Origin: Roseivivax sp. GX 12232
GTDB taxonomy: Bacteria; Pseudomonadota; Alphaproteobacteria; Rhodobacterales; Rhodobacteraceae
Assembly (NCBI RefSeq): GCF_021272185.1
Contig: NZ_JAJSEC010000001.1
Location: forward strand, 620,001-684,000
DNA length: 64,000 nucleotides
Reading direction: 5' to 3'
The position numbers and the translations under genes were made by a program. Below, piece by piece: positions 1 through 64,000 of the stretch (the first letter of the stretch is position 1; every line of letters starts with the position of its first letter). Under the pieces are notes generated by a model, which worked only from the letters and a program-made list of their open reading frames with translations, was not told the origin of the DNA and made no database searches.

Positions 1-536
1 GGTCTGTCCTTTCCATTCGCTGGCCGGAGAGCCTACGGATTACGGCGCGGATCACCGGTTGCTAGTCGGTCTTGCCACCATCTATCCGCGCCGCCATGGG
101 GGGTCAACGGGGCGCGGCGAAGTGCCGGGGTCCCCGGTGCCCCCCATCGGGGCGCGGCGCTCCGGGCGCGGCGCGCGGCCTGTGCCTGCCGCCGGGGGCT
201 CTGCGCCTGGGCGCGGGGCCACGGGCAGGCCGGCGGGCGCGGGCCCGGTGTCGTCGTGGCGGAAGCATAACAGACCACCCGGCGGCGGAGCAAAGAGGTG
301 GGACGGCGGGGCGATTCCGTGACGTGGCGGCGGGGGTCGCGGCCGCGCGGGTGCCGGGTTTTTGATCGTTTAGCGTGGAGTTTGGGGGCTGTGGTGCCTC
401 CTTAGGCCATCGGATGGCGTTCCATCACCCGTTGCGTCGGAAGAGCAGCGCTCCCCTGCCCCGCCTTACGCGCCGAGCCGGACGTCCGTTCAGTCCCCAC
501 CCATGCGCGACCAAACATCCCCCCTGCCCCGCCCGC

Positions 537-571
537 CCAAACAAAAATGCGCCCGCCGAAGCGGACGCATT
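537..571 (-). terminator. Intrinsic terminator of the candidate small RNA
   Basis: Read on the minus strand, an 11-bp stem (571-561 pairing with 556-546, one T-G wobble) closes a TTCG tetraloop at 560-557. The A-T pairs at its foot run into TTTTTGTTT. This is a textbook rho-independent terminator. Confidence 0.75.
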
Positions 572-801
572 CTTGCACTCAATCGCGCGCGGAGGGTCTT
601 CACCCGCGGCTCATTCCCCTGACCGCGGATCACCGCGGCGCGATCACTGACCACTTGCACAATTGTCCCGCGAACAAATCGGGAGTCCGCGGATGTCCGA
701 GACCCGGACGTCACTGGTCCAACCCATCGGGCCGCCCGGAGCGTCCTACCCGCGCTTGCCCGCACATTGGACAAGGCTGGAGGCCCGGCACACCGACCCG
801 C
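537..801 (-). ncRNA. Candidate small RNA, about 260 nt
   Basis: This leftward stretch is bounded by a promoter-like extended -10 (TG, one base, TATAGT, at 808-816) and by a strong intrinsic terminator (stem 546-556/561-571 with a TTCG loop, then a T-rich run read from 547 down to about 537). No convincing reading frame with a ribosome binding site lies between them, so an untranslated RNA is the simplest reading. No -35 box resembling TTGACA is visible (831-836 reads AACAAT). I do not recognise the family; 6S, SRP and tmRNA signatures were looked for and not seen. Confidence 0.35.
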
Positions 802-1277
802 ACTGACACTATACCACACTCGTTAAGGCCATTGTTTCCCTGGCCGGTCACTCGTCACGCCCCTGCGCTCCATACGCCACGCTCCGGGGCTCACCGTTTC
901 AGGGTTCGCCGCCGGGACACCCCCGCGTCCCGGCCGGCTCCCCGGCGCGCCGCTCCGTCACACTCGGACCGGCGCGCGCCGCCGGAAGACCTCTCATCTA
1001 TCTCCCGGCAGGGATGACACTAGCAGCTCGCCCGCGGCGCTTCATGGCAACGGGAGCATAGGAAACGCGCATTTCGGATCGCCGACCTATCCCTTCGGAT
1101 AGGAATGTGGGCGGCAAGGGGCCGCGAGGCCCGGCGGAGGCGGATTTCCTTTAAGCTTCAAAGGGTCACGGGCGCCCGAATGCGAGGTGCGCCGCGAATC
1201 TGGCGCGGCGCACGCGGGCCCGCAGGTGACAGCGCCGCAGGCAAAGAGGCACGGCGCGCGGGGCCCCGCAGACGACA

Positions 1278-1303
1278 ACGCCGCACCCCGAGGGGCGCGG
1301 CGC
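1278..1303 (-). terminator. GC-rich hairpin downstream of liuC
   Basis: A near-perfect 12-bp stem (1278-1289 with 1292-1303) closes only a 2-base gap, so the real loop must open further. It lies about 35 bp past the last gene of the leucine operon. The following T run is poor, so termination here is only plausible. Confidence 0.35.
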
Positions 1304-1337
1304 AGCTCTTAGCATGGCTCCCGGCGCTCGAGCGCTC

Positions 1338-2123
1338 TCAGCCCCCGGCCCAGCGCGGCTTGCGCTTGTCGAAGAAGGCGGTCAGCCCCTCCTCGGCCTC
1401 CGCCGTCTCCCAGCGGTCGGCCAGCGCGTCGATCGCCATGTCGACATCCGCCTCCGAGACCCGGCCCGCCAGCGCGGCGAGCAGCGCCTTGGCCTCGGCC
1501 ACGGCCCCCGGTGCGCAGGTGAGATAGGGCGCGACCTCGGCCTCGACCGCGGCATCAAGCGCCTCGGGCGCCACCACGTCCTTCAGGAGGTTCAGCCGCA
1601 CGCCTTCCTCGGCCGGGAAGATCCGCCCGTTCATGAAGATCTCGCGGGCCTTCGCGGCGCCCATCTTGGCCACCACGTAGGGGCCGATGTTGGCGGGCAG
1701 GAGCCCCAGCCGCACCTCGGTCAGCCCGAGCTTGGCGCCCACCACCCCGATCGCCGCGTCGCAGACCGAGATCAGCCCGACGCCGCCGCCGAAGGCATTG
1801 CCGTGGATGCGCCCGATCAGCGGCTGCGGCAGACGCGCCAGCGCGCCCAGCGCCTCGGCGATGCGGCGGCTTTCGCGCTTGCGCGTCGCGGCGTCCATCT
1901 CGCGCTGTTCGCGCATCCAGGCCAGGTCGCCCCCGGCGCAGAAGGTGGGCCCTTCGGCGGCCAGGATCACGACCCGGACCTCGGGGTCGCGGGCCAGCGC
2001 CTCGGCGGCCTCCACGAGCTCGGTCATCATCTGCGCCGACATCGCGTTGTGTTTCTCGGCCCGCGCCAGGGCCAGCGTGGCCACGCCGCGCGCGTCGCGG
2101 CTGACATTCACCAGGTCTGCCAA
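1338..2123 (-). CDS. liuC: Methylglutaconyl-CoA hydratase (crotonase family)
   Basis: A 261-residue enoyl-CoA hydratase/isomerase superfamily protein. The two oxyanion-hole segments are visible: FCAGGDL at residues 61-67 and GNAFGGGVGL at 108-117. In the leucine pathway this enzyme hydrates 3-methylglutaconyl-CoA to HMG-CoA in the cytoplasm. The family alone does not fix the substrate; the assignment rests on context, since the gene is last in an operon that also encodes isovaleryl-CoA dehydrogenase, both methylcrotonyl-CoA carboxylase subunits and HMG-CoA lyase. It starts 11 bp after the HMG-CoA lyase stop. Length is normal for the family. Confidence 0.88.
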   Translation of the reverse strand: MADLVNVSRDARGVATLALARAEKHNAMSAQMMTELVEAAEALARDPEVRVVILAAEGPTFCAGGDLAWMREQREMDAATRKRESRRIAEALGALARLPQPLIGRIHGNAFGGGVGLISVCDAAIGVVGAKLGLTEVRLGLLPANIGPYVVAKMGAAKAREIFMNGRIFPAEEGVRLNLLKDVVAPEALDAAVEAEVAPYLTCAPGAVAEAKALLAALAGRVSEADVDMAIDALADRWETAEAEEGLTAFFDKRKPRWAGG

Positions 2124-2134
2124 AGTCCTCTCCC

Positions 2135-3007
2135 TTACGTCTTCGCGCCCGCGGACGCCTGCCGCAGCCCGCGCGCGATCTCGGCCGCCTCGGCGATGCG
2201 CGCGAGGTCGAGCCCGGTCTCATAGCCCAGTTCCGCAAGCCGCGCCGCGACCGTCTCGGTTGCCACGTTGCCCTTGGCGCCGGGCGCATAGGGGCAGCCG
2301 CCGAGCCCGCCGACCGCCGCGTCGAAGACCCGGAGCCCGCGCGCCAGCGCCACCTCGATGTTCTCGACCGCGCGGCCCGATGTGTCGTGGAAATGCCCGG
2401 CGAGCCGCGCCGCCGGCATCTCCTCCAGCACCGCGCCCAGCATGGCGTCGACCGCCTCGGGGCGGCCCTGCCCGATGGTGTCGCCGAGGCTCACCTCGTA
2501 GACGCCCATCTCGCGCAGCGCAGCGGCGACGCGGGCCACCGCCTCGGGCGCCACCGGCCCGTCGTAGGGGCATTCGACCACGCAGGAGATATAGCCCCGG
2601 ACCGGCAGCCCGGCCGCGCGCGCCGCCTCGGCAACCGGGGCGAAACGCTCCAGGCTCTCGGCGATGCTGGCGTTGATATTGGCCTTGGAGAAGCCCTCCG
2701 AGGCCGAGCCGAAGATCGCCACCTCGTCGGCGCGGGCGGCCAGCGCGCCCTCGAGCCCCTTCATGTTCGGCGTCAGCGCCGCGTAGGAGACCCCCGGCGC
2801 GCGCCGGATCGCGCCCAGCACCTCGCCGGAATTGGCCATCTGCGGCACCCACTTGGGGCTCACGAACGAGGCCACCTCGATGCGCCGGAAGCCCGCCGCG
2901 CTGAGGCAGTCGATCAGCCGCACCTTGTCGGCGACGGAGATCTCGCCCTTTTCGTTCTGCAGCCCGTCGCGCGGGCCGACCTCGAATATCTCGACCGTCT
3001 CGGCCAT
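2135..3007 (-). CDS. mvaB: Hydroxymethylglutaryl-CoA lyase
   Basis: A 290-residue TIM-barrel lyase of the HMGL-like family. It cleaves HMG-CoA to acetoacetate and acetyl-CoA, the last step of leucine degradation. The N-terminal VGPRDGLQNE motif (residues 10-19) carries the metal-binding Asp and catalytic Arg of the family, and the C-terminal GGCPYAPGAKGN segment holds the catalytic-loop cysteine. The gene begins 3 bp after the GST stop codon, so it is part of the same operon (called liuE in some genomes). Nothing is truncated. Confidence 0.95.
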   Translation of the reverse strand: MAETVEIFEVGPRDGLQNEKGEISVADKVRLIDCLSAAGFRRIEVASFVSPKWVPQMANSGEVLGAIRRAPGVSYAALTPNMKGLEGALAARADEVAIFGSASEGFSKANINASIAESLERFAPVAEAARAAGLPVRGYISCVVECPYDGPVAPEAVARVAAALREMGVYEVSLGDTIGQGRPEAVDAMLGAVLEEMPAARLAGHFHDTSGRAVENIEVALARGLRVFDAAVGGLGGCPYAPGAKGNVATETVAARLAELGYETGLDLARIAEAAEIARGLRQASAGAKT

Positions 3008-3010
3008 GGC

Positions 3011-3664
3011 TCAGCCCTCCCAGGCGGGGTAGAAATCCTTGGCGTAAAGCCGCGCGCCTTCGCCCGGCAGGCTCGCTGCGAAGGCGGGCCGCGCGGTCAT
3101 CCGGGCATACCAGGCCGCGAGCCGAGGGAAGTCCTCGATCGGCGCGAAATGCCGCGCCATGTAGATCGCCTGCGCCACGCCGATGTCGGCGGCGGTGGCG
3201 CGCCCGGCGGCCAGGTGGTCGCGCCCCTCGAGCCGTGCCTCGAGCGCGGCGTAACATTTGCCGAGCCGCGCCGCCTCGAGCTTCATCACCACCGGCGAGC
3301 GCATGGCGTCCTCGTAGAGCATGATGTGCTGCTGGGTCAGCGCCGCGGCGTGCTGGCTGAGGGTCTCGGCGAAATGCAGCCAGATCAGCCAGTCGGCCCG
3401 GCCCTCGTCGCCCGGCGCGACGCCCAGCCCCGCCTCTGGGAAGCGCTCGCAGAGGTATTCGGCGATGGCGCCGGTCTCGAAGAGGATCTCGCCGTCGATC
3501 TCGAGGCTCGGCACCCGGCCCGCGGGCGACAGCGCCAGGTAGTCCGGCGCGCGCAGGCTCTTGTCGAAGGGACGCTCCACCACCTCGAAGTCGAGGCCCA
3601 GCTCGTGCAGGAGCCAGAGCGTCCGCATCGAGCGGGTCTGGGGCGCGTGGTGCAGCCGGATCAT
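3011..3664 (-). CDS. Glutathione S-transferase family protein
   Basis: A 217-residue protein with the usual cytosolic GST layout: a thioredoxin-like N-terminal domain (about 1-80, with GRVPSLEIDGE and ETGAIAEYL typical of the glutathione site) and an all-alpha C-terminal domain. The start codon overlaps the mccA stop in ATGA, so translation is coupled. No leucine-pathway step needs glutathione; a role in protecting against, or removing, reactive enoyl-CoA intermediates such as methylcrotonyl-CoA is a guess from context only. The electrophile it acts on cannot be read from the sequence. Confidence 0.85.
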   Translation of the reverse strand: MIRLHHAPQTRSMRTLWLLHELGLDFEVVERPFDKSLRAPDYLALSPAGRVPSLEIDGEILFETGAIAEYLCERFPEAGLGVAPGDEGRADWLIWLHFAETLSQHAAALTQQHIMLYEDAMRSPVVMKLEAARLGKCYAALEARLEGRDHLAAGRATAADIGVAQAIYMARHFAPIEDFPRLAAWYARMTARPAFAASLPGEGARLYAKDFYPAWEG

Positions 3665-5607
3665 GCCGCCGCCTCGCCGTCCTCTTCGAGCCGCAGAAGC
3701 GCGGCGCCGGCCTCGACCTGGTCGCCCTCGGCGACCATGACCTCGGCCACGGTGCCGGCGCGCCCGGCCTTGAGCCCGTGCTCCATCTTCATGGCCTCCA
3801 GCACCGCGAGCCGCTGGCCCGCCTCGACCGCGTCACCGGCGGCGACCAGCACCTGCGCCACCCGGCCCGGCATCGGCGCCTCGATCACATCGGCGGAATG
3901 CGCGGCGGCGGCGCGGGCCAGCGGGTCGACCACCTCGAGCCCGATGCCGTGATGGGCAAAGACGGTGATCCGCTCGCCGTGGCGCACGCCGCCCTGGGCG
4001 GGCATCCCGTCGAAGCGCCAGGCGTGCCCATGGCGTTCGGCCAGGACCGTGGCGCCGGGCAGCTCGACCTCGATCCGGTCGGCGCCGCGAGCACGCAGGT
4101 AGACGACCAGGTCCTCGCCGCCGCGCTTCAGCACCAGGCGCTGCGAGAGCGGCTGCCAGAGCGCGAAGCCCTGCTGCGGGGTCGCGGGACCGTCGAGGCC
4201 CGCCGCGATCAGCGCTGCCTCGGCCAGATGCGCCGCCGCCAGTTCCGGCACCTCGGTCAGCGCCTCGAGGTCGCGGTCGATCAGCCCGGTGTCGACATCG
4301 CCGGCCGCGAAGCCCCGATGCGCGGCCAGCGCGCCCAGGAAGGCCAGGTTGGTGACCGTGCCCGCCACCTCGGTCTCGGAGAGCGCGCGCGCCAGCCGCC
4401 GCAGCGCGATGGCGCGGGTCGGGCCCTGGGTGACGATCTTGGCGATCATCGGGTCGTAATATGGGGTGATCACGTCGCCCGAGCGCACCCCGGTATCCGA
4501 GCGCGCGCCCTCGGGAAAGCGCAGGTGATCGAGCCGCCCGGTCGCGGGCAGGAAGCCCTTGGGCACGTCCTCGGCGTAAAGCCGGGCCTCGAAGGCATGA
4601 CCCTGAAGCGGGATCTCCTCCTGGCCCAGCGGCAGCGGCGCCCCGGCGGCGACGCGGAGCTGCCATTCCACCAGGTCGAGGCCGGTGACCGCCTCGGTCA
4701 CCGGGTGTTCGACCTGCAGGCGGGTGTTCATCTCCATGAAGAAGAACCCGTCGGGCGAAAGCCCGCCCGAGCCGTCGACGATGAACTCCACCGTGCCCGC
4801 GCCCTTGTAGCCGATGGCCTCGGCGGCGCGCACCGCGGCGGCGCCCATGGCGGCGCGCATCTCGGGCGTCATGCCGGGGGCCGGGGCTTCCTCGATGACC
4901 TTCTGGTGGCGGCGCTGGAGCGAGCAGTCGCGTTCATAAAGATGCACCGCCGAGGTCCCGTCGCCGAAGACCTGCACCTCGATGTGGCGCGGCTTGGTGA
5001 CGAATTTCTCGATCAGCACGGCGGCATTGCCGAAGGCGCCCTTGGCCTCGGCCCGGGCCGAGGCCAGCGCCTCGGCGAAATCGCCCTCGGCCTCGACCTT
5101 GCGCATGCCCTTGCCGCCGCCGCCCGCGACTGCCTTGATCAGCACCGGGTAGCCGATGCGTCCGGCCTCGCGCGCCAGGAGCGCGTCGTCCTGGTCGGCG
5201 CCGTGGTAGCCCGGCACCACCGGCACGCCGGCCTCTTCCATCAGCGCCTTGGCCGCGTCCTTGAGGCCCATGCGCCGGATCGCATCCGCCGAGGGGCCGA
5301 TGAAGGTCAGCCCGGCGGCCTCCACCGCCTCGACGAAATCGGGGTTCTCGGAAAGGAAGCCGTAGCCCGGATGGATCGCCTCGGCGCCGCTTGAGAGCGC
5401 GGCCTCGATGATGCGCTCGCCGTCGAGATAGCTTTCCGAGGGCGCCGGCGGGCCGATATGCACCGCCCGGTCGGCCAGCGCGACGTGCCGCGCGTCGCGG
5501 TCGGCGTCGGAATAGACCGCCACCGTGCCCACGCCCATGCGCCGGGCGGTCTCGATCACGCGGCAGGCGATCTCGCCGCGGTTGGCGATCAGGATCCTGT
5601 CAAACAT
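3661..5607 (-). CDS. mccA: Methylcrotonyl-CoA carboxylase, biotin-carrying subunit
   Basis: A 648-residue biotin-dependent carboxylase alpha subunit. Domains in order: biotin carboxylase with ATP-grasp (about 1-450; glycine-rich AVAGGGGKGMRKV loop, MNTRLQVEHPVTE signature), a linker domain, and a C-terminal biotinyl domain with the AMKM biotinylation site (Lys near 607). It carboxylates its own biotin with bicarbonate and ATP; the partner MccB transfers the carboxyl group to 3-methylcrotonyl-CoA. Propionyl-CoA carboxylase is the main alternative, excluded by the operon partners. The start overlaps the stop of a 24-codon ORF placed between mccB and mccA. Confidence 0.95.
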   Translation of the reverse strand: MFDRILIANRGEIACRVIETARRMGVGTVAVYSDADRDARHVALADRAVHIGPPAPSESYLDGERIIEAALSSGAEAIHPGYGFLSENPDFVEAVEAAGLTFIGPSADAIRRMGLKDAAKALMEEAGVPVVPGYHGADQDDALLAREAGRIGYPVLIKAVAGGGGKGMRKVEAEGDFAEALASARAEAKGAFGNAAVLIEKFVTKPRHIEVQVFGDGTSAVHLYERDCSLQRRHQKVIEEAPAPGMTPEMRAAMGAAAVRAAEAIGYKGAGTVEFIVDGSGGLSPDGFFFMEMNTRLQVEHPVTEAVTGLDLVEWQLRVAAGAPLPLGQEEIPLQGHAFEARLYAEDVPKGFLPATGRLDHLRFPEGARSDTGVRSGDVITPYYDPMIAKIVTQGPTRAIALRRLARALSETEVAGTVTNLAFLGALAAHRGFAAGDVDTGLIDRDLEALTEVPELAAAHLAEAALIAAGLDGPATPQQGFALWQPLSQRLVLKRGGEDLVVYLRARGADRIEVELPGATVLAERHGHAWRFDGMPAQGGVRHGERITVFAHHGIGLEVVDPLARAAAAHSADVIEAPMPGRVAQVLVAAGDAVEAGQRLAVLEAMKMEHGLKAGRAGTVAEVMVAEGDQVEAGAALLRLEEDGEAAA

Positions 5608-5674
5608 CCGCGCCGCCTTTCCCTTGCTTGTGCCAGTGGTTCCGCGCGCCGGATCGGGTCTCGTTGATCATCAT
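5600..5674 (-). CDS. 24-residue linker ORF between mccB and mccA
   Basis: This short frame encodes 24 residues beginning MMINETRSGARNHWHK. It has its own strong Shine-Dalgarno (GAGGAGG, 5687-5681), six bases before the first ATG, and the GA of the mccB stop codon is the first part of that site. Its stop (5602-5600) lies just inside mccA, in another frame, so ribosomes ending here could restart on mccA. That arrangement is typical of translational coupling. mccA itself has no good Shine-Dalgarno other than inside this ORF. Whether the peptide has a function or is only a coupling leader cannot be told from one genome. I do not recognise it. Confidence 0.55.
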   Translation of the reverse strand: MMINETRSGARNHWHKQGKGGADV

Positions 5675-5685
5675 CGGGGCCCTCC

Positions 5686-7290
5686 TCACATCCGGAACAC
5701 GCCGAAGCGCGTGTCCTCGATCGGCCGGTTCAGCGCCGCGCGGAGCGAGAGCGCCAGCACCTCGCGGGTCTTGCGCGGGTCGACGACACCGTCGTCCCAA
5801 AGCCGCGCCGAGGCATAAAGCGGGTGCGACTGGCGCTCGAACATCTCGATGGTGGGGCGCTTGAACTCGGCCTCGGCAGCCTCGGACCAGCTTTCGCCGG
5901 ATTTCTCCATCGCTGACCGCTTGACCGTCGCCAGCACGCCCGCGGCCTGTTCGCCGCCCATGACCGAGATCCGGCTGTTGGGCCAGGTCCAGAGGAAGCG
6001 CGGGCTGTAGGCCCGGCCCGCCATCCCGTAGTTGCCCGCCCCGAAGGAGCCGCCGACCAGCATGGTGATCTTCGGCACGCTGGTGGTAGCCACGGCGGTC
6101 ACCATCTTGGCGCCGTGCCGGGCGATGCCCTCGTTTTCGTATTTCCGCCCGACCATGAAGCCGGTGATGTTCTGCAGGAAGACCAGCGGGATCTTCCGCT
6201 GCGAGCAGAGCTCGACGAAATGCGCGCCCTTCTGCGCGGCCTCGGAGAACAGCACGCCGTTGTTGGCGACGATGCCCACCGGGCAGCCCTCGACATGGGC
6301 GAAGCCGGTGACCAGCGTGTCGCCGAAGCGCGGCTTGAACTCGTCGAAGCGCGAGCCGTCGACGACGCGGGCGATGACCTCGCGGATGTCATAGGGCGTG
6401 CGCAGGTCGGCGGGCACCACGCCGAGGATGTCCTCGGGGTCGTAGGCGGGCGGCTCGGGGCTTTCCCAGCGCACGCCCGCGGGCTTGTCGCGGTTGAGCC
6501 CGGACACCGCGCGGCGGGCAAGCGCCAGCGCGTGGTAGTCGTCCTCGGCGAGGTAGTCCGCGACGCCCGAAAGCCGGGTGTGCACGTCGCCGCCGCCCAG
6601 GTCCTCGGCGCTGACCTCCTCGCCGGTGGCGGCCTTCACCAGGGGCGGGCCGGCGAGGAATATCGTGCCCTGGTCCTTCACGATGATCGTCACGTCGGAC
6701 ATCGCCGGCACATAGGCGCCGCCGGCGGTGCAGGAGCCCATGACCACCGCGATCTGGGGGATGTTCTTGGCGCTCATCTGGGCCTGGTTGTAGAAGATCC
6801 GCCCGAAGTGGTCGCGGTCGGGGAAGACCTCGTCCTGGTTGGGCAGGTTAGCCCCGCCCGAATCCACCAGGTAGATGCAGGGCAGATGGTTCTCCTCGGC
6901 GATCTCCTGGGCGCGCAGGTGCTTCTTGACGGTCATCGGGTAATAGGTGCCGCCCTTCACCGTGGCGTCATTGGCCAGGACCATGCAGTCCTGCCCAGAG
7001 ACCCGCCCGATGCCCGCGATGGCGCCCGCCGCGGGCGCGGCGCCGTCATACATGTCATGCGCCGCCGTGGCGCCGACCTCGAGAAAGGGCGAGCCGGGGT
7101 CGAGCAACCCCGCCACCCGGTCGCGCGGCAGCATCTTGCCGCGGTCGAGATGGCGCTGGCGCGCCCGCTGGCCGCCGCCCGCCGCGGCCTGGGCCGCCGC
7201 CTCCTCGACCACCCGCAGCGCCTCGAGATGGGCGGCGCGGTTGGCCTTGAACTCCTCCGATCCGGCCATCGCCTGGGATTGCAGTTTCAC
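5686..7290 (-). CDS. mccB: Methylcrotonyl-CoA carboxylase, carboxyltransferase subunit
   Basis: A 534-residue acyl-CoA carboxyltransferase with tandem crotonase-like N and C halves. Motifs include the oxyanion segments [13 protein letters not shown] in the N half and [18 protein letters not shown] in the C half. It moves CO2 from biotin on MccA to 3-methylcrotonyl-CoA, giving 3-methylglutaconyl-CoA. The start is GTG (7290-7288), which overlaps the acyl-CoA synthetase stop (GTGA) and has GGAGG just upstream, so coupling is likely. Length matches the family. Confidence 0.95.
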
Positions 7291-8852
7291 GACCGCTCCT
7301 CCTTGGTCTCGGCCCGGGCCCGGGCCTTCAGTTCCTTGCGGATCACCTTGCCCGTGACCGTCATCGGCAGGGCATCGAGAAAGGCGACCTCGCGGGGGTA
7401 GAGATGGCTGGCGAGCCGCGCCCGGACCCAGCCTTTCAGTTCTTCGGCCAGCCCTTCCGTCTCTGCGCCGGGGCGCGGGACGACATAGGCCTTCACGATC
7501 TCGCCGCGGATCTCGTCGGGCTTGCCCACGACGCCCACCGTGGCAACGGCGGGATGGGTGAGCAGGCAGTCCTCGATCTCGGCGGGGCCGATGCGGTAGC
7601 CCGCCGAGGCGATCACGTCATCCTCGCGCCCGACGAAGCGCAGGTAGCCGTCCTGCCAGGTGCCGCGGTCGCCGGTCAGCATCCACTTGCCGCGGAACTT
7701 GGCCGCCGTGGCGCGAGGATTGCGCCAGTATTCCAGCATCATCGCCGCCGAGCCGCGCTTGACCGCGATGTCGCCCTCGCCCTCGGTCTCGAGGCCCTCG
7801 GCGTCGATCACCGCGAGCCTGTGGCCGGGCACCGGGCGGCCGATGGCCCCGGGCTTCGGCTCGAAGAGCGCCGCGCAGGAGGAGGCCACCATGTTGCATT
7901 CGGTCTGGCCGTAGAACTCGTTGATGGTCACGCCCAGCGCCTCGCGGCCCCAGGCCAGCATCTCGGGGCCGAGCGGCTCGCCGCCCGAGGCGACCGAACG
8001 CAGGCCGGGGATCGTGGCGCCCTCGGCCTTGAGCATGCGCAGGACGGTGGGTGGGAAGAAGACGTTCTTCACCCCCGCCTCGGCGCAGATCCGGGCGCAG
8101 TCGGCGGGTGTGAACTTCGCCGTCCGCGCCGCGACCACCGGCACGCCCAGCGCCAGCCCGGGCATCAGCACGTCGAAGAGCCCGCCGATCCAGGCCCAGT
8201 CGGCCGGCGTCCAGAGGACGTCGCCGCGCTGGCCGAGGAAATCGTGGCTCATCTCCACGCCGGGCAGATGGCCGGTCAGGATGCGGTGGCCGTGCAGCGC
8301 GCCCTTGGGCCGCCCGGTGGTGCCGCTGGTGTAGATCAGGACCGCCGCGTCGTCAGGTTCGGTCGGCACGCCGGCCTTGGTGCCGCCGGCGTGGCGCGGC
8401 AGGCTCTCTCCGGTGACGAGCCCCAGCCCGAAGCCCGCGAGCGCCGCCTGCCCCTCGGCGTCGGTGACCACCACGCCCAGGCCCGAATCGTCGATCCGGG
8501 TCTCCAGCGCCTCGCGGCCGAAGAGCTTGAACAGCGGCACCGAGATCGCGCCGAGCCGCCAGGCCGCGACATGCGCCGCCGCGCAGAGCGGCGATTGCGA
8601 CAAGAGCACGCCGACCCGGTCGCCGCGCATCACGCCCTTCTCGATCAGCGCCACCTCGACCCGTCGCGACAGCTCCCAGAGCTGGCCGTAGGTCACGTCG
8701 CGCCGCCCGCCGCCGGAGAGGTCGATCAGCGCGATGCGCTCGGGCTCGACCGCCGCCCAGCCGTCGCAGACCTGATGCGCCAGGTTCAGCTCTTCCGGCA
8801 GGTCCCAGTGGAACCCGGCGAAAAGCGCGTCATAGGGGCGTTTTCGCAGCAT
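7287..8852 (-). CDS. AMP-forming acyl-CoA synthetase
   Basis: A 521-residue member of the ANL (AMP-binding) superfamily. The P-loop-like [16 protein letters not shown] (about 172-187), the [10 protein letters not shown] adenine segment, the [20 protein letters not shown] hinge and a C-terminal [13 protein letters not shown] lysine motif are all present, so it should adenylate a carboxylic acid and form its CoA thioester. The best guess from context is activation of a short branched acid (isovalerate) or acetoacetate, the product of the pathway; the sequence alone does not decide. The gene lies inside the leucine operon, four bases after the small membrane protein gene. Confidence 0.85.
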
Positions 8853-8856
8853 CAGC

Positions 8857-9180
8857 TCAGCCGCCTTCCGGCCCGACCTGGCGTTCCAGCCCGCCGAAGC
8901 GGTTGACGTAATAGGTGTAGTGCCGCGCCGGGTCGTGCGGCTCGGACCCGCAGATCACCACCAGCCAGCCCGCCCCCTCGGGCGCGGGCCGCGCCCGGCA
9001 GTCCGACGGCGCCCCGGGCCCGGTGCCCGCCGCGCGCCGGTCGGCCAGGTAGCGCTCGGCATAGGCCGCGATCACCTCGGTCTCGGAGACATTGGCCACG
9101 AGCCAGCCCTGCCGCCAGCCGAAGAGGCCGGCGAGCGCGACGATCAGCGCGAAGGGCAGGAACAGGGCCCATCTGGGCAT
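8857..9180 (-). CDS. Small single-pass membrane protein in the leucine operon
   Basis: A 107-residue protein of unknown function. A hydrophobic segment near the N-terminus (about residues 4-23) looks like a membrane anchor or uncleaved signal; the remainder, with one CRARPAPEGAGW stretch, would sit in the periplasm. Its ATG overlaps the ivd stop codon as TGATG (a GTG one codon earlier is also possible), and the synthetase gene follows after four bases, so it is embedded in the operon. I do not recognise a family. Its place suggests co-expression with leucine catabolism, but no enzymatic motif is visible. Confidence 0.75.
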   Translation of the reverse strand: MPRWALFLPFALIVALAGLFGWRQGWLVANVSETEVIAAYAERYLADRRAAGTGPGAPSDCRARPAPEGAGWLVVICGSEPHDPARHYTYYVNRFGGLERQVGPEGG

Positions 9181-10343
9181 CACCCCATCGCCGCCATGAG
9201 CTCTCGGCCGACCAGCATCCGCCGGATCTCGGAGGTGCCGGCGCCGATCTCCATGAGCTTGGCGTCGCGGAAGATGCGGCTCACCGGGGTCTCGTTCATG
9301 AAGCCCGCCCCGCCCATGGCCTGCACCGCCTGATGCGCCTGTTTCATCGCCTCCTCGGAGGCATAGAGGCAGCAGGCGGCGGCGTCCTGGCGGGTGACCT
9401 CGCCGCGGTCGCAGGCCTTGGCGACCTCGTAGACATAGGCGCGCGCCGAGTTCATCGCCGTGTACATGTCGGCGATCTTGCCCTGCATGAGCTGGAACGA
9501 CCCGATGGGTTTGCCGAACTGCTTGCGCTCGGCCAAATAGGGCATGATCTCGTCGAGGCAGGCGGCCATGATGCCAAGCCCGATGCCCGCCAGCACGACG
9601 CGCTCGTAATCGAGCCCCGACATCAGCACCTGCACCCCGCGGCCCTCTTCGCCGAGGACGTTCTCGAAGGGCACCTCCACGTCCTCGAAGACCAGCTCGG
9701 CGGTGTTCGAGCCGCGCATCCCGAGCTTGTCGAAATGCGGGCTGGTGGAGAAGCCCTTCATCTCCTTCTCGACCAGGAAGGCGGTGATGCCCTTGGAGCC
9801 CGCGTCGGCGTCGGTCTTGGCATAGACCACCAGCGTGTCGGCGTCGGGGCCGTTGGTGATCCAGTATTTCGAGCCGTTCAGCACGTAACGGTCGTTGCGC
9901 TTCTCGGCGCGCAGCTTCATCGAGACGACATCCGAGCCCGCGCCCGCCTCGGACATGGCCAGCGCGCCGACATGTTCGCCCGAGACCAGCCGCGGCAGGT
10001 AGTGCTTGCGCTGCTCCTCGTTGCCGTTGAGCCGGATCTGGTTCACGCAGAGGTTGGAATGCGCCCCGTAGGACAGCGAGACGCTGGCCGAGGCGCGGGC
10101 CACCTCCTCGATGGCGACGGTATGGGCCAGATAGCCCATCTCGGCGCCGCCAAACTCCTCCTCGACGGTCACGCCCAGAAGGCCCAGCTCGCCCATCTCG
10201 CGCCAGAGCTCGTTGGGGAAGGCATTGGTCCGGTCGATCTCGGCGGCCAGCGGCTTCACCCGCTCCTGCGCCCAGCCGTGCACCGTCTCGCGCAGGGCGT
10301 CGACATCCTCGCCCAGGTCGAACTTCATCACCGCGTTGAACAT
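9180..10343 (-). CDS. ivd: Isovaleryl-CoA dehydrogenase
   Basis: An acyl-CoA dehydrogenase of 387 residues that oxidises isovaleryl-CoA to 3-methylcrotonyl-CoA, passing electrons to electron-transfer flavoprotein. Visible family features are the [16 protein letters not shown] flavin/substrate segment, [11 protein letters not shown], the [12 protein letters not shown]-terminal FAD signature and [19 protein letters not shown] chose the ATG at 10343 over the one at 10364 because GGGAGGAGG stands seven bases before it and the resulting length is normal for the family. It is the first gene of the leucine operon; an operator-like palindrome lies just upstream. Confidence 0.93.
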
Positions 10344-10367
10344 CGGCCTGCCTCCTCCCGGCATTTA

Positions 10368-10383
10368 TTGAACAACCGTTCTA
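10368..10383. promoter_or_regulatory. Operator-like palindrome before the leucine operon
   Basis: TTGAAC, four bases, GTTCTA: 6-bp arms with one mismatch, 25-40 bp upstream of the ivd start, in an AT-richer patch. The shape (TTGAAC/GTTCAA) resembles TetR-family operators. No regulator gene is adjacent, so the protein is unknown. Confidence 0.4.
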
Positions 10384-10480
10384 TTCCCTACTCCCCCGGC
10401 CCCGGTCCCGTCAATGGCCCCGGAACCTCGGCCCCGGGGGCAGGGTTGCATGGGAAGCACCTGATCGAAAGGATTTCCAC

Positions 10481-10951
10481 ATGGCAACCGACCTCAAGGA
10501 TATGTTCTGGAAACGCATGGATGACGTGCAGGCGGGGCTGCTCTCGGCCGCCGGCGAGCGCCCGGTGCCCATGGCGCCGCATGCCGACCGCGACGAGAAG
10601 GCACTGTGGTTCATCACCGCCCGCGGCTCGGCCGCCGATCGCGCCGGGCACAGCGGCGACGACGCGAGCTTCCAGGTCGCCGATCCGAAGGCGAACCTCT
10701 ATGCCAACCTCGACGGCAAGATCACCATCGTCGACGACGGCGACAAGCTCGACGAGATCTGGAGCGCCGTGGCCGGGGCCTGGTTCGAGGACGGCCGCAA
10801 CGACGAGGCGGTGCGCCTGGTGAAGTTCACCCCGCACGAAGGCGAGGTCTGGGCGACCGAGAAATCGGCCGGGTTCCTCTACGAGATCGCCCGCGCGCAG
10901 GTCTCCAACCACACGCCCGACGCGGGCGAGCACGGCCGGCTGGCGTTCTGA
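10481..10951 (+). CDS. Pyridoxamine-phosphate-oxidase-like general stress protein
   Basis: A 156-residue split-barrel flavin-binding protein of the Pyrid_ox_like (general stress protein 26) family. Recognisable features are the ALWFITARGS strand, ANLYANLDGKITIVDD and the C-terminal KSAGFLYEIARAQVSN. Members bind FMN or related cofactors; the physiological substrate is not known. The gene stands alone, divergent from the leucine operon (137 bp between start codons), and is followed by a strong terminator. Confidence 0.85.
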   Translation: MATDLKDMFWKRMDDVQAGLLSAAGERPVPMAPHADRDEKALWFITARGSAADRAGHSGDDASFQVADPKANLYANLDGKITIVDDGDKLDEIWSAVAGAWFEDGRNDEAVRLVKFTPHEGEVWATEKSAGFLYEIARAQVSNHTPDAGEHGRLAF

Positions 10952-10980
10952 TCGCCGCCGCTGAATGGTTCAGAGAGAAG

Positions 10981-11007
10981 GCCCGGTCCGGCGCGACCGG
11001 GCTTTTT
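10981..11007 (+). terminator. Intrinsic terminator
   Basis: An 8-bp perfect stem GCCCGGTC/GACCGGGC (10981-10988, 10995-11002) with a six-base loop and TTTTT follows the stress-protein gene by about 30 bp. Confidence 0.85.
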
Positions 11008-11209
11008 CATTAGGGGGAAGAGGGTGTGCGGGCTGGCGCTGAAGGGGGCCGGGACCGTCCGGCTTTCTCAGCCGGCCTTGGTTGGCGGACCTCGGCGCGG
11101 GAGAGCTGCCAACGCGGGGCGCACCGTCAGTCTGGCACCCGGATACGCGACCACCAGCCGCCGGGCAGATGCCCTGCCCCGCCCATCTCTCCGCTCCCAC
11201 AACCGCCCA

Positions 11210-12397
11210 TCACGGCGCCAACGCGGCGATCTCCTCGTGCAGGATGCGGGCGATGAGCTGGCAGTCCTCGACCGTGAAGGTCAGCGGCAGCCGCAGGTCC
11301 ATCAGCCCCTTCAGCACCCGGTCGGTGCGCCGGAGCGGCAGCGGCGCGGCGTAGTGCCAGTGATCGTAACGCGAGGTGAAACCGCGCGGCGTCTCGGCGC
11401 CGAACCACTTCAGCTCCACGCCCCGCGCGCCCGCGCGGCTCACCAGCTCGGCCAGCCGGTCCTCGGGCCAGTCCAGCGCCAGGAACTGGAAGCTCGACCC
11501 GACGAACGCCTCGGCCTCGGGGCGATGCGGCAGGGTGATCCCCGGCGCGCCCCAGAGCCCGGCCTCGAGCGCGCGGTAGCGCTCCAGCCAGTCCGCCGCC
11601 CGCGCCTCGAGCCGCGAGAGCTGCGGGCGCAGGATCGCCGCGCGCAGGTTGTCCATCCGCCCCGAGATGTTGGGCACCTCGTAGCGCAGGTTCTCGAAAG
11701 CCTCGGGCCCCGGCGCGGCGAGGTGGCGCTCATACAGCATGTAGCTGCCCGACAGCAGGATCATCCGCGCCGCCAGCCCCTCGTCGTCGGTGATCAAGAG
11801 CCCGCCCTCGCCGGAATTGGCGTGTTTGTAGGTCTGGGTCGAATAGCAGCCGATCACCCCGTGCCGCCCCGAGGGCACACCGTTCCAGCGCGCGCCCATG
11901 GTATGGGCGCAATCCTCCACGAGGATCAGCCCGGCCTCGCGGCAGACCTCGGTCAGCCGGTCCATGTCGGCGATATGGCCGCGCATATGCGAGAGCATCA
12001 GCACCCGCGCCTCGCCCGCCTTTTCGGCCAGGTCGTCGAGGTCGATGGTCAACTCCTCGGTGGTCTCCACGAAGACCGGCCGGGCACCCAGCGCGGCGAT
12101 GGCGCCGGGCACCGGGGCCAGCGTGAAGGCATTGGTCAGGACCGGCTCGCCCGGCCCCACGCCCAGAGCGCGCAGCGCCGCGCCCAGCGCGTAGCCGCCC
12201 GAGGCCACCGCCAGGCAGTAGCGCGCGCCGGTCAGCGCTGCGAAGTCCTGTTCGAGAAGCGCGGCCTCGCCCAGCTCGCCCTCGGCGAGGTTGTAGCGGT
12301 GCAGCCGCCCGTGGCGCAGAACCGCGAGCGCGGCCTCAATCCCTTCCTCGGGGATGGCCTCTTGCTGGGTGAAATTGCCGGTAAACCTGTCGCTCAT
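11210..12397 (-). CDS. DegT/DnrJ/EryC1/StrS-type aminotransferase
   Basis: A 395-residue PLP enzyme of the family that aminates keto-sugars or related ketones. The PLP-binding region is visible as CYSTQTYKHANSGEGGLL (Lys as the Schiff-base residue), with the cofactor Asp in VEDCAHTMG and a phosphate-site ASGGYALGAAL. The upstream TTG at 12418 opens a slightly longer frame, but the ATG at 12397 is more likely; neither has a good Shine-Dalgarno. These enzymes normally sit in polysaccharide or antibiotic clusters; here the neighbours are gph and the stress protein, so the substrate is unknown. Confidence 0.85.
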   Translation of the reverse strand: MSDRFTGNFTQQEAIPEEGIEAALAVLRHGRLHRYNLAEGELGEAALLEQDFAALTGARYCLAVASGGYALGAALRALGVGPGEPVLTNAFTLAPVPGAIAALGARPVFVETTEELTIDLDDLAEKAGEARVLMLSHMRGHIADMDRLTEVCREAGLILVEDCAHTMGARWNGVPSGRHGVIGCYSTQTYKHANSGEGGLLITDDEGLAARMILLSGSYMLYERHLAAPGPEAFENLRYEVPNISGRMDNLRAAILRPQLSRLEARAADWLERYRALEAGLWGAPGITLPHRPEAEAFVGSSFQFLALDWPEDRLAELVSRAGARGVELKWFGAETPRGFTSRYDHWHYAAPLPLRRTDRVLKGLMDLRLPLTFTVEDCQLIARILHEEIAALAP

Positions 12398-12438
12398 GGC
12401 GCCCGAGAACACGCGCAAACGCAGCCCGCGTCAATCGC

Positions 12439-13107
12439 TCATGCGGCGCCGAGCAGGCGGCCTGCAGTCGCGGGCAGCTCGTCGAAATGGTCGATCACCG
12501 CCTCGGGCAGGAGCCGCGAGATGCCGCGCCCCTCGGGGCCGAAGCCCACCAGGATCGAGGGCAGCCCCGCCGCGCGGGCGGTCTCGCGGTCGGTCTCGGT
12601 GTCGCCGACCAGGCAGGCGCGCCCCGCCGTGCCCCCGGCGGCGGCGATGGCCGCGTGCAGGGGCGCGGGATCGGGCTTGCGCACCGGCAGCGTGTCCGCC
12701 CCGATGAGCGAGGCGAAGGCCCCGCGTACGCCCAGTTCACGCAGGAGTGCCTCGGCCAGGGCCTCGGGCTTGTTGGTGCAGATCCCCACGGCGAAGCCCT
12801 CGGCCGCCAGCCGCTCCACCGCCGCCATGGCGCCTGGATAAAGCGTGGTGTGGACGGCGATGCGCGCGCCGTAATGCTCCAGCAGGCGCGAATACCAGCG
12901 GTCGACCTCGGCCTCATCCGAGCTGCCGGCGCGCTCGAGACCCAGCCGCAGCATCGCCCGCCCGCCGCGGAAGGCGGTCAGCGCGTCGCCCTCGGGGTCG
13001 AGCCGCGCGGCGAGTTCCATCTCCGCGAAACAGGCATTGGCCGCGGCGATCAGGTCGCCGCTCGTGTCGGCCAGCGTGCCGTCCAGGTCGAAGATCACCG
13101 TGCGCAT
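12439..13107 (-). CDS. gph: Phosphoglycolate phosphatase (HAD family)
   Basis: A 222-residue HAD hydrolase. Motif I FDLDGTLAD (residues 6-14) supplies the nucleophile and acid/base aspartates, motif II ICTNK is near 112, and motif IV VGDTETDRETARAAG binds magnesium. The cap domain is alpha-helical as in Gph. It likely dephosphorylates 2-phosphoglycolate formed in DNA repair or photorespiration-type reactions. Other HAD substrates cannot be excluded. It lies 41 bp upstream of the aminotransferase on the same strand and diverges from glmU. Confidence 0.85.
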   Translation of the reverse strand: MRTVIFDLDGTLADTSGDLIAAANACFAEMELAARLDPEGDALTAFRGGRAMLRLGLERAGSSDEAEVDRWYSRLLEHYGARIAVHTTLYPGAMAAVERLAAEGFAVGICTNKPEALAEALLRELGVRGAFASLIGADTLPVRKPDPAPLHAAIAAAGGTAGRACLVGDTETDRETARAAGLPSILVGFGPEGRGISRLLPEAVIDHFDELPATAGRLLGAA

Positions 13108-13214
13108 GTTTCCGCCCTCTTGTCACAGCCCGACACAACCCGTGATGGAGAATGCCTTGCTGCCATGAGCCGTCCGGTTAAAACGGGCCCGGTGTCAAAG
13201 CAAAGAGATTTTTT

Positions 13215-14570
13215 ATGAGCATTGCCCTCGTCATTCTGGCCGCCGGCAAGGGGACCCGGATGGACTCGGACCTGCCCAAGGTCCTGCACAAGATCGGCGG
13301 CGCGCCGATGCTGCATCACGCGATGCAGGCCGGCGCCAGCCTCGAGCCCGAGCGCTGCATCGTCGTCGCGGGCCATGGCGCCGAGGCGGTCACCAAGGCG
13401 GCGCGGGACTACGACCCCGACTGCGAGGTGGTGATCCAGTCCGAACAGAAGGGCACCGGCCATGCCGTGGCCCAGGCCGAGGCGGCGCTGGCCGATTTCG
13501 ACGGCGACGTGATCGTGCTGTACGGCGACACCCCCTTCATCAGCCACGAGACGCTCGAGGCCATGGCGGAGGCGCGCGGGCGCTCGGACGTGGTGGTCCT
13601 GGGCTTCGAGGCGGCAGACCCGGGCCGCTACGGGCGGCTCGTCACCAACGGCGACCACCTCGAGAAGATCGTCGAGTTCAAGGATGCGACCGAGGCCGAA
13701 CGCGCCATCACGCTGTGCAACTCGGGCGTGCTCTCGGCCGATCGCGCGACGCTTTTCGGGCTGATCGGCAAGACCGGCAACGACAATGCCTCGGGGGAAT
13801 ATTACCTCACCGACATCGTCGCGCTGGCCCGCGCCGAGAACCTCAGCGCCACCGCGGTGACCTGCGCCGAGGCCGAAACCCTGGGCATCAACTCGCGCGC
13901 CGAGCTGGCCGAGGCCGAGGCCGCCTTCCAGGCCCGCGCCCGCGCCGTGCTGATCGGTGACGGGGTGATGATGCAGGCCCCCGACACCGTCTTCCTGAGC
14001 TTCGACAGCGTCATCGGCCGCGACACCGAGATCGAGCCCAACGTGGTCTTCGGCCCCGGCGTCACCGTGGAAAGCGGCGCGCACATCCGCGCCTTCAGCC
14101 ACCTCGAAGGGGCGCATGTCTCGCGCGGCGCGGTGGTCGGCCCCTATGCCCGCCTGCGCCCCGGCGCCGAGCTGGCCGAGGACGTGCATGTCGGCAATTT
14201 CGTCGAGATCAAGAACGCCTCGCTGGCCGAGGGCGCCAAGGCCAACCACCTGAGCTACCTGGGCGACGCCGAGATCGGCGCCGGCGCCAACATCGGCGCG
14301 GGCACGATCACCTGCAATTACGACGGGGTCTTCAAGCACAAGACCTCGATCGGCGCGGGGGCCTTCATCGGCTCCAACACCATGCTGGTCGCCCCGGTCA
14401 GCGTGGGCGACGCGGCGCTGACCGGCTCGGGGTCGGTCATCACCGAGAACGTGCCCGACGGCGCGCTGGCGCTCGCCCGCGCGCGCCAGGACACCAAGCC
14501 CGGCTACGGCAAGCGTCTGATGGAGATGCTGCGGGCCAAGAAGCGCAAACTTCAGGAAGGAGCACGCTGA
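13215..14570 (+). CDS. glmU: Bifunctional GlmU, N-acetylglucosamine-1-P uridyltransferase/acetyltransferase
   Basis: A 451-residue cytoplasmic enzyme making UDP-GlcNAc for peptidoglycan and lipopolysaccharide. The N-terminal pyrophosphorylase domain (1-230) starts with LAAGKGTRMDSDLPKVLHKIG; the C-terminal half is a left-handed beta-helix of hexapeptide repeats that acetylates glucosamine-1-phosphate (HVGNFVEIKNASL, NYDGVFKHKTSIG). The stop codon overlaps the glmS start (TGATG), so the two consecutive pathway genes are coupled. The Shine-Dalgarno before the ATG is weak (AAAGAGA). Confidence 0.97.
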   Translation: MSIALVILAAGKGTRMDSDLPKVLHKIGGAPMLHHAMQAGASLEPERCIVVAGHGAEAVTKAARDYDPDCEVVIQSEQKGTGHAVAQAEAALADFDGDVIVLYGDTPFISHETLEAMAEARGRSDVVVLGFEAADPGRYGRLVTNGDHLEKIVEFKDATEAERAITLCNSGVLSADRATLFGLIGKTGNDNASGEYYLTDIVALARAENLSATAVTCAEAETLGINSRAELAEAEAAFQARARAVLIGDGVMMQAPDTVFLSFDSVIGRDTEIEPNVVFGPGVTVESGAHIRAFSHLEGAHVSRGAVVGPYARLRPGAELAEDVHVGNFVEIKNASLAEGAKANHLSYLGDAEIGAGANIGAGTITCNYDGVFKHKTSIGAGAFIGSNTMLVAPVSVGDAALTGSGSVITENVPDGALALARARQDTKPGYGKRLMEMLRAKKRKLQEGAR

Positions 14571-16387
14571 TGTGCGGGATCATTGGAGTCCTGGGCCGCC
14601 ATGAGGTCGCGCCCGTTCTGGTCGAGGCGCTGCGCCGCCTCGAATATCGCGGCTATGACAGCGCCGGCATCGCGACCGTGCACGACGGCACGCTCGACCG
14701 CCGCCGCGCGGTGGGCAAGCTGGTGAACCTCTCGGACCTCCTGGTCCACGACCCGCTGCCGGGCAAATCCGGGATCGGGCACACCCGCTGGGCCACCCAT
14801 GGCTCGCCGACCGAGGTCAACGCCCACCCCCACAAGGCCGGGCCGGTCGCCGTGGTGCACAACGGCATCATCGAGAACTTCCGCGCCCTGCGCGCCGAGC
14901 TGGCCGAGGACGGCCGCGGTTTCACCACCGAGACCGACACCGAAACCGTGGCGATGCTCTGCCAGAAATACATCGACGGCGGGATGAACCATGTCGCCGC
15001 CGCCGAGGCCACCATCGCCCGGCTCGAAGGCGCCTTCGCGCTGGTCTTCCTGTTCGACGGGCAGGAGGACCTCATGGTCGCCGCCCGCAAGGGCAGCCCG
15101 CTGGCCGTCGGCCACGGCGAGGGCGAGGTCTACGTGGGCTCCGACGCCATCGCGCTGGCGCCGCTGACCGACCGGATCACCTACCTCGAGGAAGGCGACC
15201 GCGCGGTTCTGACCCGCGAGACCGTGGAGATCCGCGACGAGGCCGGCAACCTGGTGAACCGCCCGGTCAAACAGGTGCGGATCGACGCCGCCCGCGTCGA
15301 CAAGGCGGGCCACAAGCATTTCATGGCCAAGGAAATCGCCGAACAGCCGACGGTGCTGGCCAGCGCGCTCAACGCCTATCTCGACGGCGACCATATCAAC
15401 CTGGTCGAGGGCGGGCTCGACCTGACCCGGGTCGAGCGGCTGACCATGGTCGCCTGCGGCACCGCCTTCTACGCCTGCCTCACCGCGAAATACTGGTTCG
15501 AGAAGCTCGCGGGCCTGCCCGTCGAGGTCGATATCGCCTCGGAGTTCCGCTACCGCGAGCCGCCGATCAGCCCCGGCACCACGGCGCTTTTCGTCAGCCA
15601 GTCCGGCGAGACCGCCGACACGCTGGCCGCCCTGCGCTACTGCCGCGACCGCGCCGACCGGATCCTGTCGGTGGTCAACGTGCAGGAAAGCTCGATCGCG
15701 CGGGAAAGCGACGTGGCCCTGCCGATCCATGCCGGCGCCGAGATCGGGGTGGCCTCGACCAAGGCCTTCACCTGCCAGCTCAACGTGCTGCTGCTCCTGG
15801 CGCTCGAGGCGGCGGTGCAGCGCGGGCGCATGACCCCCGAGGAGAAGGCCCGGCACCTCGCCGACCTGCGCGCCCTGCCCGGCGTCTTCAACGTGGCTCT
15901 GGAGCGCGACGCCAGCATCGCCGAGGCCGCCCGCGACATGGTCGAGGCCCGCGACGTGCTCTTCCTGGGGCGCGGGCTGATGTATCCGCTGGCGCTGGAA
16001 GGCGCGCTGAAGTTCAAGGAAATCAGCTATGTGCACGCCGAGGCCTATGCCTCGGGCGAGCTGAAGCACGGGCCGATCGCGCTGATCGACAACAGCGTGC
16101 CGGTGGTGGTCATGGCGCCGCGCGACTCGCTCTTCGACAAGACCGTGTCGAACATGCAGGAGGTCATGGCGCGCGGCGGACAGGTGCTGCTGGTGACCGA
16201 TGCGCCGGGCGCCGCCGAGGCCGCCGAGAACGTCTGGCGCAGCATCGTGCTGCCCGAGGTCTCCGAGGTGCTGGCGCCGCTCCTCTACGCGCTGCCGGCG
16301 CAGCTCCTGGCCTATCACGCGGCGGTGGCCAAGGGCACCGACGTGGACCAGCCGCGCAACCTGGCGAAATCCGTCACGGTGGAGTGA
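14570..16387 (+). CDS. glmS: Glutamine-fructose-6-phosphate aminotransferase
   Basis: A 605-residue enzyme converting fructose-6-P and glutamine to glucosamine-6-P, the entry step of hexosamine synthesis. The mature N-terminus begins with the catalytic Cys2 (MCGIIGVLG); the Ntn glutaminase domain covers about 1-230 (GHTRWATHGSPTE), followed by two SIS sugar-isomerase domains (SQSGETADTLAAL, ELKHGPIALI) and the C-terminal KSVTVE tail. Translationally coupled to glmU. No glmS ribozyme is expected or seen in front of it; the start sits inside the glmU stop. Confidence 0.97.
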   Translation: MCGIIGVLGRHEVAPVLVEALRRLEYRGYDSAGIATVHDGTLDRRRAVGKLVNLSDLLVHDPLPGKSGIGHTRWATHGSPTEVNAHPHKAGPVAVVHNGIIENFRALRAELAEDGRGFTTETDTETVAMLCQKYIDGGMNHVAAAEATIARLEGAFALVFLFDGQEDLMVAARKGSPLAVGHGEGEVYVGSDAIALAPLTDRITYLEEGDRAVLTRETVEIRDEAGNLVNRPVKQVRIDAARVDKAGHKHFMAKEIAEQPTVLASALNAYLDGDHINLVEGGLDLTRVERLTMVACGTAFYACLTAKYWFEKLAGLPVEVDIASEFRYREPPISPGTTALFVSQSGETADTLAALRYCRDRADRILSVVNVQESSIARESDVALPIHAGAEIGVASTKAFTCQLNVLLLLALEAAVQRGRMTPEEKARHLADLRALPGVFNVALERDASIAEAARDMVEARDVLFLGRGLMYPLALEGALKFKEISYVHAEAYASGELKHGPIALIDNSVPVVVMAPRDSLFDKTVSNMQEVMARGGQVLLVTDAPGAAEAAENVWRSIVLPEVSEVLAPLLYALPAQLLAYHAAVAKGTDVDQPRNLAKSVTVE

Positions 16388-16427
16388 GGCCGGGGGGCCT
16401 CTGGGCTCTGGCCTCTGAGAGACAAGG

Positions 16428-16465
16428 AAAGCCCCTGGCGCCGTGGGATGCGACAGGGGCTTTTT
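16428..16465 (+). terminator. Intrinsic terminator after glmUS
   Basis: AAAGCCCCTG (16428-16437) pairs with CAGGGGCTTT (16454-16463), with a 16-base loop and a T5 run. It ends the glmU-glmS unit. Confidence 0.8.
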
Positions 16466-16596
16466 CATCTGCGGGGCCAGGGGCTTGGCGGGGCGGCCCT
16501 ACCGCCCTTTCCGCTCGGCCTTTCGACCGCACGGAGGGGCGTCTCGGTATGGGTCCACAGCGCAACGCGCTCGCCCTGCCCCTGACAAGCCCCGCC

Positions 16597-17088
16597 TTAC
16601 GCGCCCTCGGCGCGGGTGTAGACCGTGACCTCGGGCAGATCGGTCAGCGCCACGCCCAGAAGCCGCATCGCGGGCAGCGAGAGGCGGCTGCCGCTGCCCT
16701 CGGGCGCGGGGCGCAGCTCGACCTGGGCCGAGGTGCCGTCGGCCAGTTCCACCCGCCCCGGCGTCACCGCGTCGACCAGCGGCGTCTCGAGCCAGAACCC
16801 CGGCTCCGCCGGCGCCCCGAGCGAGACCACCACCGTGCCAAGCGCACTGTCCCCGGCCGATCCGGGCGCGGCGGCGGCGGCGCGCTCCTCTTCGCTGGTG
16901 GTGTCGAAGGCCTCGGCGCTGGCCGCCCCGGTGGGCGGCGCGGCGCGGGCCGGGCTCTGCGCCTCGGCGCCCGCTTCGGCCGAGGCCCCGGCGCTGCCCC
17001 CGGCGCCCGAGGCGCCGAAGCCCTCGACCTGGGAACAGCCCGCCAGGAGGCCGGCACAGAGAAGCGATGCGATGCGGATGGACTGCAT
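16597..17088 (-). CDS. Predicted outer-membrane lipoprotein, unknown function
   Basis: A 163-residue protein with a short signal peptide ending in a clear lipobox (LLAGC, Cys18), so it is probably lipidated. A low-complexity Ala/Gly/Glu region (about 20-75) links to a small globular C-terminal domain (TVVVSLGAPAEPGFWLETPLV onward). I do not recognise the domain. It is divergent from moaA with 76 bp between starts and convergent with glmS. Aspartate at +2 is absent (CS), which in enterics would favour outer-membrane sorting. Confidence 0.8.
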   Translation of the reverse strand: MQSIRIASLLCAGLLAGCSQVEGFGASGAGGSAGASAEAGAEAQSPARAAPPTGAASAEAFDTTSEEERAAAAAPGSAGDSALGTVVVSLGAPAEPGFWLETPLVDAVTPGRVELADGTSAQVELRPAPEGSGSRLSLPAMRLLGVALTDLPEVTVYTRAEGA

Positions 17089-17164
17089 GTGGATAGACCT
17101 TTGTCGTGCCTGTGACTCACCGCGGATACTTGCCCGCGTGACCGCGAATTACTAGGGTCTCACC

Positions 17165-18172
17165 ATGACTCCCAAGCTCATCGATCCGTTCCATCGTCCG
17201 ATCAGCTACCTGCGCGTCTCGGTCACCGATCGATGCGACTTCCGCTGCGTCTATTGCATGTCCGAAAACATGCAGTTCCTGCCCAAGAAGGAGCTTCTGA
17301 CGCTGGAAGAGCTCGATCGCATGTGCTCGACCTTCGTGCGGCTCGGCGTCGAGAAGCTGCGCATCACCGGCGGGGAACCGCTGGTGCGTCGCGACATCAT
17401 GACGTTTTTCCGCGCCATGACCCGGCATCTCGACGCGGGCGACCTGAAGGAGCTGACGCTGACCACCAACGGCAGCCAGCTCGAGCGCTTTGCCAAGGAT
17501 CTTTATGACGCGGGCGTGCGCCGGGTGAACATCTCGATGGACACGCTCGACGAGGGCAAGTTCGCCGACATCACCCGTTGGGGCCGCCTGCCCCAGGTGC
17601 TGCGCGGCATCGACGCGGCCCAGGCCGCAGGCCTGCGGGTGAAGATCAACGCCGTGGCGCTCAAGGGCTTCAACGAGGACGAGCTCTTCCCGATGACCGA
17701 ATGGGCGGCCGAGCGCGACATGGACCTGACCTGGATCGAGGTCATGCCGATGGGCGACATCGGCAACGAGGACCGCATCGACCAGTACTGGAAGCTCACC
17801 GACCTGCGGGCGCGGCTGGCCGAGGAGTACACGCTGACCGACCTGCCCGAGAGCACCGGCGGGCCGGCGCGTTACGTCCGGCTCGAGGAGACCGGCCAGA
17901 AGATCGGCTTCATCACGCCGCTCACCCATAACTTCTGCGAGAGCTGCAACCGCGTGCGGCTGACCTGCACGGGCGAGCTGTTCATGTGCCTCGGCCAGGA
18001 GGACAACGCCGATCTGCGCAGCGCGCTGCGCAACCATCCCGGCGACGACGCGCCGCTGGAGGCGGCGATCCGCTCGGCGATCGACCGCAAGCCGCGCGGG
18101 CATGACTTCGATTATTCGCGCCAATCCGTCGACGGGCGGGTGTCGCGCCACATGAGCCATACGGGCGGCTGA
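17165..18172 (+). CDS. moaA: GTP 3',8-cyclase MoaA
   Basis: A 335-residue radical SAM enzyme for the first step of molybdenum cofactor synthesis, turning GTP into (8S)-3',8-cyclo-7,8-dihydroguanosine triphosphate. The SAM cluster motif CDFRCVYC is at residues 24-31 and the second, GTP-side cluster is in the C-terminal [19 protein letters not shown]. The terminal Gly-Gly needed for activity is present (TGG). The other moa/moe genes are not in this window. A molybdenum hydroxylase-like protein lies about 8 kb downstream and could be a client. Confidence 0.96.
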
Positions 18173-18179
18173 CCTTGCG

Positions 18180-18890
18180 GTGAAAGACAGCGCCTCTCTT
18201 CTGAACGAGATCGGCCCGGAGATCTGGGTCGCCGAGGGGCCCGTGCTCACCGCGCTGGTGGGCTTTTCCTATCCGACCCGGATGACGGTGATCCGGCTGG
18301 CCTCGGGCGAACTGGTGCTCTGGTCGCCGGTGGCCTATTCCAGCGCGCTGCACGACGCGCTCCGGGCGCTGGGGCGGCTGCGCTACCTGGTGGCGCCGAA
18401 CACGCTGCACGACAGTTTCATCGACCAGTGGATCGGCGCGGCCCCACAGGCGGCGCTTCTGGCCCCGCCGCGGCTGGCCGAGATGCGGGGCGACCTGCCC
18501 TTCTCGGGCGCGCTGGAAGAGCCGCCCGCCGCCTGGGCGGGAGAAATCTCGCTGCAGGTGATCGAGGGCAATGCCATCACCGACGAGGTCGTGGCCTTCC
18601 ACCACCCCAGCGGCACGGTGATCTTCACCGATCTGATCCAGCAGTTTCCCGAGGATTGGTTCACCGGCTGGCGCCGGCAGGTGGCCAAGCTCGACCTGAT
18701 GACCGGGGCGCATCCCGAGGTGCCTCGCAAGTTCCGCAGCACCTTCGGCGACCGCAAGGCCGCGCGCCGCGCGCTCGAGACGGTCCTGGCCTGGCCCGCC
18801 GAGCGGCTGGTCATGGCGCATGGGCCGGTGATCCACAGCGGCGCGCAGGCCGAGATCGCCCGGGCCTTCCGCTGGCTGATGCGGGAGTGA
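18180..18890 (+). CDS. DUF4336 protein, metallo-beta-lactamase-like fold
   Basis: A 236-residue protein whose strand pattern (VIRLASGELVLWSPV, LVAPNTLHDSF, VAFHHPSGTVIFTDL, MAHGPVI) is that of DUF4336, a family related to metallo-beta-lactamases but lacking the full HxHxDH metal motif. It starts with GTG only seven bases after the moaA stop, so the genes are probably co-transcribed. No function is known to me for the family, and the link to molybdenum cofactor synthesis is only positional. No Shine-Dalgarno is obvious. Confidence 0.75.
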   Translation: MKDSASLLNEIGPEIWVAEGPVLTALVGFSYPTRMTVIRLASGELVLWSPVAYSSALHDALRALGRLRYLVAPNTLHDSFIDQWIGAAPQAALLAPPRLAEMRGDLPFSGALEEPPAAWAGEISLQVIEGNAITDEVVAFHHPSGTVIFTDLIQQFPEDWFTGWRRQVAKLDLMTGAHPEVPRKFRSTFGDRKAARRALETVLAWPAERLVMAHGPVIHSGAQAEIARAFRWLMRE

Positions 18891-19184
18891 GGCGGGGCGG
18901 GCGCTGAGGCGCCGGCCGGAGGGGGCTAGGCGCTGTGGGCATAGCCCTCGGGGGCCGAAGGGTGGCGCAGGCGAAGAGCCCTAGCGCGCCGAAGGGTAGC
19001 GCGAAGGCTTAACCTCAAAGACCTGAAGGACGGCCCGCGGGCTTCGCCCGCTGCCCCGTGACCGTCTGCCCTAGACGCCCGGCCCCAGCCCGCAAAGGCC
19101 AAAGCCCTCCTGCCAAAACAATCCCCGCGACGGCCCGGCCCTCACCCTTTCAGGCGTCAGGCCCGGCCCGCCGCGGGGCGCCTC
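18891..19184. other. Gap with short imperfect repeats, convergent genes
   Basis: This 294-bp stretch separates convergent genes. It holds two imperfect copies of a GCCGAAGGGT-(A/G)-GCGC motif near 18956 and 18992 and a GCGGGCTTCGCCCGC hairpin near 19038. No gene is visible. Confidence 0.4.
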
Positions 19185-20429
19185 TCACTCGTTCCAGGCG
19201 CGGTCCTCGCCGCCGAGACCGCCGATCTGCATCCGCGTCGGAAGGCCGATGCGGTCGAGCACCTCGAAGAAGGGCTTGGGGTCCAGCTCCTCGACGTTCT
19301 TCATGGTCTTGGCGTCCCAATCGCCCTGGGCGATCAGCATGGCCGCCGCGACCGGCGGCACGCCTGCGGTGTAGGAGATGCCCTGGCTGCCCACTTCCTC
19401 GTAGGCTTCCTTGTGGTCGGCGACGTTGTAGACGAAGAGCTCGACCTCCTCGCCGTCCTTCACCCCGCGCACGAGGTCGCCGATGCAGGTCTTGCCGGTG
19501 TAGTCAGGCGCCAGGCTCGAGGGATCGGGCAGGCAGGCCTTCACCACCTTCAGCGGCACCACCTCCTGGCCCTCGGCCAGGGTCACCGGCTGCTCGGAGA
19601 GAAGCCCGATGTTCTTCAGCACGGTGAAGACGTTGATGTAGTGATCGCCGAAGCCCATCCAGAAGCGCACGTCGGCCTCGGGATAGTTGGTCGCCAGCGA
19701 ATGCACCTCGTCGTGGCCCGACTGGTAGGCGCGCTGGCTGCCGACCACCGGCAGGTCCCAGTCGCGCCCGCTCTCGAACATCGACTTCTCCTTCCACTGG
19801 CGGTCTTCCCAGTAATAGACCGTGCCGGTGAACTCGCGGAAGTTGATCTCGGGGTCGAAGTTGGTGGCGAAATACTTGCCGTGCGAGCCCGCGTTCACAT
19901 CCACGATGTCGATCGAGCGGACCTCGTCCATGCGGTCGATGGCAAAGCGCGCGAAGGCGTTCACCACGCCCGGATCGAAGCCCGCGCCGAGGATCGCGGT
20001 CACGCCCTTCTCGGCGCAGAGGTCGCGCTTCTTCCACTCGTAGTTGGCATACCACGGCGGGGTCTCGCAGATCTTGTCGGGCTCTTCGTGGATCGCGGTG
20101 TCGATATAGGCCGCGCCGGTCTCGATGCAGGCGTCGAGGACATACATGTTCACGAAGGCCGAGCCCACGTTGATCACGATCTCGGCGCGGGTGTCGCGGA
20201 TGAGCTGCGCCACGGCGGGTGTGTCGCGGGCGTCGATCTCATGCGCCGAGAGCGCCCGATCGGTCTTCATCGCGCCTTTTTCGCGCACGCTGTCGATGAT
20301 CGCCTCGCATTTCGAGAGCGTCCGCGACGCGATATGAATGTCGCCCAGAATATCGTTGTTCTGCGCGCATTTATGCGCCACGACCTGCGCGACGCCGCCG
20401 GCGCCGATGATGAGAACGGAATCCGTCAT
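19185..20429 (-). CDS. Carboxynorspermidine/carboxyspermidine dehydrogenase
   Basis: A 414-residue saccharopine-dehydrogenase-like oxidoreductase. It begins with a Rossmann NAD(P) motif (IIGAGGVAQVVAHKCA, residues 7-22) and has the family's ILGAGFDPGVVNAFARFA core. The enzyme condenses aspartate semialdehyde with putrescine (or diaminopropane) and reduces the product to carboxy(nor)spermidine. The gene follows nspC by 38 bp, and the two enzymes act in succession, which makes the assignment firm. Homologues are often mislabelled saccharopine dehydrogenase (lysine metabolism). Confidence 0.9.
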   Translation of the reverse strand: MTDSVLIIGAGGVAQVVAHKCAQNNDILGDIHIASRTLSKCEAIIDSVREKGAMKTDRALSAHEIDARDTPAVAQLIRDTRAEIVINVGSAFVNMYVLDACIETGAAYIDTAIHEEPDKICETPPWYANYEWKKRDLCAEKGVTAILGAGFDPGVVNAFARFAIDRMDEVRSIDIVDVNAGSHGKYFATNFDPEINFREFTGTVYYWEDRQWKEKSMFESGRDWDLPVVGSQRAYQSGHDEVHSLATNYPEADVRFWMGFGDHYINVFTVLKNIGLLSEQPVTLAEGQEVVPLKVVKACLPDPSSLAPDYTGKTCIGDLVRGVKDGEEVELFVYNVADHKEAYEEVGSQGISYTAGVPPVAAAMLIAQGDWDAKTMKNVEELDPKPFFEVLDRIGLPTRMQIGGLGGEDRAWNE

Positions 20430-20467
20430 GGCGGTCCCCCTTGTCGTCTCGGGTGGGTTTGCCCCGC

Positions 20468-21562
20468 TCAGGAGAGCGCGGCGCGGAAATCCTCGTAGCC
20501 GAAGTCGCGCACCAGCCTCTCGGTGCCGTCGAGCTCGCGGATGGCGATGGCGGGCATCTTCACGCCGTTGAACCAGTTTTTCTTGACCATGGTGTAACCG
20601 CCCGCGTCGGCGATCGACAGCCGGTCGCCCGGCGACAGCGCCTGAGGAAAGCGGAACTCGCCGAAGATGTCACCGGCGAGGCAGGACTTGCCGCAGATCA
20701 TCCATTCCTCGGGGCCGGCGTCGGGCAGCATCTTGCCGCTCTCGCGGTAGATCAGGAGGTCGAGCATATGCGCCTCGACCGAACTGTCGACGATGGCGAG
20801 GTTCTTGCCGTTGTGCAGCGTGTCGAGCACCGTCACCTCGAGCGAGGTCGAATTGGTGATCGCCGCCTCGCCGGGCTCGAGGTAGACCTGCACCTCGTTC
20901 TCGCCCGCAAAGCGCTTCAGCCGTTCGGCCAGCTGCTCGAGCGGATAGCCCTCGCCGGTGAAATGGATGCCGCCGCCGAGGCTGATCCAGTCCATCCTGC
21001 GGATCAGATGGCCGAAGCGCGCCTCGATCTGGTCGAGCATGGCGTCGAACCGGGCGAAATCGGCGTTCTCGCAGTTGTTGTGGAACATGAAGCCCGAGAT
21101 CAGATCGGCCACCGGCTCGATGTCCTCGGGCGCATGTTCGCCCAGCCGCGAGAAAGGCCGCGCGGGGTCGGCGAGGTCGAAATCCGAGGTCGAGACGCCG
21201 GGGTTCACCCGCAGCCCGCGGGTGTGCCCGGCGCTGCGACCTTCGAAGCGGCGGAGCTGGTTCGCGGTGTTGAAGATCACCTTGTCGGAGACCGAGAGCA
21301 CCTCGTCGATCTCGTGCTCGGCCCAGGCCACGGAATAGGCATGGGTCTCCTTGCCGAAGGTCTCGGCGCCGAGCTTCACCTCGAAGAGCGAGGACGAGGT
21401 CGTGCCGTCCATATACTCGCGCATGAAGTCGAAGACGCCCCAGCTGGCAAAGCACTTCAGCGCCAAGAGCGCCTTGGCCCCGGAGGCCTCGCGCAGCCAG
21501 GCGATCTTCTCCATGTTGGGCTGAAGTCGGGCCTTGTCGATCAGGTAATAGGGCGTCTGCAT
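20468..21562 (-). CDS. nspC: Carboxynorspermidine/carboxyspermidine decarboxylase
   Basis: A 364-residue PLP enzyme of the alanine-racemase-fold decarboxylases. It decarboxylates carboxyspermidine to spermidine (or the nor-form). The PLP lysine is probably in LLALKCFASWG near residue 30; FHNNCENADF and CGKSCLAGDIFGEF are characteristic of the NspC branch. I chose the ATG at 21562 rather than upstream codons because it gives the usual length and N-terminus (MQTPYYLIDKARL) and has a GA/G-rich Shine-Dalgarno (GGGGAGAG). It is first in a two-gene operon with the dehydrogenase. Confidence 0.93.
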   Translation of the reverse strand: MQTPYYLIDKARLQPNMEKIAWLREASGAKALLALKCFASWGVFDFMREYMDGTTSSSLFEVKLGAETFGKETHAYSVAWAEHEIDEVLSVSDKVIFNTANQLRRFEGRSAGHTRGLRVNPGVSTSDFDLADPARPFSRLGEHAPEDIEPVADLISGFMFHNNCENADFARFDAMLDQIEARFGHLIRRMDWISLGGGIHFTGEGYPLEQLAERLKRFAGENEVQVYLEPGEAAITNSTSLEVTVLDTLHNGKNLAIVDSSVEAHMLDLLIYRESGKMLPDAGPEEWMICGKSCLAGDIFGEFRFPQALSPGDRLSIADAGGYTMVKKNWFNGVKMPAIAIRELDGTERLVRDFGYEDFRAALS

Positions 21563-22076
21563 CGGGCGCTCTCCCCTCCTCGCTGCCGCGGCGTTGCGCG
21601 CCATATAAGTCCCCGTGCCGCGGGGGGCAAGAAACTGCGGGGAATGGCGGGGGATATGGCTGTTGGGGAGGCTCCCTGCGGGCGGACCGGGTGGTGGTTT
21701 GCGCAAACCCCGTGCCATGCGCGTGGCGGGGTGCGGGCGCTGGTGGGTGGCGGTGACGGGTGGAGTGTGGCGCGGTCCGGCGTGGGGCTGGGTCTTATGC
21801 TCCGCCGCCTACGCTCCGAGGTGAGCCGGGCGGAGCGATTGGCTCTCCGCGCCCCCCGGCCCTGGGCCACTCACCCTCAGCCCGATCCACACAGCACCAC
21901 CCCACCAACCGCCTTCCCCCGCACCGAAAACCCACACCCGCGGCGGGATGTCGCATTCGTGAGTGAACTCGCCCCGCTTCTCTGCTACCGTTTTCATAGC
22001 GTTAAGGGACGCGGTCCGGCCTACCGGGCGATGGTGGTCTTCTCCCGGATGTGGCTGGCACATCGGAGGATGCCCT
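21563..22076. other. Divergent promoter region, nspC and DUF2189 gene
   Basis: A 514-bp gap between divergent genes, with no gene visible on either strand. It contains a perfect 14-bp palindrome (21696-21709), described separately, and an AT-richer patch near 21955-22010 that may hold the rightward promoter. Confidence 0.5.
21696..21709. promoter_or_regulatory. Perfect 14-bp palindrome upstream of nspC
   Basis: GGTTTGCGCAAACC is fully self-complementary and stands 134 bp upstream of the nspC start. Such a site suits a dimeric repressor; which one is unknown. Confidence 0.4.
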
Positions 22077-22934
22077 ATGGTCAAAACAATCGGAAATCCG
22101 CTGTCATGGACGATGCACGGCCTGGCCGATGCGGCGGGTCATGTCACCCAGACGGTCGAGCGCATCGGCGGGCAGGAGCATGTCACGCCCAGGGTCAGGG
22201 CCCTCACCCACGAGGACCTGCGCGAGGCGCTGCGACGGGGCCGGGCGGATTTCGCCGCGGCGCGGACCGACGTGATGTTCATCTGCCTGATCTATCCCGC
22301 CATGGGGCTGATGCTGGCGGCCCTCGGGCTCAACATGAACATGCTGCCGATCCTCTTCCCGGTGGCGGCGGGCTTCGCGCTCCTGGGCCCCTTCGCGGCG
22401 GTCGGGCTCTACGAGGTGAGCCGCCAGCGCGAGGCCGGACAGGAGGTCTCCTGGCTGGCGGCGCTGAACGTTATCCGCTCGCCGAACTTCGGGGCCATGG
22501 TGGTCCTGGGGCTCTATCTCGCGGCGCTCTTCCTGGCCTGGCTCCTGACCGCCCATGCGATCTGGGCGCTGACCCTCGGCCCGGTGCCGCCGGCCTCGAT
22601 CGCGGAATTTGCCAGCGCGGTCCTGACGACAGGCGCGGGCTGGGCGATGATGGTGATCGGCATCGCGGTGGGCTTCGTCTTCGCGCTGGCGGTCCTGGTG
22701 ACCAGCGCGGTGAGCTTCCCGCTGCTGCTCGACCGCAACATCGGCGTGCCGGCGGCCATCGCCACCTCCTACAAGGTGTTCCGCGCCAATCCGCGGATGA
22801 TGATGACCTGGGGCGCCATGGTCGCCACGCTCCTGGTCTTGGGCTCGATCCCGGCCTTCATCGGGCTGATCATCGTGCTGCCGCTCCTGGGCCATGCGAC
22901 CTGGCACCTCTACCGCCGCGCGGTGCGCTTCTGA
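22077..22934 (+). CDS. DUF2189 integral membrane protein
   Basis: A 285-residue inner-membrane protein with about six hydrophobic segments; the core (FICLIYPAMGLMLAALG, FPVAAGFALLGPFAAVGLYE) matches the DUF2189 family of unknown function. The ATG at 22077 is chosen because GGAGGA lies six bases before it; the frame is open further upstream, but the extra sequence is Trp/Arg-rich and unlike the family. Single gene, followed by a hairpin that may serve as terminator. Confidence 0.85.
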   Translation: MVKTIGNPLSWTMHGLADAAGHVTQTVERIGGQEHVTPRVRALTHEDLREALRRGRADFAAARTDVMFICLIYPAMGLMLAALGLNMNMLPILFPVAAGFALLGPFAAVGLYEVSRQREAGQEVSWLAALNVIRSPNFGAMVVLGLYLAALFLAWLLTAHAIWALTLGPVPPASIAEFASAVLTTGAGWAMMVIGIAVGFVFALAVLVTSAVSFPLLLDRNIGVPAAIATSYKVFRANPRMMMTWGAMVATLLVLGSIPAFIGLIIVLPLLGHATWHLYRRAVRF

Positions 22935-22979
22935 GCGGAGGGTTGTGCGGCCGGTTTCGGGGAACCGCTAGAGAGTGAA

Positions 22980-23010
22980 GGGGCGCGCTCGGGCAGACCC
23001 GGCGCGCCCC
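22980..23010 (+). terminator. Hairpin between convergent genes
   Basis: GGGGCGCG (22980-22987) and CGCGCCCC (23003-23010) form a perfect 8-bp stem with an inner CCGG-type loop. A weak ATTCTTT follows on the + strand, so it probably terminates the DUF2189 gene. Confidence 0.55.
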
Positions 23011-23065
23011 ATTCTTTAGCGGCGGGCCCGCGATCCGATGACCGCCCTGCCCGCCGAGCAGCAGC

Positions 23066-23854
23066 TTACCGCGTCCCGGCCCGCGCCGCGTAAAGCGCCA
23101 CGGCGGCGGCGTTGGAGACGTTCAGCGAGCCGAAGCCGCCGGCGAAGTCGATGCGTACCAGCGCGTCGCAGGTCTCACGGGTCTTGGGGCGCAGCCCCGG
23201 GCCCTCGGCGCCGAGGACCAGGGCGACGGCGCGGTCGCCGGCCTCCTCCAGCGCCACCTCGAGGCTGACCTCGGCGGTGCCGTCGAGGCCGAGCACCAGG
23301 TAGCCCATGTCCTTCAGCTGCTCCATCGCGCGGGCCAGGTTCACCTCGCGCAGGTAGGGCTGGCGTTCGAGCGCCCCCGAGGCGGTCTTGGCCAGGGCGC
23401 CGGTCTCGGGCGCGGAATGATGCTTCGTGCCGATCACCGCGCGGGCGCCGAAAACCTCGGCGGAACGCAGGATCGCGCCCACGTTATGCGGGTCGGTCAC
23501 CCGGTCGAGCAACACCACCCGCGGCGGGCGTGTGCCGTCGCCCTGGGCCACCTCGACAAGCGGCCCCCAATCGAGCGGCTTCACCTCGAGCGCCGCGCCC
23601 TGGTGCACAGAGCCCGGATCGAGCGGTGCCGCGAACTTGCGCGGATCGCTGATCTCGGGCTCGATCCCGGCCTGCGCCAGGGCCTCCTTCAGCTTCTCCG
23701 CGGCGTTCGGCGTCAGCACCAGGCGCAGCTTCTCGCGCGCGGGATTCTCCAGCGCGTCGCGCACCGCGTGCAGGCCGAAAAGCCAGACGGTTTCGCCCGC
23801 CGAAGCCCGGCGCGCCTGTTCCTTCTCGATCACCCAGCGGGGTTTCTTCGCCAT
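23066..23854 (-). CDS. rlmB: 23S rRNA (guanosine-2251-2'-O)-methyltransferase RlmB
   Basis: A 262-residue SpoU-family (SPOUT) methyltransferase. The N-terminal substrate-binding domain (about 25-95) precedes the knotted catalytic domain with motif 1 VTDPHNVGAILRSAEVFGA, motif 2 LVLGAEGPGLRP and motif 3 FAGGFGSLNVSNAAAVALY. It methylates G2251 in the peptidyl-transferase P-loop of 23S rRNA. TrmH-like tRNA methylation is the alternative within the family, but the added N-terminal domain favours RlmB. Divergent from the tRNA-Tyr gene. Confidence 0.92.
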   Translation of the reverse strand: MAKKPRWVIEKEQARRASAGETVWLFGLHAVRDALENPAREKLRLVLTPNAAEKLKEALAQAGIEPEISDPRKFAAPLDPGSVHQGAALEVKPLDWGPLVEVAQGDGTRPPRVVLLDRVTDPHNVGAILRSAEVFGARAVIGTKHHSAPETGALAKTASGALERQPYLREVNLARAMEQLKDMGYLVLGLDGTAEVSLEVALEEAGDRAVALVLGAEGPGLRPKTRETCDALVRIDFAGGFGSLNVSNAAAVALYAARAGTR

Positions 23855-23923
23855 CGCTCATGCCCTTCGCGTTAAGGCCTTTCCCCTGTCGAAACCCGCG
23901 GGCCAAAGCAAGGGATTTTCCGG

Positions 23924-23950
23924 TTGACGGGAAATTGGGCCATCTGTATT
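23924..23950 (+). promoter_or_regulatory. Promoter of tRNA-Tyr
   Basis: A TTGACG -35 box (23924-23929) and a TGTATT -10 (23945-23950), 15 bp apart, lie about 33 bp before the mature tRNA. The spacing is slightly short, so the exact -10 is uncertain. Confidence 0.5.
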
Positions 23951-23982
23951 CGACCCACCACGCGCCGGGGCAGCCCGGTGTC

Positions 23983-24066
23983 GGGCGACGAGCTGCAAGG
24001 TGCGGCAGCGGACTGTAAATCCGCCGGGGAGACCCACGCCTGGTTCGATTCCAGGGTCGCCCACCA
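23983..24066 (+). tRNA. tRNA-Tyr (GTA)
   Basis: A type II tRNA of 84 nt including an encoded CCA. The acceptor stem GGGCGAC pairs with GTCGCCC; the anticodon arm GCGGA-CTGTAAA-TCCGC shows the GTA anticodon; a variable arm (GGG-GAGA-CCC) and a perfect T arm (CCTGG-TTCGATT-CCAGG) follow. The D stem is only three pairs (GCT/GGC), as is usual for tRNA-Tyr. Confidence 0.97.
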
Positions 24067-24103
24067 CTTCCCCCCTTCCTTTTCAGGCACCTTGTTCCGC
24101 CGC

Positions 24104-25346
24104 TCAGCGGGTCAGGCCGAAGCGCGCCGCGCCGTAGGGCGCGAGGTCGATATTGGGCCGCCGGTCGAGCATCGCCTCGGCCAGGAGCCGCCCGGTCTTC
24201 GGGCCCGCCGTCAGCCCGACGTGGTGATGCCCGACCCCGGCCCAGAGACCCTTCGGCCCGACCTCGCCCAGAAGCGGCAGGCTGTCGGGCAGACCGGGGC
24301 GATGACCCATCCAGCGCGTCGCGCCCTGCCAGTCGAGCCCGGGGAAAGCCCGTGCGCCTTGCTTGCGGATCAGCGCGAAAGGCGCCTCGGACGGGCCCGC
24401 CTCGGTGCCGCCGAACTCCAGGACACCGGCGAGCCGGGTGCCCGCGGCCATGGGCGTCGCGACAAAGGCGCCCTCGGCGACCATGAGCGGCTGGCGCGGG
24501 CCGCCGTCACCGCTGGCGAGCTGGTAGTGGTAACCGCGTTCGCTTTCGAGCGGCAGCGTGAGGCCCAGTCCCGCCAGAAGCGCCCGCGCGCCCACGCCCG
24601 CGGTGACCAGCACCCGGTCGGCGCTGAGCGCTTCGCCCCCGGCCATGACCCCGGACACGGCGCCATCCTCGATGCGCAGCGCGTCGACCTCGGTCCGGTG
24701 GAGCCTGCCGCCCTCGGCCTCGAAGGCGCGGGCCAGCGCCGCGACATAGCCGCCGGGGTCGGCGACAAAGCCGTGATCCTTCAGGACCGCGAGGCAGCCC
24801 AGCCCCGGCCCCAGCGCCGGGTCGTAGTCGCGCACATCCCTCCCCGCGATGCGCAGATGCCGGAACCCGGCCTGCGCCTTGATCTCGAGCGCGGCGCGGT
24901 CGGCCTCATAGGCCCCGCGCGTCCGGGTAGGCATAGACGTAATCCGAACGCGCGAGATAGGCCGCGGCCTCGGTGCCCCGGGCCAGCGCCTCATGCGCGG
25001 CGACCGCATCGGTCACAAGCTCGCCCAGCGCCGCGCCGATGCGCGCGACCTCGGCCCGGCCCGCGTGGCGCGCGGCGCGCAGGAGCCAGGGCAGGAGCTT
25101 CGGCAGGTAGGACCAGCGCAGGAACAAGGGCTTGTCGCGGTCGAGCAGCATGCCCGGCGCCGCCCGGATCGCGCCCGCGTCGATCGAGGGACGCACCGCC
25201 GAGGCTGCCAGCACGCCGGCATTGCCGAAAGAGGCCCCCTGCCCCGGCGCGTCCCGGTCGATCAGCGTGACCTCGGCGCCCATGCGCCGCAGCCAGAGCG
25301 CCGATGAGACGCCCACGATCCCGGCCCCGATGACCACCACCCGCAT
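24104..25346 (-). pseudogene. Frameshifted D-amino-acid dehydrogenase-like FAD oxidoreductase
   Basis: Two frames together make one FAD-dependent amine/D-amino-acid dehydrogenase. The first (25346-24906) has the Rossmann GAGIVGVSSALWLRRMG start and ends at DARGL; the second continues the protein from YEADRAALEIKAQAGF to the C-terminal HHHVGLTAGPKTGRLLAE typical of DadA. The frames join at a run of four C on the + strand (24913-24916); one base fewer there would restore about 413 continuous residues. So it is either a recent frameshift mutation or a homopolymer sequencing error. It precedes the tRNA-Tyr gene and overlaps no other gene. Confidence 0.85.
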
Positions 25347-25350
25347 GGGA

Positions 25351-25818
25351 TCAGAGCTTCGAGGAGATGACGCCGGTCGCGAAGCCGCCCATGCGCAGCT
25401 CTCCGAAGAGCCGCTGGTATTCGATCTTCGGACAGCGGTTCTGGATCACGTCGATGCCGCGGGCCTCGGCTTTGGCGGCGGCCTCCGGGCTTTCCACGCC
25501 GATCTGCATCCAGACGGTGCGCAGCTTCGGGAAACGCTCCAGCGCCTCTTCGACGATGCCGGGCACCGCCTCGGAGCGGCGGAAGATGTCGACCATGTCG
25601 ATCTCGGCGCTGACATCCGCCATGCCGCCCGCGACCTCGCGACCGAAGAGCGTCTTGCCCGCGTGGCCGGGATTGACCGGATGCACCTCGAAGCCCTTGG
25701 TCGAGAGGTAGCGCCCGACGTAATGGCTTGGCCGCACCGGGTTCGGCGAGACCCCGATCATCGCGATCACCCGGGTCCGCTTCAGCACGTCGCGCAGGAA
25801 GGCGTCGGAATAGCTCAT
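25351..25818 (-). CDS. CoA-binding domain protein (YccU type)
   Basis: A 155-residue Rossmann-like CoA_binding_2 protein, the fold of the succinyl-CoA synthetase alpha N-terminus. Visible are VIAMIGVSPNPVRPSHYVG (residues 17-35), VHPVNPGHAGKTLFG and WMQIGVESPEA, then a conserved Cys in IQNRCPKIEY. Stand-alone members bind CoA but have no settled function. The downstream frameshifted dehydrogenase starts four bases after its stop, so the two were one unit. Confidence 0.88.
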   Translation of the reverse strand: MSYSDAFLRDVLKRTRVIAMIGVSPNPVRPSHYVGRYLSTKGFEVHPVNPGHAGKTLFGREVAGGMADVSAEIDMVDIFRRSEAVPGIVEEALERFPKLRTVWMQIGVESPEAAAKAEARGIDVIQNRCPKIEYQRLFGELRMGGFATGVISSKL

Positions 25819-25843
25819 GCCGTCCTCCCGAGGCCCGGAACGG

Positions 25844-25874
25844 AAAAAGGCGCCCGGGCCAAAGCCCGGACGCC
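25844..25874 (-). terminator. Intrinsic terminator after the CoxL-like gene
   Basis: On the minus strand an 11-bp stem with one mismatch (25874-25864 with 25859-25849) is followed by TTTTT (25848-25844). It lies between the CoxL-like gene and the CoA-binding gene and separates their transcripts. A second hairpin at 25904-25924 (CGCAGGC/GCCTGCG) lies just before it. Confidence 0.75.
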
Positions 25875-26010
25875 AGTCACGGAACGAGGGACAGTGAAGG
25901 TGTCGCAGGCGTTCCGAGCCTGCGAGCCTTCTAATAATGTGGGCGCGAAAGTCACAGTTTGTAGCCCGGTCGCGAAAGCGTGAACAAAAGGGTTGCAGTT
26001 TCCGATTTTT

Positions 26011-28311
26011 TCATTCCGCCGCCTGTGCCGCTGCTTCGGTCCGCAACATCTGCCAGACCCGATGCGGGGTGAAGGGCATGTCGGCCTGGCGCACCCCGCG
26101 CTCCCAGAGGGCATCCTGCACGGCGTTGGAGACCGCGGCAAGCGCGCCCACGGTGCCGGCCTCGCCGCAGCCCTTCATGCCCATCGGGTTGGCGGTCGAG
26201 GGCACCGGCTCGGTCTCGAACCGGAAGAAGGGCAGATCCGTCGCGCGCGGCATGGCGTAATCCATGAAGGAGGCGGTCAGAAGCTGGCCGGTCTCGTCGT
26301 AGACGACCCGCTCCATCAGCGCCTGGCCCGCGCCCTGGGCGATCCCGCCGTGGACCTGGCCCTCGACCAGCAAGGGATTGATGAGATTACCGAAATCATC
26401 GACCACCTGGTAGCGGTCGATCTCCACCTCGCCGGTGTCGGGGTCGATCTCGACCTCGACCACATGGCAGCCGTTGGGGAAGCTGCGCGCCTCGAGCGCC
26501 TCATGCGCGGAGAAGCTCAGAAGCGCCGTCTCGCCCTTCGCGCGGGCCATCTCGGCCACCTCGAGAAGCCCCGGCGTCTCGTTCGAGCCGGGGATGCGGA
26601 AGCGTTCGTCGTCGAAGCTGACCTGGTCCTCGGGCACGTCGAATTCCCGCGCGAGGAAGCCCGAGAAGGCGTTGACGATGTCCGAGACCGCCTTGAGCGT
26701 CACATTGGCCTGCACCGTGACCGAGCGCGAGCCGCCGGTGCCGCCGCCGCGCGCGATGAGGTCCGAATCACCCTGCACGACGCGGATCTTCTCGACCGGG
26801 ATGCCGCTCTGGTCCGAGAGGAACTGCGCATAGACGGTCTCGTGCCCCTGGCCGTTCGACTGGGTGCCGACGTAGATCACCGCGCCCGCTTCCTCGAATT
26901 CGACGCGCACGCCCTCGTCGGGGGCGCCGAGGATCGCCTCGATGTAGCAGGCCAGCCCCTGGCCACGCAGCCGGCCCTTGGCCTCGGAGGCCGCGCGGCG
27001 CGCGTCATAGCCGGGCAGATCCGCCGCCGTCTCGGCATGGGCCAGCACCCGGGCGAAATCGCCGACGTCATAGGTCTCGCCGGGGACGGTCTTGTAGGGG
27101 AAGGCCTCGACCGGGATGAAGTTGCGGCGCCGCAGCTCCCAGGGGCTCACGCCCAGCTCGCGGGCGGCGCGGTCCATCATGCGTTCGAGCACGTAGATCG
27201 CCTCGGGCCGGCCGGCGCCGCGATAGGCGTCGACCTGGCAGGTGTTGGTGAAAAAGGCCTCGGACTGCAGGTAGGCGGCGGGCACGTCATAGACGCCGGT
27301 CATCACCCGGCTGAAGAGCTGGGTCTGCATGAGCGGGCCGAACTGGCTGGCATAGGCCCCGAGGTTGAAGCGCGTGTCGACGCGGTAGCCGATGATCCGG
27401 TGGTCGGCGTCGAAGGCGAGCTGCCCGCGCGAGACCAGGTCGCGGCCCATGTTGTCGGAAAGCATCCCCTCGCCCCGCTCGGCGGCCCAGCGCACCGTGG
27501 CGCCCAGCATGCGCGCGGCCTGGGCGACGACGAAATACTCCGGGTAGACCATGGTCTTCATGCCGAAGCCGCCGCCGACGTCGCCGGTGGTGACATGCAC
27601 CGCGTCCTCGGCAAGGCCCAGCACCTTGGCGAGCTGGCTCTTGTGGGTCCAGACGCCCTGGCTCGACATATCGAAGCTGAGCCGCGCCCCGTCCCAGGAG
27701 GCGGTGCAGGCCCGGCCCTCGAGCGCATTGGCGATGATCTTGTTGTCCTCGACCTCCAGGTCGACCACATGCTCGGCGCGCTGAAAGGCGGCGCTCACGG
27801 CCTCCTCGTCGCCGAGCCCGAAGGTGAAGGCGCGGTTGTCGGGGGCCTCGGCGTGCAGCGGCTCGCCGCCCGGCGCCATCTCCAGGTGGACGGGCAGATC
27901 CTCGATCTCGGGCATGATCAGCTCGGCGGCATCCTTGGCCGCGTCGAGCGTCTCGGCCACCACCAGCGCCATAGGCTCACCCACGAAGCGCACGCGGCCC
28001 TCGGCCAGGATCGGGCGCCGCGGCGCGATGCCCGGGCTGCCGTCGCGGTTCTTGACCATGACGGTGAAGAGCCCCTCAGTCACCCCCGCCGCGCGCAGGT
28101 CTTCGGCGGTCAGCACGAGGCGGACGCCCGGGGCCTGTTGCGCCTCCTCGATGTCGAGCGCGGTGAGGCGCCCATGCGCCACCGGCGCGCGCAGGAAGAC
28201 GCCGTAAAGCGCCCCCTCGGGCACCGTGTCATCGGTGTAGCGGCCCGCCCCGGTAAGCAGCCGCAGGTCCTCGCGGCGGGTGACGGGCTGGCTCTTGCCG
28301 AACTTCTCCAT
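26011..28311 (-). CDS. Form II CoxL-like molybdenum hydroxylase large subunit, orphan
   Basis: A 766-residue xanthine dehydrogenase/CO dehydrogenase-family molybdopterin-binding subunit. The active-site loop reads AYRGAGR (residue about 360), which marks form II CoxL proteins, not true CO dehydrogenase (AYRCSFR). Other family features: an N-terminal a/b hammerhead domain (RREDLRLLTGAGRYTDD), GGGFGMK, SNGQGHETVYAQ and a C-terminal MKGCGEAG with the base glutamate. I start it at the ATG 28311, with GGAGG five bases before, though the frame is open further. No medium (FAD) or small (2Fe-2S) subunit gene lies next to it, which is unusual. The substrate is unknown. Confidence 0.9.
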   Translation of the reverse strand: MEKFGKSQPVTRREDLRLLTGAGRYTDDTVPEGALYGVFLRAPVAHGRLTALDIEEAQQAPGVRLVLTAEDLRAAGVTEGLFTVMVKNRDGSPGIAPRRPILAEGRVRFVGEPMALVVAETLDAAKDAAELIMPEIEDLPVHLEMAPGGEPLHAEAPDNRAFTFGLGDEEAVSAAFQRAEHVVDLEVEDNKIIANALEGRACTASWDGARLSFDMSSQGVWTHKSQLAKVLGLAEDAVHVTTGDVGGGFGMKTMVYPEYFVVAQAARMLGATVRWAAERGEGMLSDNMGRDLVSRGQLAFDADHRIIGYRVDTRFNLGAYASQFGPLMQTQLFSRVMTGVYDVPAAYLQSEAFFTNTCQVDAYRGAGRPEAIYVLERMMDRAARELGVSPWELRRRNFIPVEAFPYKTVPGETYDVGDFARVLAHAETAADLPGYDARRAASEAKGRLRGQGLACYIEAILGAPDEGVRVEFEEAGAVIYVGTQSNGQGHETVYAQFLSDQSGIPVEKIRVVQGDSDLIARGGGTGGSRSVTVQANVTLKAVSDIVNAFSGFLAREFDVPEDQVSFDDERFRIPGSNETPGLLEVAEMARAKGETALLSFSAHEALEARSFPNGCHVVEVEIDPDTGEVEIDRYQVVDDFGNLINPLLVEGQVHGGIAQGAGQALMERVVYDETGQLLTASFMDYAMPRATDLPFFRFETEPVPSTANPMGMKGCGEAGTVGALAAVSNAVQDALWERGVRQADMPFTPHRVWQMLRTEAAAQAAE

Positions 28312-28358
28312 GGGGGCCTCCGGGCGTTGATCTCGCCCGGACCTTAAGGCCCCGCGCC

Positions 28359-29501
28359 TCAGTGTCCAGTGGGCCCGCCCGCGCCGCTGAGGGTCACGGT
28401 CTCGGCGCGGCCATAGCCGTTGAAGGCGGTGGCGATGGCGCTCGAATAGGCGCCCATGCCGGGGATCACCAGGTAGTCGCCCTCGGCCAGGTCCTCGGGC
28501 AGGGGCAAGGGTTCGGGCAGCCGGTCGAGGCTGTCGCAGGTCGGCCCGAAGACGATGCGCGGGCGCATCGGGCCTTGGCGGGGCGGGCCCTCGGGGCTGA
28601 GGCAGGTGACCCCGCCCCCAGCGCTCAGGTCGCGCCATTCGGCCAGGTGGCCGTAGATCCCGTCGGCCAGGAAGACCGAGGCGCCGCTGGTGGCTTTCAC
28701 GGGCACCGCGAGCGAAGCGGCATCGGCGACCAGCGCCCGCCCGGGCTCGCAGAGAAGCGCCGGGGCCTCGGGCCCGAAGGCGCGGGCGACCGTCTCCCCG
28801 ATGGCGGTGAAGATCGCGCCGAGGTCGGGCTCCGCCCCGCCCCGCGCGGCCGGAAAGCCGCCGCCGACATTCAGCCGGGAGAGCCGCACGCCGGCCTCGC
28901 GGGCGACGCGCGCGGCGGCCTCGATATAGGCGACCCAAGCGGCGGGATCGGCGCATTGGGTGCCGGGATGGAAGCAGATCGAAGGCCGGGCGCCCGCCTC
29001 GGCGGCGGCGACCAGCAGCAGCACCGCCGCCTCGGGATCGGCGCCGAATTTCGCGCCGAAGTCATAGGCCGCGCCCTTGACCGGCAGCTTCAGCCGCACG
29101 CTGACCTCCTGGCCGCGCAACGCGCCCAGCTTCGCCAGCTCGCCCGGCCGGTCGACCGACCAGGAGCGCACCCCGAGCCGCCGGGCATGGGCGATCTCGG
29201 CCTTGGCGCGCACCGGGTTGTTGTAATGCAGCGCCGCCCCCGGCAGCACCGAGGCGAGCCAGTCGATCTCCTCGGGCGAGGCGACGTCGAAGGCCGCGAT
29301 GCCCTCGGCGGCCAGGGTTTCCAGCACCGCGCGCGCCGGGTTGGCCTTGACCGCATAGGTCACCTCGCCGGGGAAACCCGCGCGGAAGGCGCGCGCCCGC
29401 GCGGACAGTGCGCCCGGCCGGAAGTAGAGCACCGGCCCCTCGGGCCGGGTCGCGGCGAGATGCGCCGCCTCGTCGGAAAAGATGCGTTCCTGCCGGACCA
29501 A
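28359..29501 (-). CDS. Ornithine/lysine decarboxylase, type III PLP fold
   Basis: A 380-residue decarboxylase of the eukaryotic-type ODC family. The PLP lysine is in YAVKANP (near residue 52), the glycine-rich phosphate site in LNVGGGFP, EPGRALV binds PLP, and the catalytic Cys-Asp pair of the active site is in GPTCDSLD. It makes putrescine from ornithine (cadaverine if lysine is used), the substrate of the carboxyspermidine pathway encoded at 19.2-21.6 kb. Divergent from an Lrp-type regulator with 110 bp between starts; that regulator is the obvious candidate controller. The CoxL-like gene follows 47 bp downstream. Confidence 0.92.
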   Translation of the reverse strand: MVRQERIFSDEAAHLAATRPEGPVLYFRPGALSARARAFRAGFPGEVTYAVKANPARAVLETLAAEGIAAFDVASPEEIDWLASVLPGAALHYNNPVRAKAEIAHARRLGVRSWSVDRPGELAKLGALRGQEVSVRLKLPVKGAAYDFGAKFGADPEAAVLLLVAAAEAGARPSICFHPGTQCADPAAWVAYIEAAARVAREAGVRLSRLNVGGGFPAARGGAEPDLGAIFTAIGETVARAFGPEAPALLCEPGRALVADAASLAVPVKATSGASVFLADGIYGHLAEWRDLSAGGGVTCLSPEGPPRQGPMRPRIVFGPTCDSLDRLPEPLPLPEDLAEGDYLVIPGMGAYSSAIATAFNGYGRAETVTLSGAGGPTGH

Positions 29502-29611
29502 AGCTGCCTCCTGCCTGTCGTTATGCCTTCAGTCTCGGGCAGAATTTCGTCGCTTTCACTTGGCACTTCCTGCAGAGTGAGAAAGATTTTGGGCAGATCT
29601 CAGGGTGAATC

Positions 29612-30040
29612 ATGCAGATTGACGACATGGACCGGCAGCTCATCGCGCTCCTGGCCGAGAACGCCCGCGCCCCGGTGGCCAAGCTCGCGCGGGCGACGGG
29701 GCTCGCACGCACCACCGTGCAGGCCCGGCTCGACCGGCTCGAGCGCGGCGGCGCCATCGGCGGCTACACGATCCGCAAGGGCCCGGGGCTGACCCCGGCG
29801 CTGACCGCCTCGGTCCTGGTCTCGGTCGAACCCCGCGCCGAGCCCGCCGTGATCCAGCGCCTGCGCGCCCTGCCCGGGGTGATGCGCGCGACCACGACCT
29901 CGGGGCGGACCGACCTCCTGGTCGAGGTCACCGCCGAGACCACCGAGGCGCTCGACGCCCTGCTCGACCGGATCGGCGAGGCGAAGGGGGTTCGCTCCTC
30001 GGAGAGCCTGATCCACCTGACGACGAAGATCGCGCGGTAG
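29612..30040 (+). CDS. Lrp/AsnC family transcriptional regulator
   Basis: A 142-residue feast/famine regulator: an N-terminal helix-turn-helix (about 1-60; LIALLAENARAPVAKLARATG, TTVQARLDRLE) and a C-terminal RAM ligand-binding domain (SVLVSVEPRAEPAVI, GRTDLLVEVTAE). Such proteins bind amino acids and act on the neighbouring divergent gene, here ornithine decarboxylase; ornithine or lysine as ligand is inference. The shared 110-bp gap contains a GGGCAGA direct repeat (29537-29543, 29591-29597) that could be part of a binding site. Confidence 0.88.
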   Translation: MQIDDMDRQLIALLAENARAPVAKLARATGLARTTVQARLDRLERGGAIGGYTIRKGPGLTPALTASVLVSVEPRAEPAVIQRLRALPGVMRATTTSGRTDLLVEVTAETTEALDALLDRIGEAKGVRSSESLIHLTTKIAR

Positions 30041-30282
30041 GGCGCGCGCCCGGCTGGCGTCGATTTTGGGTCGGGGTCGCCAAAGGCCGTGCTCCGCCCT
30101 CGGGAACGCCCCGGCCCGACACCCCCACCCGCAAGCTCAAGCCCTCCAGCCCGCTCCCGCGCCGGACAGCCCAAGCCCCCCACCACACACCACCACACCC
30201 CCCGCCCCCTCTGTTCACCCGGCCAAGCATCCGCTAGGAGGAGCGCCGAACCCGATACCCCGGCCAGCGACAAGGGGCGCAT
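30041..30282. other. Leader region before metG
   Basis: 242 bp with no gene; C-rich and low in G on the + strand near 30180-30220. A Shine-Dalgarno AAGGGG precedes the metG start. Confidence 0.4.
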
Positions 30283-31995
30283 ATGGCGCGACATCTCATC
30301 ACCTCCGCGATCCCCTACATCAACGGGATCAAGCATCTCGGCAATCTCGTGGGCAGCCAGCTGCCCGCCGATCTCTTCGCCCGCTACCAGCGCGCGCGCG
30401 GCCACGAGGTGCTCTTCCTCTGCGCCACCGACGAGCATGGCACCCCCGCCGAGCTCGCCGCCAAGAAGGCCGGCCAGCCGGTCGCCGACTATTGCGCCGA
30501 GATGCACAAAGTGCAGTCCCGCATCGCCGAGGGCTTCCGCCTCTCCTTCGACCATTTCGGGCGCTCCTCCTCGCCGCAGAACCACGCGCTGACCCAGCAT
30601 TTCGCCGGGCGGCTCGACGCGGCGGGGCTGATCCGCGAGGTCTCGGAGACGCAGATGTATTCGCCGCAGGACGGCCGCTTCCTGCCCGACCGCTACATCG
30701 AGGGCACCTGCCCGAACTGCGGCTTCGAGAGCGCCCGCGGCGACCAATGCGACAATTGCACCAAGCAGCTCGACCCGGTGGACCTGATCGATCCTCGCTC
30801 GACGATTTCGGGCGCCACCGACCTGGAGATGCGCGAGACCAAGCATCTCTTCCTCTGCCAGTCGCAGATGAAGGACGAGCTCGAGGCCTGGATCGACGGC
30901 AAGGCCGACTGGCCGGTGCTGACCACCTCGATCGCCAAGAAATGGCTGAACGACGGCGACGGGTTGCAGGACCGGGGCATCACCCGCGACCTCGACTGGG
31001 GCATCCCGGTCAAACGCGGCGACGCCGACTGGCCGGGCATGGAGGGCAAGGTCTTCTACGTCTGGTTCGACGCGCCGATCGAATATATCGCCAGCGCCCA
31101 GGAATGGGTCGAGGCCGGCAAGGGCACCGACTGGCAGCGCTGGTGGCGCACCGACGCGGGCGCCGAGGACGTGCGCTACACCCAGTTCATGGGCAAGGAC
31201 AACGTGCCTTTCCACACGCTGTCCTTCCCCGCGACGATCCTCGGCTCGGGCGAGCCCTGGAAGCTCGTCGACTACATCAAGTCGTTCAACTACCTGAACT
31301 ACGAGGGCGGGCAGTTCTCCACCTCGCGCGGCCGCGGCGTCTTCATGGACCAGGCGCTCGAGATCCTGCCGGCGGACTACTGGCGCTGGTGGCTCCTGAG
31401 CCATGCCCCCGAAAGCTCCGACGCCGAGTTCACCTGGGAGAACTTCCAGAGCTCGGTGAACAAGGACCTCGCCGATGTCCTGGGCAATTTCGCCAGCCGG
31501 GTGACGAAGTTCTGCCGCTCGAAGTTCGGCGAGCAGGTGCCCGAGGGCGGCGCCTTCACGGAGCGCGAACGCCAGCTCGTCGCCGACCTGCAGGAGAAGC
31601 TCGGCGAGTATACCCGCCAGATGGAGGCCATGGAGGTCCGCAAGTCCGCCATGGCGCTGCGCGGGATCTGGGTGCTCGGCAACGAATACCTGCAGGAGGC
31701 CGCGCCCTGGGCCACCTTCAAGGAGGACCCCGCGCAGGCGGCCATGCAGATCCGCCTCGGGCTGAACCTGATCCGGCTCTTCGCGGTGCTCTCCGAGCCC
31801 TTCATCCCCGATGCCGCCGCCCAGTTGCTGGAGGCCATGCAGGACCCCGAGGCCGCCTGGCCCGAGGATGTCGACGCCGCGCTGCAGGCGCTCGCGCCCG
31901 GCCACGCCTTCACGGTGCCCGATGTGACCTTCCGCAAGATCACCGACGCCGAGCGCGAGGACTGGCAAGCGCGCTTCTCCGGCCGCCGGGACTGA
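30283..31995 (+). CDS. metG: Methionyl-tRNA synthetase
   Basis: A 570-residue class I synthetase. The HIGH-type motif is in the N-terminal [12 protein letters not shown] (here KHLGN), a zinc ribbon follows with [17 protein letters not shown] (about 143-159), and the KMSKS loop is represented by QFSTSRG near 345, an accepted variant of the alphaproteobacterial enzyme. The C-terminal anticodon-binding helical domain is complete; the C-terminal dimerisation domain of E. coli MetG is absent. It charges both initiator and elongator tRNA-Met. Confidence 0.96.
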
Positions 31996-32190
31996 CAAAG
32001 GCCACTCCGGCGTGCGCCGGGCCCCGCTCACAAGCCCGGCCCCGCGCGCGCCCTCTCGGTCCCAACGCCCAAACCCCGACCTCACAACCCGCGCGCCGCC
32101 GGACAAAACGCGCGCGCGCCCAACCCGCGCCCGCCTCAACTTAAAGCGCAGCACACCCCACCCGCACCCCACCCCACCTGCTTCAGGTTG

Positions 32191-32280
32191 GCAAAAATAC
32201 CTCGGGGGTGAATGCGGGCGGCACGCCCGCTGAGGGGGCAGAGCCCCCCGGTCCGGGGCGCCGCAGGCGGCCCGGACCCA
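32191..32280 (+). repeat. Hairpin-rich intergenic repeat, family 2, copy 1
   Basis: It reads AAAAATACCTCGGGGGTGAA, then a GCGGGCG/CGCCCGC hairpin, then GGGGGCAGAGCCCCCC, then a GGTCCGG/CCGGACC arm pair. The AAATACCT...CGGGGG core and the GGGGGCAGA...CCCC hairpin recur in two copies near 60.05 and 60.18 kb. I recall similar strings in intergenic gaps of other Rhodobacterales, but have not checked. Confidence 0.6.
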
Positions 32281-32300
32281 CCAAACTGCCAAAAACCAAC

Positions 32301-32332
32301 AAAAAAAAGACGCGCCCCGCTATGGGGACGCG
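32301..32332 (-). terminator. Intrinsic terminator of the FKBP gene
   Basis: On the minus strand GCGCG-T-CCCC pairs with GGGGCGCG (one bulged T), and T8 follows at 32308-32301. It stands 28 bp beyond the FKBP stop. Confidence 0.8.
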
Positions 32333-32359
32333 CCTTCGAGGTTTGTCTTGGATCTCGGC

Positions 32360-32794
32360 TTAGGCTGCCTTGATCTCGACAAGTTCGATATCGAAGTTCA
32401 GGTCCTTGCCTGCAAGGGGGTGGTTCGCGTCGAGCGTAACTTCGCTGTCGTTCACCTCCGCCACGGTCACCGGCATCACCTGGCCGTTCGGCGTCTGCAC
32501 CTGCAGCTGGGTGCCGATGTCGAGCGGGATATCCTCGGGGATCTGCTCGCGCGGGACGGCCTGGAAGGCCTCGTCCTGGCGCTGGCCATAGGCTTCGTCC
32601 GCGGGGATCTCGACCGACTTCTTGTCGCCGACGGTCATGCCCGGCAGTACCTTGTCGAGGCCCGGAATGATCTGGCCCGAGCCCACGGTGAACTCGAGCG
32701 GGTCCCGGCCGGCGCTCGAATCGAAGGTCGAGCCATCGGTCAGGGTTCCGGTATAATGAATAAGAACGGTGTCGCCGGTTTTCACCTCGGTCAT
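32360..32794 (-). CDS. FKBP-type peptidyl-prolyl isomerase, SlyD-like
   Basis: A 144-residue SlyD-type isomerase: FKBP halves (MTEVKTGDTVLIHYTGTL, ... FDIELVEI) flank an inserted IF chaperone domain (about 65-125, SVEIPADEAYGQR to LDANHPLAGK). There is no signal peptide and no His-rich tail, so it is a cytoplasmic folding helper rather than the nickel-binding E. coli SlyD type. The ATG at 32794 is used; a longer in-frame extension upstream lacks a signal. It is transcribed away from the L,D-transpeptidase. Confidence 0.9.
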   Translation of the reverse strand: MTEVKTGDTVLIHYTGTLTDGSTFDSSAGRDPLEFTVGSGQIIPGLDKVLPGMTVGDKKSVEIPADEAYGQRQDEAFQAVPREQIPEDIPLDIGTQLQVQTPNGQVMPVTVAEVNDSEVTLDANHPLAGKDLNFDIELVEIKAA

Positions 32795-33100
32795 GGAACA
32801 TCCAATTCTGTTCTGGGAGTGGGTTTCGGCGAGGCCGCAGCTGGGCAGGTTCTCGCCACTTGGCGCAAATACTAAGGATTCCGGCTTGCGAATGAAAGGG
32901 GGCGCGGCGAATTCGCTGCCGGGAACTGGCGGTGCGGGCTGCGTGTTGCTCCTGTCCAGACGCCGGGGCGGCCCCGATGCGGGGTGTGACCGGCGCGACA
33001 TGCACACCAAGGCTTGACCGGCCGTCATCTTGCCCGGCCGGGCGAAGCGCAGACAATGGGCAGATACCGGCAAGGCTGCTCGAACCGAAGGGGACCGTCC
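32795..33100. other. Divergent promoter region, FKBP and L,D-transpeptidase genes
   Basis: 306 bp with no gene seen. Open frames here continue from the flanking genes without start signals. No clear -10/-35 pair was identified. Confidence 0.4.
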
Positions 33101-33661
33101 ATGATCAACCGTCGCACATTCGTCGCCGCCGCCACGGCCGCGCTGGCGGCACCGAGCCTGGCCCGCGCCCAGGGCTTCCAGCTCGAGCCGATCTACCAGC
33201 CGCAGACCGTGAAGGTGAAATCCTCGCTGGCGCCGCAGCAGATCATCGTGCTGCCGCGGGCGCATTTCCTCTATTTCGTCGATGCGCCGGGACAGGCGCG
33301 CCGCTACGGCGTCGGCGTCGGCCGCGCCGGGCTCGAGTTCCAGGGCGAGGCGGTGATCGAGGTCAAGAAGGAATGGCCGACCTGGCGCCCGACCGACGAG
33401 ATGATCGAGCGCGAGCCCGAGGCCTACGAGAAGTTCCGCGGCACCGACTACGTGCAGCCCGGCGGGCCGAACAACCCGCTTGGCGCCCGCGCGCTCTATC
33501 TCTTCCAGAACGGCCGCGACACCTTCTACCGCATCCATGGCACCAACCAGCCCTCCTCGATCGGGCGCTCGGTGTCGAACGGCTGCATCCGGATGATCAA
33601 CGATCACGTGATCGACCTCTACAACCGGGTGCCCACGGGGACCAAGGTCACGGTCATCTGA
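33101..33661 (+). CDS. L,D-transpeptidase (YkuD domain), secreted
   Basis: A 186-residue exported protein. The start MINRRTFVAAATAALAAP has a twin-arginine-like RR followed by a hydrophobic stretch and an ALARA cleavage region. The YkuD catalytic motif is present as HGTN...SNGCIRM with the nucleophilic Cys. Such enzymes make 3-3 crosslinks in peptidoglycan or attach lipoproteins to it, in the periplasm. GGGGAC precedes the ATG. The next gene starts two bases after the stop. Confidence 0.9.
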   Translation: MINRRTFVAAATAALAAPSLARAQGFQLEPIYQPQTVKVKSSLAPQQIIVLPRAHFLYFVDAPGQARRYGVGVGRAGLEFQGEAVIEVKKEWPTWRPTDEMIEREPEAYEKFRGTDYVQPGGPNNPLGARALYLFQNGRDTFYRIHGTNQPSSIGRSVSNGCIRMINDHVIDLYNRVPTGTKVTVI

Positions 33662-33663
33662 AC

Positions 33664-34884
33664 GTGGGCGGACCCGGGCCAGCGCGGCGGATCGAGTTCG
33701 ATCTGATCGTCGTCGGTGCCGGACCGGCGGGAAGCGCCGCGGCGGCTTCGGCGGCTTCGGCGGCCCGGGCGGGGCTGTCGGTGGCGCTGGTCGACCGCGC
33801 CGACTTCCCGCGCGACAAGCTCTGCGGCGGGGCCTTCTCGGGCCGGGCGCAGGGCGCCTTCGCCCGGGCCTTCGGGGGCGAGATGCCCGAGGCGCCGCAT
33901 CTGACCCGGAGCGCGATCACCTTCGGCGCCTTCGGCGAGACGCTCGGGCATTTCGAGGACATCCCCCCGATCCATCTGACCATGCGGCGCAGCCTCGACC
34001 TGGCGCTTTTCGAGGCCGCCCGTGCCGCGGGCGCCCGGACCTTCACCGGCCAGGCCCCCGAGGCGCTGGCGCTCGACGGCGCCCGCCCCTCCCTGCGGGT
34101 GGGCGAGACCGAGCTGTCCGCGCCGCTTCTGATCGGCGCCGACGGGGTCTCGAGCGGCGTCGCCCGCGCGCTCTTCGGGCGGCCGTTCGATCCCAAGGAG
34201 ATCGGCTTCGCGCTCGAGGTGGAACTGCCCGAGGACAGCGACCCGACCGGGTTCCGCATCGACTTCGGTGCCGCCGCCTGGGGTTATGGCTGGGTCTTCC
34301 CGAAGACCTGCGGCACGACGGTGGGCCTTGGCGGCATCCACGCGCGGAACCCCAAGATGCGCGAGAGCCTCGCGGCCTACCTGGCGGAGCGCGGCGTCAG
34401 CGGCACGCCGCGCATCAAGGGCCAATACCTGCCCTTCGGCGCACCGCGCCGGGTGCCGGGGGCGGGCCACGTCTTGCTTGCGGGGGACGCGGCAGGGCTG
34501 GTCGATCCGATCACCGGCGAGGGCATCGCCTATGCCATGGAAAGCGGCCGGCTTGCCGCCGAGGCCGCAGAGGCCGCGCTCTCCGAGGGCCGCCCGGAGC
34601 GCGCGCTGATCCGCTATCGCCGGGCGCTCGGTCCCACCCATCGCGCCATGGCCCATGCCCGGCTGATCCGCCCGGTGCTGTTCCAGCCGCTCCTGCGCGA
34701 CGCCTTCGTCGCGGGCTTCCGCAACTCGCGCAGCCTCAAGGACGACTACCTGCGGCTCCTGGCCGGAGAGCTGGAATATGCCGACATCACCCGCAAGCTC
34801 GCCGCGCGGATGCCGCGGCACATCTGGCGGGCGCTGACGCTGCCGCGCGACAAACGGCACGGGATCGCCGCGCGCCTGCCTTGA
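33664..34884 (+). CDS. Geranylgeranyl-reductase-family FAD oxidoreductase
   Basis: A 406-residue flavoprotein: Rossmann GXGXXG motif VGAGPAGSAAAASA near residue 17, VDRADFPRDKLCGG, and a second FAD motif GHVLLAGDAAGLVDPITGEGI. The family (GGR) reduces isoprenoid double bonds or acts on quinones and lipids; without bchP or chl neighbours the substrate cannot be named. The GTG at 33664 is the only start that avoids the L,D-transpeptidase and sits two bases after its stop, so both genes are in one operon, although a functional link is not obvious. Confidence 0.85.
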   Translation: MGGPGPARRIEFDLIVVGAGPAGSAAAASAASAARAGLSVALVDRADFPRDKLCGGAFSGRAQGAFARAFGGEMPEAPHLTRSAITFGAFGETLGHFEDIPPIHLTMRRSLDLALFEAARAAGARTFTGQAPEALALDGARPSLRVGETELSAPLLIGADGVSSGVARALFGRPFDPKEIGFALEVELPEDSDPTGFRIDFGAAAWGYGWVFPKTCGTTVGLGGIHARNPKMRESLAAYLAERGVSGTPRIKGQYLPFGAPRRVPGAGHVLLAGDAAGLVDPITGEGIAYAMESGRLAAEAAEAALSEGRPERALIRYRRALGPTHRAMAHARLIRPVLFQPLLRDAFVAGFRNSRSLKDDYLRLLAGELEYADITRKLAARMPRHIWRALTLPRDKRHGIAARLP

Positions 34885-34966
34885 AGTTGCCGCAAATGAG
34901 GGGCGTAAACGGTTTATTGACGCCCGGCAGCGAGGCTGCCCGAAGCTCCCTCAGGAAAGGCGCGGA

Positions 34967-35146
34967 ATGTTGGTGATCGCCCTCATCGCAGCAAGTCTCG
35001 CAGGTGCCGTGGCCAGTGCCGCCGGCTGGGCCTTCTTCGGGATGAGCCTCGGGGCGGCGTTCACCCTCTACGTTCTGGCCTCGCTGCTGGGCGTCAGCCT
35101 CTTCGCCGCGGCCCTGCTGCTGCGCCCGGACCTGCACGACGCCTGA
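34967..35146 (+). CDS. 59-residue two-helix membrane protein
   Basis: This short frame begins MLVIALIAASLAGAVASAAG and ends with RPDLHDA. It has two hydrophobic segments (about 1-20 and 30-52) joined by a Trp/Phe turn, so it is probably an inner-membrane hairpin. The start at 34967 has a moderate Shine-Dalgarno (AGGAAAGG). It stands alone, 82 bp beyond the flavoprotein. No family recognised. Confidence 0.65.
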   Translation: MLVIALIAASLAGAVASAAGWAFFGMSLGAAFTLYVLASLLGVSLFAAALLLRPDLHDA

Positions 35147-35236
35147 AGGGCGCGCATCTTCCCCACAGATCCGACAGGCTGATCCTGCGGCCGCCGGTGC
35201 CGCCCGGCCCGGGACCCTGCCCGCGCCGGTTGCGGC

Positions 35237-35467
35237 TCAGCCCATCATGTAGAGCACGAGCAGAATCGGGATCACGCCCGCGGCGGCGATGTTGAACAAT
35301 TTCGCGGCGTGCGCGAGCCCGCGGAAGGCCGGGCTCTGGTCGAAGGCGGACTTCGTGGCGAAGGCCGCATAGGCCAGCCCGCCGGCCTGACCGTCCTCGA
35401 TGTCGCGGTGGCGCATGAGCTGCGCCTTCTGCCGGCTGTAGCGCTCAAGCATCTCGTTTCGTGTCAT
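35237..35467 (-). CDS. Small membrane protein, unknown function
   Basis: A 76-residue protein starting at the ATG 35467, chosen because AGGAGCAGGAAA lies before it; a TTG further upstream is less likely. The N-terminal half is charged (MTRNEMLERYSRQKAQLM) and the C-terminal half has a hydrophobic anchor (IAAAGVIPILLVLYMMG), so it is probably a tail-anchored inner-membrane protein. I do not recognise it. It is divergent from the cold shock gene and convergent with the small membrane protein at 34967. Confidence 0.65.
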   Translation of the reverse strand: MTRNEMLERYSRQKAQLMRHRDIEDGQAGGLAYAAFATKSAFDQSPAFRGLAHAAKLFNIAAAGVIPILLVLYMMG

Positions 35468-35754
35468 TTTCCTGCTCCTCGTCACCAAATGACCCCGGGG
35501 GTTTTCCCATCTTCAGAAATGGCGCGCGGAACCCGTCCGGCAAGTGCGTCCCCGGTCAATCACGGCTTCGTCAGCGCATTTCGGAGGCGCGCAAAAATTC
35601 TTGCCAGACGCGACAAAAAAAAGAATCCTGCCCTTGCTGCGTTACGACAATCGACCTGCTCCTTCGACCAAGGCCAGTCTCTCGATTTCCACTGACTAGG
35701 CCGGCCTGCCGCAATACCGCGGGCAGGACTATACTACGACTAAGGAGCACGACG

Positions 35755-35961
35755 ATGGCCACTGGCACCGTCAAATGGTTCAACACCACCAAGGGTTACG
35801 GCTTCATCGCCCCGGAATCCGGCGGCAAGGATGTCTTTGTCCACATTTCGGCGGTCGAGCGGTCCGGCCTCACAGGCCTCGCCGACAACCAGAAAGTCAA
35901 TTACGAGCTGCAGACCGGTCGCGATGGCCGGGCTTCGGCGGTCAACCTCGAGCTGGTCTGA
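35755..35961 (+). CDS. Cold shock domain protein
   Basis: A 68-residue single cold shock domain with RNP1 KGYGFI (13-18) and RNP2 VFVHIS, binding single-stranded RNA and DNA. The start has a good Shine-Dalgarno (AAGGAG) 8 bases upstream. A -10-like TATACT at 35730-35735 would start transcription just in front; an upstream start would leave a long leader, as cspA mRNAs often have. A strong terminator follows. Whether it is cold-induced cannot be read from the sequence. Confidence 0.95.
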   Translation: MATGTVKWFNTTKGYGFIAPESGGKDVFVHISAVERSGLTGLADNQKVNYELQTGRDGRASAVNLELV

Positions 35962-35986
35962 CCGAGGGCACATCCTCATGTGACCG

Positions 35987-36016
35987 AAAAGGCGCCCCGG
36001 CGGGGGCGCCTTTTTT
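35987..36016 (+). terminator. Intrinsic terminator of the cold shock gene
   Basis: AAAAGGCGCCCC and GGGGCGCCTTTT form a 12-bp perfect stem around a GGCG loop, with six T. Because the stem foot is A/T on both sides, it can also act on leftward transcripts such as that of tesA. Confidence 0.9.
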
Positions 36017-36127
36017 CATGGTCGGGGGAAGGTGCGATTGGTCCTTGATGCCTGCGGGAGCGCGGCCTGGCAACGCCGGGTGACGCGCCGCGACCAAGTC
36101 ACCCCGGCAGCCCCCTGCCCCCGGACC

Positions 36128-36833
36128 TCACTCCGCCCGCGCGCGCTCGATCAGGTCGAGCACCACCGGCCCAAGGTCCTCGACGATCCGCGCCACGCCC
36201 TCGGCGTTGGGGTGGATGCCGTCGGGCTGCATGTAGGCCCGCGCCGCCTCGGCGGTGTCGCTCTCTTCGGTCAGCGCGGCGAAATAGGCGGGATAGAGCA
36301 GCGTGTCATAGGCTTGCGACAGCTCGGGATAGATCGCGTCGAAGGCCTGCTTGTAGTCCGGCCCGTAGTTCGAGGGCGCCTCCAGCCCGACCAGCAGCAC
36401 CGGCAGCTCGCGGGCGCTGGCCTCGGCCAGGATCCCGTCGAGATTCTCGCGGGCGACCTCGGGGGCGATGCCCCGGAGCATGTCGTTGCCGCCGAGCGCC
36501 AGGATCATCGCGTCGCTCTCGGGGCTGAGCGACCAGCCGACCCGCGACAGCCCGCCCGCGGTGGTGTCGCCCGAGACCCCGGCGTTCACGATCTCGGCAT
36601 CGGCCCCCGCCGCATCGAGCCAGCCCTGCAGCACCGGGACCAGCCCTTCGCCCTGCGCGAGCCCATAGCCCTGCGTCAGCGAGTCCCCCAGCGCCACCAC
36701 CTCGAGGGTTTCCGCCTTGGCCGCGCCGGCACCCGCCGCCAGCAAAACCACCGCCGCCAGCGCGTTGAAGGCGCCGGGACGCGCCCCATATGTGAACGAA
36801 TTGAACATTTGCACGGGCGGGAATTTGCGCGAC

Positions 36834-36835
<2 letters not shown>
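36128..36835 (-). CDS. tesA: Arylesterase/thioesterase I, SGNH hydrolase
   Basis: A 235-residue secreted SGNH/GDSL hydrolase. After an N-terminal signal (about 1-41, ending AKA), block I is ALGDSLTQGYGL with the nucleophilic Ser, block III LALGGNDMLRG, and block V DGIHPNAEG with the catalytic Asp/His. It hydrolyses fatty acyl thioesters and lysophospholipids in the periplasm. The start ATG (36835-36833) overlaps the ybbA start, as CATG read on both strands; a GAAGGTGAGG lies before it. An internal ATG at 36808 is an alternative. Confidence 0.9.
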
Positions 36836-37534
<699 letters not shown>

Positions 37535-37538
<4 letters not shown>

Positions 37539-40048
37539 GCTTTCGGACAGCGGCGACCTTCGCCCGGCGCGAGCTGCGCGGCGGTCTCAAGGGCTTTCGC
37601 GTCTTCCTGGCCTGCCTCGCGCTTGGCGTCGCCGCCATCGCGGGCGTCGGCTCGGTGCGCTCGGCGATCCAGGCCGGGCTCGAGGACCAGGGCGCGGTCC
37701 TGCTGGGCGGCGAGGCGGAGGCGCAGTTCACCTACCGCTACGCCACCGAGGAAGAGCGCGCCTGGCTCGACAGCGTCTCGACCGAGATCTCGGAAGTGGT
37801 GGACTTCCGCTCCATGGCGGTGGTCGGCGAAGGCGAAAGCGCGGAGCGCGGGCTGACCCAGATCAAGGCGATCGACGGCGCCTATCCGCTGCTCGGCCAG
37901 GTCGTGCTGGCCCCGGAGATGCCGCTTTCCGAGGCGCTTGCGGGCGACGGCGCGGTCATGGCGCCGATCCTCGCCGACCGGCTGGGGCTCTCCCCCGGCG
38001 ACGACTTCCGGCTGGGCTCCAAGACCTTCACGCTCTCGGCGATCCTCGAGACCGAGCCCGACGACGCGGGCGGCGGCTTCGACCTCGGCCCCCGGACCAT
38101 GGTGCGGACCGAGGCGCTCGAGGGCGCGGGGCTTCTGGAACCCGGCACGCTGTTCGAGACCGAATACCGGATGCTCCTGCCCGAGGGCACCGACCTCGAC
38201 GCGATCAAATCCGAGGCCGAGGACCGCTACCGCGACGCCGGCATCCGCTGGCGCGATGCGCGGAACGGCGCGCCCGGCACCGCGCGGTTCGTCGACCAGC
38301 TCGGCGGCTTCCTGGTGCTGGTGGGCCTGTCTGGCCTGGCCGTGGGCGGGGTCGGTGTCTCGGCGGCGGTGCGGGCCTACCTGGCGCGCAAGACCTCGGT
38401 CATCGCCACGCTGCGCACGCTGGGCGCCACGCGCGAGACGATCTTCCTCACCTATTTCCTGCAGGTCGGCGTGCTGGCGGTCGTGGGCATCGCCATCGGT
38501 CTGGTGCTGGGCGCGGGCGTGCCCCTGGCCTTCGCGCCGCTCATCTCGGACGCGCTGCCGGTGCCGACGCTCTTCACGCTGCACCCCGCGCCCTTGGCCG
38601 AGGCCGCGCTTTACGGCGTGCTGACCGCGCTTCTCTTCACGCTCTGGCCGCTGGCCCGCGCCGAGGAGGTCCGCGCCGCGACGCTCTTCCGCGACGCGCT
38701 CTCCTCGGCCAAGGCGCTGCCCGCGCCGATCTACCTGGCGGTGACCGCGCTTCTGCTGGTCACGCTGGTCGGCGCGGCCATGGTCTTCTCGGGCGATGCG
38801 GAGCTGACGCTCTGGACCGCGGGCGGCATCCTCGGCTCGCTCCTGATCCTGGTGGGCGCGGCCTACCTGATCCGCTTCGCGGCGCGCGCGGCCACCACCG
38901 GGGCGCGCGGGCGCCCGGCGCTCAGATGGGCCCTGGCCTCGATCGGCGGCCCGCGCGAGGAATCCGCCTCGGTCGTCCTGTCGCTGGGCCTCGGCCTCGC
39001 CGTCCTGGCCGCCATCGGCCAGATCGACGGCAACCTGCGCAGCGCCATCGACCGCGACCTGCCCGAGGTGGCGCCCTCCTATTTCTTCGTGGACATCCAG
39101 AAGGACCAGATGGAGGGCTTCCGCGAGATCGTCGACGACCCGGCGGTGAGCCGCGTTGACAGCGCGCCCATGCTGCGCGGCGTCATCACCGAGATCAACG
39201 GCGCGCCGGCGACCGAGGTGGCGGGCGATCACTGGGTGGTGCGCGGCGACCGGGGCATCACCTATGCCGCCCAGCCCGACGAGCGCACCCGCGTCGTCGC
39301 CGGGGAATGGTGGGCCGAGGACCACAGCGGCCCCGCCGAGATCAGCTTCGCCCAGGAAGAGGCGCAGGAGCTGGGCCTGTCCCTCGGCGACGTGATCACC
39401 GTCAACATCCTCGGGCGCGACATCAGCGCCGAGATCACCTCCTTCCGGGTGGTGGATTTCTCCACCGCGGGCATCGGCTTTGTGATGACCATGAACCCCG
39501 CCGCGGTCGAGGCGGCGCCGCATACCTTCATCTCCACCGTCTATGCCGACCCCGAGGAGGAGGCCCGCATCCTGCGCTCCGTCTCGGAGGCTTATCCCAA
39601 CATCACCGCGATCGGCGTGCGGGACGCCATCGACCGGGTCTCGATCCTGCTCGACGGCATCGCCGAGGCGGTGCGCTGGGGCGCGGCGGCGACGCTGGTC
39701 ACCGGCTTCCTGGTCTTGATCGGCGCGGCGGCGGCGGGCGAACAGGCGCGCACCTACGAGGCGGCGGTGCTGAAGACGCTGGGCGCGGGCCGCCCGCGCA
39801 TCCTGAAAAGCTTCGCGCTGCGCTCGGCGCTCCTGGGCGCGGGCGCGGGGCTCGTGGCCATCGTCGCGGGCATCCTCGGCGGCTGGGCGGTCTCGGTCTT
39901 CCTGATGGAGACCAGCTACGCGGTGATCTGGCCCTCGGCGCTCGGCATCGTGGCGGGCGGGCTGGTGGCCACGCTGCTGGCCGGGCTCGCCTTCGTCTGG
40001 CGGCCCCTTGCCGCCCGGCCGGCCCAGGTGCTGCGCGCCCGGGAATGA
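37535..40048 (+). CDS. ybbP: FtsX-like ABC permease (YbbP type)
   Basis: An 837-residue inner-membrane permease of the MacB/FtsX superfamily. One TM segment near the N-terminus is followed by a large periplasmic domain, then a group of TM helices (about 255-440), a second periplasmic part, and TM helices at the C-terminus (about 710-830), the duplicated arrangement of YbbP. Mechanotransmission ABC systems of this type pull substrates out of the membrane rather than across it. Length is near the roughly 800 of the E. coli protein. Its start overlaps the ATPase stop. Confidence 0.92.
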
Positions 40049-40118
40049 GACTTGGCACGGGGGCGGGGCTGGTCTACCCCTCGCCCCCGCGCACCAAGAC
40101 AACAGGAGCCCCCGGCCC

Positions 40119-40979
40119 ATGTCCGACAGCCTTCCCGCCCCGATCACCACGCTGACCCGCGCGCAGAAGCGCCAGGTGCTGAACCTCGTCCGGCGCACCG
40201 CCCGGGCCGAGATCCTGCCGCGCTTCCGCCGGCTCGCGCCTTCCGAGATCGCCACCAAGTCCGGCCCGCAGGACCTTGTGACCGAAGCCGACCGTGCCGC
40301 CGAGGCGATGCTGACCCGCGGCCTGCAGCAGATGTTCCCGCATGCGCTGATCGTCGGCGAAGAGGCCGCCTCGGAGCATCCCGAGATCGAGACGGGCATC
40401 GCCGAGGCCGAGATGGCCTTTCTCGTCGACCCGGTGGACGGGACCTGGAACTACGCCAACGGGCTCTCGACCTTCGGGGTGATCGTCTCGGTGGCGCGCT
40501 ACGGCGTGCCGGTCTTCGGGATGCATTACGACCCGGTGATGGACGATTGCATCTGGGCCGACAGCGAAAGCGCCGCGGAATTCGTGAAGAGCCGCCGGGG
40601 CGCGCTGCCGGTCCGCGCCGGTGGCGGCGGCGAGATCAAGGATCTGGCGGGCTTCGTCGGGCTGAGCCTCCTGCCCGAGGAGAAGCGCGCCTCCATGGCC
40701 GCGACCTTCCCGACGCTCCTGCGCGCGATGCAGCTGCGCTGCGGCTGCCATGAATACCGGGTCTTTGCGCAGGGCGGGGTGGATTTCGTCTTCTCCGCCG
40801 GGCTGACGCCCTGGGACCACACCGCGGGCGCGCTGATCGCGAAACAGGCGGGCGGCCATGTGGCGATGCTCGACGGGTCGGACTACCGCGCCGGCCGGCG
40901 CGAGGGCTACCTGCTCGCCGCCGCCGACAAGCCCACCTGGGAGCGGCTGCGCGACCTCTGGTCGTTCCTGCTGGACTGA
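40119..40979 (+). CDS. Inositol monophosphatase-family phosphatase
   Basis: A 286-residue Mg-dependent phosphatase with the family motifs GEEAASEH (near 81), DPVDGTWNYANG (near 109) and WDHTAGALIAKQAGG (near 233). Activity on inositol-1-P, histidinol-P or 3'-phosphoadenosine phosphate cannot be told apart here. The ATG at 40119 has AGGAG ten bases upstream. It lies 70 bp beyond ybbP and may be in the same transcript. Confidence 0.88.
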   Translation: MSDSLPAPITTLTRAQKRQVLNLVRRTARAEILPRFRRLAPSEIATKSGPQDLVTEADRAAEAMLTRGLQQMFPHALIVGEEAASEHPEIETGIAEAEMAFLVDPVDGTWNYANGLSTFGVIVSVARYGVPVFGMHYDPVMDDCIWADSESAAEFVKSRRGALPVRAGGGGEIKDLAGFVGLSLLPEEKRASMAATFPTLLRAMQLRCGCHEYRVFAQGGVDFVFSAGLTPWDHTAGALIAKQAGGHVAMLDGSDYRAGRREGYLLAAADKPTWERLRDLWSFLLD

Positions 40980-41324
40980 GGGGCCTCGGGGCCGGGCGGG
41001 CCTGCTGTGGGAGCTCTCAGGCGGCTGTGAGGGCCGAGGGGCCGGTCCCGCCCCGTCGAGGGCCTGCTGTAGGACCTCTCGGGCCGTTGTGAGGCCCGAG
41101 GAGGCCCTGCCCGGCCCCTACATGGCCCCGACAGGCCCCGGTCCTCTCGCGGCACCACCATCGCCCCCTGCCCTACAGCACACCGGCTCCTGCCCTACAG
41201 CACACCGGCCCCTGCCCTGCGTCGCGGCCGCCCCCTGCCCGATCCCCCTCGCCCCAACGCAAACGCGCCCCGGACCAGATGGCCGGGGCGCGTTTCGCTT
41301 GTCCTCATAGAAAGCCCGAAAGCC
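40980..41324. repeat. Gap with short direct repeats
   Basis: This convergent gap holds two imperfect copies of a 62-bp unit (GGCCTGCTGT... starting near 40999 and 41061) and a 22-bp tandem unit CCTGCCCTACAGCACACCGG (two copies, 41167-41210, plus a partial one). It ends in a bidirectional terminator. No gene is present. Confidence 0.65.
41261..41295. terminator. Bidirectional intrinsic terminator
   Basis: AAACGCGCCCCGG (41261-41273) and CCGGGGCGCGTTT (41283-41295) form a perfect 13-bp stem with a nine-base loop. It serves the rightward phosphatase and the leftward gcvP. Confidence 0.85.
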
Positions 41325-44174
<2,850 letters not shown>

Positions 44175-44269
44175 CTCCGCCTTCCCTCGAAATCGGGGGC
44201 CGGCGCCACGCCCTTGCTGGCGCGCCGCGGCCCGGTTGGTCCCTGTCCGCCCGCCGGCCCGGTGCCGGT

Positions 44270-44635
44270 TCAGGCGATGAATTTCTTGTAGGCCGCGTCG
44301 TCCATATACTCGTCGAGCGCCGAGGCGTCCTCGATCTGCATCTTGAAGAACCAGGCCTCGCCCTCGGGGTCGTCGTTGACCTTGGAGGGGTCGTCGACGA
44401 TGGCGTCGTTGACCTCGATGATCTCGCCGTCGAGCGGGGCGAGGATGTCGGAGGCGGCCTTCACGCTCTCGATCACCACGACCTCGTCATCCTTGGAGAC
44501 GGTCTTGGGCGCATCGGGCAATTCGACGAAGACCACATCGCCAAGCTGTTCGGCGGCATGTTGGGTGATGCCCACGGTCACGACGTTCTCGTCGTCGATC
44601 TCGAGCCATTCGTGTTCTTCGGTGTATTTGGTCAC
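44270..44635 (-). CDS. gcvH: Glycine cleavage system H protein
   Basis: A 121-residue lipoyl carrier with the usual hammerhead fold; the lipoylated lysine is in [19 protein letters not shown] (near residue 60). It shuttles the aminomethyl group between GcvP, GcvT and dihydrolipoyl dehydrogenase. Second gene of the gcv operon; the start lies 23 bp after the gcvT stop. Confidence 0.97.
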
Positions 44636-44658
44636 GCGGGGTTCCTCGTTCTTTCTGG

Positions 44659-45915
44659 TCAGCGTTTGAAATTGGCCGCGACGAAGGGCAGCTTCGCCAC
44701 GGCGACCGGCAGGCGGCGGCCGCGCAGCTCGCCATATAGGACGGTGCCCGGCGCGGTCAGGGCGGCGGGCACATAGCCCATGGCCACCGGGCCGCCGACG
44801 CTGGGCCCGAAGCCGCCCGAGGTGATCACGCCGACCGGCTCGGCGCCGTCCTCGGCGGCAAAGAGCGCCACGCCCTCGCGCATCGGCGCGCGGCCCTCGG
44901 GGGTCAGCCCGACCCGCACGCGCGAGGCGGATTCGGCCAGTTCGGCGTGGATGCGCCCGGCCCCGGGGAAGCCGCCGGCGCGGGCGCCATCGGCGCGGCG
45001 GACCTTCTGGATCGCCCAGGAAAGCGCCGCCTCCACGGGCGTCGTGGTCTCGTCGATGTCGTGGCCGTAAAGGCAGAGCCCGGCCTCGAGCCGCAGGCTG
45101 TCGCGGGCGCCGAGCCCGATCGGCGCCACGTCGTCATGCGCGAGGAGCTTGCGCGCGAAGTCCTCGGCGGCATCGGCGGGCACGGAGATCTCGTAGCCGT
45201 CCTCGCCGGTGTAGCCCGAGCGCGAGACCCAGAGCTCCACGCCGTCGACGACCACGTCGCGCACATCCATGAAGCGCATCTCGGCGACCTCGGGGGCCAG
45301 CGCGGACAGCACCGCCTCGGCCTTGGGGCCCTGCAGCGCCAGGAGCGCCCGGGTGGTCACATGTTTGACCACCACATCGGGCTCGAGCCCCGCGCGCAGC
45401 CGCGCGATGTCGGGCGCCTTGCGGGCGGCATTGACCACGAGGAAGAGGTGATCGCCCTTGTTGGCGACCATCAGGTCATCCTCGAGCCCGCCCGCGTCAT
45501 TGGTGAAAAGCGCATAGCGCTGGCGGCCTTCCTTCAGGCCGATGATATCCTGCGGCACCAGCGTCTCGAGCTTCTCGGCGGCGGCGGCCTTGCGCGGCAC
45601 CAGGAGCACCTGGCCCATGTGGCTGACGTCGAAGAGCCCGGCCTTCTCGCGGGTGTGCAGATGTTCCTTCAGGACGCCCATGGGGTATTGCACGGGCATG
45701 GAATAGCCCGCGAATTCCACCATCTTGCCGCCGAGCTCCTCGTGCAGGGCATGCAGCGGGGTCTTCAGAAGGCCCTCTTCGGTGCGGGCCTCGCCGGCCT
45801 CGGGCGCGGCGCCGTCGCAGCCCGGCGCATGGCCGCCGTCGGGCCCATGCGGCATCCCGCAGCCGCAGTCATGGCTCTGCCAGTCGGCGTATTTGTCGGC
45901 TGTCCGCTCGGTCAC
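44659..45915 (-). CDS. gcvT: Glycine cleavage T protein with a Cys/His N-terminal extension
   Basis: A 418-residue aminomethyltransferase moving the methylene unit from H protein to tetrahydrofolate. The family core begins about residue 50 ([18 protein letters not shown]) and includes FDVSHMGQV and the folate-site segment [13 protein letters not shown]. Unusually, about 48 residues precede the core and contain H15, C17, C19, H23, H29 and C33 in a glycine-rich context. The GTG start (45915) has a strong GGAGGGG five bases before it, so the extension appears to be made. GcvT proteins I know start near residue 50 of this one. Confidence 0.93.
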
Positions 45916-45989
45916 GGCGTCCCCTCCGTCGTCTCGGCCGGCAGCGCGCCGCCGGCACAGGTGGCGGCGGACATATGCCCGCCGGGAAC

Positions 45990-46152
45990 GCCCCCTCTGT
46001 CCCGGTGCCTGAGATCGCTATCCCTTCGGCGGACCCGCCGCGCCTCGGCGCGCGGGCCTCTCTCCAGAGTGTTGACCAGCAACGGTCCTGAAGCCTGAGA
46101 GTTTCCGGGGCGGTTGCTCCTTCGGCACCGGCCTTGGCCGGTTCTCCCGCTG
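45990..46152 (-). promoter_or_regulatory. Tandem glycine riboswitch before gcvTHP
   Basis: Read leftward, two glycine aptamers follow each other. The first (about 46150-46068) has GCGGGAGA, GCCGAAGGAGCAA, ACTCTCAGGC and ends near CTCTGGAGAG. The second (about 46068-45991) has the CTCTG/CAGAG closing stem, GCCGAAGGGAT, ATCTCAGGCA and GACAGAGG. Such tandem riboswitches usually turn gcv operons on when glycine is high. The first aptamer starts only about 16 bp after the stop of the upstream regulator gene. Confidence 0.93.
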
Positions 46153-46165
46153 CTGCGGCCAGACG

Positions 46166-46633
46166 TTAATCGAGCACCTTCGCGGAGGCAAGCGGCTGCT
46201 CGACCAGCGCGAAGAGCTTGTCGAGCGCCGCGTTGTCATCGACCAGATAGGAGAGCGAGAACTCCTCGAGCGCGTCGAAGAAGGCCTCTCCGGCGCTGTG
46301 CAAGACGCCCTGCAGCCGGCAGGCGCCGACCAGCGGGCAGGTGTTGCCCTTGGCCAGGAAGCACTCGGCCAGCGCCGATTTCGCCTCGAAGGCCCGGAAC
46401 AGCGCGCCGAGGCGGATCTCGCCCGGCTCGCGGCCCAGTTTCAGCCCGCCGTGTCGCCCACGTCGGGTCTCGATATAGCCCAGCTGCGCGAGCTGGTTCA
46501 CGATCTGGCCCAGATGATGTTCGGATGCGTTGCAGGCTCCCGCGATTTCCGACTTGGTCACAAGCCGGTCGCGATGCACCGCGCAATACATCAAGACACG
46601 AACCGCGATATTGGTTCGTTTGGTGACGCGCAT
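46166..46633 (-). CDS. Rrf2-family regulator, NsrR-like
   Basis: A 155-residue regulator: winged helix-turn-helix (about 1-80; MRVTKRTNIAVRVLMYCA, SEIAGACNASEHHLGQIVN) and three cysteines arranged ECFLAKGNTCPLVGACRL, the pattern of [Fe-S]-binding NsrR nitric-oxide sensors. IscR-like roles are less likely given the cysteine spacing (7 and 5 residues between). The ATG at 46633 has GGGAGGCGG upstream. It diverges from a GGCT gene. Its stop lies about 16 bp before the glycine riboswitch, leaving no room for a gcv promoter between them. Confidence 0.88.
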   Translation of the reverse strand: MRVTKRTNIAVRVLMYCAVHRDRLVTKSEIAGACNASEHHLGQIVNQLAQLGYIETRRGRHGGLKLGREPGEIRLGALFRAFEAKSALAECFLAKGNTCPLVGACRLQGVLHSAGEAFFDALEEFSLSYLVDDNAALDKLFALVEQPLASAKVLD

Positions 46634-46725
46634 CGGTCCGCCTCCCGAATGCCGCTTGGATTTTGGGCGTGCAGTGAGGGCTACACGCGGTTGATTCTCG
46701 GCACCATGCAGCCTTAAAGGGTCAC

Positions 46726-47292
46726 ATGACCACACCTTTTTTCTTCGGCTACGGGTCCCTGGTGAACCAGCGCACCCATGAAAACCGCCCCGCGCATGTG
46801 GCCCGGGCGGCCGGCTGGCGCCGTGCCTGGGTGGCCGTCGAGGCCCATCCGCTGGCGGTTCTGACCGCGGTTCCGGCCGCCGGCGACGAGATCGAGGGCC
46901 TGATCGCCGCGGTCCCCGGCGGGGACTGGGAAAAGCTCGATCAGCGCGAGGCGGAATACGACCGACTGGATGCGACATCGGTCGTCGTGCACGAGGTGGA
47001 GAACCTGGCCTCGATCGCGATCTACTCGGTGCCCGCGGCGACCCGGACCCCGGCGCATGCGGGTCGGCCGATCCTACTGAGCTACCTCGACGTGGTGCTG
47101 CAGGGCTATCTCGACATGTTCGGCGAGGCCGGCGCGCAGCGGTTCTTCGAGACCACCGACGGCTGGGACGGCACGCCGATCCTCGACGACCGCGCGACGC
47201 CGCGCTACCCGCGCGCCCAGCGGCTGACGGCAGGCGAGACCGCCTGGGTCGACGCGGCGCTCGCCGAGCGGGGGTTGAAGGTGACCGGGTAG
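46726..47292 (+). CDS. Gamma-glutamylcyclotransferase-like protein
   Basis: A 188-residue protein with the GGCT-like (AIG2) barrel: the glycine loop FFFGYGSLVNQ at residues 5-15 and a likely catalytic Glu further on. Members act on gamma-glutamyl compounds such as glutathione, but many bacterial ones are uncharacterised. The ATG lies 92 bp from the divergent NsrR-like gene, so that regulator could control it. Confidence 0.82.
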   Translation: MTTPFFFGYGSLVNQRTHENRPAHVARAAGWRRAWVAVEAHPLAVLTAVPAAGDEIEGLIAAVPGGDWEKLDQREAEYDRLDATSVVVHEVENLASIAIYSVPAATRTPAHAGRPILLSYLDVVLQGYLDMFGEAGAQRFFETTDGWDGTPILDDRATPRYPRAQRLTAGETAWVDAALAERGLKVTG

Positions 47293-47747
47293 GGGTGAAG
47301 CGGGGTGTGCGCGGGGTGTGGGGCGAAGCGCCCGGCCCGAGTGTGGGGCGAAGCGCCCGGCCCCGGCAATCGCGACACCACCTCCCCTCCCGCTCCCCCT
47401 TCCAACACGCCCCACCAGAGGGCGCGCGCCGGACCGGGGGCCGGCGCTGCTGACCTCCGAGCTATGCGCTTTATCCCCGCAAGGTCATTGCTAGAGGCGA
47501 TTTAAGCACACCACCCCAAGGAGCGCCGGCCCATCGGGCCGGTCCGGCGCGCGCCCGGCATCTTCGATGCTTTTCGGGCGCAAGGGGGCGCTTCGGGGGC
47601 AGAGATAGTTAGGGGGTGTTGGCGTTGGAGGGGCGCGGGGGCTGCCTTGGGGCGCTTTTACCGCCCACAGGCTCCATGATCAGGCGTCAGCGCCGCGCTA
47701 CCCCCGACCAACCGGCCCGGAGACAACCCAAAACGCCCTCAGCCCCC
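47293..47747. other. Convergent gap holding repeat element copy A
   Basis: 455 bp without a gene. Copy A of the dispersed element fills 47412-47585. GC-rich flanks include two partial copies of a TGTGGGGCGAAGCGCCCGGCCC unit near 47318 and 47342. Confidence 0.6.
47412..47585 (+). repeat. Dispersed repeat element, copy A
   Basis: Left arm 47420-47448 (29 nt), spacer 47449-47521 (73 nt), right arm 47522-47556 (35 nt), tail hairpin to 47585. The right arm is the reverse complement of the left arm apart from a 6-nt bulge. The tail stem is GCATC/GATGC. A short CCACCAGAGGGC lead-in is shared with copies D and F. Confidence 0.9.
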
Positions 47748-49076
47748 TCACCCCTTCTTCGCCCGCACCACCTGCATCAGCGGCATCACGTCGGCCATCT
47801 CGGGCCCGCGGTCCATGCCGGTCACGGCGCGGCGGAGCGGCATGAAGAGACCCTTGCCCTTGCGGCCGGTCTGCTCCTTCACCGCCTGGGTCCAGGTCGC
47901 CCAGGTCTCCGCGTCATAGGGCGGCTCGGGCAGGAGCGTCATGGCCTCGGCCACGAAATCCGCGTCCTCCGGGTCGATCTTCGGATCGCCGCCTTCCGAG
48001 AACATCCGCCACCAGCCGGCGAGATCACCGCGCGTGGTGATATTCTCCCGCGCCACCTGCCAGAACAGCGGCGCCTTGTCCTCGGGCACGCCGAGGGCCG
48101 CGATCTCCTCGGCCACGTCCTCGTAGGAGAGCCGGTGCAACTTGCGCGCGCTCAGCGGATAAAGGTCGTTCACGTCGAACTTCGTCGGCGCCGAGCCGAA
48201 CTGCGAGAGTTCGAACCCCTCGGCCACCTCCTCGAGCGAGAGCCGCAGCTCCACCGGCTGCGAGGAGCCGAGCCGCGCCATCAGCGACCAGAGCGCCTCG
48301 GGCTCGACGCCCGCCTCGCGCAGGTCCTTGAGCGCCAGCGTGCCGAGCCGCTTCGAGAGGCTCTCGCCCGCGGGGCCGGTCAAGAGCGAGTGATGCGCGA
48401 AGGCCGGGTGATCGGCGCCGAGCGCGGCCATGATCTGGATCTGCGTCGCGGTATTGGTCACATGGTCCGAGCCGCGCACCACATGGGTCACGCCGAACTC
48501 CACGTCGTCGACCACCGAGGCCAGCGTGTAGAGGAACTGCCCGTCGGCGCGGATCAGCACCGGGTCCGAGACCGAGGCCGCGTCGATGGAGATCGCGCCG
48601 AGGATGCCGTCTTCCCATTCGATGCGCTGGTGCTCGAGCTTGAAGCGCCAGTGCCCGTCGCCGCGCTCCTGGCGCAGCGCCGCCTTCTCGTCCTCCGAGA
48701 GCGCCAGCGCCGCCCGGTCGTAGACCGGCGGGCGGCCCATGTTGAGCTGCTTCTTGCGCTTCAGGTCGAGCTCGGTGGGGGTCTCGAAGGCCTCGTAGAA
48801 CCGGCCCTTCTCGCGCAACTCGTCGGCCGCGGCATGGTAGCGCTCGAGCCGTTCGGACTGGCGCTCCACCCGGTCCCAGCCGAGGCCCAGCCACTCAAGG
48901 TCGCGCTTGATGCCGTCGACGTATTCTTCCTTCGACCGCTCGGGGTCGGTGTCGTCGATGCGCAGGATGAAGGTGCCGCCGGCCTTCTTCGCGATCAGGT
49001 AATTCATCAGCGCAGTGCGCAGGTTGCCCACGTGGATATGGCCGGTGGGCGAAGGGGCGAAGCGGGTGACGGTCAT
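47748..49076 (-). CDS. gltX: Glutamate-tRNA ligase
   Basis: A 442-residue class I synthetase with HIGH as PTGHIHVGN (10-18) and KMSKS as SLSKRLG (near 240). The length is that of the shorter alphaproteobacterial GltX; such genomes often carry two paralogues, one of which may charge tRNA-Gln, so discriminating or not cannot be told here. The ATG at 49076 is the usual N-terminus MTVTRFAPSPTG; the extension upstream lacks sense. The gene diverges from the thpR-like gene by 142 bp. Confidence 0.95.
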   Translation of the reverse strand: MTVTRFAPSPTGHIHVGNLRTALMNYLIAKKAGGTFILRIDDTDPERSKEEYVDGIKRDLEWLGLGWDRVERQSERLERYHAAADELREKGRFYEAFETPTELDLKRKKQLNMGRPPVYDRAALALSEDEKAALRQERGDGHWRFKLEHQRIEWEDGILGAISIDAASVSDPVLIRADGQFLYTLASVVDDVEFGVTHVVRGSDHVTNTATQIQIMAALGADHPAFAHHSLLTGPAGESLSKRLGTLALKDLREAGVEPEALWSLMARLGSSQPVELRLSLEEVAEGFELSQFGSAPTKFDVNDLYPLSARKLHRLSYEDVAEEIAALGVPEDKAPLFWQVARENITTRGDLAGWWRMFSEGGDPKIDPEDADFVAEAMTLLPEPPYDAETWATWTQAVKEQTGRKGKGLFMPLRRAVTGMDRGPEMADVMPLMQVVRAKKG

Positions 49077-49218
49077 GGTCCTGTCCCGGGCTTTGGGGTG
49101 ACTACGAAGGCTGCGTCTTTCACAAAGGCCGGGTCTTGTCCATATCGCGGCCCTTGCGTGGGGCCCGGCCATGGGTCAAGCCTCGGGCCTGATGCTGCCC
49201 GGTTTTGCGAGGTTTCCC

Positions 49219-49749
49219 ATGCGCGCCTTTCTCGCCCTGCCCCTGCCGCCCTCGGATGCCGAGGTGCTGGAGGCCATGGGCGAACGGCTGGGCTTCGGCC
49301 GCGCGCTGCCCTCGGAGTCCCTGCATCTGACGCTGGCCTTCCTGGGCGAGGTCGAGGAGGCGCTCCTGCGCGAGGCCGCCGATGCGCTCGAAACCCTGAG
49401 CCCGCCGCGCTTCCAGTTCCGGCTTTCCGGCATCGCGAGCTTCGGCACCGCGCTGGCCATGGAGGCCGAGGGCGGTGCCGCCCTGCGCGACCTGCAGGCG
49501 CGGGTGAAGTCGCGGCTCGTCGGCGCGGGGCTGGTGCTCGAGCGCCGCCGTTTCCGCCCGCATGTCACCTTCGCCCGCCTGCCCGAGCGGCTGACGCCCG
49601 AGGAAGAGGGCAAGCTCGCGCGCTTCCTCGGGGTGGAGAGCCGCATGGCGGTCGAGGAGATCCCCGCCGAGGAGGTGGTGCTCTACGAGTCGATCCTGAC
49701 CAAGGACGGCCCGGTCTACGAGCCGCTGGCGGAGTTCCCGCTGAGCTGA
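49219..49749 (+). CDS. thpR: RNA 2',3'-cyclic phosphodiesterase (2H family)
   Basis: A 176-residue 2H phosphoesterase, bilobed, with the two HxTx motifs HLTLAF (near 35) and HVTFAR (near 114). It hydrolyses 2',3'-cyclic phosphates on RNA ends and was first described as a 2'-5' RNA ligase. The ATG at 49219 gives the expected start MRAFLALPLPP. Single gene; the next copies of the dispersed repeat begin 30 bp after its stop. Confidence 0.9.
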   Translation: MRAFLALPLPPSDAEVLEAMGERLGFGRALPSESLHLTLAFLGEVEEALLREAADALETLSPPRFQFRLSGIASFGTALAMEAEGGAALRDLQARVKSRLVGAGLVLERRRFRPHVTFARLPERLTPEEEGKLARFLGVESRMAVEEIPAEEVVLYESILTKDGPVYEPLAEFPLS

Positions 49750-49778
49750 GGGGGCGGGCGTTGCGCGCGACGTCGACG

Positions 49779-49945
49779 GAGGGCGCGCGCCGGACCGGGG
49801 GCCGGCGCTGCCGACCTCGGAGCGAGGCGCTTTATCCACGCAAGGTCAGGGCTCGCAATGAGCTATGCACGCCACCCCAAGAAGCGCCGGCCCAAGGGGC
49901 CGGTCCGGCGCGCGCCCGGCACCTTCGGTGCTATTCGGGCGCAAG
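49779..49945 (+). repeat. Dispersed repeat element, copy B
   Basis: Left arm 49781-49809, spacer 73 nt, right arm 49883-49917, tail to 49945 with the stem GCACC/GGTGC. The bulge reads AAGGGG instead of ATCGGG. The CCACCAGAGGGC lead-in is absent. Confidence 0.9.
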
Positions 49946-50023
49946 GGGGGCGCGGGGAATTGAGGTGTCGGCTTGTGCAATGAGCACTGGGCAGAGTTGG
50001 CGCCATGCCACCCTCTCGACACG

Positions 50024-50198
50024 CTCCGCCAGAGGGCGCGCGCCGGACCGGGGGACGGCGCTGCTGCCCTGCGAGCTATGCGCTTTATCGCGGCAAGGTC
50101 AGGGCAAGCGATAAGCTGTGCACGCCATCCCAAGAAGCGCCGGCCCATCGGGCCGGTCCGGCGCGCGCCCGGCACCTTCGGTGCTATTCGGGCGCAAG
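50024..50198 (+). repeat. Dispersed repeat element, copy C
   Basis: Left arm 50034-50062 (one base differs from consensus: GGGGGACGG), spacer 73 nt, right arm 50136-50170, tail stem GCACC/GGTGC to 50198. The lead-in reads CGCCAGAGGGC. Confidence 0.9.
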
Positions 50199-50374
50199 GG
50201 GGGCGCGGGCGGTGATTGGGGCGCGAAGTTATCGGTGGTGGGGTTTTCGGCGGTGGAGGAAGGTCGCCACCGTCTTAAGGAACGCACCGTTGCTGCCCAA
50301 GCCGCGACCGTCTAACCGTAGCCCCGCACCTCTCACCAAAGCGCCGACCATCACACCGAGCCCCCAAAGCCCCC

Positions 50375-50803
50375 TCAACTCCCCCGCACCGGCCAATGCC
50401 GCGCCAAATCCTCGAGCCCGGCGCGGATCAGCTCGCCCAGCACCCCGGTGTCGATCCGCTCGAGCCGGGTCACGTAGAGACAGGACCGCCCGGTGCGATG
50501 CGGCCCGAGGCGCGCGAGCAGCGGGCCGAAATCGGCGTAGCCCGGCAGGATGTAGATCGACAGCGCCGAGGCCCGCGGCGAGAAGCCGGTCGCCAGGAAA
50601 TGCCCCGAGCGCCCCGAGGCATAGGTGTAATCGTAGCTGCCGTAACCGACGATGCTCTCGCCCCAGAGGACCGGCTCCCAGCCGGTCGCGGCGCGGAAGA
50701 TCGCGTCGAGCGCCACGCCCTCGGCGCGCCGCCGCTGGGGCGTCACACATTCGAGGAACGCGGGCACCGAGGCGCCGGTCGGGCGGGTCTTCAACTCTGC
50801 CAT
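50375..50803 (-). CDS. DUF1801 domain protein
   Basis: A 142-residue protein with the DUF1801 fold: an N-terminal TRPTGASVPAFLE, the EPVLWGESIVGYGSY strand, YILPGY and C-terminal YVTRLERIDTGVLGELI. Family members are small basic-groove proteins of unknown role, often annotated as YdhG-like. The ATG at 50803 gives the family's normal start MAELKTRPTG. It is divergent from the zincin gene at 50909. Confidence 0.85.
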   Translation of the reverse strand: MAELKTRPTGASVPAFLECVTPQRRRAEGVALDAIFRAATGWEPVLWGESIVGYGSYDYTYASGRSGHFLATGFSPRASALSIYILPGYADFGPLLARLGPHRTGRSCLYVTRLERIDTGVLGELIRAGLEDLARHWPVRGS

Positions 50804-50908
50804 GCCCCCAGCCTGCCCCGAATCGCGGCCTTTGCCCAAGCGCCTCTGGTCATCGCGTCCGCCCCGCCCCACATTCGCGGGACGTCAGACGCGAGACGGG
50901 AGAGACAG

Positions 50909-51298
50909 GTGCCCGAGGTCAGCCTCGAAGAGATGGAAGAGATGGCGCGGCGGGCGATCGCCGCCCTGCCCCCGGCCTTCGCGCGCGGGGCGGCCGAGAT
51001 CGTCCTGCGCGTCGAGGACTGGCCCGACGCGGAGATCCTGCGCGAGCTGGAGATCCCCGACCCGATCGAGCTCACCGGCCTCTACGACGGCATCCCGATG
51101 ACCGAGAAAAGCGTCGCCGACCCGGCCCCCTGGCCGGACACGATCTGGCTTTACCGCGAGCCGATCCTGGCCGAATGGCGCGACCGCGGCGATGTCGAGA
51201 TCGAGGACCTCGTGGCCCATGTCACCGTGCACGAGCTGGCGCATCACTTCGGCTGGTCCGACGAGGACATCGCCACGATCGACCGCTGGTGGGAATGA
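50909..51298 (+). CDS. Zincin-like metallopeptidase family protein
   Basis: A 129-residue protein of the small zincin family (PF06262 type) with the metal motif HELAHHFGWSD near residue 108: HExxH with the extra ligand Asp. The start is GTG (50909), with GGGAGA upstream; the next internal Met would lose the conserved N-terminal helix. Whether members are true peptidases is not settled. Single gene, divergent from the DUF1801 gene. Confidence 0.85.
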   Translation: MPEVSLEEMEEMARRAIAALPPAFARGAAEIVLRVEDWPDAEILRELEIPDPIELTGLYDGIPMTEKSVADPAPWPDTIWLYREPILAEWRDRGDVEIEDLVAHVTVHELAHHFGWSDEDIATIDRWWE

Positions 51299-51300
51299 GC

Positions 51301-51367
51301 GCGGCCTAGCTCGCCCGCGCCCCGAACCCGCGGCCTGGCTCGCCCGCGCCCCGAAGCCGCGGCCCGG
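51301..51367. repeat. 29-bp tandem repeat
   Basis: Two copies of a 29-bp unit (GCGGCCTAGCTCGCCCGCGC..., 51301-51329 and 51330-51358; two differences) plus a partial third, between the convergent zincin and nadE genes. Confidence 0.75.
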
Positions 51368-51393
51368 AGGCGGACAAGCCCCGCGCGCCCCGC

Positions 51394-53055
51394 CTACCGC
51401 CGCCCGTCGCGCCAGCGGTTCACCACCGGGTAGCGCCGGTCGAGCCAGAAGGCCTTGGGCGTCAGCCGCACCCCCGGCGCCGACTGGAAGCGCTTGTATT
51501 CCGAGAGATAGAGCAGGTGCTCCACCCGCACCGCGTCGGCGCGGTCGAAGCCCGCCGCCACGCAGTCGTCGATCGAGCCGTCCTGTTCGATCAGCACCTC
51601 GAGGATGCCGTCCAGCACCTCGTATTCGGGCAGCGAATCGCTGTCCTTCTGATCGGCGGCCAGCTCCGCCGAGGGCGGTTTGGAGATCACCCGCTCGGGG
51701 ATCACCAGCCCCTCGGGGCCCTTCATCCAGCTGCGGTGATTGGCGTTGCGCCAGCGGCAGGTCTCGAAGACGCGGGTCTTGTAGAGATCCTTGATCGGAT
51801 TGTAGCCGCCCGCCATGTCGCCGTAGATCGTGGCATAGCCCACCGCGACCTCGGACTTGTTGCCGGTGGTCAGGAGCATCTCTCCGAACTTGTTCGACAG
51901 CGCCATGAGCAGGAGCCCGCGCAGCCGCGACTGCAGGTTCTCCTCGGTGACATCCGGCGCGCGGCCCTCGAAGAGCGGCGCCAGCGTCTCGGTGATCGCG
52001 TCGCGGCCTTTGGCGATCGGCACGAAGTCGTAAGGCGACCCGAGGTTGCCGGCCACCGCCTTGGCGTCCTCGAGCGAATGCTCCGAGGTATACTCCGAGG
52101 GCAGCATCACGCAGCGCACGTTCTCGGGCCCGATGGCATCGGCGGCGATCACCGCGACCAGCGCCGAATCGACCCCGCCCGAGAGCCCCAGCAGCACCTT
52201 GGAGAAGCCCGACTTGCCGAGGTAGTCGCGCAGCGCCTCGACCATGGCGCGGTAGTCCTGTTCCCAGGTGTCGGGCTGGGCGGCGATCGGGCCGGGCTCG
52301 GCGCGCCAGCCGGCCTCGGTGCGGGTCAGGTCCACATGCGTCACGGTCTCGTCGAAGACCGGCAGCCGGCAGGCGAGCTGCCCGCCGGGGTTCAAGACGA
52401 AGGAGCCGCCGTCGAAGACCTGGTCGTCCTGGCCGCCGACCATGTTGAGATAGATCAGCGGCAAGCCGGTCTCGACGCTGCGCGCGACCATGTGGTTCAG
52501 CCGTTCGTCGTGTTTCTCGCGGTGGTAGGGCGAGCCGTTGGGCACCAGCAGGAACTCCGCGCCGGTCTCCTGGTGGGTCTCGGCCACGTCCTCGAACCAG
52601 GCGTCCTCGCAGATCGGGCTGCCGATCCGGGTGTTGCCCACCGCGTAGGGCCCGCCCATCGGCCCCGGCGTGTAGAGCCGCACCTCGTCGAAGACCGCGT
52701 AGTTCGGCAGGTGGTGCTTGAGGACCGCGGTGCGCACCTCGCCGCCCTGCAGGATCAGGTAGCCGTTGAAGAGCTCGGCGCCCTCGAGCCAGGGCGCGCC
52801 GATGGCCAGCGCCGGGCCCTCGGCGCAGTCGCGGGCGAGCGCGCGGACCTCCTCGATGGCGGCGGCGTGGAAGGCGGGCTTCTGGATCAGGTCCTGGGTC
52901 TGGTAGCCGGTGATGAACATCTCGGGCAGCGCCACGAGGTCGGCCCCCGCCGCGCGGCCCGCCTCCCAGGCGTCGCGCGCCTTGGCGCGGTTGCCGGAGA
53001 GGTCTCCGAGGGTCGGGTTCAGTTGCGCCAGCGTCAGCCGGAACTTATCGGGCAT
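51394..53055 (-). CDS. nadE: NAD+ synthase, glutamine-hydrolysing
   Basis: A 553-residue enzyme. The N-terminal nitrilase-type glutaminase domain (about 1-260) carries the Glu (LPEMFITGY), Lys (KHHLPNY) and Cys (PICEDAWF) triad; the C-terminal synthetase domain has the P-loop GLSGGVDSAL and STGNKSE-like segment TGNKSEVAVGYATIYGDMAGG. It amidates nicotinate adenine dinucleotide to NAD+ with ammonia from glutamine. Normal length. Confidence 0.96.
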   Translation of the reverse strand: MPDKFRLTLAQLNPTLGDLSGNRAKARDAWEAGRAAGADLVALPEMFITGYQTQDLIQKPAFHAAAIEEVRALARDCAEGPALAIGAPWLEGAELFNGYLILQGGEVRTAVLKHHLPNYAVFDEVRLYTPGPMGGPYAVGNTRIGSPICEDAWFEDVAETHQETGAEFLLVPNGSPYHREKHDERLNHMVARSVETGLPLIYLNMVGGQDDQVFDGGSFVLNPGGQLACRLPVFDETVTHVDLTRTEAGWRAEPGPIAAQPDTWEQDYRAMVEALRDYLGKSGFSKVLLGLSGGVDSALVAVIAADAIGPENVRCVMLPSEYTSEHSLEDAKAVAGNLGSPYDFVPIAKGRDAITETLAPLFEGRAPDVTEENLQSRLRGLLLMALSNKFGEMLLTTGNKSEVAVGYATIYGDMAGGYNPIKDLYKTRVFETCRWRNANHRSWMKGPEGLVIPERVISKPPSAELAADQKDSDSLPEYEVLDGILEVLIEQDGSIDDCVAAGFDRADAVRVEHLLYLSEYKRFQSAPGVRLTPKAFWLDRRYPVVNRWRDGRR

Positions 53056-53116
53056 GATCCGTCACCTTGCAGTGGTTTGCCGCCCACATAGCAGAACGCC
53101 ACGCGAGGGGAAGTGT

Positions 53117-53156
53117 GGGTGGGGGTGTTGGGTGGTTGGGCGGCGGGGTGGTTGGG
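53117..53156 (+). other. Potential G-quadruplex tract
   Basis: Six runs of three or more G lie within 40 bases (53117-19, 121-125, 130-132, 138-140, 145-148, 154-156) with loops of 1-5 bases. This meets the usual rule for an intrastrand G-quadruplex. It is 62 bp from the nadE start, on the strand opposite the nadE message. Confidence 0.55.
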
Positions 53157-53309
53157 TGGTCGCGGGTGGCTTGGTGGATGTGTGGACGACCGGATGGCGG
53201 ATGACGGTTGATCTGAAGGACGACGGTGATTGTACGGACGGCATCCCGTGTTGACGCTTGGAGAGCTCGCGCGGCCGCTCCCAGGCGCCCGGAACCACAG
53301 CACAACCAA

Positions 53310-53484
53310 GCCCACCAGAGGGCGCGCGCCGGACCGGGGGCCGGCGCTACCGCCCTCCGAACTGCGCGCTTAATCCACGCAAGGTCAGGGCTAGCGATGA
53401 TCGGCGCACACCACTCACAAGAGCGCCGGCCCAAGGGGCCGGTCCGGCGCGCGCCCGGCATCTTCGATGCTATTCGGGCGCAAG
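53310..53484 (+). repeat. Dispersed repeat element, copy D
   Basis: Left arm 53320-53348, spacer 73 nt, right arm 53422-53456, tail stem GCATC/GATGC to 53484. Lead-in CCACCAGAGGGC present. Confidence 0.9.
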
Positions 53485-53521
53485 AAGGCGCAACGCTCTC
53501 CAAGGTCGGGGGCCAACAAGT

Positions 53522-53553
53522 GTCCGGCATCTCCGATGCTGTTCGGGCGCAAG
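53522..53553 (+). repeat. Solo tail hairpin of the dispersed element
   Basis: A second copy of only the tail (CGGCATCTCCGATGCTGTTC and CGGGCGCAAG) follows copy D after about 37 bp. Its stem is GCATC/GATGC with a TCC loop. Confidence 0.75.
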
Positions 53554-53784
53554 AAGTGGGTCTGCGACGGCTGGGGCGCCAAAATGAGTGGCGTTTGGGT
53601 GTTCGGGCCCATTTGGCGGTGAGTGGCACCAAGGCCCACCACCCGAAATCCCAAGACACCTCCCCCCTGCCACCCAACCGCCCCCCTCCCCCTCTCCGGG
53701 AAAGCCGTTGTGTCAGCCCCCCGCCTTCACTAGTTTCGACACAAGCCCGCAGCACGCGGCCAATCTGGGCGGGGCAGAGCAGAC

Positions 53785-55272
53785 ATGGCATTCCACAAGG
53801 GACTTTCGCGCGCGGCGCTCCTGGCCGCGCTCTTCGCCGCAGCCGGGGCGGGGCTCGCCCAGGACGGCGAGGTCATCACCAAGCAATACGACGACGGCGG
53901 CGTCTACGAGGGCACCTTCCAGGACGGCCTCCAGCACGGCACCGGCACCTACCGCCTGCCCAATGGCTACGAATACACCGGCGAATGGGTCGCGGGCGAG
54001 ATCCGCGGCCAGGGCGAGGCGCGCTTTCCCAACGGCTCGGTCTACGAAGGCGAGTTCGAGGCCGGCAAACCGGACGGCGTGGGCCGGATCATCTTCGCCG
54101 ACGGCGGCACCTACGAGGGCACCTGGGTCGACGGCAAGATCACCGGCAAGGGCATCGCCGTCTATGCCAACGGCGTGCGCTACGAGGGCTCCTTCCGCAA
54201 CGCCCTGCACCACGGGCGCGGCACCATGACCTCGCCCGGCGGCTACACCTACGAGGGCGACTGGGTGAACGGCCAGAAGGAAGGCAACGGCACGATCACC
54301 TACCCCGACGGCTCGGTTTACGAGGGCCGGGTCTCGGCCGGCCAGCGCGACGGCGAGGGCAAGCTGACCATGCCCGACGGGCTGATCTACGAAGGCATGT
54401 GGGACGACGGCCAGATCGACGGCACCGGCACGCTCACCCAGCCCAACGGCGATGTCTACGAGGGCGAACTCGTGGCCGGCCGCCGCGAGGGCCAGGGCAA
54501 GGTCACCTATGCCAACGGCGATGTCTACGAAGGCGCCTTCGTCGCCGACCAGCGCGAGGGTGAGGGCACCTTCCGGGGCCAGGACGGCTATGTCTACACC
54601 GGCCAATGGGTCGGCGGCGAGATCGAGGGCCAGGGCCGGGTGAGCTATCCCGACGGCTCGGTCTACGAGGGTGAATTCGCGGGCGATCTCGCCAATGGCC
54701 GCGGCAAGATCACCTATCCCGACGGCTCGACCTACGAGGGCGACTGGGTCGAAGGCGTGATCGAAGGCCAGGGCCGCGCCGAATACGCCAACGGGCTGGT
54801 CTACGAAGGCGGCTTCGTGAACGCCAAGAACCACGGCCAGGGCGTGATGACCTACCCCGACGGCTACCGCTACGAGGGCGCCTGGGTCGAGGGCGAACGC
54901 GAAGGCCAGGGCACCGCCACCTATCCCGACGGCACGGTCTACACCGGCGGCTTCCAGGACGGCGAGCGTCACGGAGAGGGCCGGATCGAGATGCCCGACG
55001 GCTTCAGCTACGAGGGCGACTGGGACAATGGCGCGATCTCCGGCGAGGGCGTGGCGACCTATGCCAACGGCGATGTCTACGAGGGCACCTTCGTCGAGGG
55101 CAAGCGCCAGGGCGAGGGCACCATGCGCTACGCCACCGGCGAGGAAGCCAGCGGCGACTGGGTCAACGGCGCCCTGACCGGCGGCACCGCGGAGGCGAGC
55201 GGGGCCTCGGAGGCGGGTGACGGCGAGGACGGCGCGGACGGCGAGGACGGCGAAGCGGGCGAAGGCAACTGA
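53785..55272 (+). CDS. Secreted MORN-repeat protein, 18 repeats
   Basis: A 495-residue protein: signal peptide MAFHKGLSRAALLAALFAAA with cleavage near AQA-like GLAQ (about residue 26), then 18 MORN repeats of exactly 23 residues (GxxYEGxWxxGxxxGxGxxxYxD type, about residues 39-450) plus a degenerate nineteenth, and an acidic Gly/Asp/Glu tail. MORN arrays form a long beta-hairpin ribbon that binds other proteins or membranes; here it would be periplasmic or outside the cell. No enzymatic domain is visible. Neighbours give no hint. The repeat number is high for a bacterial protein. Confidence 0.9.
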   Translation: MAFHKGLSRAALLAALFAAAGAGLAQDGEVITKQYDDGGVYEGTFQDGLQHGTGTYRLPNGYEYTGEWVAGEIRGQGEARFPNGSVYEGEFEAGKPDGVGRIIFADGGTYEGTWVDGKITGKGIAVYANGVRYEGSFRNALHHGRGTMTSPGGYTYEGDWVNGQKEGNGTITYPDGSVYEGRVSAGQRDGEGKLTMPDGLIYEGMWDDGQIDGTGTLTQPNGDVYEGELVAGRREGQGKVTYANGDVYEGAFVADQREGEGTFRGQDGYVYTGQWVGGEIEGQGRVSYPDGSVYEGEFAGDLANGRGKITYPDGSTYEGDWVEGVIEGQGRAEYANGLVYEGGFVNAKNHGQGVMTYPDGYRYEGAWVEGEREGQGTATYPDGTVYTGGFQDGERHGEGRIEMPDGFSYEGDWDNGAISGEGVATYANGDVYEGTFVEGKRQGEGTMRYATGEEASGDWVNGALTGGTAEASGASEAGDGEDGADGEDGEAGEGN

Positions 55273-55800
55273 GGGTCTAGGCGGGGCGGGTGACGGCTCG
55301 AGCGAGGCAGCCCCAAAAGGATGCGGTCCCCAGAGGATGCAGCCCCCGAAAAGGTGGGACTCTGCACCCCCGCCCAACCCTTGGGAAACCATCCCCGCCC
55401 CCTGGGCATAGATCCACCCCACACCTAGAAAGCCCCCGCCCCCAGAGCAGGCGCAGGGCGCGCGGCGGAACGGGGGCCGGCGCTACTGACCTCCGAGCAG
55501 CGCGCTTTATCCCAACAAGGTCAGGGCTAGGGGATAGCTAAGCACGCCACTCACAAGAGCGCCGGCCCAAGGGGCCGGTCCGGCGCGCGCCCTGCGCCTG
55601 CGGCGCGGTCCGGGCGCAGGTTGCGAGAGCGGTTGGCGCAGCGCGCAACTCCGACGCAGAAGGCGTCACCCGCCGAAACCCAGATCAGAATGGCGTGAAA
55701 CCCGGGTAATCTTCCCCAATCGCCCCCCGCGCTCTGCCTAGATCTCCTCGCAGGCTACCTCGGAACGCCTCACCACCGCACCGCCCCAAAGGAGACCGCC
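55273..55800. other. Gap holding repeat copy E
   Basis: 528 bp between two rightward genes; copy E of the element lies at 55451-55620. No gene seen. The hydrolase-OsmC gene starts behind AAAGGAG. Confidence 0.6.
55451..55620 (+). repeat. Dispersed repeat element, copy E, most diverged
   Basis: Left arm 55456-55484 (three differences), spacer 73 nt, right arm 55558-55592, tail to 55620. Its tail stem is changed on both sides (GCGCC/GGCGC with a TGC loop), so pairing is kept. Confidence 0.88.
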
Positions 55801-57006
55801 ATGCCGACCGAGAAACTCACCTTCCCCGGCGCCAATGGCGACCTTCTCGCGGGCCGGCTCGACCTGCCGGCAGGGCCACCCCGCGCCGCCGCGCTCTTTG
55901 CCCATTGCTTCACCTGCGGCAAGGACATCGCCGCCGCCCGCCGCATCGCGGGGCAGCTCGCCGCCGAGGGCTTCGCGGTCCTGCGCTTCGACTTCACCGG
56001 CCTCGGCCATTCCGGCGGCGAGTTCGAGAACACCTCCTTCACCTCGAACGTGGATGACCTCGTGGCCGCCGCCGAGGCCCTGGCCGCCCGCGACCTCGCG
56101 CCTGCGCTGCTGATCGGCCATTCGCTCGGCGGCGCGGCGGTGCTGAAGGCCGCGGGCCAGATCCCCTCGGCCCGGGCGGTGGCCACCATCGGCGCGCCCT
56201 GCGACCCCGGTCATGTCACCCATAACTTCGCCGCCGCCCTGCCACAGATCGCCCGCGAGGGCGTCGCCGAGGTCTCGCTGGCCGGGCGGCCCTTCCGCAT
56301 CGGCCAGGGCTTCGTCGAGGATGTCTCAGAGGCCCGGCTCGCCCCTGCCATCGCCGGGCTGAAACGCGCGCTCCTGGTCCTGCACGCCCCGCGCGACGCC
56401 ACGGTCGGGATCGAGAACGCCACGGCGATCTTCTCCCACGCCAAGCATCCGAAAAGCTTCGTCACGCTCGACGAGGCGGACCACCTGGTCAGCCGCCCCG
56501 AAGACGCCGAATACGCGGCCTCGGTGATCACCGCCTGGGCCCGGCGCTACCTCGATCTGCCCGCGCCGCCCGCCCGCCCCGAAGCGCCCGAGGGCGTGGT
56601 GCGCGTGACCGAGAACGACGCCGCGGGCTTCCTGCAGGACGTGGTCGCCGGGCCGCATCACATCACCGCCGACGAGCCGGAAGCGGTGGGCGGCAGCGAC
56701 CAGGGGATGACGCCCTACAACCTGTTGTGCGCGGCGCTCGGCGCCTGCACGGCGATGACGCTCCGGCTCTACGCGCGCCGCAAGGGGCTGCCGCTGACCC
56801 ATGTCGAGGTCGACGTCTGCCACGACAAGCGCCACGCCGAGGACGCCGCCTCGGGGGGTGCCAAGGTGGATGTCTTCCACCGCGTGCTGCGACTCGAAGG
56901 GGATCTCGACGAGGAGACGCGGGCGCGGCTCCTGGAGATCGCCGACAAATGCCCGGTGCACCGGACGCTGGAGCCCGGCGCGAAGGTGGTGACGGCGTTG
57001 GGGTGA
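55801..57006 (+). CDS. Alpha/beta hydrolase-OsmC fusion protein
   Basis: A 401-residue fusion. The N-terminal alpha/beta hydrolase (about 1-255) has the HCFTCGKD oxyanion area, the nucleophile elbow GHSLGG and the catalytic His near LDEADHL; the C-terminal OsmC/Ohr domain (about 265-401) has its two peroxidatic cysteines in LGACTAMTL and DKCPVHRTLE. The pair suggests hydrolysis of an organic ester or peroxide together with thiol-dependent peroxide reduction. This fusion occurs in many proteobacteria. Shine-Dalgarno AAAGGAG lies just upstream. Confidence 0.92.
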   Translation: MPTEKLTFPGANGDLLAGRLDLPAGPPRAAALFAHCFTCGKDIAAARRIAGQLAAEGFAVLRFDFTGLGHSGGEFENTSFTSNVDDLVAAAEALAARDLAPALLIGHSLGGAAVLKAAGQIPSARAVATIGAPCDPGHVTHNFAAALPQIAREGVAEVSLAGRPFRIGQGFVEDVSEARLAPAIAGLKRALLVLHAPRDATVGIENATAIFSHAKHPKSFVTLDEADHLVSRPEDAEYAASVITAWARRYLDLPAPPARPEAPEGVVRVTENDAAGFLQDVVAGPHHITADEPEAVGGSDQGMTPYNLLCAALGACTAMTLRLYARRKGLPLTHVEVDVCHDKRHAEDAASGGAKVDVFHRVLRLEGDLDEETRARLLEIADKCPVHRTLEPGAKVVTALG

Positions 57007-57210
57007 GGGCGTGTTGGGCGCGGAGCTTACGCGGCAGGCTCCACGCGGCGCTCCGCCTGGATCGGCGCCCGGGGTGAGGGGCCTGTTGCGCGCGAAGCCT
57101 GCGTGCGTCGGGCTTAATGGTTCGCTCCGCGCAGATCGGCGCCCACGGGTGAGGGGCGTGTTGGACGCGGAGTCTGCCTGCGGCGAGTTCAACGGTTCGC
57201 AGCGCCCGGT
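57001..57210. repeat. Three imperfect tandem units of about 70 bp
   Basis: Units begin GGGTGAGGG near 57001, 57072 and 57147; the first contains the stop codon of the hydrolase-OsmC gene. Conserved parts are the start and a GATCGGCGCCC near each end. Confidence 0.7.
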
Positions 57211-57300
57211 CCCTCCTTGCGCCCAATTCGGCCCAGCGCCCCTGCACGCCAGGCGCTGTTGCGCTGCCGACGCCCTCCATCACCCCCCCCTCTCACCAAG

Positions 57301-57474
57301 CCCACCAGAGGGCGCGCGCCGGACCGGGGGCCGGCGCTTCCGCCCTCTGAGCTGCGCGCTTTATCCCAACAAGGTCAGGGCTCAATGTGAGCTATGCGCG
57401 CCACCCCAAGGAGCGCCGGCCCATCGGGCCGGTCCGGCGCGCGCCCGGCACCTTCGGTGCTATTCGGGCGCAAG
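57301..57474 (+). repeat. Dispersed repeat element, copy F
   Basis: Left arm 57310-57338, spacer 73 nt, right arm 57412-57446, tail stem GCACC/GGTGC to 57474. Lead-in CCACCAGAGGGC present. It lies between the convergent hydrolase-OsmC and photolyase genes. Confidence 0.9.
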
Positions 57475-57581
57475 GGGCGCTGGCTGGAGGCGCAGCCCTT
57501 CGAACTGACGCATAGACGAACTGGGGGTTCTTGGCAGCGCCCAGGGTTCAAAAAGAGCGCTTGGGCTGCGGGCGTAAGTTG

Positions 57582-57635
57582 CTCTGAAGGCTCTGAAGGC
57601 TCTGAAGGCTCTGAAGGCTCTGAAGGCTCTGAAGC
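57582..57635. repeat. 9-bp perfect tandem repeat, six units
   Basis: GCTCTGAAG repeated six times without error in the convergent gap before the photolyase gene. The unit length is a multiple of three, but no supported gene reads through it. It could vary in copy number by slippage. Confidence 0.9.
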
Positions 57636-57725
57636 GGCGTGGCCCGAACGTCAGCGACGGTCCACCGGGTTTCACTCCAAGCCCTAACAAACAGCCCCAG
57701 CCAACTGCCTAGAGCATCCCCACCC

Positions 57726-59252
57726 TCAAACCACCTCCCCATCCGACAACCGCCGCAAAAAATCCTCCGCCTCGTTCCGGATCGTCTCCTGCTTCTCCGC
57801 GCCCATCCGGTCCCAGGTCGCATACATCTGCGCCATCCGCGGGTTCTTCGCGAATCGCTCCCGGTGGCGGTCCATGAAATGCCAGTAAAGGAGGTTGAAC
57901 GGGCAGGCCCCCTCGCCGGTCTTGGTCTTCACGCTGTAGGCGCAGTCGCCGCAGTAATCCGACATCCGGTCGATATAGCTGCCCGAGGAGACATAGGGCT
58001 TCGAGGCGATCACCCCGCCGTCTGCGAACTGGCTCATGCCCACGGTATTGGGCGCGGTCACCCATTCGAAGGCGTCGAAATAGACCCGCATGTACCACTC
58101 CTCGACCTCGGCCGGGTCGATGCCCGCCAGAAGCGCGAAGTTGCCGGTGACCATGAGCCGCTGGATGTGATGGGCATAGGCCTCCTCGCGGGTCTGTTCC
58201 ACGGCCTTCGCAAGACACCGCATCCGGGTCTCCGCCCCCCAGTAAAGCGGCGGCAACCCGCGCTGGTGGTTCAGCCAATTGCGCCGGGGATACTCCGGGC
58301 CCTCGCGGAAATAGATCGCCCGCATGTATTCGCGCCAGCCGATCACCTGGCGGATGAAGCCCTCGGCGGCATTGATCGGCACATCGCCTGCGCGCCAGGC
58401 CGCCTCGACCGCGTCGCAGACCTCGCGCGGGTCGAGGAGCCCGATGTTCATGTAGCCCGAGATCACCCCGTGATAGAGAAAGCGCTCCTCCCCCATCATG
58501 GCGTCCTGGTAGTCGCCGAAGCGCGGCAGGGCGGTCTTGACGAAATGCGTCAGCGCCCGGCGCGCCTCGCCCTGGTCGGTGGCGAACCAAAAAGGCCGGG
58601 TCTCGCCGAAGCTGTTGCCGAAGCGGCGCTCGACGAGGTCCAGCACCTCCTCGACCGTCTCGTCGGGGGTAAAGCGCATCGGCCCCGAGGCCGCGATCTC
58701 GCCCGGGGCGGGCTTGCGGTTGTCGTGGTCGAAGTTCCACTGGCCGCCCGCGGGCTTGCCCTCCTCCATGAGGTAGCCCGTGGATTTGCGCATCTCGCGG
58801 TAGAAATACTCCATTCGGAGGCTCTTGCGGCCCCGCGCCCAATCCTCGAACCAGTCGAGATCGGTGAGGAAGCGGTCGTCGGTCAGCTGGGTGACCTTCA
58901 GCCCCATCTCGTCGAGCGCGGCGATCAGGCGGAACTCACCGGGCTGGGTGGCGATCACCTCGCTGGCGCCCAGCTCCTCGGCCCGGCGCAAGAGCTCGCC
59001 CGGGATCGAGCCGCTGTTCTCGGTGTCGTCGAGCGCGGTGTAGCGCAGCTCCCAGCCCGCGTCGCGCAGCCGCGCCGCGAACTTGCGCATGGCGGCGAAG
59101 ATCAGCGCGATCTTCTTGGGGTGATGGGCGACATAGCCCGCCTCCTCGGCGACCTCGGCCATGACCACCACGTCGCGCTCGGGGTCGGCCGCGCGCAGCG
59201 CCGAGAGCCCCTCGGAGAGCTGATCGCCCAGGACCAGGACCAGCCGGCTCAC
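57726..59252 (-). CDS. Iron-sulfur bacterial cryptochrome/photolyase
   Basis: A 508-residue photolyase-related protein of the FeS-BCP class (PhrB/CryB type). The four cluster ligands can be placed: one Cys in ETRMRCLAKA (about 347), and CGDC with a later Cys 12 residues on (YCGDCAYSV...GACPFN, near 437-453). The FAD-binding helical domain (RQVIGWREYMRAIYF, PPLYWG) is complete. It repairs (6-4) photoproducts using light, or acts as a light sensor. The gene overlaps the preceding SDR gene by four bases. Confidence 0.9.
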   Translation of the reverse strand: MSRLVLVLGDQLSEGLSALRAADPERDVVVMAEVAEEAGYVAHHPKKIALIFAAMRKFAARLRDAGWELRYTALDDTENSGSIPGELLRRAEELGASEVIATQPGEFRLIAALDEMGLKVTQLTDDRFLTDLDWFEDWARGRKSLRMEYFYREMRKSTGYLMEEGKPAGGQWNFDHDNRKPAPGEIAASGPMRFTPDETVEEVLDLVERRFGNSFGETRPFWFATDQGEARRALTHFVKTALPRFGDYQDAMMGEERFLYHGVISGYMNIGLLDPREVCDAVEAAWRAGDVPINAAEGFIRQVIGWREYMRAIYFREGPEYPRRNWLNHQRGLPPLYWGAETRMRCLAKAVEQTREEAYAHHIQRLMVTGNFALLAGIDPAEVEEWYMRVYFDAFEWVTAPNTVGMSQFADGGVIASKPYVSSGSYIDRMSDYCGDCAYSVKTKTGEGACPFNLLYWHFMDRHRERFAKNPRMAQMYATWDRMGAEKQETIRNEAEDFLRRLSDGEVV

Positions 59253-59914
59253 CAGGGGATCTCCGAGAAGGCGTAGTCGTAGAAGCCGCCGGTATGCGTG
59301 GGCTCGAGCTGTTCCAGCACGTCGGCCAGCCGCGTCGCGGCCTCGCCGGGGCTCACGGTCGGGTGCTTGTCGGCGTATTTCTCGGTGAAGGCCGTGGCCA
59401 CGGTGCCGGGATGCAGCGTCACGCAGGCCAGGTGCCGGTGCGAACGGGCGAACTCCACCGCCGCGCCATGCACGAGCTGGTTCACCGCCGCCTTGGCGGT
59501 GCGGTAGGAATACCAGCCGCCGATCTGGTTGTCGCCGATCGAGCCGACCCGCGCCGAGAGCACCGCCATGACCGCGCGCTCGCGCCGGGGCACCAACGGC
59601 AGGGCGTGTTTCAGGACCAGCGCCGGGCCCAGCGCGTTCAGCCGGAACTGCGCCAGCGCCGCCTCGGGGTCGAGCTCGCGGATGGTCTTCTCGGGCCGCG
59701 CGCCGCCGATCTCGAGCGCGCCGGTGGCGCAGAAGACCAGGTGGTAGGGCCCCTCGAGCGCCCCAAGCGCCGCCGCGACCGAAGCCTCGTCGGTCACGTC
59801 CAGCCCGTCGCGGGACCGCGACAGCCCGGTCACCTCCATGCCCCGCTCTTCCAGCTCGGCGGCCAGAGCCGATCCGATGCCGCCCGAGGCGCCTATCACC
59901 AATGCGCGTTCCAT
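59249..59914 (-). CDS. Short-chain dehydrogenase, C-factor-like
   Basis: A 221-residue SDR with the glycine motif GASGGIGS (8-15), the LSARVGS strand with the catalytic Ser and YSYRTAK (YxxxK) near 137. The C-terminal half is short, as in C-factor (CsgA)-like SDRs. Substrate unknown. Its last bases overlap the photolyase start, a pairing seen in many alphaproteobacteria, so it may help the photolyase, for example in chromophore supply; that is inference. Confidence 0.88.
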   Translation of the reverse strand: MERALVIGASGGIGSALAAELEERGMEVTGLSRSRDGLDVTDEASVAAALGALEGPYHLVFCATGALEIGGARPEKTIRELDPEAALAQFRLNALGPALVLKHALPLVPRRERAVMAVLSARVGSIGDNQIGGWYSYRTAKAAVNQLVHGAAVEFARSHRHLACVTLHPGTVATAFTEKYADKHPTVSPGEAATRLADVLEQLEPTHTGGFYDYAFSEIPW

Positions 59915-60299
59915 GCCGCCGGACCTAGCCGCGCCCTCCCCCGCGTCCAGCGCCGCGACAGTCGACCGCAGCCCGCGCGCGCCGCCCCACGCATGGCCCG
60001 TCGCGCGCCCTCACCAGCCCGCACACCCCCACCCAGGCCTGACCGGGCTGAAAATACCTCTCGGGGGAGCGCGAGGGGGCAGACAGCCCCCTCGCCCTCA
60101 CCAAAGAACGCCACAGCATGGCCCGGCGCGCCCCCCTCACCTTCCCACGCAACCACCCCCAGGCTTGACCGGGCCACAAATACCTCTCGGGGGAGCGCGA
60201 GGGGGCAGACAGCCCCCTCGCTCCCTCAACGGGCTCCAAGGTCAGACAAAAGCACCAACCGCCAAACCCAGCGCCAGAAAAACCGGACCGCACCACCCC
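59915..60299. other. Gap holding a duplicated hairpin-rich repeat
   Basis: 385 bp without a gene, between divergent-to-tandem genes on the minus strand; it holds two copies of repeat family 2. Confidence 0.6.
59991..60241 (+). repeat. Tandem duplication, repeat family 2, copies 2 and 3
   Basis: Two units of about 125 bp (59991-60115, 60116-60241), each with GCATGGCCCG, a C-rich stretch, GACCGGGC and then the AATACCTCTCGGGGGAGC core followed by GAGGGGGCAGACAGCCCCCTC, a perfect hairpin. The core also occurs at 32191-32280. Confidence 0.8.
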
Positions 60300-61067
60300 T
60301 CAGCCGAAGGGATCCTCCGGGTAGCCCACCCCCATCAGGTAAAGCCCCTGCGGCGGCGCGACCGGCCCGCAGGCGGCGCGGTCGGCGGCGGCGAGCGCGC
60401 GGGCCACGTCCTCGGGTGCCCAGGCGCCGGCGCCCACGCGCTCCAGCGTGCCCACGAAGGAGCGCACCTGGTTGTGCAGGAAGGAGCGCGCGCGCAGGGC
60501 GAAGCGGATCTCGCGCCCGGCCTCGGTCTCGCGCTCGGTGATCTCCAGCGCGTCGAGGGTCTTCACCGGGCTTTTCGCCTGGCACATGGTCGAGCGGAAG
60601 GTGGTGAAATCATGCTTGCCGACCAGATACGCGGCGCCCGCGCGCATGGCCTCGAGGTCGAGGGGTTTCTGCACCTGCCAGACATGGCCCGCCTCCAGCA
60701 CCGCCCGGGCGCGGCGGTTCAGCACCCGGAAGAGATAGCGCCGCTCGCCGGCGGAGAAGCGGGCGTGGAAGTCCTCGCTCACCCGCGCGGCGGCGCGGAT
60801 CGCCACGGGGGCGGGCTTCAGGTGGTAGTTCAGCGCCTCCTGCAGGCGGAAGGGCGTCCAGTCCTTGGCCAGATCCGCATGGGCGACCTGGCCGCGGGCA
60901 TGCACGCCCGAATCCGTCCGGCCGGCCGCGGCGATCGTATGCGGGCCGGGCTCGAGACGCGCGAGCGCGGCCTCGATCGCGCCCTGCACCGAGGGCTGAT
61001 CGGCCTGGCGCTGCCACCCGGCGAAGGGGGCGCCGTCATATTCCACCAAGAGCGCGTAACGGGGCAT
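60300..61067 (-). CDS. truA: tRNA pseudouridine(38-40) synthase
   Basis: A 255-residue TruA with the catalytic Asp in [17 protein letters not shown] (near residue 52) and the C-terminal [18 protein letters not shown] segment. It makes pseudouridine at positions 38-40 of the anticodon stem-loop. The ATG at 61067 is the usual start [12 protein letters not shown]; the upstream frame has no sense. Divergent from ycjX by 160 bp. Confidence 0.95.
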
Positions 61068-61227
61068 GGAACCTGCGCCTAGCCAAAGCCGGGGCGCGCG
61101 GCAAGAGGGCGGCGCGGGCGAAGCCCCGGCCCACCGCAACCGCCCGGCGCTCTGGCAGCCCGGCGCGCAAGCGCTTATCTTCCCCCGAGGCAAGGCAAAA
61201 CAGGCGCAAGCGGAACGCGGAGGCGGT

Positions 61228-62634
61228 TTGATTTTCGACGAGCTGGCAGACAGGCTGACGCGCGGCGCCGAGGCCGTGGGCGACCGGGTCTCGGGGGCCT
61301 TCTTCGAGCCGGTGATCCGGCTCGGGGTGACCGGGCTCGCGCGGTCGGGCAAGACGGTCTTCATCACCGCGCTGATCGCCAACCTGATGGAGCGCGGCCG
61401 CATGGGCCAGCTCGCCGCCGCCGCCGAGGGGCGGATCACCGCGGCCTACCTGCAGCCCCAGCCCGACGACACGCTGCCGCGCTTCGACTACGAGACGCAT
61501 CTGGCCGCCCTGACCTCGGCCAGCCCGCATTGGCCCGAGAGCACCCGGGCCATCTCGGAGCTGCGGCTCTCGCTGCGGGTCAAGCCGACGGGGTTCCTGG
61601 GCGGCTTCCAGGGGCCGCGGACGGTGCATCTCGACATCGTGGATTACCCCGGCGAATGGCTGCTCGACCTGGCGCTTCTGGAGAAAAGCTACGCCGAGTG
61701 GTCGCGCGAGACCCTGGCGCGGCTCGAAGCGCGGGACACGGCGGAGGACTTCCGCGCGGCCCTTTCCGAGACCGACCCCGGCGCGCCGCTCGAGGAGGCC
61801 CGCGCCCAGGCGCTGGCCCAGCGCTTCACGCGCTACCTGCAGGCGGCGCGCGAGGCGGGCTATTCCGACTGCACCCCGGGGCGCTTCCTGCTGCCCGGCG
61901 ATCTCGCGGGCTCGCCGGTCCTGACCTTCGCGCCGCTGCCGCCCGGCGGCTCGGCCCCGCGCCGCTCGCTCTACCGCGAGTTCGAGCGCCGCTACGAGGC
62001 TTACAAGTCCCGCGTCGTCAAACCCTTCTTCCGCGACCACTTCGCCCGGATCGACCGGCAGGTGGTGCTGGTCGATGCCCTGGGCGCGGTGCACAAGGGG
62101 CCCGAGGCGCTCGAGGATCTGACCCGCACCATGGCGGAGATCCTGACCGCCTTCCGCCCCGGCCCCAATGCCTTCCTGAGCCAGCTTCTGCGCGGGCGGC
62201 GGGTGGAGCGCATCCTCTTCGCCGCGACCAAGGCCGACCACCTGCACCACAGCCAGCACGACCGGCTGGCGCGGCTGATGCAGGCGATGACGCGGGCGGC
62301 CTCGGACCGGGCGGAGTTCGCCGGTGCCAAGACCCGCGCCATGGCACTCGCGAGCCTGCGCGCCACCGTCGAGGAGAGCCGCGAGGTCAAGGGCGAACGG
62401 CTCGACTGCGTGCGCGGGCGGCTCCTGGAGACCGGCCGCGAGGCGGCGCTCTGGCCGGGCGAGCTGCCCGAGGATCCGCGCGCGCTCCTGAACGGCGGCG
62501 CGGGCGACTGGCTGGCGGGCGACTACGGCGGCATGGGCTTCGCGCCCGCACCCCTGTCGCTGCGCCCCGGCGACGGGCCGCCGCACATCCGGCTCGACCG
62601 CGCCGCCGAATTCCTGATCGGAGACCGCCTGTGA
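61228..62634 (+). CDS. ycjX: YcjX-family P-loop protein (DUF463)
   Basis: A 468-residue GTPase-like protein. The P-loop is [12 protein letters not shown] near residue 38; [10 protein letters not shown] resembles a switch/Walker B. The TTG at 61228, with GGAGG four bases before it, gives the length expected from E. coli YcjX (465). The role is unknown; in gamma-proteobacteria ycjXF lie next to the phage-shock genes, whereas no psp gene is seen here. The stop overlaps the ycjF start as GTGA, so the two are coupled. Confidence 0.88.
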
Positions 62635-63653
62635 GCGAGCGCAAACGCCCCGTCCTGATCGAGCTCGACGAGAGCAGCCCCGCCGCCCCCGGCCCCGCCG
62701 AGGCGCCGCCGGTGCCCGAGACCGGCCCGGGCGGCGCCCCGCCCGAAGGCGCGGCCATGGCCGCCGCCGCGGCGCTGGCGGGGCGCCGCACCTCGCGGCT
62801 GGCGCGCTGGTTCTGGGGGCTTGCAGGCGCGATCCTGGTCTCGGTCCTCTCGGTCGCGGCCTGGGGCTTCGTCACCGGGCTGATCGCCGCCAACCCGATC
62901 CTCGGCTGGCTGATGACCGGGCTTTTCGGGCTGTTCCTGCTGGTCTGCCTGATGATCGCGGTGAAGGAGATGTCGGCCTTTGCCCGGCTGGCGCGGCTCG
63001 ACCGGCTGCAGCGCAAGGCCGAGACGGCGCGCTCGGGGCAGAACCTCGACAGCGCGCGCGAGGTGATCTCGGGGCTGATGACGCTTTATGCGGGCCGCGA
63101 GGATGCCCGCTGGGGCCGCGAGCGGCTGGCCGAACGCCAGGCCGAGGTGCTCGACGCCGAGGCGCTGCTGGCGCTGGGGGAACGCGAGCTGCTCGCCCCG
63201 CTCGACGCCCGCGCCGAGGCCGAGGTCAAGGCGGCCGCCCGGCAGGTCGCGGCGGTCACCGCGCTGGTGCCCCTGGCCTTCGCCGATGTGGCCGCGGCGC
63301 TCTCGGCGAACCTGCGGATGATCCGGCGCATCGCCGAGATCTACGGCGGCCGCTCGGGCACGCTCGGGGCCTGGCGGCTGACGCGGGCGGTCTTCTCGCA
63401 TCTCGTAGCCACCGGCGCGGTGGCGGTGGGCGACGACATGATCGAGCCGATCCTCGGCGGCGGGCTTTTGGCGCGGGTGTCGCGGCGCTTCGGCGAGGGG
63501 CTGGTGAACGGCGCGCTGACCGCCCGGGTGGGCGTCGCCGCCATGGAGGTCTGCCGCCCCCTGCCCTTCACGCCCGAGCGCCGCCCCTCGGTGCGGCGCA
63601 TCGTGACGACCAGCCTGACGGGGCTGTTCGAGAAGAAGTCCGGCGGGGCCTGA
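62631..63653 (+). CDS. ycjF: YcjF-family membrane protein (DUF697)
   Basis: A 340-residue protein. After a Pro/Ala-rich N-terminal stretch come two hydrophobic helices (about 55-78 and 84-108, WFWGLAGAILVSVLSVAAWG and ILGWLMTGLFGLFLLVCL), then a long helical region (RLQRKAETAR to LFEK) with the DUF697 core PLAFADVAAALSANLRMI. It probably anchors in the inner membrane and works with YcjX. Its GTG start lies in the ycjX stop. Confidence 0.88.
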   Translation: MSERKRPVLIELDESSPAAPGPAEAPPVPETGPGGAPPEGAAMAAAAALAGRRTSRLARWFWGLAGAILVSVLSVAAWGFVTGLIAANPILGWLMTGLFGLFLLVCLMIAVKEMSAFARLARLDRLQRKAETARSGQNLDSAREVISGLMTLYAGREDARWGRERLAERQAEVLDAEALLALGERELLAPLDARAEAEVKAAARQVAAVTALVPLAFADVAAALSANLRMIRRIAEIYGGRSGTLGAWRLTRAVFSHLVATGAVAVGDDMIEPILGGGLLARVSRRFGEGLVNGALTARVGVAAMEVCRPLPFTPERRPSVRRIVTTSLTGLFEKKSGGA

Positions 63654-63790
63654 GGCGGGTTCGGCGGCGGCCTTTTGGCGGTCGCTTGGCCGAAGCGGTG
63701 CGCCGATGGCGGGGCGTTCGGCGCGAAGGGCTACCCGTAGACAGGCCCGGCCTCCCGCCCCACGCGCAGCCGCCCGCTATCCGACCCGAA

Positions 63791-63821
63791 CAAACAGGCC
63801 CGCCCCACTCCGGGACGGGCC
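63791..63821 (-). terminator. Intrinsic terminator of the right-edge gene
   Basis: GGCCCGTCCC/GGGGCGGGCC-type stem (63821-63812 with 63806-63797), followed leftward by TGTTTGTT. It stands just beyond the stop of the minus-strand gene at the right edge. Confidence 0.65.
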
Positions 63822-63848
63822 TTCGCGTGGCTCAGGCCGCCGAGGCGC

Positions 63849-64000
63849 TTACTGCGCGGCGTCACCGGCCGGGGCGGCGCCTTCCTCGGCCGCGGGGGCG
63901 GTCGGGGCCGCCTCGCCCTGAGCCGGGGCCGCGCCATCCGCCGGTGCGGCGCTGTCGTCCGCCGGGGTGGTCTCGACCGGACCGGTGCCGCCGCCGATCA
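63849..64000 (-). CDS. C-terminal end of an Ala/Pro/acidic-rich protein, partial
   Basis: The last 49 codons of a leftward gene that continues beyond the window, ending in PAGDAAQ and the TAA at 63851-63849. The tail is rich in Ala, Pro, Gly, Asp and Glu (ETTPADDSAAPADGAA). Rhodobacterales SecG proteins often end in such a tail, so secG is a possible identity, but nothing diagnostic is left in this part. Confidence 0.55.
   Translation of the reverse strand, partial: IGGGTGPVETTPADDSAAPADGAAPAQGEAAPTAPAAEEGAAPAGDAAQ

Follow-up and report, generated by a model that had tools for sequence, protein, structure and literature searches.

A candidate family of dispersed, probably mobile hairpin-DNA repeats in Rhodobacteraceae

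We favour, at moderate confidence, assigning the six long palindromes of the window (the whole stretch of 64,000 nucleotides analysed here) to a new family of non-coding, non-autonomous, dispersed hairpin-DNA repeats of Rhodobacteraceae that probably moves as DNA. The copies probably spread through the gaps between genes, and their behaviour may be likened to that of REP, ERIC and MITE repeats. The mobile reading rests on about 250 copies in the host genome, family-wide spread, copy-number differences within the genus and element-free sites in relatives; against it, strong conservation of the arms is equally expected from a host function. The earlier note on this DNA spoke of a six-copy element, a number that turns out to be an effect of the window. 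With up to two mismatches allowed, an 18-nt outer arm matches the host genome 245 + 254 = 499 times vs. 10 + 9 = 19 times for the reversed control, which at two arms per copy amounts to the ~250 copies. In a model search of the host genome all 150 scored candidates fitted, i.e. there are at least 150 copies.

Copies in the window and anatomy of the element

All six copies lie on the + strand with a layout of 29-nt left arm, exactly 73-nt spacer and 35-nt right arm, as the earlier note had described, and the core motif has six window matches vs. 0.01 expected. The starts it gave were 2–10 nt too low; the left arms of A to F begin at 47420, 49781, 50034, 53320, 55456 and 57310. Its description of the right arm as the reverse complement of the left one, save for a 6-nt bulge, is accurate for the extra bases (ATCGGG in copies A, C and F, AAGGGG in B, D and E) and too strict for the stems of C and E, which are imperfect owing to one and two left-arm changes, respectively. 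A profile search of both strands (E ≤ 1e-5) gave no further full copy in the window, in agreement with the claim that the first 47 kb hold none. The limits of the element had been drawn too narrowly, since it also includes a roughly 25-nt tail bearing a second hairpin that competes with the first. The features are as follows.

47420–47556, + strand: copy A, long hairpin with arms of 29 and 35 nt and a 73-nt loop; ranked second in the genome by model score
47557–47581, + strand: copy A tail, with small hairpin GCATC-TTC-GATGC, TTTTC, then a tail foot GGGCGC able to pair with the right foot
49781–49917, + strand: copy B, long hairpin
49918–49942, + strand: copy B tail
49953–50025, + strand: spacer of the B–C doublet, short S type
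50034–50170, + strand: copy C, long hairpin, with the single left-arm change
50171–50195, + strand: copy C tail
53320–53456, + strand: copy D, long hairpin
53457–53481, + strand: copy D tail
53500–53556, + strand: partial extra right-end module 3' of copy D, 77% to the right end of copy D (profile match 53519–53563)
55456–55592, + strand: copy E, long hairpin, left arm with two changes
55593–55617, + strand: copy E tail, variant hairpin GCGCC-TGC-GGCGC
57310–57446, + strand: copy F, long hairpin
57447–57471, + strand: copy F tail

The anatomy was derived from 102 distinct host copies. As a single strand, the element forms a long hairpin of 18 + 11 bp enclosing the 73-nt loop, which carries a conserved CTTTAT core. 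Conservation amounts to 98–99.9% in the arms and 84% in the loop; 97 copies have a loop of 73 nt, and 95 a total hairpin length of 137 nt. The bulge begins with AAG (51 copies), ATC (45), ATA (5) or TAG (1), and the small second hairpin 3' of the long one occurs in two main matched forms, GCACC-TTC-GGTGC (60/102) and GCATC-TTC-GATGC (31/102). The element is taken to be about 160–180 bp long and non-coding; annotators should be warned that open frames cross many copies. Folded as single-stranded DNA, copy A beats all 200 shuffles, as does a copy taken from another genus, and each of them forms the long hairpin. The loop word TTATCC is suggestive of DnaA boxes, but other genomes conserve only CTTTAT (by eye), and this candidate was dropped.

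Several other features of the window were recorded alongside. Six perfect head-to-tail copies of the 9-nt unit GCTCTGAAG lie at 57581–57634, between copy F and a photolyase-like gene. The gap of copy F also holds, at 57003–57205, about three imperfect tandem units of 75 nt that start at the stop codon of the upstream gene (by eye). A protein of 495 amino acids with many repeats of 69-nt period, presumably MORN-like, is encoded at 53785–55272 (+ strand). Two adjacent glycine riboswitch aptamers at 45993–46159 (− strand) precede − strand genes that we take to be gcv genes.

Placement, spread and a possible host function

Placement was analysed in 464 kb, comprising the window and 20 stretches fetched because they bear copies and hence not a random sample, in which 72 copies were found. 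According to home-made gene calls, overlap with a gene exceeds 40 nt in none of the 72, in keeping with the earlier statement that no gene is interrupted. Convergent gaps are over-represented, making up 20 of the 49 element-bearing gaps and 35 of the 243 element-free ones (p = 7e-5, odds ratio 4.1), and divergent ones account for 4 of 49 vs. 49 of 243 (p = 0.065). Both figures speak for a host-functional gene-end element selected at each place, such as a transcription stop or insulator between convergent genes, a protection of mRNA 3' ends, or a nucleoid or gyrase site. The arms, far better conserved than the loop, point the same way, as do adjacent doublets, whose members have a common orientation in all 21 pairs and a spacing of 317–321 nt in nine of them. 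A host role at gene ends is possible, and this explanation of the element is credible if doubtful, as copy number runs from 0 to at least 150 within the genus, and relatives retain the convergent neighbours around element-free gaps of −4 to 153 nt. Moreover, terminator-like sites number 2 in 12 kb where 5.1 are expected, neither on a copy, and nothing points to the T run of an intrinsic terminator.

The gaps themselves are unusual. After subtraction of 180 nt per copy, those bearing an element have medians of 434–643 nt, vs. 72–198 nt for element-free gaps; they are longer than the element accounts for, and the moved unit is therefore not defined. In 31 single-copy gaps, complementarity between the two flanks does not exceed that of swapped flanks (p = 0.15–0.26), which speaks against the whole gap as one giant palindrome. 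Flanks are G-rich before and C-rich after the element, a composition that may stem from neighbouring genes. The 21 doublet spacers include nine of 137–141 nt and four of 73–82 nt and show weak sequence similarity; a spacer profile, S, matches few sequences beyond those it was trained on, so that its matches are mostly circular.

Relative to flanking codirectional genes the orientation is mixed (15 islands same, 10 opposite). The sign of the local GC skew is followed by 38 of 51 islands (p = 6e-4); an orientation set by replication is not claimed, since contig C37 opposes the trend and skew also tracks gene direction. The suggestion of the earlier note that the window cluster grew by local duplication did not hold up: copies of the same stretch are no more alike (0.8374) than copies of different stretches (0.8375), adjacent doublets being slightly closer (0.859). 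Linkage between variable sites falls from an r2 of 0.19 for neighbours to 0.020 at 9–15 nt and a background of 0.010 beyond 60 nt, a decay that either recombination among copies or independent drift could explain.

Across the family, a sample of 149 genomes (one per genus, host included) yields 73 positives (E ≤ 0.001), with strict filters and 21 candidates scored per genome, so that counts per genome are lower bounds. In a class-wide sample under strict filters, the host and one more genome of the same family were positive among 190. Within the genus, the genomes hold at least 150, 60, 37, 30, 6, 4, 2, 0 and 0 copies. The matches listed from other genomes measure 138–144 nt, a length range which the search model itself favours; this is the opposite of a variable spacer without pairing. 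Genome G181 gave two weak and shorter matches (70 and 115 nt). One gene type, presumably parE-like, lies 0.1–1 kb from a copy in four genera, but the other neighbours differ, and it was rejected as a conserved ancestral locus.

Copy A has no match among plasmids and phages. One element type from another genus matches three plasmids from two Rhodobacterales genera, while another type has no plasmid match. Among viral contigs one element pattern has no match; a second has one, which lies ~500 bases from an integrase-like gene and, by inference, near one end of the contig, and is probably host flank. At a viral contig end by an integrase-like gene (L288:172-420), a full element is directly preceded by a lone left end whose first 20 bases are about the same as those of the adjoining element (both by eye). 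A diverged element-like stretch lies close to nadE in one congener (L211:847-985) and likewise in Roseivivax lentus (L061:13062-13201), the two probably being one genome; the stretch scores 41 bits in L211 and may be a decayed copy or a chance resemblance.

Orthologous gaps in congeners are predominantly empty, with 19 of 20 comparisons, not independent of one another, lacking the element and one filled. At site A the host gap is 455 nt and those of five congeners, all element-free, are −4 to 153 nt; two further congeners, in which the genes are more than 1 kb apart and no element was found, were left out of the count. The gap at site B/C is 625 nt in the host and 4 nt, element-free, in one congener. 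None of eight congeners has the element at site D, and none of three at site E. At site F, the host gap of 719 nt corresponds to an element-free 4 nt in one congener, and a second congener has a gene-like stretch in the gap (by eye) and no element. In G005, the 288-nt gap of site F holds a reversed element complete with its tail hairpin (by eye), and the reversal shows that simple inheritance does not apply. Inheritance would account for a further site, where host and congener carry elements in the same orientation between the same convergent genes, each element being of the type found in its own genome. Empty sites could also have arisen by loss in the relatives rather than gain in the host.

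Paired changes and the nucleic acid form of the element

The stem was assessed across genera in a set of 44 sequences and a second set of 41. In both, the two-part stem exceeds 500 of 500 shuffles on five measures and every slid control. In the set of 41, 93.0% of the cells of the stem are paired, vs. 79.2% in shuffles and 36–40% in slid controls, and doubly changed stem pairs number 17 vs. 11.1 in shuffles. The conserved stem proposed earlier is thus borne out, pairing being maintained through double changes across genera.

The right foot has a second partner. On its 3' side follow a variable small hairpin, often the word TTGATTC or similar, and then a tail that repeats the left foot. A complement of the right foot of at least 6 nt occurs in the own tail of 51 of 60 copies, vs. 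37% for tails swapped between genomes of differing feet and 12.5% for shuffled tails. Both pairings are retained throughout the set of 41 at one position of the foot while the letters vary (GCG 25, CGC 13, TAT 3), i.e. left foot, right foot and tail co-vary in three-way paired changes. Pairing of the tail helix reaches 93.7%, vs. 79.2% shuffled and 33–54% in slid controls; it is weak on two of the five measures, the number of doubly changed pairs (reached by 13 of 500 shuffles) and the number of pair types (reached by 181 of 500). In some copies of G026 the left foot is unpaired and the tail still pairs. As the right foot is common to both, the long hairpin and the right-end hairpin are mutually exclusive.

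Covarying helices, a conserved loop core and a stable RNA fold are also what a structured RNA family (a small RNA or 3'-UTR element, with RNA as the functional form) would display. For a selected RNA strand, G–U is expected to be commoner than A–C. Summed over helices, G–T and A–C mismatches are near equal, 24 vs. 20 in the 41 sequences (P1, P2 and P4) and 31 vs. 29 in 61 non-host copies, which gives no sign of an RNA strand and is not proof of DNA. Single helices deviate: G–T exceeds A–C in P1 of the mixed set (14 vs. 5; P2 9 vs. 14) and in P2 of the host copies (13 vs. 3; P1 13 vs. 16), although one recurring variant makes up 11 of the latter 13. A search of the window with Rfam 15 returned only the two glycine riboswitch matches, away from the copies; a second search gave two weak matches beside copy A, far under their gathering scores. 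The copies are without match to any Rfam RNA family, consistent with the earlier note, which had recognised no known family. Together with the mixed orientation to codirectional genes, these data make an RNA family decidedly unlikely.

Search for a mover, known repeats and proposed steps

The earlier note likened the layout to a non-autonomous MITE-type element, which is apt for the behaviour and finds no support in target duplications or a Y1 transposase. No target-site duplication was found in the host, the best offset pair being shared by 4 of 100 copies with fuzzy outer limits, and the longest flanking direct repeat measures 5.79 nt vs. 5.69 nt for swapped flanks (100 copies). The Y1_Tnp profile (PF01797, RAYT/Y1) has no match in the host genome and is positive in 5 of 14 control genomes, which speaks against RAYT mobilisation in the host. 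In four genomes with a single listed copy each, no transposase was recognised among the open reading frames called next to it; these frames are presumably uvrB, parB and clp-type, secY and lepA genes. A classical MITE, derived from an insertion sequence by internal deletion and mobilised by a DDE transposase that acts on matching terminal repeats, would share the inverted terminal arms, the dispersal, the lack of genes and the size below 500 bp, but is very improbable: no target duplication was found, no autonomous copy was seen beside the copies of those four genomes, and the 73-nt loop is too strictly sized, with too many conserved positions, for leftover transposase DNA.

Among known systems, REP/BIME repeats with their RAYT enzymes (PMC2817692) are similar in being high-copy extragenic palindromes that form arrays with spacers in gene gaps. 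REPs are short, with a GTAG/GTGG-type foot, whereas the present element spans 137 nt plus tail and shows GTAG/GTGG at the foot in none of 102 host copies and in one of 41 family sequences. REP arrays alternate in orientation, unlike the uniformly directed doublets found here, and the host lacks a RAYT-type Y1 match. ERIC, NEMIS and similar intergenic imperfect palindromes of 100–160 bp resemble the element in size, location near 3' ends, a long hairpin and a mover that is not known (PMC1590033, PMC2267715). They belong to other lineages, and the comparison is one of size and place. Neither three-way foot pairing nor a tail hairpin is known from ERIC/NEMIS-type repeats. A conserved single-strand hairpin with extra-helical bases on one arm is shared with attC and attC-like DNA (OTH-22-1, PMC8632094). 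Unlike in attC, the RYYYAAC and GTTRRRY end boxes are absent: on the given strand, no host copy (0/102) or family sequence (0/41) has both at its ends, and a single box anywhere occurs in 5 of 102 and at most 2 of 41, respectively. The ends of IS200/IS605 elements are recognised through pairing of guide and cleavage-site sequences. The present element likewise has an internal segment able to pair with both ends, and differs in its far longer stem, the lack of an internal gene and the lack of a Y1 match in the host. A literature search by title and abstract gave no description of the element, which does not imply its absence from print.

Under the favoured reading of a mobile DNA repeat, the hairpin would be the form recognised by an enzyme acting in trans, and the two alternative foldings may represent steps of cutting and joining. 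New copies would persist mostly between convergent genes, where they presumably do least harm, and the doublets of uniform orientation could arise by tandem amplification of element plus spacer. A bolder version, which we consider unlikely, is a new class of single-strand mobile element. Here, the right foot would act as a guide pairing in turn with its left-end and right-end partner copies, thereby marking both ends for a non-Y1 enzyme; the two exclusive hairpins would be the cut-and-join states, and the element would have multiplied independently in many Rhodobacteraceae genera, its end sequences differing between lineages while staying matched within each copy.

In summary, the Rhodobacteraceae, a family that attracts wide interest, harbour a high-copy, family-wide and strictly structured element without Rfam 15 match. 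The three-way co-variation of its feet yields a precise, testable prediction of a bistable DNA structure, and its presence or absence over 149 genera offers a handle on the enzyme behind the movement of such palindromes in the absence of RAYT.
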